Source: Candidatus Firestoneibacteriota bacterium (GTDB taxonomy: Bacteria; Oederibacteriota; D2-FULL-39-29). From it: a DNA stretch of 32,060 bases. Location of the stretch: contig CAITEH010000060.1 in the NCBI GenBank assembly GCA_903891415.1, positions 1 through 32,060 on the forward strand, written 5' to 3'. The notes beneath the pieces were generated by a model. That model did no database searches. It had not been told where the DNA came from and was given only the letters and a program-made list of their open reading frames with translations. A program made the position numbers and the translations under genes. This document shows positions 1 to 32,060 of this stretch, in pieces (the stretch's first letter is position 1; each line of letters begins with the position of its first letter).

Positions 1-2
1 CC

Positions 3-593
3 CAGCACGGTACAAGCAGGTTTGCTTTGGACCCGTTTATCACTCAAAATATACCCTCGAAAGAAATTCAGCCTTTTTCCGAGCAAATTCCTGCTTTTCT
101 GGAAAGAATTGAAAAGAAAAATATTGTGTCTTTTGTAACGCTGGAGATGCCTCTCTCACAGGAATTATTTATCTTAAAGAAAAAATTAGAAGTCGCCGCG
201 CTGGGGGTTTTTCTTTTAAAAGCCACCGAAACCGCGGAAAAAATACTTGTTGTCAGGAAACTTACCGGAGAGTTAGCGCAAAGCAACAAGGAGTTTCACT
301 ACCTGATCCAAAAAGGCAGCGGCATAAAAGAATTCAAAGATGTTTCCAACCTGGGTTTTTCGACCTATTTTTCCAAAGACAGCCCGGAAGGTCTGGCGAA
401 AACGGTTTTTTATTCAAAAGATAATCCATTGGGCTCGGGAAAAACTCCCGTCTTTTCAAAAGAGAACGCATTTGGCTCGGGAAAGGTAACTTTTTATTCC
501 AAGGACAGCCCGCTGGAGTCCGTAAAAGCTGCTTTAGATAAAAAAGAAGCGGAGAAAGAAATACATAATAAAAAGATCGCTTTCAAAAAATAA
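3..593 (+). CDS. Partial hypothetical protein with four 14-residue tandem repeats (5' end outside window)
   Basis: The frame is open to the left edge of the window (no stop back to base 3), so the protein is most likely truncated there; a TTG at 27 would be the first possible start inside the window. Residues are counted from that TTG. Residues 20-90 are mixed helical. Residues 112-167 hold four consecutive 14-residue units: STYFSKDSPEGLAK, TVFYSKDNPLGSGK, TPVFSKENAFGSGK and VTFYSKDSPLESVK, sharing an F/Y-S-K-D/E core. The tail (168-188) is Lys/Glu rich and probably helical. I do not recognise the family. It ends 46 bp before the KaiC-like gene and probably belongs to the same exopolysaccharide operon. 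Confidence 0.6.
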   Translation, partial: QHGTSRFALDPFITQNIPSKEIQPFSEQIPAFLERIEKKNIVSFVTLEMPLSQELFILKKKLEVAALGVFLLKATETAEKILVVRKLTGELAQSNKEFHYLIQKGSGIKEFKDVSNLGFSTYFSKDSPEGLAKTVFYSKDNPLGSGKTPVFSKENAFGSGKVTFYSKDSPLESVKAALDKKEAEKEIHNKKIAFKK

Positions 594-639
594 CACGTGC
601 GGAAGAAATTCAGAAGCCTGAGATTTCTCTGGGGTTATT

Positions 640-1383
640 ATGATAAATAAAATATTTTCCGGCATAGGGTTTATTGATAAAGATATCGGGGGTTTATATC
701 AGTACGGAAGCTATTTGATCTGCGGGGAAAAAGAGACCGGAAAGACAGTCCTGACCTCCCAATTTCTCGTGGAAGGCTTAAAAAAGAACGAAATGTGCCT
801 GCTTGTGACCGGAGAAAATCCCGGAAGTTTTATAAATGAAATTCAAAACAGCCTGGGCTTTGATTTTTCTCTTTATTTAAAAAGGGGATTATTGAATATT
901 TTGCAGTATGAAAGGCCGGAAGGCGGCCCCGCCGGCAAGCTGGGACAGTATCTTTTTGAGGTAAACGCTTTTGTCAGCAAGAAGGGTGTTGAACGGGTAA
1001 TTATTGATCTCGCGACCATGCTGGGCATGCTGGATGAAAAGAAGATCGAAGAGCACATAAGAGAATTCATTAAATTTCTGGAAAAAATGCATATTACCGC
1101 GCTTTTATTGCTTGATAAATCCCGCGCGCCGTCAATGTTCCAGGTAGAAAGAGCGCTGATAAATGAAGCCGTGGGGGTTTTCAGGATAGAAAAAAAGACT
1201 GACGAGAAAAATAACAAGGTTTTTTACAGCATGAAAATTGAAAAAATAGCCGGGCATTTTCCGCCTTTTCCTTCCTGGGATTTTGAAATTATTAAAAAGC
1301 AGGGAGTCAAACAAATAACAGAGAACGGCAGTTTTTTTTATGCGGATATCAAAAAAATAGAAAAATTAGACGACGGAGGTTAG
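640..1383 (+). CDS. KaiC/RecA-like P-loop ATPase
   Basis: A 247-residue single-domain RecA-fold protein. The Walker A motif is GEKETGKT (residues 29-36). The stretch MCLLVTGENPGSF resembles the KaiC/RadA/GvpD second strand, and the Walker B-like strand is VERVIIDLA (Asp123). There is no second KaiC domain and no clear autophosphorylation Ser/Thr pair, so this is a stand-alone KaiC-like regulator or motor rather than a clock protein. It is followed by 1 bp and then the ExeA-like ATPase, so the two ATPases are probably co-translated. In exopolysaccharide operons such ATPases are thought to regulate assembly or export; that role is inferred here from context only. Confidence 0.75.
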   Translation: MINKIFSGIGFIDKDIGGLYQYGSYLICGEKETGKTVLTSQFLVEGLKKNEMCLLVTGENPGSFINEIQNSLGFDFSLYLKRGLLNILQYERPEGGPAGKLGQYLFEVNAFVSKKGVERVIIDLATMLGMLDEKKIEEHIREFIKFLEKMHITALLLLDKSRAPSMFQVERALINEAVGVFRIEKKTDEKNNKVFYSMKIEKIAGHFPPFPSWDFEIIKKQGVKQITENGSFFYADIKKIEKLDDGG

Positions 1384-1384
1384 A

Positions 1385-2212
1385 ATGTACAAAGAGTATT
1401 GGCATCTCAAGGAGAACCCTTTTGAAAACGTTATTGATTTCCGGTTTTTGTATACTTCTCCTTCCTTTGAAGAGTGCAGGGCCAGGTTGTATTATGCCGT
1501 TAGTCAGAGAAAAACAGGGGCGGTACTGATCGGTAATTGCGGGATCGGGAAGTCCATGGTAAGGGAAGCCCTTGTTAAAGATTTGAAGAAAGAGGGCGGG
1601 TACCGTATTTTTTCTATTGTGTATCCCACGCTGAACATCGGGCAGATCATGAGCGAGTGCTTTTTTCAGATGGGGGAGAATGTCGAATCCACGCGGGATA
1701 AACCCCTGCTTTTGCATGATTTCGGGAACAAACTGCTGGCGATCAATGAAAGGGGGGAGCATGCGGTATTGATAATTGATGATGCCCAGCTTTTGGATAT
1801 CGGCACCCTGGGAGAATTAAAACTTTTCTGCAACATGCATGACTATAATGAGCGGCAGCTGATCTCTATTATCCTGATAGGCGAAGCTTTGCTGCATACG
1901 AAACTGATAAATATGCCTAGCCTGGCGCAGCGTCTAAGGCTTATGGCCAAGCTGGAACCTTTAGACCAGGAACTGACCGGTAAATACATAGCGCACCGGT
2001 TGAAAGTCGCCGGCGGGGCGGAAAATATTTTTCTTCCGGATGCCGTTGAAGAAATTTTTAAATCCAGCCAGGGCTGCCTGAGAGAGATAAACAGTCTCTG
2101 TGATATCGCGCTTCTAATAGGCGTGAACGAAAAAGTCCCGCGCATAAACGCAGATATTATCCAGCGGATCATAAGTGATGTGGGAAACAAAGCGGGAGAG
2201 AAACAAATTTGA
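1385..2212 (+). CDS. ExeA/GspA-like AAA ATPase, exopolysaccharide-cluster type
   Basis: 275 residues starting at ATG with a good ribosome site (GGAGG, 6 bp upstream). The N-terminus (MYKEYWHLKENPFENVIDFRF) matches the opening of ExeA/GspA and XrtA-associated ATPases: a tyrosine/phenylalanine-rich strand, then L-K-E-x-P-F. Walker A is GNCGIGKS (50-57), Walker B is VLIIDDAQ (128-135), and a sensor/arginine region follows (SLAQRLRLMAKL). There is no C-terminal peptidoglycan-binding domain or transmembrane segment, unlike full ExeA. The stop codon overlaps the TTG start of the next gene (TTGA), which implies translational coupling. The partner is probably the KaiC-like ATPase upstream or the outer-membrane exporter downstream. 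Confidence 0.8.
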   Translation: MYKEYWHLKENPFENVIDFRFLYTSPSFEECRARLYYAVSQRKTGAVLIGNCGIGKSMVREALVKDLKKEGGYRIFSIVYPTLNIGQIMSECFFQMGENVESTRDKPLLLHDFGNKLLAINERGEHAVLIIDDAQLLDIGTLGELKLFCNMHDYNERQLISIILIGEALLHTKLINMPSLAQRLRLMAKLEPLDQELTGKYIAHRLKVAGGAENIFLPDAVEEIFKSSQGCLREINSLCDIALLIGVNEKVPRINADIIQRIISDVGNKAGEKQI

Positions 2213-4479
2213 CAAGAAAAATATTTTTCCCCGGAAAATACGCCTGTTTATGCGTTGTTTTGTTTGCTTCGGCTTTTTTATATTCCGCTGAAAAAAAAAC
2301 GTATGCGCATTATGAAAAAGCTCTTGAATTATACAACACCCACCAGGTCTGGCTGGGGGCGGTAAACGAAGCGCAGCTGGACCTTAAAGAAAATCCCCGG
2401 CACGTAAAATCCTATATTTTAATAGCACAAATCTACCTCGAAATAAAAGAATATTCCAGGGCCGCGGAAGCAGCGCTTGCTGCCCTGGGCCTTGAGCCCG
2501 GCAATAAAGAAGTTCAAAATTTAATGAACAATATTTTGCATGAGTGGGAGCTAAGCAATACCTACTCGGAAGACCGTGTCTCTTTTAATCTGGAGATCGC
2601 GCGGGTATATTCAAGGCAAAAAGCCTATGGAAAAGCGGTAGAGTATTATCAGAAATACCTGCGGTTTAGGCCGCAGGATCACAAAAGCCGCCTGGAATTT
2701 GCACGGGTCCTTTCCTGGGCAAAATACTATAACTCTTCCATTGAAGAATACCGGAATTATCTGAAAAAATACCCCCAGGATAAAAAGGTTGCTTTAGAAC
2801 TCGCCTATATATATTACTGGAAGCCTGATATTAATGCGGCCGAAATGCAATTAAAGAGAGTTATCGAACTTGATCCCAAAAACAGCGAAGCGTATCTGCT
2901 CCTGGGTGCTATTTATGAACAAAATGGCGCCTACAAAAAGGCCGCCAAGATATACACCGATGTACTGCAGCTCTCGAAGAACAACAGGCAGGCAAAAGAT
3001 GGCCTGGCCCGCCTTAAGAAAATAGAGGAAAGTTCCGGGGATATGGACACGTTAGAAGGTATGCTTAAGGCAGTCGAGTCAACTAAAAATTACCGCTTAT
3101 ACTTGACTATCGCCAACAATCTGTATTTTGAAGGGATGAAAAAGTCCGCCCGCGGAGGCCCTGAGGATGAGGAAAGCAACAAAGAAGAAGCTTTCAAATA
3201 TTACCAGCTTTACCTGGAAAAATTTCCCGAGGATTACGAGGCAAAAATAAGAGTTGCCGAAATTCTTTCCTGGGAAAAACTTTATGATCAGTCGATTTTC
3301 CTTTACAGGGAATATTTAACCAAATATCCGGAAGAAAATTCAGTCCGGTTGGAAGTGGCAAGAATGCTTCAATGGAAAGGGGATAATGCCGGCGCTTTGG
3401 CGGAACTTACCAAGCTCCAGGCCAGCGACCCTACAAATGCCGATATCTACATGATCCGCGGTAATATTTATGAAGCAGAGGGAGAATCTAAAAAGGCCCT
3501 TGACGATTACCGGCAGGTGGTTGCCTTACCGTATAACCAGTATAACCAGGAAGCCATTGAAAATATCCTTGCTATTGAGAAGTCCCTTAATGTTGAAAGA
3601 AAAGCCATGCCGGAATTATATTTTCTTTATTCGAATCTATACGAAAACACATATGACTATCATAAAACCGGCTTTGACCTGGGCGGCAGGGTCCGGTTTT
3701 TTGACGGCTCGGTAATTGTCTCCGCAGGTGTGAGGCAATTTCAGCTTGTACAGGCAGCCAGTGCCCCTTTGTTATCCAATGAGCTGTACCTGCAGGGGAA
3801 CGGGAACTTTCAGGAAAATTGGCAGTGGTCAGCGGCCTTATCCTTGTTAAGGATATATGATTTTTCCGATCATGGCAGTTTGACCCTGGGCACAGCAGTG
3901 GAGATAGCTCCCTCAACTTCTTTCAAGGCAGATATCAACTTTAATAAAGAGGGGATCTTTGAAATTGACAATCTCAATATGCAAATAGCAGGGCTCACTC
4001 TTACTTTAGATGAGTTTGAATTTGAGATCAATCATAAACTATCCGGAGCGGATGAGCTTAGCGCCGCGCTTAACGAAGGATTTTTTTCTGACGGCAATTC
4101 CAAGGAACAGATCACAGGCGGGTATCTGCATAAGGTTTCCGATACGCCGCTGGTTAAGATCGGCGGAGAGTATCAATATTTGTCCTTCAAACAGGATTCT
4201 ACTTATTACTGGGCGCCGATACCTTATTCGTATATTGCCGCCGTGGCAACCCTGGAAAACAATGATAATGATGTATTTATCTACAGAATGAAGGCGGCAG
4301 TTTGCCGTGTTATTGAAACTCCCGAGGTCGAGATCAATTTTGACGCGGAAGCAACTTACTATTTCTCCAAAAATATTTCTGCGGAAGTATTATTCAGTGT
4401 CGGCCGGGGTACTTCGGATGTAACGAGCTCGACCCTGACAAATATCATGATAGGAGTGACCTACCACTTTGAAAAATAG
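2209..4479 (+). CDS. Outer-membrane exopolysaccharide exporter: periplasmic TPR domain plus C-terminal beta-barrel (PgaA/BcsC-like architecture)
   Basis: 756 residues from a TTG start coupled to the previous stop. A signal peptide spans about residues 8-27 (hydrophobic, ending near SAEKK). Residues 32-470 are TPR-type helical hairpins, for example KAVEYYQKYLRFRPQDHKSR and QSIFLYREYLTKYPEENSVR. From about 475 the sequence changes to alternating beta strands and ends in GVTYHFEK; an aromatic (here F) close to the end is typical of outer-membrane barrels. The order resembles PgaA and BcsC, which guide a nascent polymer through the periplasm and out. The synthase follows with an 11-bp overlap. 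The barrel resembles the YaiO type by eye. No deacetylase (PgaB) is visible, so the polymer is unknown. Confidence 0.75.
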   Translation: MTRKIFFPGKYACLCVVLFASAFLYSAEKKTYAHYEKALELYNTHQVWLGAVNEAQLDLKENPRHVKSYILIAQIYLEIKEYSRAAEAALAALGLEPGNKEVQNLMNNILHEWELSNTYSEDRVSFNLEIARVYSRQKAYGKAVEYYQKYLRFRPQDHKSRLEFARVLSWAKYYNSSIEEYRNYLKKYPQDKKVALELAYIYYWKPDINAAEMQLKRVIELDPKNSEAYLLLGAIYEQNGAYKKAAKIYTDVLQLSKNNRQAKDGLARLKKIEESSGDMDTLEGMLKAVESTKNYRLYLTIANNLYFEGMKKSARGGPEDEESNKEEAFKYYQLYLEKFPEDYEAKIRVAEILSWEKLYDQSIFLYREYLTKYPEENSVRLEVARMLQWKGDNAGALAELTKLQASDPTNADIYMIRGNIYEAEGESKKALDDYRQVVALPYNQYNQEAIENILAIEKSLNVERKAMPELYFLYSNLYENTYDYHKTGFDLGGRVRFFDGSVIVSAGVRQFQLVQAASAPLLSNELYLQGNGNFQENWQWSAALSLLRIYDFSDHGSLTLGTAVEIAPSTSFKADINFNKEGIFEIDNLNMQIAGLTLTLDEFEFEINHKLSGADELSAALNEGFFSDGNSKEQITGGYLHKVSDTPLVKIGGEYQYLSFKQDSTYYWAPIPYSYIAAVATLENNDNDVFIYRMKAAVCRVIETPEVEINFDAEATYYFSKNISAEVLFSVGRGTSDVTSSTLTNIMIGVTYHFEK

Positions 4480-5812
4480 ATTATCTGACATATTCTTTAA
4501 TATTTTTGTTTTTATGCTTGCGCTTATCCCGTTTGTATGGCTGATACTGGCAATGCTGAATATTTATATTCTGAACTTTTCTTTCCGTAAAGGATTTATA
4601 GGCCTGTCTTTTGTTTTGCTTTTCATTTTTCTTTGCATTTTGATCATGAGGTATTTCGGGTTAATTTATTTTTCGTATCTAAATTACACTTTTCACGCCT
4701 CGGATCCGCATAAAGAAAATAAGGAATTCCCGCTCGTTTCCATTCTTTTGCCCGCTTATAATGAAGGAAAAAATATTGAGGAGTCGATAAAATCCCTTTT
4801 AAGCCTTGATTATCCGAAAAAAGAGATCATTGTCGTAAATGACGGTTCCCTGGATGACACCATGGAAAAGGCAAAAAAATATGAAGGCCTCTACCCCAAT
4901 TCAAGAGTAAAAGTGATTTTTCAGGAAAATCAGGGAAAAGCTAAAGCTTTGAATAACGGCCTTAAAAACAGCACAGGGGAATTTATTCTCTGTATTGACG
5001 GGGATTCAATAGTAGAAAAGAACGCGATAAACAAAGCCATTACTCATTTCCGGGAAGAAAAAGTGGGCGCCGTAGCGGGAAACGTTAAAATTATCAATAT
5101 AAATAATACCCTGACGCGGCTTCAATCGCTTGAATATATTGAAGGTTTAAACATGGTAAAACAAAGCCAGGGGTTTTTTAAAGTGGTAAATATTGTACCC
5201 GGCCCTTTCGGCCTTTTCCGCCGTACCGCGATGGAAAGCGTCGGCGGCTATGACAATGACACATTTGCCGAAGATTGCGACATAACTATCAAATTATTGG
5301 ATGCCGACTGGAAAATAGTCTACGAGCCGGAGGCGATCTCCTGGACAGAAGCCCCCGAGAACATGAGGAATCTTTTTGTCCAAAGGTACCGCTGGGGCAG
5401 GGGGATCTTACAGGTCTTGAAAAAGCATAAACGGTCCTTTCTGGGGATTAAAAGAAGAGGAAGCCGGCTTAATGTGGCGACCATCTGGTATATGTTTTTT
5501 GAAGCCATTATCTGGCCTATTATGAATGTGTTTGCCCAGGTATTCTTCTTGTATGTGGCCTTGACCTCGGGAATGCTGAGCAGCCTGCTCTTCTGGTGGA
5601 TCCAGCTTACACTGCTGGATATGACTGCGGCGCTGCATTGCGTGTTAATAGAAAAAGAAAGGTTGAGCTATGTCCTTTACTCGATACCTTACCGGCTTTA
5701 TTTTATTCTTACAATTGATGTAGTTAAACTGCTGGCCACTTTAGAAGAAGTGCTGGGGGCAAAAATGGCCTGGGGCAGGGTGGAAAGAAAAGGCCGGTTG
5801 ACAAAAACCTAG
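4469..5812 (+). CDS. Processive family 2 glycosyltransferase, membrane polysaccharide synthase (PgaC/BcsA-like)
   Basis: 447 residues from a TTG start inside the previous gene. Two N-terminal membrane helices (about 8-36 and 44-70) precede a GT-A domain with all four processive-synthase signatures: NDGS (Asp125), DGDS (177-180), the catalytic base region FAEDCD (Asp269) and QRYRW (305-309). Two or three further helices follow (about 340-435). Such enzymes polymerise a UDP-sugar on the cytoplasmic face and thread the chain through the inner membrane. The best-known relatives make poly-beta-1,6-GlcNAc, cellulose or hyaluronan; the substrate cannot be fixed from sequence alone. The co-encoded TPR/barrel protein would be the outer-membrane exit. 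Confidence 0.85.
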   Translation: MKNRLSDIFFNIFVFMLALIPFVWLILAMLNIYILNFSFRKGFIGLSFVLLFIFLCILIMRYFGLIYFSYLNYTFHASDPHKENKEFPLVSILLPAYNEGKNIEESIKSLLSLDYPKKEIIVVNDGSLDDTMEKAKKYEGLYPNSRVKVIFQENQGKAKALNNGLKNSTGEFILCIDGDSIVEKNAINKAITHFREEKVGAVAGNVKIININNTLTRLQSLEYIEGLNMVKQSQGFFKVVNIVPGPFGLFRRTAMESVGGYDNDTFAEDCDITIKLLDADWKIVYEPEAISWTEAPENMRNLFVQRYRWGRGILQVLKKHKRSFLGIKRRGSRLNVATIWYMFFEAIIWPIMNVFAQVFFLYVALTSGMLSSLLFWWIQLTLLDMTAALHCVLIEKERLSYVLYSIPYRLYFILTIDVVKLLATLEEVLGAKMAWGRVERKGRLTKT

Positions 5813-5957
5813 GAACGCGGCTAGTTTATAAATAATACTTTTTATCTGCCTGCAAAAAGTTCTTTCCAATAAGGCCTTAGCAGAATATTTAAGGCCCTCA
5901 TGCAAGAACAAATAGTAGTTATAAGTTAAAATAGATCCCTGCAAAAGAAGGTGCAAA

Positions 5958-8309
5958 ATGAAAGGAACTTTGATGACGAAGTTTGAAAAATTTTCCGCTT
6001 TTTTCAGTTTAGCCGCTACTTTAATAGGTGTTATGGTCATATTAAGAACGTCAGCCGGCTGGGAATTACCCGCAGGCCTCCTGCCGAATTACAGGTCCAT
6101 GTCCCTGCTGTCCGCGGTGTCCCTCTCTATTTTTGGCATCATACTTTTTTTATTGGCCAATAAAAGAGTCTCCGAAAAAATGCATTATATTATTTCCGGG
6201 CTATTATTCCTGGTAATGCTCATCGGTGCCGGTATCTGTTCCGGTATGATCGTAAAAATAATCCCCTCACTGGGAAGGGTCTCCCCCTATCTCGGGTTTG
6301 TTTATCTGTTCTATTCCCTGGCGCTTTTATTGAAAAATGTGTACGGGGAAAAAGTTATTATCAACAGTTTTGCGAGTATAACGGGTGTGTTTGTGGCTTT
6401 TTTTGGTTTTGCTATCATTCTCGGATACCTTTTTAATTCACCGTTATTTTTCAGCGGCTGGAGTCTGCCTTTTTCTTTTAATGGCGGAGTTTGCGCTTTG
6501 CTTCTGGGGCTGGGCCTGGTCTCCCTGTGCGGGGACAGGACCGCTATACTCGGGCCTTTGTCGGGTAATAACGTAAGCGCGAAAATTCACAGATTGATCG
6601 TGCCTTTTACTATCTTTTGTGTCGTTATACAGAGCATGTTGTTTTTGATCATAAATAATATTAAAAATATAAACTTCGCGTTATTTGCCGGATTTGAAGT
6701 TGTTCTTTTTGTATTAATAGCCCTCTTTTCCGCGCTTGGTGCCACTAAAAAGATCTTTTCTGATGCCGAAAAAGCTGAAGAAGAGCGGGAAAAAGCCCTG
6801 GGCATTATGCATAAAACTGAAGAAAAATATTTAAAGATACTGGAAGCCAGCCCTTTATTGATAACTATTACCCGGTTAAAGGATAAATGTGTAATAGAAG
6901 CGAACGAGACCGCTATAAAAAAGCTGGGGGGCAATATTATAGGCTGCCCGCTGCCGTACTTTGAGGAGCGTGCGGAGCCGGAGCGGGAACTTAAACAAAC
7001 GCAAAAAACCGGGACTGCTTACCGGGGGGAATGCAGTTATAAAAACAAAAACGGCAAAGAAATTATCTTAACACAAACCCACCAGATCATTGAGATAGAA
7101 AATGAAAAATGCGTCCTGACTATATCGGAAGATATTACCGAACAACGGCAGATGGAACAACAACTGCTTCAAACAAGAAAGATGGACGCTCTTGGTACGC
7201 TGACCGCGGGGATCGCGCATGATTTTAACAATATGCTGTCCGTTATAATAGGTTATTCGGACAGCACTTTAAGGTTTACGCCGCAGGAACCCAAAGTAAA
7301 TGAAAACATCCAGCAGATCAAGAAAGCAGCCGTAAAAGCGGCAGCCTTAACGTCCCAATTACTGGCTTTCAGCAGAAAACAGCCCCGCGAACTGATGGTT
7401 ATAGCGCTTAATAATTCACTGGTAGAGCTCAAGAGCATGCTTGAACGTATTATTGGGGAAGATATTGAATTTGAACTTCACTTAGAGCCTGCCCTCAAAA
7501 ATATTTTGTTTGACAAAAATCAGATCGACCGGATAGTGGTCAATCTGGTGACGAATTCAAAGCATGCCATGCCGAAAGGCGGAAAACTGGCTATAAAAAC
7601 GGAAAATGTCACGTTGAATAAAGAGACGGCCCGGAATATACCGTATTCAAGAGCCGGAGAATTCATCTGCATGTCCGTTGCGGATACGGGTATTGGAATA
7701 GGTTCAGAACAGATGGAACATTTGTTTGAGCCTTTTTATACGACAAAATCCCAGAATAAGGGCTCGGGACTCGGCTTGTGCGTGGTTTACGGAATAGTTA
7801 AACAACAGGAAGGCTGGATAAATGTTACAAGCGCGCCGGGTAAAGGCGCAGAATTCAAAGTATTTTTGCCTGTTTATAAAGGCAATAAGGAAGTAGAAAC
7901 TATGAAAGAAGAATTTTCGGGAGAACTTGAATACAGTGAAGGAAAAAGGATACTTGTAGTCGAAGATGATGAAGCAGTCTTGGATATGGTAAGCGGCTTT
8001 TTGAAAGAAAAAAAACATGAGGTGTTCCGGGCAGCAAACGGTAAAGAAGCGCTGAAAATATTTGAAGCGGAAAAAGGCAGAATTGACCTGCTTTTTAGCG
8101 ACTCCGTCATGCCGGAGATAAGCGGCCTTGAATTGGCCAGGAAACTCAAGGCCATGAACCCGAAAATAAAGGTAATAATAAGCAGCGGTTACCTTGATGA
8201 TAAAAATAACATAGATGAAGTTAAAAGAGAAGGCTGCCTTTTTTTACCCAAACCTTACGTGGTAAAAGAACTATTTTCAATAATTGCACTTGTATTTAAA
8301 GAAAAATAA
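5958..8309 (+). CDS. Hybrid sensor histidine kinase: membrane domain, PAS, HisKA, HATPase, receiver
   Basis: 783 residues. The start ATG (5958) has AAGG upstream; an internal ATG at residue 6 is an alternative. Residues about 12-260 contain roughly eight hydrophobic helices with short loops, an MHYT/MASE-like membrane sensor that I cannot name. A short coiled coil and a PAS domain (about 285-400) follow. HisKA contains GIAHDFNN with His421, and the ATPase has an N box (NLVTNSKHAMP), G1 (DTGIGI), F box (FEPFYTTK) and G2 (GSGLGL). The receiver (about 655-783) is intact: VEDDE acidic pair, phospho-acceptor Asp715 (LLFSDSVMP) and Lys765 (LPKP). A near-copy without the membrane part follows 154 bp downstream. 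Confidence 0.92.
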   Translation: MKGTLMTKFEKFSAFFSLAATLIGVMVILRTSAGWELPAGLLPNYRSMSLLSAVSLSIFGIILFLLANKRVSEKMHYIISGLLFLVMLIGAGICSGMIVKIIPSLGRVSPYLGFVYLFYSLALLLKNVYGEKVIINSFASITGVFVAFFGFAIILGYLFNSPLFFSGWSLPFSFNGGVCALLLGLGLVSLCGDRTAILGPLSGNNVSAKIHRLIVPFTIFCVVIQSMLFLIINNIKNINFALFAGFEVVLFVLIALFSALGATKKIFSDAEKAEEEREKALGIMHKTEEKYLKILEASPLLITITRLKDKCVIEANETAIKKLGGNIIGCPLPYFEERAEPERELKQTQKTGTAYRGECSYKNKNGKEIILTQTHQIIEIENEKCVLTISEDITEQRQMEQQLLQTRKMDALGTLTAGIAHDFNNMLSVIIGYSDSTLRFTPQEPKVNENIQQIKKAAVKAAALTSQLLAFSRKQPRELMVIALNNSLVELKSMLERIIGEDIEFELHLEPALKNILFDKNQIDRIVVNLVTNSKHAMPKGGKLAIKTENVTLNKETARNIPYSRAGEFICMSVADTGIGIGSEQMEHLFEPFYTTKSQNKGSGLGLCVVYGIVKQQEGWINVTSAPGKGAEFKVFLPVYKGNKEVETMKEEFSGELEYSEGKRILVVEDDEAVLDMVSGFLKEKKHEVFRAANGKEALKIFEAEKGRIDLLFSDSVMPEISGLELARKLKAMNPKIKVIISSGYLDDKNNIDEVKREGCLFLPKPYVVKELFSIIALVFKEK

Positions 8310-8463
8310 GAACGCGTCCGGAAAGGCTTGAGGAAAAAACGCTTAATAATTTTTTGAATGTTCATATTATTGGGGTGAAGATCAATGGAGCCGGTAATTA
8401 TTAGTATGAAAATAAGTTTTACAGGATCCTGCTGTCTTTGTTCATGGTTCGGATAAGTTTGAC

Positions 8464-10074
8464 ATGGAAAATAAAGGGGGAGGGATGAAGAAGTTAAGTT
8501 TTTCATCTTACATTCCTAAAAAAGTTGATATTCAAAAACCCGCGTATCCGGTAGAAAAAGCCCCCTTTGCAGATACTTTCCTTGAGACCGGAAAAATAAA
8601 AGCAGAACAAGAAAAACCCCTGGAGAATTTTCCTAAAACCGAAGAAAAGTATTTAAAAATATTTGCCGCAAATCCCCTTCCTTTAACTATTACCCGTGTC
8701 GCTGATAACTGTATTGTCGCGGCAAATGAAGCCGCGGCAAAAATGCTGGGCGAAAAAAAAGAGGATATTATCGGCCATCCACTGCAGGAGTTCGTAAGAC
8801 ATGTGGATCTTGAGGAGCGCAGGGGTATACTGAAGCGGATACAAGAAACCGGAGCTGCTTGTAGCGGCGAATACAGGTATAAAAATAAGAACGGTAAAGA
8901 AGTGCTCCTGACGGAAACCCACCAGACTATTGAAATTCAGGGCGAGAAATTTATCCTTACTACCTCGGAAGATATAACCGGCCAGAGACAGCTGGAACAA
9001 CAGCTGCTGCAAACAAGAAAGATGGATGCTCTCGGCGCGCTGACTGCCGGGATCGCGCACGATTTCAATAATATGCTCTCGGTTATACTGGGATATTCGG
9101 ATAGTACTCTGAGATTTACGTCAAAAGAACCCAAGGTAAATGAAAATATCCAGCAGATCAAGAAAGCCGCGGAAAAAGCAGCCGCCCTTACCTCCCAGCT
9201 GCTGGCTTTCAGAAAGCAGCCCCGGGAACGGATGGTTATATCTCTTAATAATTCCGAAACCGAGATAAAAAACATGCTTGAGCTTATCACCGGGGAAGGT
9301 GTTGAACTTGAACTTCGTTTGGAACCTGAGCTAAAAAATATTTATTTTGATAGGGGCCAGATCGACCGTATAATGATCAATTTGGCGACAAATTCAAAAG
9401 AAGCCATGCCGCAAGGCGGAAAACTGACGGTAAAGATCGAGAATAGCTCACTTAATGATGAGGAGGCCCGCAATATACCGTATTCAAGGGCAGGGGAATT
9501 CATTTGTATGTCTTTTGCGGACACGGGTACCGGAATAAACCCGGAACAGATGGAACATTTATTTGAACCTTTTTATACGACGAAATCTTTCGGGAAGGGT
9601 TCAGGGCTTGGCTTATTTGTGATCTATGGAATAGTCAAACAGCAGGAAGGCTGGATAAATGTTCACAGCGAGACAGGTAAAGGTACCGAATTTAAGGTGT
9701 ACTTTCCTGTTTACAAAGAAAAAAGAGAACTTGAAAACTTTAATAAAGTGCCCGGAGGCGAACCGGAAGACAGTAATAACAAGAGGCTGGTTGTGGTTGA
9801 GGATGATAAAGGAATCTTAGATCTAGTAGGTAGTTTCCTGAAACAAAATAAACATGTGGTAATTAACGCCGCAAATGTAAAGGAAGCTTTGAAAATATTT
9901 GAAGAAGAAAAGAGCAGGTTAGAACTGCTTTTCAGTACTTCAGCTAAGCCGCAGACAGGGGAGCTTCAAGCGGGCCGGGAATTGAAAGCTGTTGACCCGG
10001 AAATAAGGTTGATAATAAGCAGAGGAACTCCCCGCGGGGCGGCTGATATGCAGGAAATAAAAAAAGAAGAATAA
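8464..10074 (+). CDS. Soluble PAS histidine kinase with degenerate, truncated receiver (paralogue of upstream kinase)
   Basis: 536 residues from the ATG at 8464; the ATG at 8485, directly behind AGGGGGAGGG, may be the real start. PAS, HisKA (GIAHDFNN, His199), N box, G1 (DTGTGI), F box and G2 (GSGLGL) align closely with the upstream kinase, so this is a tandem duplicate. There is no membrane segment. The linker reads LLAFRKQ where the paralogue has LLAFSRKQ (one residue lost). The receiver keeps VVEDDK, but the phospho-acceptor is Thr492 (LLFSTSAKP against LLFSDSVMP), and the protein stops before the conserved Lys-Pro strand. The kinase core should still work; the receiver should not accept phosphate on the usual Asp. 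Confidence 0.9.
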   Translation: MENKGGGMKKLSFSSYIPKKVDIQKPAYPVEKAPFADTFLETGKIKAEQEKPLENFPKTEEKYLKIFAANPLPLTITRVADNCIVAANEAAAKMLGEKKEDIIGHPLQEFVRHVDLEERRGILKRIQETGAACSGEYRYKNKNGKEVLLTETHQTIEIQGEKFILTTSEDITGQRQLEQQLLQTRKMDALGALTAGIAHDFNNMLSVILGYSDSTLRFTSKEPKVNENIQQIKKAAEKAAALTSQLLAFRKQPRERMVISLNNSETEIKNMLELITGEGVELELRLEPELKNIYFDRGQIDRIMINLATNSKEAMPQGGKLTVKIENSSLNDEEARNIPYSRAGEFICMSFADTGTGINPEQMEHLFEPFYTTKSFGKGSGLGLFVIYGIVKQQEGWINVHSETGKGTEFKVYFPVYKEKRELENFNKVPGGEPEDSNNKRLVVVEDDKGILDLVGSFLKQNKHVVINAANVKEALKIFEEEKSRLELLFSTSAKPQTGELQAGRELKAVDPEIRLIISRGTPRGAADMQEIKKEE

Positions 10075-10200
10075 TTACATTCCCCGGCCGGGTGACAAAG
10101 TTCCGGTCAAAAAGAAATTTTCCAAAACACTTCACATTAGTCATTTTTTGGTTTTGAGCGGTCTATCAGCAAAATATCTCAAACTAGTTATTCTTGCAAG

Positions 10201-10359
10201 ACTTAACCTTAAGCGGAAAAATCTCGGCTTTTCAAAGGATTTATTGTATATTGATGCTGCACTTTATATATTATCAGCCATCAGCAATTGAAAATCGACA
10301 ATAGAAAATAGATTGAAAAGCCGGGGTGGTGAAACTGGTAGACACAAGGGACTTAAAAT
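10201..10359 (+). repeat. Left copy of 159-bp direct repeat: tRNA-Leu promoter region plus 5' half of tRNA-Leu
   Basis: Matches 18049-18207 without gaps at 152 of 159 positions; the last 80 bases are identical. Mismatches are all in the upstream half (10210, 10214, 10227, 10233, 10236, 10259, 10279). The copy contains the same TTGTAT-N17-TATATT promoter as the intact tRNA (-10 at 10267-10272). Identity stops immediately after the anticodon loop. Confidence 0.95.
10320..10359 (+). pseudogene. Truncated tRNA-Leu(UAA), 5' half only
   Basis: The first 40 nt are identical to the intact tRNA-Leu at 18168: acceptor 5' strand GCCGGGG, D arm, anticodon 5' stem and loop CUUAAAA. The sequence then diverges (TAATTTCC instead of TCCCTCGG), so there is no anticodon 3' stem, variable arm, T arm or acceptor 3' strand. 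It cannot fold into a tRNA. This is the putative left attachment junction of the island. Confidence 0.92.
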
Positions 10360-10771
10360 AATTTCCAGCAGATTTCACTTACTTCAAGTATCTTAATGCA
10401 AATTAAGATATATTAGGACTAATTTTAAATTATTTGCTTACTTCATCTTATCCGAATTTATCCTATTTCACCCGGAAAATGGCGCAAATTTGGCACAAAA
10501 AATATTTCGAATTATTTTCCTGGTTATGCATCTCATATCGCTTGTTGGACTGTAAGGCACCAGCTCAAGCGGTTTTTGGGATGGTGCTTTTATAACTAAT
10601 GGAAAAACATGCCAATCGAAAACTCCTGATGAAAATTTATCCTTGATTTTGTAGTAAATCAGGCATATTTTTTAATCCAGTTAAGCAAATTATATGACCA
10701 GATTACTGTGTTCGTATTTTGACAAACAGCACAACACGTATGGATAAAATTATGTACTTGATAAAACTTTT
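10360..10771. other. Gene-free 412-bp left end of the island
   Basis: AT-rich and without a convincing ORF on either strand. It contains an 8-bp inverted repeat at 10389-10410 (TATCTTAA, 6-nt loop, TTAAGATA), possibly an arm-type recombinase site. A second stem-like pair, GCACCA and TGGTGC, is separated by about 20 nt near 10557-10590 and followed by a short T run. A promoter-like TTGACA lies near the right end. I see no integrase remnant that I would defend. Confidence 0.5.
10719..10748 (+). promoter_or_regulatory. Candidate sigma70 promoter for the island ABC operon
   Basis: A perfect -35 TTGACA (10719-10724) is followed by 18 nt and GATAAA (10743-10748), a 4/6 match to the -10 consensus. 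Transcription would start near 10755, just before the His/Cys-rich membrane protein. I saw no clear Zur- or CueR-type dyad over it. Confidence 0.4.
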
Positions 10772-11098
10772 ATGCTACAATTTATTATGTTTAAAAAGTT
10801 TAAGAATAAAATGCTTAAAAAAGTATTGCTTGTGCTAGTGGCATTTGTGTTTTCTGCAATGCTGCTCGGTTCTTTCTTCCACTATCACTCTCATTCCACA
10901 GTTCATCATAATGGATTTCCGGTTAAAAATGGATGCTCAGTATGCAGCTTTATTCAACTAATGGATTCTTCGTCGTTTGAGCTCACTGTTTTTATTTCAA
11001 TTTTTATTGCAATAATTTCACGATTGGCCTCAGTCAAGGTATTTCTCAATCCGGTAAACCACTCTTTTATCTATTTCTCACACGCCCCTCCAAAGTAA
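10772..11098 (+). CDS. Small His/Cys-rich membrane protein, putative metal-binding component
   Basis: 108 residues from the first ATG; starts at Met6 (10787) or Met14 (10811) are equally possible and would leave a short basic N-terminus. A hydrophobic helix (about 17-37) leads into a His cluster, HYHSHSTVHH, and then CSVC. A second hydrophobic segment covers about 72-92, and the C-terminus is short. The His stretch and CxxC suggest binding of zinc, copper or a similar ion at the membrane surface. It resembles DUF2946-like small proteins found beside metal transporters, but I cannot confirm membership. It is the first gene of the island operon, 118 bp upstream of the ABC ATPase. Confidence 0.6.
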   Translation: MLQFIMFKKFKNKMLKKVLLVLVAFVFSAMLLGSFFHYHSHSTVHHNGFPVKNGCSVCSFIQLMDSSSFELTVFISIFIAIISRLASVKVFLNPVNHSFIYFSHAPPK

Positions 11099-11106
11099 TA
11101 CCATTT

Positions 11107-11160
11107 AACAGAGCTAAATCTCGGGCATTTGGATTATTACTTTCTCTGTTTCTTTTTTTA
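11107..11160 (+). terminator. Possible attenuator/terminator between the His/Cys protein and the ABC ATPase
   Basis: AACAGAG (11107-11113) pairs with CTCTGTT (11144-11150) across a 30-nt loop, followed directly by TCTTTTTTTA. The T run is convincing; the stem is short and the loop long, so partial readthrough is likely if it works at all. Confidence 0.3.
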
Positions 11161-11216
11161 ACTATTTATAAATGTGTCTTTATCTAAATAAATATTGAAA
11201 TTTAAGGATAATAAAT

Positions 11217-11900
11217 ATGATAGTAGAAATGAAAGATATTGAAATGATTTATGAAACATGGTCAGAAAAAACAAAGGTTCTGGATATTCCGCAATTTGAT
11301 ATCGACATCGGTGAACAGATCGCTATTTTTGGTCCATCCGGTTCCGGAAAGTCTACGCTTCTTCATATCATGTCGGGTCTGCTTTTGCCTACTCAAGGAA
11401 GCGTTAAGGTTTGCGGGGAATTTGTTCACAAATTGAGTGAAGCACAAAGGGATCATTTCAGATCAAGAAATATTGGTTACATTTTCCAGACATTTAATCT
11501 GCTTCAGGGTTACACGGCAATGGAAAATGTTTTAATGGGGATGACTTTCTCACCGGGAAAAGCCGACCGGGCCGCCGCAAAAAAGCTTCTTGAGCAGGTT
11601 GGGCTTGGCGGAAAGATGAAGCGGCGTCCTTATCATCTTTCATTCGGGGAACAGCAGAGAGTGTCAGTTGCTCGCGCGATTGCTAATAAACCAAAGCTGA
11701 TCTTGGCTGATGAACCAACAGGATCGCTTGATCCGCATAATTCAGTGGAAATTATAAAACTGCTGAAAGAAATTTGCAAAGAACACGGGTGTTCTCTTGT
11801 GATCGTTAGCCATAATATGGATATGATCTCCTTTTTTGAGCATACTGTGGATTTTAAAAAGCTGAATCGAACTTTACAAGTGCAGGAGGCCCTTAAATGA
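11217..11900 (+). CDS. ABC transporter ATP-binding protein (LolD/MacB type), putative metal-related system
   Basis: 227 residues with every ABC ATPase motif: Walker A GPSGSGKS (39-46), Q-loop Gln91 (IFQTFNLL), signature LSFGEQQ (141-147), Walker B LILADEP with Glu166, and H-loop His199 (VSHN). The GEQQ form of the signature is typical of the LolD/MacB/FtsE group, which works with FtsX-fold permeases and transmits force to the periplasm rather than moving small solutes through a channel. A ribosome site (AAGGAT) lies 8 bp upstream. The stop overlaps the permease ATG (ATGA), so the pair is co-translated. Confidence 0.93.
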   Translation: MIVEMKDIEMIYETWSEKTKVLDIPQFDIDIGEQIAIFGPSGSGKSTLLHIMSGLLLPTQGSVKVCGEFVHKLSEAQRDHFRSRNIGYIFQTFNLLQGYTAMENVLMGMTFSPGKADRAAAKKLLEQVGLGGKMKRRPYHLSFGEQQRVSVARAIANKPKLILADEPTGSLDPHNSVEIIKLLKEICKEHGCSLVIVSHNMDMISFFEHTVDFKKLNRTLQVQEALK

Positions 11901-13147
11901 GTTTTTGGCGCATAATATTTAACAGTATAAGACAGCATATCGGATCTTCAATTCTTGCAGTGGTAAGTATCGGGTTAGGTGTTGCTCTGCTCATTGCGGT
12001 ATTCTCCCTTAGGGAACAGACGCACAAGACCTTCACGGAGATTGGAACCGGTGTAGATGCCGTACTTGGACCAAAAGGATCCTCACTTCAAATTTTGCTA
12101 AATGCCGTATATCACCTTGAAGAAATGCCGGGAAAGATCAAGTGGTCATACATGAAAGAAGTGGAGAAAAATCCGATAATTATTGAGGCGATACCTTTTT
12201 GCACAGGTCATTCTTACGCGGGATACAGAGTGAATGCCATAGATAGGCGGTTTCTCACAGATTTTGAGTATCTGCCGGGTCACAAATTTTCTTTTGATGA
12301 AAAAGAAAATGGAAAAGGCAGGCCTTTTAATGCTGCTAAAGAAGCGGTGGCAGGATGGGAAGTAGCAAAGAAATTGCATCTTAAACTCGGTCAAACTTTC
12401 AATCCTGTGTGCGGAACTAAGTCAGGCGATCCTGTTCATATGAATGATTATATTGTATTTGTAGGAATACTTGCTCCGACAGGTACGCCTCACGACCGTG
12501 CAATATATTTTCCACTTACAACATTCTATGGTTTGGAAGGCCACGGTACAGCAACGGCTAAAATGGCGGAAGATGAAAAATACAGGGAAATAAGCGGAGC
12601 TTACTTAAAGATAAAACGCATCCGTAACGGAGCCATGCATCCGGGGATACAGGATTTAAAATTCAGTATCAATCAATCTACGGATGCGCAGCTTGTAGTT
12701 CCCGGGGAGGTTTTACCGAGACTATTTTCTATAATAGGTTGGGTAGATTATGTGTTTATTGCCGTTTCTATCATGGTCTTAGTGCTGGCAGGTATGTTTT
12801 TATTTGTTGCTTTATTGTCAGCGCTCAGGCAGAGAAGAAGAGATATGGCGATTATGAGGTGCCTTGGTGCAACCCGCCGTACAGTTTTCGGGCTGGTTCT
12901 GTCAGAAGCGCTTATCATTTGCCTTATTGGCGGAGTTCTCGGTTTGATCTTCGGGCATATTCTGGTAGGAATTGGGGCCGAACAGATGAAGTCGGAAACA
13001 GGTATTCATTTTTCAGGGTTGTATATTTCCACCATTGACTATCTGCTTTTACCCTCATTAGTTGCTATAGGGATTTTTACCGGGCTTATCCCTGCAATTC
13101 AAGCTTATCGCATGGGAGTTTTAAAGAATTTATTACCTGTGTCTTAG
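11897..13147 (+). CDS. FtsX/MacB-type ABC permease
   Basis: 416 residues with the four-helix FtsX layout. One helix lies near the N-terminus (about 16-36, SILAVVSIGLGVALLIAVFS). A large periplasmic domain follows (about 40-270), then three C-terminal helices (about 278-305, 330-355 and 380-400) around the typical RRRDMAIMRCLGATRR cytoplasmic loop. AGGAGG is placed 8 bp before the ATG. With the ATPase it makes a homodimeric type VII ABC complex. No MacA/HlyD-like adaptor is encoded beside it; the two downstream exported proteins take that place, as in the Zn-responsive zrg-type operons known from Vibrio (family analogy from memory). Confidence 0.9.
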   Translation: MSFWRIIFNSIRQHIGSSILAVVSIGLGVALLIAVFSLREQTHKTFTEIGTGVDAVLGPKGSSLQILLNAVYHLEEMPGKIKWSYMKEVEKNPIIIEAIPFCTGHSYAGYRVNAIDRRFLTDFEYLPGHKFSFDEKENGKGRPFNAAKEAVAGWEVAKKLHLKLGQTFNPVCGTKSGDPVHMNDYIVFVGILAPTGTPHDRAIYFPLTTFYGLEGHGTATAKMAEDEKYREISGAYLKIKRIRNGAMHPGIQDLKFSINQSTDAQLVVPGEVLPRLFSIIGWVDYVFIAVSIMVLVLAGMFLFVALLSALRQRRRDMAIMRCLGATRRTVFGLVLSEALIICLIGGVLGLIFGHILVGIGAEQMKSETGIHFSGLYISTIDYLLLPSLVAIGIFTGLIPAIQAYRMGVLKNLLPVS

Positions 13148-13167
13148 AAAACTTTAAGGGAGGTAAT

Positions 13168-13653
13168 ATGAAAAAGAATATATTTATAGCAGTTCTTACC
13201 ATTGTTGCTGTAATTCTTAGTATTTTACTGGTTATGTCTAAACAAAAGAACCAGAAGAGTTGTGAACTTGAAGGAAAGCATAAGGCCTATCACGAGGGTT
13301 CGCTTAATGCGATAACCCAATGTGAAATTGGCCATTTTGAAGTAAAAGTGCTGGATGACAAACTGGATGGGTGGTTTGTCGGCGGCGGTTCGGATACAAA
13401 CAGGGCGGTACGGGTAACAGTTGATAAAATTGAGTTCTCTGTTTTCCTGCCTGACGGAACAATTAAAGAAATAGTGCTTTTTTCTTCACCGCTTGATCTC
13501 GCCGGAGAAAAGAAAGGTGATTGTTCGCACTTTGAAGGAGGAGCTGACTGGCTGAAGGACATAAAAACCTTTCAAGCCGTGGGAAAGATCTATTTTAAGG
13601 AGAAATGGCAGCCTTTGATTATTCAATATCCGGAAGGTTACGACCGGGATTAA
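13168..13653 (+). CDS. Conserved exported protein of metal-ABC operons
   Basis: 161 residues with a perfect ribosome site (GGGAGG, 5 bp). A single N-terminal hydrophobic anchor (5-24) is uncleaved or a signal peptide, and the rest is periplasmic. Conserved-looking blocks are HEGSLNAITQCEIGHFEVKV, LDGWFVGGGSDTNRAVRV, LAGEKKGDCSHFEGGADWL and a C-terminal YPEGYDRD. I recall this pattern (LN-x(2-4)-C-x-x-GH-x-EV, WFVGGG, GDCS-x-F) next to FtsX-type ABC genes and DUF3299 genes in other phyla. Several His/Cys/Asp residues could form a metal site. It was placed here by its neighbours; the biochemical role is unknown. Confidence 0.65.
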   Translation: MKKNIFIAVLTIVAVILSILLVMSKQKNQKSCELEGKHKAYHEGSLNAITQCEIGHFEVKVLDDKLDGWFVGGGSDTNRAVRVTVDKIEFSVFLPDGTIKEIVLFSSPLDLAGEKKGDCSHFEGGADWLKDIKTFQAVGKIYFKEKWQPLIIQYPEGYDRD

Positions 13654-13675
13654 AAAAGATAAAAGAGGAAAGCCC

Positions 13676-14596
13676 ATGCAAAAACTATTTAGAATATTAT
13701 TTTTGACCGTGGTTTTTTTCACGAGTGGACAGTTCAAAGAAGCATTTTCACAGACCATGGTCGAAAAACTTTTTGGAAGCCGGAATATAACAGCACTTCG
13801 ATTTTCGTCTCTTGGTGCCTGGGATTTTACCGGCAATAACACTTCAAAACCGCCGCAACAGCTTCAACAAATGGACGGAAAGGTGGTTCAGATAACAGGG
13901 TTCATGTATCCGCTGCAAGAGGGCCAGACTATTAAGGTATTTTGCCTGCTTAGAAGCACGCAAACCTGCTGTTACGGGCCAAAGCCGCAGTTTAATCAAT
14001 ATGTTTTTGTAGAGATGAAGGATCCCGTAAAGTATGAAAGGAACAAATCTGTAATTATAACAGGAAAATTCTTTATTGACCCGCAACCCGGGGACGGTTA
14101 TATCTACCGGCTTGAAGGAACTAAAGTTGAATTTGCCGCTGAGCAAAAACCGGAAGACAAATTCTCGCATTCGGAGGGGTCATCGCAATATCTGGAATTT
14201 GATTTCAAAACGCTTGAGGATATTGGTCCGACCGGAGAACAGCTTTCTAAAATGAAAAGCTGGAAGGAATATCATGATATTAAGATATTCCCGGAAAACA
14301 TTACGAGGTTGGAAGGAAAATTAGCTGCCGTAGGGGCTTATATTGTAGCAAGGACAAACGACCCGCAAAAACTTATTGTCGGAAAGTATTGGTGGGACGG
14401 CTGCTGTACCGGTGTGCCTCCGACTTTTTTTAATGCCATTGTCATTATTCTAAGAAAAGGAGAAAAGATCCCTGGAGAGTGGGAAGATTACGGTATTTTT
14501 ACAGGTATATTACATGCAAACGGCGAAAAGTCCAAATGGCCGGAGAAGGGAGTAATTCGTTTAGAGGATGCTGTGTGGGCTGCTTCAAAAAAATAA
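13676..14596 (+). CDS. Exported protein with two DUF3299-like lobes
   Basis: 306 residues with a signal peptide (1-25, ending FSQT). The first lobe (about 66-152) matches the DUF3299 pattern: DGKVVQITGFMYPL, then FCLLRSTQTCCYGPKPQFNQ and VFVEM. The second lobe (about 210-300) repeats the plan, EGKLAAVGAYIV, then YWWDGCCTGVPPTFFNAIVIIL. Each has a CCxGxxP core followed by Asn (Cys98/99 and Cys243/244). DUF3299 proteins are usually single-domain and travel with zinc-responsive ABC operons; a double version with paired cysteines in both lobes suggests a periplasmic metal or thiol partner. It is the last gene before a strong palindrome. Confidence 0.7.
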   Translation: MQKLFRILFLTVVFFTSGQFKEAFSQTMVEKLFGSRNITALRFSSLGAWDFTGNNTSKPPQQLQQMDGKVVQITGFMYPLQEGQTIKVFCLLRSTQTCCYGPKPQFNQYVFVEMKDPVKYERNKSVIITGKFFIDPQPGDGYIYRLEGTKVEFAAEQKPEDKFSHSEGSSQYLEFDFKTLEDIGPTGEQLSKMKSWKEYHDIKIFPENITRLEGKLAAVGAYIVARTNDPQKLIVGKYWWDGCCTGVPPTFFNAIVIILRKGEKIPGEWEDYGIFTGILHANGEKSKWPEKGVIRLEDAVWAASKK

Positions 14597-14621
14597 TAGA
14601 AAAGAAATTAGCACGCATAAT

Positions 14622-14654
14622 AAACTACCACGGGCTAAAGCCCGATGGTAGTTT
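14622..14654. repeat. Large near-perfect palindrome (REP-like hairpin / possible terminator)
   Basis: AAACTACCACGGGCT (14622-14636), loop AA, AGCCCG (14639-14644), one bulged A, then TGGTAGTTT (14646-14654): 15 paired bases with a 2-nt loop. The following TGTTTGAAAG is a poor U tract. The form (CTACC...GGGC TAA...GCCC...GGTAG) is that of REP-type hairpins recognised by Y1 transposases. It lies between the ABC operon and the phosphatase gene. Confidence 0.8.
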
Positions 14655-14805
14655 GTTTGAAAGGAACATATATCAAAGCCGGCCAAGGAAACCGCGCCCT
14701 AAAGGCATGGTATTGCCGGCACGCAAAATAATATCAATAAGAAACACTCATATTGCTCTATTGAAAGAAATATTGATATAATCAAATAAAAGAGAGGTGG
14801 TAAAC

Positions 14806-16080
14806 ATGAAGAAAACATTTTTAAAGATTTTGTTGAGTGTTCTTTTAATTTTGCCGGCGGCAACCTACGCGCAGTATAACGTCCGGGAACTGGACGCCAA
14901 TTTAAATACAACCGGGGAGCCGAAACATATAACGCTTACCTGGACCGGTGATCCAAAAACAACAGCGACAATAACCTGGAGAGCGGAAAATACTGCCGGA
15001 AAAGGGAAAGTGACATACCGGAATTTTGGGGCGGGCGCGGAAAAAGTATTAATGAGTGAAGCTATGGAAGAAACCATATTGCCGAAACAGGAGGGGATAA
15101 AAGGCTCCTGTAAGCTCTATTCGACAGAAATAAAAGATCTTGTTCCGGGGGCGAAATATTTTTATAAAACATTCTGCGGCGACAAAGCAAGTTTGGAATA
15201 CTCTTTCACGACAGCTCCCGAGGATATTGTTCCTTTCAAATTCTTGATTTTTGGTGATAGCCAGTCTACTGATACGTCTAATCCTGATTACACTGAGTGG
15301 CATGAAACTATTTCAAGTTCCTTCAAAGCTAACCCGGATTCGGCCTTTTTCCTTAATGTCGGGGATCTTGTAGATTCCGGTGAAAGATATATTCACTGGG
15401 AAAACTGGTTTTTGGCTGCAGCGGAGGTAATGCCGTATATTTTCGCAGCACCGGTGCAGGGTAACCATGAGACATTTTCCGACAGGGGCATTGTTTTACC
15501 GGAAATGTTTGTTAAACAGTTCAAACTTTTTAAGAACGGCCCGGATGGGTATAAGGGAAGAGTATATTCCTTCGATTATTCCAACGCGCACTTTGTAATC
15601 CTTGACAGCCAATATGACGAGGAATCTCAATTTGACCCGGATATTCTTACAAAGCAGGCAGAATGGTTGGATAAGGATCTTAGCTCAGCGGCAACGAAGT
15701 GGAAATATGTTTTTTTTCATAAACCTCCCTATGTTCCAAAAAACTTCAGGTCTAATAAGCTGGTGAAAAAGGTTTTCTGTCCGGTTATAGAAAAAAACAA
15801 TGTAAATGTTGTATTTAACGGCCATGATCATGTGCTTAAAAGAACATTTCCGATAAAAGACGAAAAAGTTGCAGAAGAGCACGGTACAGTCTATTACACA
15901 GCCGGAAGGAGCGGGCCCAAATATTATGGGAATTTAGAAGCCAGTGATTTAGATGCCTTCTTTATTAATGTTGATGATTCACCTATGTACGTTGTTTGTA
16001 ATGTTAATGGTGAAAAAACAGTTATTTCAGCTTTAAAAAAAGACGGTACGGTTATTGATAAGTGCGAACTTAACAAATAA
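14806..16080 (+). CDS. Exported purple-acid-phosphatase-like metallophosphoesterase
   Basis: 424 residues from the ATG at 14806 (GAGAGG 5-10 bp upstream; the in-frame GTG at 14797 lies within that site). Residues below are numbered from the GTG, so subtract 3. A signal peptide (about 4-26, ending TYAQ) precedes a fibronectin-like N-terminal domain (about 48-150) and a calcineurin-type domain with all metal-ligand blocks: FGDS (Asp154), VGDLVD (Asp190), GNHE (Asn223/His224), FFHKPPY (His308) and NGHDH (His343-His345). This is the purple acid phosphatase plan: a periplasmic or secreted di-metal phosphatase for phosphomonoesters. It is in a separate transcription unit from the ABC operon. Confidence 0.88.
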   Translation: MKKTFLKILLSVLLILPAATYAQYNVRELDANLNTTGEPKHITLTWTGDPKTTATITWRAENTAGKGKVTYRNFGAGAEKVLMSEAMEETILPKQEGIKGSCKLYSTEIKDLVPGAKYFYKTFCGDKASLEYSFTTAPEDIVPFKFLIFGDSQSTDTSNPDYTEWHETISSSFKANPDSAFFLNVGDLVDSGERYIHWENWFLAAAEVMPYIFAAPVQGNHETFSDRGIVLPEMFVKQFKLFKNGPDGYKGRVYSFDYSNAHFVILDSQYDEESQFDPDILTKQAEWLDKDLSSAATKWKYVFFHKPPYVPKNFRSNKLVKKVFCPVIEKNNVNVVFNGHDHVLKRTFPIKDEKVAEEHGTVYYTAGRSGPKYYGNLEASDLDAFFINVDDSPMYVVCNVNGEKTVISALKKDGTVIDKCELNK

Positions 16081-16395
16081 TGGCTGTTGGCAGGTAAATG
16101 ACCTGCCCCAAAACCTGTCCTGCATTCGTGCCCCCGCGTGAACAAAGGTTAACAGAGATCAAAAATGCCTTTATTTGTTCTATTAGTTTGGTCATTTTGT
16201 AAGGATTAATCTAAATAAGATTGAGCTGCCGCCAAAACATTGTAGTCTTCTCCAATTAATCATGCCTAATGGACTTGCGCTTAAACTTTAAATAATGCTA
16301 TAAATTGGTATAGGTAAATTATTAAGGGTAAACCTTTTTCCTTCCTGTTTCGTCAAAGAAGCATAAGTAAATATTTTATATGGGGGAATGAAAAG
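16081..16395. other. Gene-free 315-bp stretch with a small hairpin and a promoter-like site
   Basis: A perfect 7-bp hairpin at 16089-16107 (GGCAGGT, loop AAATG, ACCTGCC) follows the phosphatase stop. The phrase CTGCC-N-C-AAAAC occurs at 16102 and in a looser form near 16231, and again at 17990, so it may be a short dispersed repeat. A promoter candidate is listed separately. There is no ORF here that I would defend. Confidence 0.5.
16275..16304 (+). promoter_or_regulatory. Candidate promoter for the Lys-rich secreted protein
   Basis: TTGCGC (16275-16280), 18 nt, TATAAA (16299-16304). The -10 box is 5/6; the -35 is 4/6. The 5' leader to the ATG at 16396 would be about 85 nt. Confidence 0.35.
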
Positions 16396-16800
16396 ATGAA
16401 AAAAACACAGATTTTGATCGGAATGTTGGTAGCATTAGGAATAATATTTTACGGTGGTTCTTCATATGGAGCGGAAGGCAATGAAAAAGCTAAAGGATGC
16501 GCGGAAGTTCAATCCTTGAAGGCCAAAATCAAGGAAAAGAAAGAAGAGCGAAAAGCATTGAAGGACAAAATAAAGGCTGTCCGGGGAGAAAAGGCTAATA
16601 AGGGAAAGAAAGATGGAAAGAAAAAAGGTGAAAAAGATAAATTAACAGATGAGCAAAAAGCAGCCAAACTTGAAAAGTTGAAAGCAAAGAATCCTGAACT
16701 TTACAAGTTGATTACCGAAAAAATCCAACTGCGGAAAGACATTAAAGATCTTAAAGACGAATTAAAAACGGTAAAAGCCGCCTGCAAAGGGAAAAAGTAA
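16396..16800 (+). CDS. Small secreted Lys-rich coiled-coil protein
   Basis: 134 residues. A signal peptide (1-26, ending SYGAEG) precedes a mature protein of about 108 residues dominated by Lys, Glu and Ala, with long predicted helices (SLKAKIKEKKEERKALKDK and ITEKIQLRKDIKDLKDELK) separated by a KKGKKDGKKKGEKDK segment. One Cys sits near each end of the mature chain (CAEVQ and AACKGKK) and the two could pair. It has the charge of a DNA-, polysaccharide- or membrane-binding periplasmic protein, but no family is recognised. It has its own promoter candidate and a clear terminator, so it is probably monocistronic. Confidence 0.75.
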   Translation: MKKTQILIGMLVALGIIFYGGSSYGAEGNEKAKGCAEVQSLKAKIKEKKEERKALKDKIKAVRGEKANKGKKDGKKKGEKDKLTDEQKAAKLEKLKAKNPELYKLITEKIQLRKDIKDLKDELKTVKAACKGKK

Positions 16801-16835
16801 AGACAAGAAAATGAACTGTTAGTGAAGTGAAAGGT

Positions 16836-16869
16836 AAAAAGGCGTGGTATAAAGTAACCGCGCCTTTTT
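16836..16869 (+). terminator. Rho-independent terminator after the Lys-rich protein
   Basis: AAAAAGGCGTGGT (16836-16848) pairs with ACCGCGCCTTTTT (16857-16869) over an 8-nt loop; the only non-Watson-Crick pair is G-U. The 3' arm itself provides the T run. It starts 35 bp after the stop codon. Confidence 0.9.
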
Positions 16870-17052
16870 AATTATAACACTCGATGCGTGATCTGTTCCA
16901 AAACCAAATATAAGGGACACAGGCACCCTTTAGGTTGCAATACTTGTTTTGAATTGTCATAATAATAAATGGTAAGAACAGAGAGCGTAATATTCGTGAG
17001 GACAGCTTTATAAAGTAAGATATTTATCCCGCATATTGGAGAGGAAAAAAGG

Positions 17053-17919
17053 ATGTTCAAACATACCATTAAGCATATACCTGCAGGAAAAGTAAAACTT
17101 TCAAAAAGCTGCGAGCTGGTACAAACAATATATGATTTTAATATTTTCTATTTTTCATTCAGAGTTCTGAAATTTGCTGTGCTAGCCCTTTTTTATACGG
17201 TTATTTTAGCATTTCCGGTTTATGGCTGGGACCTTATCTGGGAGGATGATTTTTGCAAGGATGCGCCAGGGCTGCCGGACCCGGCTAAATGGAGTTATGA
17301 AAAAGGTTATCTTAGGAACAAAGAATTACAATTTTACACGGAAGGCAGGCTTGAGAATTCCCGGGTCGAGAACGGGATGCTGATAATTGAAGCCCGGAAA
17401 GATGATTACCAGGGACATAAATATACGGCTGCGAGCTTGATAACAAGGAATAAGTTCTCTTTTACCTACGGGCGGATAGAGATGCTGGCAAAGATACCAA
17501 AAGGAAAAGGTGTTTGGCCAGCGTTTTGGACACTCGGGACCGATAATAGGTGGCCGAAATGCGGGGAGATAGATGTTATGGAGTATGTCGGAAAGGAACC
17601 CGGGAAGATACACGGGACGATACATTGGGCTGACGGGGGGCATAAGCAGCGCGGAGAAAGCCTGGAACAGAAAGACCCGACCGCTGATTTTCATCTCTAT
17701 GCCGCTGAATGGTATCCGGACCGGATAGATTTCTTTTTTGATAAAATAAAATATTTTACGGCCCGGCTTAGTGACACGAAAAGCGGGTTTGACCACCCTC
17801 ATTATATCCTTGTTAATTTTGCTCTGGGCGGGTCCTGGGGTGGGACACTTGAAGACAGCATTCTTCCGCAGCAGTATCAGATCAAATATATAAAGGTATA
17901 TGCTGAGAAAAAATTCTAG
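17053..17919 (+). CDS. Exported GH16 family endo-beta-glucanase (laminarinase-like)
   Basis: 288 residues. The hydrophobic signal/anchor is not at the very N-terminus but at about 36-58 (LKFAVLALFYTVILAFPVYG), so the first 35 residues are either an N-in extension or a wrong start; no in-frame Met lies closer. The catalytic domain spans about 60-288. The GH16 active-site motif is GEIDVMEY, with nucleophile Glu172, Asp174 and acid/base Glu177. Aromatic substrate-cleft residues surround it (GVWPAFWTLG, HGTIHW). The C-terminus IKYIKVYAEKKF is the usual last GH16 strand. Likely substrates are beta-1,3- or mixed-linkage glucans. It is the last gene before the right repeat of the island. Confidence 0.9.
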   Translation: MFKHTIKHIPAGKVKLSKSCELVQTIYDFNIFYFSFRVLKFAVLALFYTVILAFPVYGWDLIWEDDFCKDAPGLPDPAKWSYEKGYLRNKELQFYTEGRLENSRVENGMLIIEARKDDYQGHKYTAASLITRNKFSFTYGRIEMLAKIPKGKGVWPAFWTLGTDNRWPKCGEIDVMEYVGKEPGKIHGTIHWADGGHKQRGESLEQKDPTADFHLYAAEWYPDRIDFFFDKIKYFTARLSDTKSGFDHPHYILVNFALGGSWGGTLEDSILPQQYQIKYIKVYAEKKF

Positions 17920-18048
17920 AAATACTATTGAACAGATATATAAAAGGCAGGGCCCTGTTTATTGTCAATAAAAAGACTGCCGAACTGATTGACCTGCCAC
18001 AAAACATTGTCGCCTTATTCAAGTAGTCCACTAAATCGGGGGAGTATC
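17920..18048. other. Intergenic right end of the island
   Basis: Contains a 10-bp palindrome CAGGGCCCTG at 17948-17957 and a GACCTGCCACAAAAC sequence resembling 16101-16115. No gene is seen. Confidence 0.45.
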
Positions 18049-18207
18049 ACTTAACCTAAAGTGGAAAAATCTCGACTTTTTAAGGGATTTATTGTATATT
18101 GATGCTACACTTTATATATTATCAGCTATCAGCAATTGAAAATCGACAATAGAAAATAGATTGAAAAGCCGGGGTGGTGAAACTGGTAGACACAAGGGAC
18201 TTAAAAT
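18049..18207 (+). repeat. Right copy of 159-bp direct repeat (tRNA-Leu promoter and 5' half)
   Basis: Gap-free match to 10201-10359 (152/159), with the final 80 bases identical. Here the sequence continues into the intact tRNA, so this copy supplies the functional promoter and 5' half of the gene. Confidence 0.95.
18092..18120 (+). promoter_or_regulatory. Promoter of tRNA-Leu
   Basis: TTGTAT (18092-18097), 17 nt, TATATT (18115-18120; 5/6 to consensus). The start would be near 18127, leaving a leader of about 40 nt before the mature 5' end. The same boxes are conserved in the left repeat despite nearby substitutions, which supports them. Confidence 0.5.
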
Positions 18208-18254
18208 CCCTCGGTCGCAAGATCATGACGGTTCGATTCCGTCCCCCGGCACCA
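18168..18254 (+). tRNA. tRNA-Leu, anticodon UAA
   Basis: 87 nt with encoded CCA. Acceptor GCCGGGG pairs with CCCCGGC (18244-18250), the discriminator is A (18251) and CCA is 18252-18254. The anticodon stem is AGGGA/TCCCT with loop CTTAAAA (18200-18206), anticodon TAA at 18202-18204. A long variable arm (CGGTCGCAAGATC region) marks it as class II, and the T arm contains GGTTCGATTCC. This fits tRNA-Leu(UAA). Confidence 0.96.
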
Positions 18255-18369
18255 AATTAGCGAAATGGAATGAAGAATGAAGGCATTTGAATAACCCGCT
18301 GTTTATTTGTAGGGCTTCTTTTTCCGGCAAACCTTAACAAATATAACTCTTTTTGAGCTTTTTAAAAAA

Positions 18370-18378
18370 TGGTATAAT
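18370..18378 (+). promoter_or_regulatory. Extended -10 promoter for the YbjN-like gene
   Basis: TGGTATAAT (TG-N-TATAAT, perfect -10 at 18373-18378). Upstream T-rich sequence gives only a weak -35, as is common with extended -10 promoters. The ATG at 18422 lies about 44 nt downstream. Confidence 0.55.
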
Positions 18379-18421
18379 AATTTTATCTGAAAAGAGTTAA
18401 AAATTGCCCGGGAGGTTTGTA

Positions 18422-19255
18422 ATGGAAGCGGAAAATCCCAAGAAAGAATCAAATGAAGTAATAAAAGCCAAGGGTACCTGTAAACAGTTCATCAAACAAC
18501 AGGGGCTGACCCTGGAGCAGTGCATGTTAACCGGCCCTGATGGAAACCTTGTTTTCAAGCTGAACTATTCTCTGCCAAACAATAAAGAAAAAACCTTGAT
18601 CCATTTCAGCGTAATTCCCGCTAAAAGCAAAGAGGTACAGGACAAGATGCTGGTTTGGTCGTATATTGCGGCGCTTGAAAATATTCCTGTTCAAAGCAGG
18701 CTTGAATTTTATAAAGAAGTGCTGGAACTAAATCATGGCTCAGATACTGCCTGGGCCGGACTTTCAAAAGATAATAAAATAACTGTGAAGTCAGAAAGGA
18801 TGATAAAAGGAATTGATATTGACGAATTAACTGATATGATCAAGATGACGGCAAAACTTGCCCAGGAACTGAGAGGCAATATCTGTGTTGTGCACGGAGT
18901 AAAAACGATAATTGAAGAGGATGCCCCGGAGATCAGCCGTCCCGGTTCAAATGAAACTCAACCGGCGGCATACGCTTTATTGCTGGGCAAACTGCAAAAA
19001 AAAGTTATGGAAACCGCCTCCTCCTGCAAATCGTTCCTTTTTAACAGAGACTACAAGCAGTGCAGTAAGATCTATTTTAAGGATGCCTATGAACTTCTGG
19101 AGATCATAAAAAAAGGCGGCTCGGGAGACAGCGTTATAGAAACAATAAAAGAAGATCTGGAAAGAGCTATAGCCGACCTTCCGTATTTTCCGGATAATCA
19201 AAAAAAATATGAAATGCTGCATGAAGTTTTTCAGAAGATATTGAACGCCAGGTAA
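18422..19255 (+). CDS. YbjN/type III chaperone-like protein with helical C-terminal domain
   Basis: 277 residues from the ATG at 18422 behind GGGAGG (an in-frame TTG at 18404 has no ribosome site). No signal peptide, so cytoplasmic. Residues about 15-160 look like a YbjN/CesT-type alpha-beta fold: a strand pair around LVFKLNYSL and LIHFSVIPA, then LEFYKEVLELNHG, TAWAGLSKDNKITVKSERM, and the closing helix DIDELTDMIKMTAKLAQEL. The C-terminal 100 residues are helical, with a Cys pair (SCKSFLFNRDYKQC). YbjN-like proteins often act as protein-binding chaperones or regulators; the partner here is unknown. It is the first gene right of the tRNA. Confidence 0.55.
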   Translation: MEAENPKKESNEVIKAKGTCKQFIKQQGLTLEQCMLTGPDGNLVFKLNYSLPNNKEKTLIHFSVIPAKSKEVQDKMLVWSYIAALENIPVQSRLEFYKEVLELNHGSDTAWAGLSKDNKITVKSERMIKGIDIDELTDMIKMTAKLAQELRGNICVVHGVKTIIEEDAPEISRPGSNETQPAAYALLLGKLQKKVMETASSCKSFLFNRDYKQCSKIYFKDAYELLEIIKKGGSGDSVIETIKEDLERAIADLPYFPDNQKKYEMLHEVFQKILNAR

Positions 19256-19298
19256 AAGGCGGTTTTTTTGATATAGAAGCTTTTTGAGGGAGGCTAAG

Positions 19299-20450
19299 AT
19301 GCGTAAAACCTTCAAACCGGTCGTTTTGTTTTTGGTTCTTTGCGGTATTTTTTTGGCCGCGGATGTGAAGATCGGCAAGGATCAGGAAATATTGCTTGAC
19401 GGCAAACCGTTTTTCCCCCTGGCGACCTGGCTGCAGCCCGGTAAGAACATTGACAAGAACAAGGAACTGGGTATAAATGTGTTTATGGGGCACGAAGCAG
19501 CGCACGAGTCACCCCTGGAATATCTTAATGCCTGCGCGGCAAAGAAAGTCTACGCGGGAATAAGTTTTTGGGAACTTTCAGAGCAGGAAATTAAAAATAT
19601 AAAAGACCATCCTGCACTTTTTGAGTGGGTCATGCCGGATGAACCCGACCAGTATAGCGAGAAAAGAAAAGGGCCGATAAATACACCGGAAGAACTTATG
19701 ACAAAATACCGGTGGCTTAAGACGCTGGATCCGCTGCATCCTACTGACGGTGGTTTTACCCAGTTCTGGGTTAAAAACTCTCCCCAGGTAAAGCCTGCTC
19801 TCTTCCCTGAGTTTATCAAAGCCATCGACATACTCGGCTTTGATATTTATCCGTGCAACAACGGAGAGCCGAAGACCTTATATTTTTTAGCCCGGGGACT
19901 GAAAAAACTAAGCAAGCTTGACGGGAATTCAAAACCGCACAGCGTCTTTCTGGAATGCAATGCTTTTAATAATAAAACCAAAGGCCAGAGGGCGCCTACA
20001 CCCGCGGAGTTACGTGCCGAGGTATGGATGTGCATTGTTCACGGCGCGCATGCCCTGGGATATTTTACGCATTCCTGGATTCCTTCCTACAACCAGTTTT
20101 CTGTGCCGGAGGATATTAAGAACGAAATTAAAAATATTAACAGGCAGATCACGGAACTTGCTCCCGTGATCCTCAGCCCGGATTCAAAAATAGAAGTTAA
20201 AACAAGCTCCAGAAATGACAGCGGTTTGGATATTGCGGTTCTTATTAAGGAAACTAAAGGGAAAATATATATCTTTACTTCTAATATCAGGAACAACAGG
20301 GGAGAGGCGGAGCTCAATATTGCCGGTCAAAGTGACGGGGAAGTGGAGGTCTACGAGGAAGGCAACAGAAAAATTACAATGAAAGACGGCAAATTTGTTG
20401 ACACGTTCAAAGAGTTTGAACCGCATATTTACATTATAAATAAAAAATGA
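19299..20450 (+). CDS. Exported (beta/alpha)8-barrel glycoside-hydrolase-like protein
   Basis: 383 residues from the ATG at 19299 (GGGAGG upstream; the TTG at 19284 is rejected). The signal peptide covers 1-21 (ending FLAAD). The opening strand pair, ILLDGKPFFPLATWLQPG, is the standard start of GH2/GH42-like barrel proteins. Candidate catalytic acids are Glu115 in WVMPDEPDQ (end of a barrel strand) and Glu219 in VFLECNAF. A barrel-like HGAHALGYFTHSW motif follows, then a small C-terminal beta domain (about 285-383). I cannot assign a numbered GH family. It heads a run of four carbohydrate genes with intergenic gaps of 36, 14 and 134 bp. Confidence 0.65.
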   Translation: MRKTFKPVVLFLVLCGIFLAADVKIGKDQEILLDGKPFFPLATWLQPGKNIDKNKELGINVFMGHEAAHESPLEYLNACAAKKVYAGISFWELSEQEIKNIKDHPALFEWVMPDEPDQYSEKRKGPINTPEELMTKYRWLKTLDPLHPTDGGFTQFWVKNSPQVKPALFPEFIKAIDILGFDIYPCNNGEPKTLYFLARGLKKLSKLDGNSKPHSVFLECNAFNNKTKGQRAPTPAELRAEVWMCIVHGAHALGYFTHSWIPSYNQFSVPEDIKNEIKNINRQITELAPVILSPDSKIEVKTSSRNDSGLDIAVLIKETKGKIYIFTSNIRNNRGEAELNIAGQSDGEVEVYEEGNRKITMKDGKFVDTFKEFEPHIYIINKK

Positions 20451-20486
20451 AGGTGGATGATAAAAATAAAAGGACGTGGAGAAAGA

Positions 20487-22433
20487 ATGTTTAGAGAATT
20501 CAAAATACCGGTCGTTTTTTTCTTGAGTATAAATCTTTTCTTCGCGGCAGAGACCGGGACAGAAAACAGTAAAGACCTGGAAAAAATGTTCCCAACCAAT
20601 CTTGAAGAGCTTGGGTTGGCAGACACTCCCCGGCTCCAAGCCGCAATTTATTACATTGATTTTGACGGCGGAGCCGACAGCAATAACGGCCTGGCTCCCG
20701 CAGCGGCCTTCAAGCACAGCCCCGGAGATCCTGAGGCAAAGGAAAAAGCGGCAGAAGTTAAATTGCGGCCGGGAGATACCGTTCTTTTCAAAGGTGGAGT
20801 GGTTTATCGCGGCAATATTACGGCGCAGTACTCCGGGTCGGAAGCAAACCCGATAGTATATAACGGGAATAGCAAAGCGAATTTTGGCACGGGCCGCGCC
20901 ATCGTTGACGGTTCAGAGCCGCTTACCGGCTGGAAGAAATGCGTTTCCGAAAAAGAGTGCGACGGTAATCCAAATTGGAACAATATCTGGTGGACCGAAG
21001 TACCTTTTCCTGTTCCTGATCCCATGGCCGCCAATCTGTATGAAGCCGGAGAACCTCTTGAAGTGGCGGAGGATCCGAAGCCCAAGTATCTGTATTGGCC
21101 TGATCCGTTCAATGAGGCGGAGTATTTTGGTTTTGATGTCAACCTGACGACCAGCACGAGTATTCAAGACGAAAAGCATCTTCTCCAAACGGATCCCCGC
21201 GCCTGGGATGGCGGAGTTGTTCTGATACGCTCTACGGACTATTGGGTGAACTTCAAGGTTACTGGCTTTGATCCGGCTCTCCATAAGATCACTTTCCCGG
21301 AGTTTAAGGATATTCTCGCCAAAGGGATGCGGAGAAATTCCAGGGGCGAGGGATATTACGCCATGATGAATGCCGTTGTTATCCTGAAATATCCGGGCCA
21401 GTATGTTGTTAAAAGCGGGGAAAAGAAGTCAACGATCTATTTGTGGCCGCTCAAGAATAACGCCGCGCCTGAAGGCATAACGATAACCAGAAGACGGTGC
21501 GGTTTTAACCCCAACGGGCAAAGCAACCTGACCATAGAAGGTTTTGTGATCCAAAAGTTCGTAAGTCCCCGTGGTCCGGGCGGTGGAGGAATAATAGACC
21601 TGGAAAGAAAACAGAACGGCGGCCTGGTTATTCGGGATAATATTATAACTCGCTGCAATAAGACCCTTACTTCGGGAAAATTCGGCGTGATCTTTCTTAC
21701 CGGACAAAAAGGTTCACTGGTTGAAAAAAACCAGATCTACGATAATCGGGATAGTGTCGGTGTCGAGATAGAATACGGCACGGGGCATATTATCAAGGAC
21801 AATTTGATTTGCAGGAATGGAGGTGTATGCATCCTTCTCTGGGTAAACTCAAAAGACTGCCAAGTCATCGGTAACACCATTAAAGACAATAATCCGGAAC
21901 ACCTTGACGCGCATTCCCCGGTAGGGATTCTTGTGTATAAGGGATGCTCCAATATTTTGATAAAAGGGAACCTGGTGGTTAATAACGGCCAGCGCCCTCT
22001 GGCGCTATATTCCCCGGATTCCGATATAACAATTGCCTGCAATGTGTTCCGCCACAAAGGGCCTTACGTAATGGAAGGTTTCGGTGATTGCAAAAACGTA
22101 AGCATATATAATAACGTTACTGTCTGTGATAATCCAAACGGCAGGATTTTTCAGATGGGTATTAAGGCGGTAAAAGAAAATAATATTTATGTTGCCAGTG
22201 AAAATAAACAAGATAAAGGCGCCGGTTACAAACTGGATGACGGGCACAATCTCTATCTTGCCCCGGGTGATATGAATAGTATATTTACAGATCCGGAGCA
22301 TCAGGATTTCACCTTAAAAAGAGGAAGCCCGGCCATAGGTGCCGGTATCGCCAACGGGATAAATGAAGACGCAGCCGGAAAGCGGTTCGGCAAAGTTCCG
22401 GATATCGGAGCTTTTGTCTATATTGACAGGTAA
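20487..22433 (+). CDS. Exported right-handed parallel beta-helix protein, putative polysaccharide lyase/hydrolase
   Basis: 648 residues from the ATG at 20487, which has GGAG 5-8 bp upstream and gives a clean signal peptide (to about 21, FFAAE); the ATG at 20457 would put ten charged residues ahead of it. The mature N-terminus has the YYIDFDGGADSNNGLAP start typical of DUF1565-like beta-helix proteins, followed by LRPGDTVLFKGGVYRG-type coils. Residues about 355-600 contain regular PbH1-type rungs rich in Asn (ngl-VIRDNIITRC, SLVEKNQIYDN, HIIKDNLICRN, CQVIGNTIKDN, ILIKGNLVVNN). Such proteins are lyases or hydrolases on uronate-rich polymers, or sometimes adhesins; catalytic residues cannot be fixed here. 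Confidence 0.8.
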   Translation: MFREFKIPVVFFLSINLFFAAETGTENSKDLEKMFPTNLEELGLADTPRLQAAIYYIDFDGGADSNNGLAPAAAFKHSPGDPEAKEKAAEVKLRPGDTVLFKGGVVYRGNITAQYSGSEANPIVYNGNSKANFGTGRAIVDGSEPLTGWKKCVSEKECDGNPNWNNIWWTEVPFPVPDPMAANLYEAGEPLEVAEDPKPKYLYWPDPFNEAEYFGFDVNLTTSTSIQDEKHLLQTDPRAWDGGVVLIRSTDYWVNFKVTGFDPALHKITFPEFKDILAKGMRRNSRGEGYYAMMNAVVILKYPGQYVVKSGEKKSTIYLWPLKNNAAPEGITITRRRCGFNPNGQSNLTIEGFVIQKFVSPRGPGGGGIIDLERKQNGGLVIRDNIITRCNKTLTSGKFGVIFLTGQKGSLVEKNQIYDNRDSVGVEIEYGTGHIIKDNLICRNGGVCILLWVNSKDCQVIGNTIKDNNPEHLDAHSPVGILVYKGCSNILIKGNLVVNNGQRPLALYSPDSDITIACNVFRHKGPYVMEGFGDCKNVSIYNNVTVCDNPNGRIFQMGIKAVKENNIYVASENKQDKGAGYKLDDGHNLYLAPGDMNSIFTDPEHQDFTLKRGSPAIGAGIANGINEDAAGKRFGKVPDIGAFVYIDR

Positions 22434-22447
22434 AGAGAGGAGGAAAA

Positions 22448-23365
22448 ATGAGAGTACCGGGAAAGCTTGGCCTACTGGCCGTAGTATTTGTTGTCTGTTC
22501 TCTGGCGGGAGAAATATACTGCAAAGACGCCGAAGCGGCAAAGAATTCCGAACCGATCTATGTCGGCGCCTATTCCGTCGATCATGAATATAATATTGTG
22601 ACCGATGAATGCCTGAAGATCTTGAGCACGAAAAAAATATTATACGGGAGCAGGTCCTGGGGTTTGGTTATCGGGTCCTATGTTTCAAGACAAACAAAGA
22701 TTAAATGGGAAGGGACCGGCAGTAAAAGAGTCAACTCCAAGGATATGGTCCTGCCCGCGGATGTATTCAAAGAGCCAAAGATCTTAAACTTTATTTTTGA
22801 CGCGGTCCCGAAAAGATGGTTATTTATTGATGACTTCTTGAGGAAGGAACCCTGGAATTTCGGAAAAAAAATAGACGGGGCTTTACAAACGCTGTATTAT
22901 ACCGGGGATAAAGAAGATATGGCCGATTCCTATTTCCCGGCGCTTGATGCGCTGGTCAAGGATTTTCCAAATGTCAAATTTGCCGTTGCCACCCATGATA
23001 TTAATGCTGACGGCATGGCTCTAAACGGCAAGGTTCAAAAAGAAGACAGTGATTGGAATATCCGCGGAGGGGATTATAGCGAGCGGGTCATTAAAACCTA
23101 TTATGGAAAACTTCCGATATTTGATATGCGCGACATTGTTTCCACCAGGCCGGACGGCACGGTCTGTTCTTTCCAGCATAACGGCAAGACTTACAGGAAA
23201 ATGTGCCGTGAGTATAATGTCGAAAAAGGGGATCTGATCCATCCGAATACCCCGGAAGGGCAGGCCAGAATGGGAAAGGGCTTCCTGATATTGCTTACAA
23301 AAATGTTCTGCGGGGACAAGATCCCGAAAAACTTAAATACCCCGAAACCGGAAATATTAAAATGA
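22448..23365 (+). CDS. Exported SGNH-hydrolase-like protein, putative carbohydrate esterase
   Basis: 305 residues with a strong ribosome site (AGGAGG). Signal peptide about 1-25 (ending EIYCK; Cys17 or Cys25 could be a lipidation or disulfide cysteine). Block I is probably ILYGSRSWG (Ser68 or Ser70). The C-terminal catalytic pair is GDLIHPN (Asp262, His265), the classic DxxH of block V, followed by a terminal helix. The middle (LNFIFDAVPKRW, DFPNVKFAVATHDIN) shows the alternating strands of the SGNH fold. It would remove acetyl or other ester groups from polysaccharide released by the neighbouring exported enzymes. Confidence 0.7.
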   Translation: MRVPGKLGLLAVVFVVCSLAGEIYCKDAEAAKNSEPIYVGAYSVDHEYNIVTDECLKILSTKKILYGSRSWGLVIGSYVSRQTKIKWEGTGSKRVNSKDMVLPADVFKEPKILNFIFDAVPKRWLFIDDFLRKEPWNFGKKIDGALQTLYYTGDKEDMADSYFPALDALVKDFPNVKFAVATHDINADGMALNGKVQKEDSDWNIRGGDYSERVIKTYYGKLPIFDMRDIVSTRPDGTVCSFQHNGKTYRKMCREYNVEKGDLIHPNTPEGQARMGKGFLILLTKMFCGDKIPKNLNTPKPEILK

Positions 23366-23499
23366 ACGCGTAGTTTTATGGCTCCGGCCGGTTTTTTCCT
23401 GTGCATCAGGGATAGCGAAGGTTTTCAAATTTAACTTCCGGAAAGGCCGGCGGGGCATACAGTATCTGCCTGTTTATAGAGAACTGTTTCAGGAGGTAT

Positions 23500-26088
23500 A
23501 TGGAGCGTTTTAAGTTACGGGTTTCGCCGGTTGCCGATAAAAGGGCTTTTATAAAATTCGGTAATGCCAGATTTACCATATTAAAAGACCGCCTTATACG
23601 CTGTGAACATTCCCAGGACCGTGAATTTGAGGATGCCCCCACCCAGCATTTCTGGTTTCGCCTGCAGCCCGTAGTCCCCTATACTTTTAAGGTCACCGGA
23701 GATGTAATTGAAATTAATACAAGTAAATTAACCTTAACTTATCTGAACACGGAAGCAGGTTTCTCTGCTGAGACCCTTTCCATCAAACTTAAAGAGACCG
23801 GGAAGGCCTGGAGATACGGCGATGTTGATACTGAAAACCTTCTGGGCACGGCTAGAACGCTGGATAATTGCAACGGGGATTTTGACGTCCTGCATTTACA
23901 TAAACTGAAGCTTTCAGAAGGGCTCCTTTCCCGGTCCGGCTGGGCTGCAATAGACGATAGCCATTCTCTGGTTTTTGACAGTAACGGATTCCTCCGCCCG
24001 TGGAGAAATAGGAACAGCGATATATATTTTTTTGGTTACGGAACAGATTATAAGGCCTGTCTGCTTGCTTACTACGCTGTGAGCGGGAATGTGCGCATGA
24101 TACCCAAATGGTCTCTCGGTATCTGGTGGAGCCGCTGGGAAAGATACAGGCAGGCAGATCTGGAAAGAATTGCCGGCGAGTTCGAGAGACACGGAGTGCC
24201 TCTTTCGGTCTGTGTCATTGATAAGGACTGGCACCTGCCGGGCTGGACCGGGTATACCTGGAATCCGGAATATTTTCCTGATCCAAAAGGCTTCTTTAAA
24301 CGGCTGCACGCGAAAAAGATCCATGCCTGCCTGAACCTGCATCCCGCCGGCGGCGTGCTCCCGCATGAAAAAATGTATCCGGAAATGGCGCGGCATATGG
24401 GGCTTGATCCGGCTTCAAGGCAGGTTATTCCTTTTGACCTGTCCGACAGAAAATTTATCGAAGGCTACTTTAAATACCTGCATCATCCCCTGGAAAAAGA
24501 CGGAGTTGATTTCTGGTGGATAGACTGGCAGCAGGGAACAAAGACCAGCGTTACCAATCTGGACCCTCTCTGGTACTTGAATCATCTTCATTCTAATGAC
24601 CTGGCCCGGGACGGTTTAAAAAGGCCCATTAACTTTTCAAGATGGGGAAATAACGGAAGCCATAGATATCCTATCGGATTTTCCGGGGATACGATCCCCA
24701 CCTGGAAAACGCTGAAGTTCCAACTCTATTTTACCGCGACTTCTTCGAATATCGGTTACAGCTGGTGGAGCCATGATATAGGCGGTTTCGCCCAGCACTG
24801 GCATAATGATGAGCTCTATACCCGCTGGGTGCAATTCGGCTGTTTCTCTCCGATTTTCAGGTTTCATAGTTCGGGGGACCCGAGAATTGACAACAGGCCC
24901 TGGACGAAACCGGAAGCTTTCAAGGCGGCCGCAATTTCAGCGCTTAAACTAAGGCGGGCTCTTTTACCCTACCTTTATACCTCTACCTGGCATAATAGGA
25001 GCGGCGGCCTTCCTCTTATCACGCCGATGTACTACGAGCACCCAAAAGATGAAAATGCATACGCCTGCCCCAACCAGTACTACTTTGGCGAGCAGTTGAT
25101 CGCGGCTCCTTTTGATCAAGCCATAGAAGAAGAAACGGGGCTTGCAAGAAAACCTGTCTGGCTTCCACCTGGAACTTTTTATGATCTTTTTAACGGAAAA
25201 ACCTATGAAGGGGGGCGTTGGCACGTCCTTTACGGGGCGTTGACGGATATTCCGGTTTTTGCCAGAGCCGGAGCGGTTATTTCTTTAAAGACCAAGGAAA
25301 GGTCCCTGGACTTTGTTCTTTTCAAGGGGACGGGAACCTGTGATTTTTATGATGATGACGGGGAGACGCTGGGTTATAAAAAAGGCAAATACCTGCTTGC
25401 GGCCTGTAAAAATAACTGGCAGGGAAAAGAAATAAGCTTTGAGCTTGTAAAAAAAGGCGGAACCAGCCATAAAAAATTAAAATTAAATCTTGTGCTCCGG
25501 GGCCTACGCGCGAATGAAATAAAAAAAGTTAAAGTAAACGGAAGAAAATATTCAAAGTTCACCGCCCGGCCTGATGAAAACGGCGATTTCAGGATCTCCG
25601 GACTGGTTTTTGACGGCGGGCCGTTTAAAATTACGGCTGTTTTCGCGGAGCACTTTAACACCAACTCAAAGTTTACGCTTGAAGATTTTGTGAATACCGT
25701 AAGGGGTTTTAATATGTCCGGGTTTGACAGATTACCTCTTCTGGAAAAGCCGAAGGAATATTTTGGCAGCCCGGAGAAACTTTTGAAAGCCGCCCAGGAA
25801 TTAAGCCCCGGGCAGCTTAAGGTTCTTTTTGAGCTGGGATGCGATGTGGGGTTCTACCATGAAGTGCTCTATGACGGGCGTGAAGTTGTGGTGTGGTGGA
25901 ATGAAAAGAAACTCCCGGGTTTTGAAGCCAAGTTTTCCGGAGACATAAAAAATATAAAACAGAAAAATACGGAAAGCGGGTTTCCGGTATTTATTAAAAA
26001 AGAAAGTTTTTTACGCGGGTGGAGAGTGGATGTCAACTATTTTAATGCCGCCTCTACGGAGGTGGATAAATACTCCTTTATCCGTTAA
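23500..26088 (+). CDS. GH31 family alpha-glycosidase with unusual C-terminal extension, cytoplasmic
   Basis: 862 residues starting at an ATG behind AGGAGG. No signal peptide. The N-terminal beta-sandwich (about 1-200, including TENLLGTARTLDN) leads into the (beta/alpha)8 barrel: KWSLGIWWSRW, then WWIDWQQG with nucleophile Asp342, and GFSGDT with acid/base Asp397; YSWWSHDIGGF completes the pocket. The proximal and distal C-terminal beta domains follow (about 515-720). The last ~140 residues (about 720-862) do not belong to a normal GH31 and may bind substrate or a partner. Likely reaction: exo-cleavage of alpha-glucosides or alpha-xylosides imported as oligosaccharides. Confidence 0.92.
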   Translation: MERFKLRVSPVADKRAFIKFGNARFTILKDRLIRCEHSQDREFEDAPTQHFWFRLQPVVPYTFKVTGDVIEINTSKLTLTYLNTEAGFSAETLSIKLKETGKAWRYGDVDTENLLGTARTLDNCNGDFDVLHLHKLKLSEGLLSRSGWAAIDDSHSLVFDSNGFLRPWRNRNSDIYFFGYGTDYKACLLAYYAVSGNVRMIPKWSLGIWWSRWERYRQADLERIAGEFERHGVPLSVCVIDKDWHLPGWTGYTWNPEYFPDPKGFFKRLHAKKIHACLNLHPAGGVLPHEKMYPEMARHMGLDPASRQVIPFDLSDRKFIEGYFKYLHHPLEKDGVDFWWIDWQQGTKTSVTNLDPLWYLNHLHSNDLARDGLKRPINFSRWGNNGSHRYPIGFSGDTIPTWKTLKFQLYFTATSSNIGYSWWSHDIGGFAQHWHNDELYTRWVQFGCFSPIFRFHSSGDPRIDNRPWTKPEAFKAAAISALKLRRALLPYLYTSTWHNRSGGLPLITPMYYEHPKDENAYACPNQYYFGEQLIAAPFDQAIEEETGLARKPVWLPPGTFYDLFNGKTYEGGRWHVLYGALTDIPVFARAGAVISLKTKERSLDFVLFKGTGTCDFYDDDGETLGYKKGKYLLAACKNNWQGKEISFELVKKGGTSHKKLKLNLVLRGLRANEIKKVKVNGRKYSKFTARPDENGDFRISGLVFDGGPFKITAVFAEHFNTNSKFTLEDFVNTVRGFNMSGFDRLPLLEKPKEYFGSPEKLLKAAQELSPGQLKVLFELGCDVGFYHEVLYDGREVVVWWNEKKLPGFEAKFSGDIKNIKQKNTESGFPVFIKKESFLRGWRVDVNYFNAASTEVDKYSFIR

Positions 26089-26144
26089 AGTACTTTAGCT
26101 TTTTATTGCAAAGTAACTTGTGATTTATTATTGCCCGGTATTTA

Positions 26145-26153
26145 TGCTATAAT
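26145..26153 (+). promoter_or_regulatory. Extended -10 promoter for the small membrane protein
   Basis: TGCTATAAT (TG-N-TATAAT; -10 at 26148-26153), 26 nt before the ATG at 26180. The -35 is weak. Confidence 0.5.
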
Positions 26154-26179
26154 CAAAAAGGTTGTTTTAGGGAGAAGAC

Positions 26180-26653
26180 ATGGGGAATATTGCTGCTTAC
26201 GTTGCCGGCAATCTGGTTGATAAAACAGGTAAACTCTTTGCCTGGTTTACTCGTCCTAAAAATATTAAAAACGCGCTGGTTACGGCTCTTACGGTCTTAA
26301 TTGCCAGCCAGCTTTTTGTATTTTACGTATTAATCGCGGCCAGGGTAAATACGGCAGATTCCTGGCTTGAAGCCTTCAAATCCCTTAATTGCTCCGGCTG
26401 CGGGTTCCTTTTCCTCTGGGAAATGCTCATAAATGCCCTTGGTTTGTTTCTGGTAAAGTATAAGGTCATAGTCTTAATTCTGAGTGCCCTCATTCTTGCC
26501 GGAGGGATTTTTCTTATCCGCGCGATCCCGGATGAATGGTATGAAATCGGCGATATTCCGGCAATTCTTCTCCTGCTCTCCGCTCCTGCAGTAATTATTG
26601 GCCTGGCTGGTTTTGAAATACTTCCCTACCTTATCAATAACTATATTAGATAA
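26180..26653 (+). CDS. Small three-helix membrane protein, unknown function
   Basis: 157 residues, ATG preceded by GGGAG (9 bp). Hydrophobic helices at about 30-52 (ALVTALTVLIASQLFVFYVL), 72-104 (LINALGLFLVKYKVIVLILS and on) and 121-151. A CSGCG motif lies in the loop before the second helix and could bind a metal or form a disulfide. The N-terminus is polar (MGNIAAYVAGNLVDKTGKLF). No family recognised. It has its own promoter and is not obviously linked to its neighbours. Confidence 0.65.
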   Translation: MGNIAAYVAGNLVDKTGKLFAWFTRPKNIKNALVTALTVLIASQLFVFYVLIAARVNTADSWLEAFKSLNCSGCGFLFLWEMLINALGLFLVKYKVIVLILSALILAGGIFLIRAIPDEWYEIGDIPAILLLLSAPAVIIGLAGFEILPYLINNYIR

Positions 26654-26811
26654 TGAATTTCGAGACCCTGTAAACTTTTAATTATAATAAACGTCTAAAA
26701 CCTGATATATGCTTGATTTTTAAATAAATAAGCCGGGGTTTTGCCTTGAAAAACAGATCCCTGCATAAAAGGCTTTGTTTTTTTATTTTTATTTCGGAAG
26801 CCCGGCTGAAA

Positions 26812-26820
26812 TGATATAAT
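26812..26820 (+). promoter_or_regulatory. Extended -10 promoter for the DUF192 gene
   Basis: TGATATAAT (-10 TATAAT at 26815-26820). Transcription would begin near 26827, which makes the GTG at 26827 unlikely as start codon and favours the ATG at 26836. Confidence 0.5.
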
Positions 26821-26835
26821 TAATAGGTGAGTATT

Positions 26836-27303
26836 ATGATAAAATCCGCTAAAATATTATTGCGAGGAGTTCTCATTATAGTGCTTTTTCTGTCCATCAT
26901 TGCCTGTCCTCCTCTTGTTCGAAAGCTTTCCGCCAACCAGGAAAAAACAAAAAAAACCCTGAAAATCAATGAAAAAAACTTGACTGTCGAAGTTGCAGAT
27001 ACTTTTGAAAAAAAGCTGACAGGCCTTATGTTCCGCAAAGAACTGGGAAAGGATGAAGGAATGCTGTTTTGCTTTGATAAGCCACAAAAGCCGGTCTTTT
27101 GGATGAAGAATACCTATTTGCCTCTATCTCTGGCTTTTATAGATGCAAACGGAATAATATTACAGCTTGAGGATCTAAAGCCGGAGGATTTGACTCCGGT
27201 TGCGGCAAAGGAAAAAGTCCTTTATGCGCTTGAAGTCAATAAAGGCTGGTTTGAACAGAATAAAATTAAAACAGGTGATGTTATTAAAGGTTTAGCCGAT
27301 TAA
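26836..27303 (+). CDS. DUF192 family exported lipoprotein
   Basis: 155 residues from the ATG at 26836, with AGGTGAG four bases upstream; the GTG at 26827 lies at the probable transcription start. The N-terminus is a lipoprotein-like signal: basic start, hydrophobic 8-22, then IIAC with Cys24. The DUF192 domain covers about 45-155: LTVEVADTFEKKLTGLMFRKEL, GMLFCFDKPQKPVFWMKNT (the hallmark F-W-M-K-N-T) and YALEVNKGWFEQNKIKTGDVI. The family is widespread and small, and no enzymatic role is established. Confidence 0.88.
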   Translation: MIKSAKILLRGVLIIVLFLSIIACPPLVRKLSANQEKTKKTLKINEKNLTVEVADTFEKKLTGLMFRKELGKDEGMLFCFDKPQKPVFWMKNTYLPLSLAFIDANGIILQLEDLKPEDLTPVAAKEKVLYALEVNKGWFEQNKIKTGDVIKGLAD

Positions 27304-27426
27304 GCAGAAATTCCTCAAGAAGATAGAAGCAAATGATATTAGAACTGTAGTTGCTTGATTCATCAAGCATTTTTGGCCTCATAAATGAGGCAACTACAAA
27401 AATTGTCCAAGACGAGGAATTTCTGC
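27304..27426. repeat. Nested palindrome forming a three-way junction (REP-like element)
   Basis: Outer arms GCAGAAATTCCTC (27304-27316) and GAGGAATTTCTGC (27414-27426) are perfect 13-bp inverses. Inside, TGTAGTTGC (27346-27354) pairs with GCAACTACA (27390-27398), enclosing two adjacent hairpins: TGCTTGA-TTCA-TCAAGCA (27352-27369) and GCCTCAT-AA-ATGAGGC (27376-27391). The inner 53 bp has the form of a REP sequence used by Y1-type transposases. It starts directly after the DUF192 stop and may also end that transcript. Confidence 0.9.
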
Positions 27427-27442
27427 CGCTTAAGAGCAAGCG

Positions 27443-27471
27443 TTGACAAAACTTTTATAAAAAGGTACCAT
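27443..27471 (+). promoter_or_regulatory. Sigma70-type promoter of the ExbB-ExbD-SIMPL operon
   Basis: Perfect TTGACA (27443-27448), 17-nt spacer, TACCAT (27466-27471; 4/6). The ATG at 27537 lies about 60 nt beyond the expected start. Confidence 0.7.
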
Positions 27472-27536
27472 AGTAGAACAGTCAATAAAAAAGGCTTTTT
27501 TCAGCAAGCTAGAAAGTAAATAAAAGGGGGTAAGTT

Positions 27537-28235
27537 ATGCCGGAAAATTTAGGTTTATTCCAGTCGTTGTTCAAGAACTACTGGGCGCTTCTCACCATAC
27601 TGGTACTGGTCGCGGTCTCTTTCGTGTCGATCTACCATATTGTCGAGAGATATCTGAGGTTTAAAGCCGCCAAAGTGGATACTAATGAGTTCCTTGAAAA
27701 ATTAAAACGGGTCCTGCGTAAAGACGGAAAATTTGACAGCTCCGGGGTCTCCAGGGCGCTGGATCTATGCCAGGATTTTGAAGGCCCGGTGTCCTTTGTT
27801 GTAAAAGCGGCTTTGATCAGATTTCCTTCCACAAAAGAAGAGCTCGAAGAAGCTATGAAAAAAACCGCGATCAGGGAAATCTCCAAACTGGAAAAAAATC
27901 TTGTAGTTATCGGGACCATAGGCAATGTAGCGCCTTTCATTGGCTTGCTCGGGACCGTCATTGGTGTTACCGAGTCTTTTTCTTTGATAAACAACATGGG
28001 AGGGACCGGCGGTATCGGTGTTGTCGGGCCCGGGATCGCGCAAGCTTTGATCGCCACGATTGTCGGGCTTTTTGTCGCTATCCCTTCGGTTGCGGCCTAT
28101 AATTATTTTGTCAGAAAAGTTGACGAATTAAACACGGATATTACGCTCGCGGGCATGGAGACGGTAAATCTTCTTACCGCAAAAGATGTTGACCGCGATA
28201 AATGGGATGAGATGAATAAAGAGTCAAGGGGGTAG
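27537..28235 (+). CDS. MotA/TolQ/ExbB family proton-channel protein
   Basis: 232 residues, ATG behind GGGGG. Three membrane helices in the family order: one at about 16-35, then a cytoplasmic segment (about 40-125), then two close helices at about 126-150 and 163-190. The conserved stretch GPGIAQALIATIVGLFVAIPSV is the TolQ/ExbB signature, and GNVAPFIGLLGTVIGV is the second-helix consensus. It should form the pentameric stator that converts proton flow into movement of an ExbD/TolR dimer. Five bases separate it from the ExbD gene. The third protein of the operon replaces TonB or TolA. Confidence 0.93.
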   Translation: MPENLGLFQSLFKNYWALLTILVLVAVSFVSIYHIVERYLRFKAAKVDTNEFLEKLKRVLRKDGKFDSSGVSRALDLCQDFEGPVSFVVKAALIRFPSTKEELEEAMKKTAIREISKLEKNLVVIGTIGNVAPFIGLLGTVIGVTESFSLINNMGGTGGIGVVGPGIAQALIATIVGLFVAIPSVAAYNYFVRKVDELNTDITLAGMETVNLLTAKDVDRDKWDEMNKESRG

Positions 28236-28239
28236 AGCC

Positions 28240-28665
28240 GTGTTCAGCCTGAATACAAAAAAAGCAAAACTTTTTTCAGAAATTAATATTACTCCGCTTA
28301 CCGATGTGGCGCTGGTACTGCTCATAATATTTATGATAACGGCGCCTATGTTGATCCAGTCAGGCATAAACGTTAAACTGCCGGGCTCTGTTTCCAATGA
28401 TGTTACGCCTGAAAAAAATATCATATTGAATATCACAGCGGACGGCAAGGTCTATCTGGGCAATCAGGAAATTTCTCTCAAAGATCTTTCCCTGCCCCTG
28501 GCGGCGTTACTTGCCGTAAGCCAGAATAAAATAGTTATTATTAATGCCGATACCTCCGTTAAGCACGGTATTGTTATCTCTGTAATGGACCTGGCAAGAC
28601 AGGCCGGTGCGGTTAAACTCTTTGAATCCACGGAACATACACCGCAGCCGGATTGGAAAAAGTAG
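28240..28665 (+). CDS. ExbD/TolR family protein
   Basis: 141 residues from a GTG start behind AAGGGGG. One membrane helix (about 20-42) begins with EINITPLTDVALVLLIIFMITAP, which carries the essential proton-carrying Asp (LTDV) of ExbD/TolR. The periplasmic domain (about 50-135) ends with the family KHGIVISVMDLARQAGA helix. It is the partner of the upstream ExbB-like channel. Confidence 0.94.
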   Translation: MFSLNTKKAKLFSEINITPLTDVALVLLIIFMITAPMLIQSGINVKLPGSVSNDVTPEKNIILNITADGKVYLGNQEISLKDLSLPLAALLAVSQNKIVIINADTSVKHGIVISVMDLARQAGAVKLFESTEHTPQPDWKK

Positions 28666-28710
28666 CCGGTTATTGATCTTTATTAAGAAAAGGAGTTCAT
28701 AGAAAATATT

Positions 28711-29856
28711 ATGGCCCTGGATAGGATAGAAAAAATATCGCTTGCCGTAAGTTTTGCCGAGCATCTGGTGCTTTTTTGCATTGTTGCCCTTATTATTTCT
28801 ATTCCGGCGGTCAAGTATATTCCTATGATAGAAGTAAATATGTTAAACAATGTTTCCTTTAAAGACCTTTTGAAGGCCCCGGTGGATACTTCAGGAAACA
28901 GTACAAATAATGCAGGCACCCCAAATGTAGCTCAACCCGGTAACTCGAAACTGGCGCCCTCGGAAGTGGGAACCACACAGGAAGGCAGTCTTTCTTCTAC
29001 GCTGGATATGGTAGGTTCGGGAATTGCCGAGAATGTAAAGTTTTCCGGCGGGAAGGTTGCCGGCTTTTCCTTTACCGGCACCGGCATCGTGACCGCCAAG
29101 CCGGACAACGTCTTTGTTCAGTTTTCCGTAAAATCAGGGCCGCAGAACTCCCTCCGGTCAGCAGAAACCGCGGTTGCTCAAAAAGTAGACTGGATGATAT
29201 ATAATATTGGCCGTCTTTTCAGGATAAAAAAGGAAAATTTCAAAGTTTATGGTTTTCAGCCGGAACTGGTAAAGCAGACTATGAAACAAAACAGATCTCT
29301 TACCCAGAAAGATGAATACGGCAATGTTATAGAAAAGGTAGAATTTAAGTATAATTCCAAAAAGTATGTGGTGGTGGGGGATCTGGGCAGCAAATCCTTC
29401 GTGGAAATATGCGAGATGCTTGATAAAGCAGTAGACTATGGCGGTATTGCCGTCGCAGAAATTCCCAAATTGAATAATGAGGTGGCCTCCGCTACCGCCG
29501 AAGGCAAGGCCGATTCCCGGTTAAAGGCCGTGAAGGGCGCAACAAAACTTAAGTTTGCGGCAACCACCCAAAATCCCGATAACCAGCTTATAAATTATCA
29601 CTTTAACGAAGCAACTCTGGAAAAACTGATGAAAACCGCAAAAGACCAGGCCTATAAAGAAGCCAAAGACAAAGTGGACAAGATCAAAGCAGTACTTAAA
29701 TTCAAAGAAAATGAAATGGACATTATTTTTGCCGAAAGTACAACTGCTGCTTCTGACGAAGAAGGTGCTGTTACCATAAAAACAGATGTAACTGCCACGC
29801 TGAGCAAACCTAATTCCGCGGCCAACCAGGCTCAACCTGTCAATACTCCTCAATGA
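28711..29856 (+). CDS. TonB-position membrane-anchored SIMPL (DUF541) protein
   Basis: 381 residues. An AGGAG lies 16 bp before the ATG, rather far. Residues 6-34 (RIEKISLAVSFAEHLVLFCI and on to ISIP) form a single N-terminal membrane helix, as in TonB/TolA. A Ser/Asn/Pro/Gly-rich linker (about 55-115) crosses into the periplasm. Instead of a TonB or TolA end domain, residues about 119-360 form a SIMPL/DUF541 domain: FTGTGIVTAKPDNVFVQFSV at its start and KVDKIKAVLKFKENEMDIIF near its end. SIMPL proteins (for example BP26, YggE) are periplasmic oligomers. A motor-coupled SIMPL protein is not a standard arrangement. Position and anchor make it the likely output of the ExbB-ExbD motor. Confidence 0.75.
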   Translation: MALDRIEKISLAVSFAEHLVLFCIVALIISIPAVKYIPMIEVNMLNNVSFKDLLKAPVDTSGNSTNNAGTPNVAQPGNSKLAPSEVGTTQEGSLSSTLDMVGSGIAENVKFSGGKVAGFSFTGTGIVTAKPDNVFVQFSVKSGPQNSLRSAETAVAQKVDWMIYNIGRLFRIKKENFKVYGFQPELVKQTMKQNRSLTQKDEYGNVIEKVEFKYNSKKYVVVGDLGSKSFVEICEMLDKAVDYGGIAVAEIPKLNNEVASATAEGKADSRLKAVKGATKLKFAATTQNPDNQLINYHFNEATLEKLMKTAKDQAYKEAKDKVDKIKAVLKFKENEMDIIFAESTTAASDEEGAVTIKTDVTATLSKPNSAANQAQPVNTPQ

Positions 29857-29871
29857 GCTAACGGAGACGCT

Positions 29872-30447
29872 ATGTCAACCTACGAAACTATTTTAGCAAG
29901 GCGCACTATCAGAAAGTTTAAACAGACAAAAATTTCCAATTCTTTGCTTGAGAAACTGGTAAACGCGGCCAGAGTTTCTCCTTCCGCCGGCAATCTTCAA
30001 CCGCTGGAATATGTAGTGGTCAGGGATAAGGAATTTACGGAGGATATTTTCCAGCATGTAAAATGGGCGGCTTATATAGCGCCGCGCGGAATACCAAAAG
30101 AAGGCGAGAAGCCGATGGCTTATATAGTTGTCGTCGAGAACCACAAAGCAGGTTCGGCCTCTAGCCCTTACGATCTTGGAGCAGCGATTATGGCACTGCT
30201 CTTAACCGCGTGGGACGAGGGGCTGGGCGGATGCTGGATAAAAACTTGTGATAAGCCGGCCTTAAAAAAACTTTTGAAGATTCCGGAAACACATGAAGTA
30301 GATTCTGTTATTGCTCTGGGTTACCGCGCGGAAGAACCTGTAATGGAAGAAAACGATACCAATATAAAATACTATATTGATGATAAAGGTATTTTTCGGG
30401 TGCCTAAAAAAAGAGCACAGACCTTAACGCACTGGGAACAGTTTTGA
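29872..30447 (+). CDS. Nitroreductase family FMN oxidoreductase
   Basis: 191 residues, ATG with GGAGAC upstream, 15 bp after the SIMPL gene. N-terminal RRTIRKFKQTKIS is the FMN-phosphate-binding start of the family. SPSAGNLQPLEYVVV is the second FMN segment, and GGCWIKTCDKPALKKLLKIP followed by ALGYRAEEP closes the site. It should be a dimeric, NAD(P)H-dependent enzyme that reduces nitro compounds, quinones or an unknown physiological substrate. Its relation to the preceding motor operon is unclear; it is probably co-transcribed because no terminator lies between. Confidence 0.9.
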   Translation: MSTYETILARRTIRKFKQTKISNSLLEKLVNAARVSPSAGNLQPLEYVVVRDKEFTEDIFQHVKWAAYIAPRGIPKEGEKPMAYIVVVENHKAGSASSPYDLGAAIMALLLTAWDEGLGGCWIKTCDKPALKKLLKIPETHEVDSVIALGYRAEEPVMEENDTNIKYYIDDKGIFRVPKKRAQTLTHWEQF

Positions 30448-30467
30448 GGAAGCATTGCTCTAAGTCC

Positions 30468-30500
30468 GCCTCCCGGCGGGAGGCAGCAGGTCTCGCTGCC
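30468..30500. repeat. GC-rich overlapping hairpins between nitroreductase and oxidoreductase genes
   Basis: GCCTCCC (30468-30474), loop GGC, GGGAGGC (30478-30484) is a perfect 7-bp stem. It shares bases with a competing stem GGCAGC (30482-30487)/GCTGCC (30495-30500). No T run follows, so it is a REP-like sequence or an RNA switch-like alternative fold rather than a simple terminator. Confidence 0.6.
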
Positions 30501-30537
30501 TGCGCGTAAGGAAGAACATTGACAGGGGAAATCTAAA

Positions 30538-31806
30538 CTGAAACATAAAAGCAGAACAGCCATAATTGGCGGCGGACTTACGGGCCTTTCCGCCGCTTTT
30601 CATTTAAGGCAGGCGGGAAAGGATTTTATTATTTTTGAAAAAGAAGAAGTTCCCGGAGGCCTTGCCGGGAGTTTTCTTGTAAACAATTTTTCCTTTGACC
30701 ATACCGGGCATTACTTTCATTTTAAGACGGGTTACGGCCGGACTTTTGTCAGGAGACTGCTCGCAAACCGTTTACTTAAAATAAAAAGAAAAGCCGCGGT
30801 TTTTGTAAAAGGAGAATATATTCCCTATCCGTTCCAGGCGCACTTTTTGAAACTTAAAAACAGGCGGATCGCAGCAGAATGCGCTGCGGGCCTTAAGTAC
30901 CCCGGGGAAAAAAAGAAGTATAAGACATTTAAAGACTGGATACTGGGCACTTCCGGTAAAGGGATCTACGAACATTTCATGCGGCCTTATAATGAAAAAC
31001 TTTATCATTGCAAGCTTGATAAGATGCTGCCTTTCGGGCAGAGCGCGTATGTTCCGGAGGTTAAAAGGAAAAGAAAAGCTTACGGATATAATATTGAATT
31101 TTATTATCCTGCTGCGGGCGGAATAGGCAGTTTCTCCAAAACTTTGAGCGGCTTTGTCTTTGACCGTACTCTCCTTAACGCCGAAGTTAAGGAAATAGAC
31201 CCGGTTAAACGGGAAATAACTTATGGCGACGGTATGAAAGCCGCGGGTTTTAAAGAGATAATATCCACCCTGCCTCTGCCGGAATTGATACCGCGCATAA
31301 AGGGAGCCCCGAAAAAAGTTTTGGCCGCGGCCAAAAAACTCCGGTATATTTCACTCTTTGCCTTAAATCTCGGAATAGGCCGGGAAAAGGTAAATAAAAA
31401 TCACTGGCTCTACTTCGCGGATCCCGAAATATGCTTTTACCGGACCGGCTTTTATTCCAATGTCTCAAAAAAACTCTGTCCTCCCGGGATGTCTTCACTG
31501 TATACGGAGGTCTCACTAAAGCAGGGAACGGGGTATGACCAAAAAAAACTCGTAAAAAATATCAAGAGAGACCTTATTGAAACAGGCGTCCTGAAAACAT
31601 CCGACAACATTATTGCGGAACAACCGCTTTACATTAAATATGCCTATGTGATATTTGATCTCAATTACCATAAAAATATAGCAATATTGCGCGAATATCT
31701 AAAAAAGGTTAAAATAATCTCAACCGGCAGGTATGGCGCCTGGAATTATTCAGCCATGGAAGAAGCACTTTTGGACGGAAAAGCCGCGGCAGGACTTATT
31801 AAATGA
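30538..31806 (+). CDS. FAD-dependent amine oxidase/protoporphyrinogen-oxidase-like protein, CTG start
   Basis: 422 residues if started at CTG 30538, with GGGG nine bases upstream. The nearest in-frame stop is at 30520-30522, and no ATG, GTG or TTG occurs before 30847, which would delete the Rossmann fold. With the CTG start the N-terminus is RTAIIGGGLTGLSAAFHL (GxGxxG at 11-16) and Glu34 in FEKEEVPGG binds the ribose, followed by PGGLAGSF. Further blocks include FSFDHTGHYFH and AAGGIGSFSK. The C-terminal STGRYGAWNYSAMEEALLDG is the FAD-closing motif. Such proteins occur in polysaccharide/glycosylation clusters; the substrate is unknown. A GT4 gene follows. Confidence 0.85.
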   Translation: MKHKSRTAIIGGGLTGLSAAFHLRQAGKDFIIFEKEEVPGGLAGSFLVNNFSFDHTGHYFHFKTGYGRTFVRRLLANRLLKIKRKAAVFVKGEYIPYPFQAHFLKLKNRRIAAECAAGLKYPGEKKKYKTFKDWILGTSGKGIYEHFMRPYNEKLYHCKLDKMLPFGQSAYVPEVKRKRKAYGYNIEFYYPAAGGIGSFSKTLSGFVFDRTLLNAEVKEIDPVKREITYGDGMKAAGFKEIISTLPLPELIPRIKGAPKKVLAAAKKLRYISLFALNLGIGREKVNKNHWLYFADPEICFYRTGFYSNVSKKLCPPGMSSLYTEVSLKQGTGYDQKKLVKNIKRDLIETGVLKTSDNIIAEQPLYIKYAYVIFDLNYHKNIAILREYLKKVKIISTGRYGAWNYSAMEEALLDGKAAAGLIK

Positions 31807-31879
31807 ATAAATTAAAGTATAAATATCTATCCATAACTCCGTTGCGAAATCCGCCTGGGCGGAAAAACACGAGGAAACT

Positions 31880-32011
31880 GTGAAATTGAATGTATTACAT
31901 ATAATAACAAAACTGGAGTTAGGCGGAGCCCAGCTTGAGCAAAGGTATAAATATCTGTCCATAACTCCATTGCGAAATCCGCCTGGGCGGAAAAACACGA
32001 GGAAACTGTGA
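31880..32011 (+). pseudogene. Truncated GT4 glycosyltransferase start (first repeat unit)
   Basis: GTG with GAGG seven bases upstream; reads VKLNVLHIITKLELGGAQLE, the conserved N-terminus of family 4 glycosyltransferases (GGAQ). It then runs through the repeat leader in a non-gene frame and stops at TGA 32009-32011 after 43 codons. The tandem duplication has separated it from its body. Confidence 0.75.
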
Positions 32012-32060
32012 AATTGAATGTATTACATATAATAACAAAACTGGAGCTAGGCGGAGCCCA
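32008..32060 (+). CDS. GT4 glycosyltransferase, 5' end only (continues past window)
   Basis: GTG 32008 in the second repeat unit, same GAGG ribosome site. The visible 17 codons read VKLNVLHIITKLELGGA, the donor-site N-terminus of GT4 enzymes. Its start overlaps the stop of the truncated copy (GTGA), so the two could be translationally coupled. Together with the FAD protein it suggests a glycan-assembly cluster to the right. Confidence 0.7.
   Translation, partial: MKLNVLHIITKLELGGA

Follow-up and report, generated by a model that had tools for sequence, protein, structure and literature searches.

An ExbB-ExbD motor encoded with a SIMPL-headed, TonB-type anchored protein in the order Candidatus Firestonebacteria

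Results

The ExbB-ExbD-SIMPL locus

The window, i.e. the whole stretch of DNA analysed (32,060 nucleotides), is an entire contig of a metagenome-assembled genome (G000:C60), and holds ExbB, ExbD and SIMPL-headed genes arranged head to tail (Table 1). The three open reading frames listed by an earlier sequence-only reading of this DNA were found at the positions and on the strand it gave. The exbB and exbD genes are separated by a gap of 4 bases, and a nitroreductase gene starts 15 bases after the SIMPL-headed gene. Upstream of exbB, both a terminator-like hairpin and a promoter-like element could be recognised by consensus match, with the number of terminator-like sites in the region not above that of shuffled sequences. 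The gene directly upstream of exbB, across the order, encodes a DUF192 protein (PF02643; 26827-27303 in the window) with an N-terminal hydrophobic segment.

Table 1 Features of the window locus and of the second trio found in genome G004. Positions are those of the window, except for L057.
Feature	Position	Strand	Basis
Terminator-like hairpin and T run, between DUF192 gene and exbB	27352..27369	+	Consensus match only
Promoter-like TTGACA-17-TACCAT upstream of exbB	27443..27471	+	Consensus match only
ExbB/TolQ-type motor subunit, 232 aa	27537..28235	+	Pfam MotA_ExbB 2.2e-32
ExbD/TolR-type motor subunit, 141 aa, GTG start	28240..28665	+	Pfam ExbD 4.3e-29
SIMPL-headed, TonB-type anchored protein, 381 aa	28711..29856	+	Anchor residues, orthologues, structure matches
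Membrane helix, residues 3-30	28717..28800	+	Predicted model
Ser14; His18	28750-28752; 28762-28764	+	Only invariant pair in anchor alignment
Flexible low-complexity periplasmic linker, residues 31-106, including the D-box-like strand	28801..29028	+	pLDDT, composition
D-box-like strand IEVNMLN, residues 40-46	28828..28848	+	Resemblance only
SIMPL (DUF541) head, residues 107-367	29029..29811	+	Foldseek; Pfam top match, below cut-off
Second trio, ExbB (L057, G004:C71)	5560-6192	-	Separate contig
Second trio, ExbD (L057, G004:C71)	5148-5555	-	Separate contig
Second trio, arm (L057, G004:C71)	3862-5145	-	Separate contig

The motor subunits score 111.9 bits (ExbB against PF01618, cut-off 22.9) and 101.6 bits (ExbD against PF02472, cut-off 25.4). 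The pore threonines T140 and T174 are retained in the alignment of the window ExbB, which also keeps TM3 Pro183 (TolQ Pro187) and TM1 Ser28 (TolQ Ser28), while the proton-binding Asp22 of the window ExbD sits in NITPLTDVALVLLIIFM. The docking contact Trp32 of TolQ corresponds to Ile in the window ExbB, and a residue other than Trp is also present in the TonB-linked ExbBs of these genomes. The best PDB matches were TolQ for ExbB (2.8e-21) and ExbD for ExbD (1.5e-18). NCBIfam ranks tolQ/tolR first, below cut-off; since it does so for the TonB-linked motors of these genomes as well, with similar scores that are all below cut-off, typing of the motor on this basis was abandoned. Zorya defence was considered and dismissed, as ExbB gave a weak ZorA match only, and neither ExbD nor the SIMPL-headed protein gave any.

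The third protein carries a SIMPL head

The sequence-only reading had assigned the output domain of the third protein to SIMPL (DUF541). This proved right: the assignment is weak by sequence, with PF04402 the top Pfam match of the window protein at 0.019 and 15.6 bits (cut-off 25.2), and it is supported by the fold. Several homologues likewise have SIMPL as their top yet sub-cut-off match, with the best orthologue reaching 1.3e-4 and orthologue L021 scoring 22.7 bits. When the full predicted model was compared with the PDB, a Campylobacter jejuni SIMPL-like protein (7c50, 1.3e-8) and Brucella BP26 (4hvz, 3.9e-7) were retrieved. A Foldseek search with the head alone gave the same two entries at 6.2e-9 and 2.8e-8 respectively, with a probability of 1.00 and TM-scores to the target of 0.67 and 0.53. 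For both the whole model and the head, these were the two best and the sole PDB matches below 0.001. Although model confidence is modest (mean pLDDT 61 and 66, pTM 0.42 and 0.50 for the whole protein and the head alone), the predicted fold matches SIMPL structures specifically. It is the predicted structure that settles the identity of the head as SIMPL.

The window protein has no match to TonB_C, TonB_2 or TolA in Pfam or NCBIfam, nor to vWA in Pfam at E 10. As judged from sequence, it would work like a TonB arm, yet is not classed as TonB or TolA. A PF04402 search of the window's own genome returned nothing at 1e-3. Orthologue profiles and fold were used in what follows, because plain PF04402 co-occurrence misses the anchored SIMPL family. 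To our knowledge, SIMPL (DUF541) proteins are widespread and have no known cellular function.

A TonB-type anchor with an invariant Ser-x3-His pair

The anchored SIMPL protein consists of a short cytoplasmic end, one helix and a linker, followed by the folded head, so that all elements of the TonB layout claimed by the sequence-only reading were recovered. Among eight complete orthologues with identities down to 38%, Ser14 and His18 are the sole invariant residues between positions 3 and 39. The Ser-x3-His spacing equals that of TonB Ser16/His20 and TolA Ser18/His22, residues which contact ExbB/TolQ in cryo-EM structures and of which the His is essential (PMC12215075). The motif was found in 10/10 anchored SIMPL proteins, in contrast to none of the eight secreted SIMPL paralogues, and the anchor thus bears the Ser/His face that had been proposed as a check on ExbB contact. 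It also occurs in every canonical TonB examined in these genomes. Among the remaining hydrophobic N-termini of the retrieved loci, approximately 4% have it, a background count that leaves out the TonB, SIMPL and FAD-protein families. The second half of the SHLS motif (Leu and Ser at +7 and +11 from the His) is absent, with V25 and I29 at these positions in the window protein; this half is reportedly not well conserved in Ton systems either (PMC12215075).

The E. coli TonB D-box (45-ISVTMVT-51) binds the ExbD dimer (PMC12215075). The IEVNMLN strand following the helix of the window protein resembles it in place and pattern, and is a putative D-box on the grounds of this resemblance. The linker comprises approximately 75 residues of low-complexity Ser/Asn/Gly/Pro/Thr sequence, with pLDDT values below 50 over residues 32-102.

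Conservation of the trio and a dedicated motor lineage

Each of the nine genomes sampled from the order Candidatus Firestonebacteria (G000-G008) contains the ExbB-ExbD-SIMPL trio, the SIMPL-headed gene of G008 being split over two contigs. The gene order DUF192-ExbB-ExbD-SIMPL-nitroreductase-FAD oxidoreductase is kept across the genomes of the order. Because the trio occurs in all nine genomes, it is not a chance arrangement.

A second, very divergent trio was found on a separate contig of G004 (Table 1), so that the recurrence on which the sequence-only reading had staked itself is seen both between genomes and within one. At 1.6e-8 and 35.5 bits, the SIMPL match of the second arm lies above the Pfam cut-off; the arm contains Ser-x3-His, with VEVSL after the helix. 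The anchored SIMPL heads of the first and second trio showed no significant similarity when their profiles were compared, and we therefore do not claim a common origin for them. Two secreted SIMPL-like paralogues adjoin the second trio in the same operon (L057 1510-6192, minus strand). The next open reading frame of this contig (6370-7329) is partly masked, and its start resembles a TonB-dependent receptor or a carboxypeptidase-regulatory-like protein.

In the ExbD tree, all ten SIMPL-linked ExbDs, including that of the second G004 trio, form one clade (support 97/97), which lies apart from the TonB-linked (92/91) and tandem ExbDs; the exact place of the second G004 ExbD is unsure owing to its long branch. 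The SIMPL-linked ExbBs keep the TM3 proline (TolQ Pro187 / ExbB Pro190), unlike the TonB-linked ExbBs of the order (L047, L051, L161, L163, L165, L166 and L168-L170), where it is lost to Gly, Ser, Thr or Ile.

Most genomes of the order also encode a secreted SIMPL paralogue, which has no anchor and lies away from any ExbB/ExbD. This paralogue went undetected in two of the nine genomes (G005 and G006, one of which is 98% complete). We set it aside as an obligate partner of the anchored protein, since its absence from detection in these two genomes indicates that it is not a necessary one.

The search was extended beyond the order. Of 100 regions surrounding SIMPL matches of other families, L082 alone had ExbB/ExbD, and in the remaining loci (~99) no true SIMPL gene adjoined ExbB/ExbD. 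The L082 'SIMPL' protein, from another phylum, turned out to be a TPR protein whose SIMPL match is spurious. At L087, from another phylum, a TonB-like protein located ~3.5 kb from a SIMPL gene proved an ordinary-looking TonB, with no trio. Across 45 genomes of the phylum, inspection by eye found no SIMPL match on a contig with ExbD outside the order, among the matches listed. The trio thus seems confined to Candidatus Firestonebacteria within the sample; as some 400 of ~98,000 genomes were searched, rare trios may exist elsewhere.

TonB and Tol-Pal in the same genomes

Every genome has a further ExbB-ExbD-TonB set (C5 type), and in some an additional motor has two ExbDs and is accompanied by a longer TonB. 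A third type, an orphan TonB, is a short TonB_C protein encoded next to a BtuB-like receptor and cob genes in a cobalamin operon, without ExbB/ExbD wherever seen (L050 5478-8061 on G000:C24, L052, L054, L056 and L171-L174). The sequence-only reading had held that a separate TonB or TolA gene pairing with the window motor would count against it. Separate TonBs do exist; two of the three types come with their own ExbB/ExbD and leave the claim standing, while the orphan TonB keeps the objection partly alive, as it might use either the SIMPL-linked or the TonB-linked motor, between which sequence does not discriminate.

Neither an OmpA-domain protein nor, by extension, Pal was detected in seven of the nine genomes (G000, G001, G003 and G005-G008), a lack that is uncommon among bacteria with two membranes. 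G002 and G004 each contain eight OmpA-domain matches, at least one of which is MotB-like and lies beside a MotA-like gene. Matches to TolB_N were set aside as candidates for TolB, those examined looking CsgG/FlgO-like by sequence. With no Pal detected in seven of the nine genomes and the examined TolB_N matches unlike TolB, the lineage appears to be mostly without a recognisable Tol-Pal system. SIMPL trios are also present in both genomes with OmpA-domain proteins, and mutual replacement of Tol-Pal and SIMPL is for this reason not established.

Discussion

A probable motor with its own SIMPL-headed arm

We consider it probable that the locus encodes a proton-driven 5:2 motor with its own force-transducing arm, headed by SIMPL in place of the TonB or TolA C-terminal domain. 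The observed gene set, head fold, docking residues, dedicated motor lineage and conservation form the basis of this reading, from which we infer a physical complex between motor and arm, and force acting on the SIMPL head. As the motor-docking parts are the same and the arm end is different, these bacteria probably apply cell-membrane energy to a novel target. In such a system, an ExbB5-ExbD2 inner-membrane motor would be driven by proton flow, with the arm docking on the side of ExbB via its Ser-x3-His helix (Ser14/His18) and the D-box-like strand joining the periplasmic dimer of ExbD. The flexible linker would span part of the periplasm, so that the SIMPL head could work at a distance from the inner membrane and grip an envelope partner; proton flow would turn ExbD, thereby pulling or releasing the head.

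What the head might hold, and to what end, is a tentative guess. The likeliest classes of partner would be another SIMPL protein, or a component of the outer membrane or cell wall, and the role could be one of envelope maintenance, more akin to that of Tol than to the uptake of nutrients. Because BP26 forms a hexadecameric barrel (PMC6884894), a SIMPL assembly suggests itself as the partner. More speculative, and in our view rather doubtful, is the proposal that SIMPL-headed arms form a separate class of periplasmic force transducer, in which the motor pulls on SIMPL oligomers, or reshapes them, at the wall or outer membrane, and that it does the work of Tol-Pal in these bacteria, most of whose genomes lack OmpA-domain (Pal-type) proteins.

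Three other readings of the gene set were weighed. The motor could mainly serve the orphan TonB, with the SIMPL protein an occasional user of the dock or a by-stander. The orphan also bears Ser-x3-His and sits beside a receptor and cob genes with no ExbB/ExbD of its own, and cross-complementation between Ton and Tol motors is possible (PMC12215075). However, the C5-type TonB-linked ExbB/ExbD present in every genome could equally be used by the orphan, and the motor keeps company with the SIMPL gene rather than with the orphan TonB, its lineage tracking SIMPL in the second trio as well. Motor sharing moreover leaves the invariant dock on the SIMPL protein unexplained, and we regard it as unlikely.

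That the SIMPL protein binds the motor through its TonB-like helix and acts as a gate or scaffold, transmitting no force, appears quite improbable: the motor is encoded with no other arm, and the SIMPL protein has the anchor, D-box-like strand, linker and place in the gene order that are typical of an arm. This is despite the head having no assigned function and despite the existence of accessory proteins in some Ton systems, of which TtpC of Vibrio is an example. The housekeeping genes of the flanking block (acc, efp and so on) are conserved as a whole, such that neighbours stay together for other reasons, and an anchored SIMPL protein could merely happen to share an ExbB/ExbD operon. Such coincidence is scarcely credible given that Ser-x3-His is invariant in the anchored and absent from the secreted SIMPL paralogues, and that a separately placed, very divergent ExbB-ExbD-SIMPL trio exists in G004.

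Relation to known systems

The proposed motor and SIMPL arm resemble ExbB-ExbD-TonB and TolQ-TolR-TolA in having all pore residues, a single-helix arm with Ser-x3-His, a putative D-box-like strand after the helix, a low-complexity linker and a motor-motor-arm gene order. They differ in the SIMPL head, and in a cluster that contains no TonB-dependent receptor, TolB or Pal. The head has the fold of YggE, BP26 (4HVZ) and the C. jejuni protein (7C50), but is very divergent, with 12-13% identity to the solved SIMPL structures. Sampled SIMPL/DUF541 proteins are mostly free-standing, with a length of ~230-290 aa and no motor, whereas in the window protein the domain is joined to a TonB-type anchor and linker.

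The claim of the sequence-only reading that this would be a new type of energy-transduction system was overstated. Inner-membrane-anchored transducers with a vWA head, an SHLS helix, a motor box and a disordered linker of ~100 residues were reported in 2025 (Williams-Jones et al. 2025, PMC12204202); with SIMPL, this established plan gains a new head, and no new category arises. The two share this plan, a head other than TonB and adjoining motor genes; vWA-headed clusters often include a TPR gene and paired tolR-like genes, whereas in the SIMPL cluster ExbD is single and a TPR gene is lacking. SIMPL is absent from the main text of the vWA study (PMC12204202), and none of the open-licence papers searched joins 'SIMPL domain' with ExbB, or PF04402 with TonB. 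The trio is a second, independent case, after vWA, of a putative TonB-type arm with an unrelated head. Since vWA and SIMPL heads share one plan, motor and anchor look like a reusable module, with the head deciding the job. With a SIMPL domain as the output of a putative proton-driven arm, it seems that at least some SIMPL domains bear load as grips on the envelope, an idea that is testable.

Further motor clusters were seen in the order. At L047 (1501-4813) and L051 (2138-5332), the gene after the TonB motor encodes a lipoprotein-like product. In L047 this has SpoIID and TPR domains, a hint of some wall-related role. L055 (4642-9137, on G002:C45) is an AglQRS-like cluster consisting of an ExbB-like protein, two ExbD-like proteins and a long TPR-like protein.
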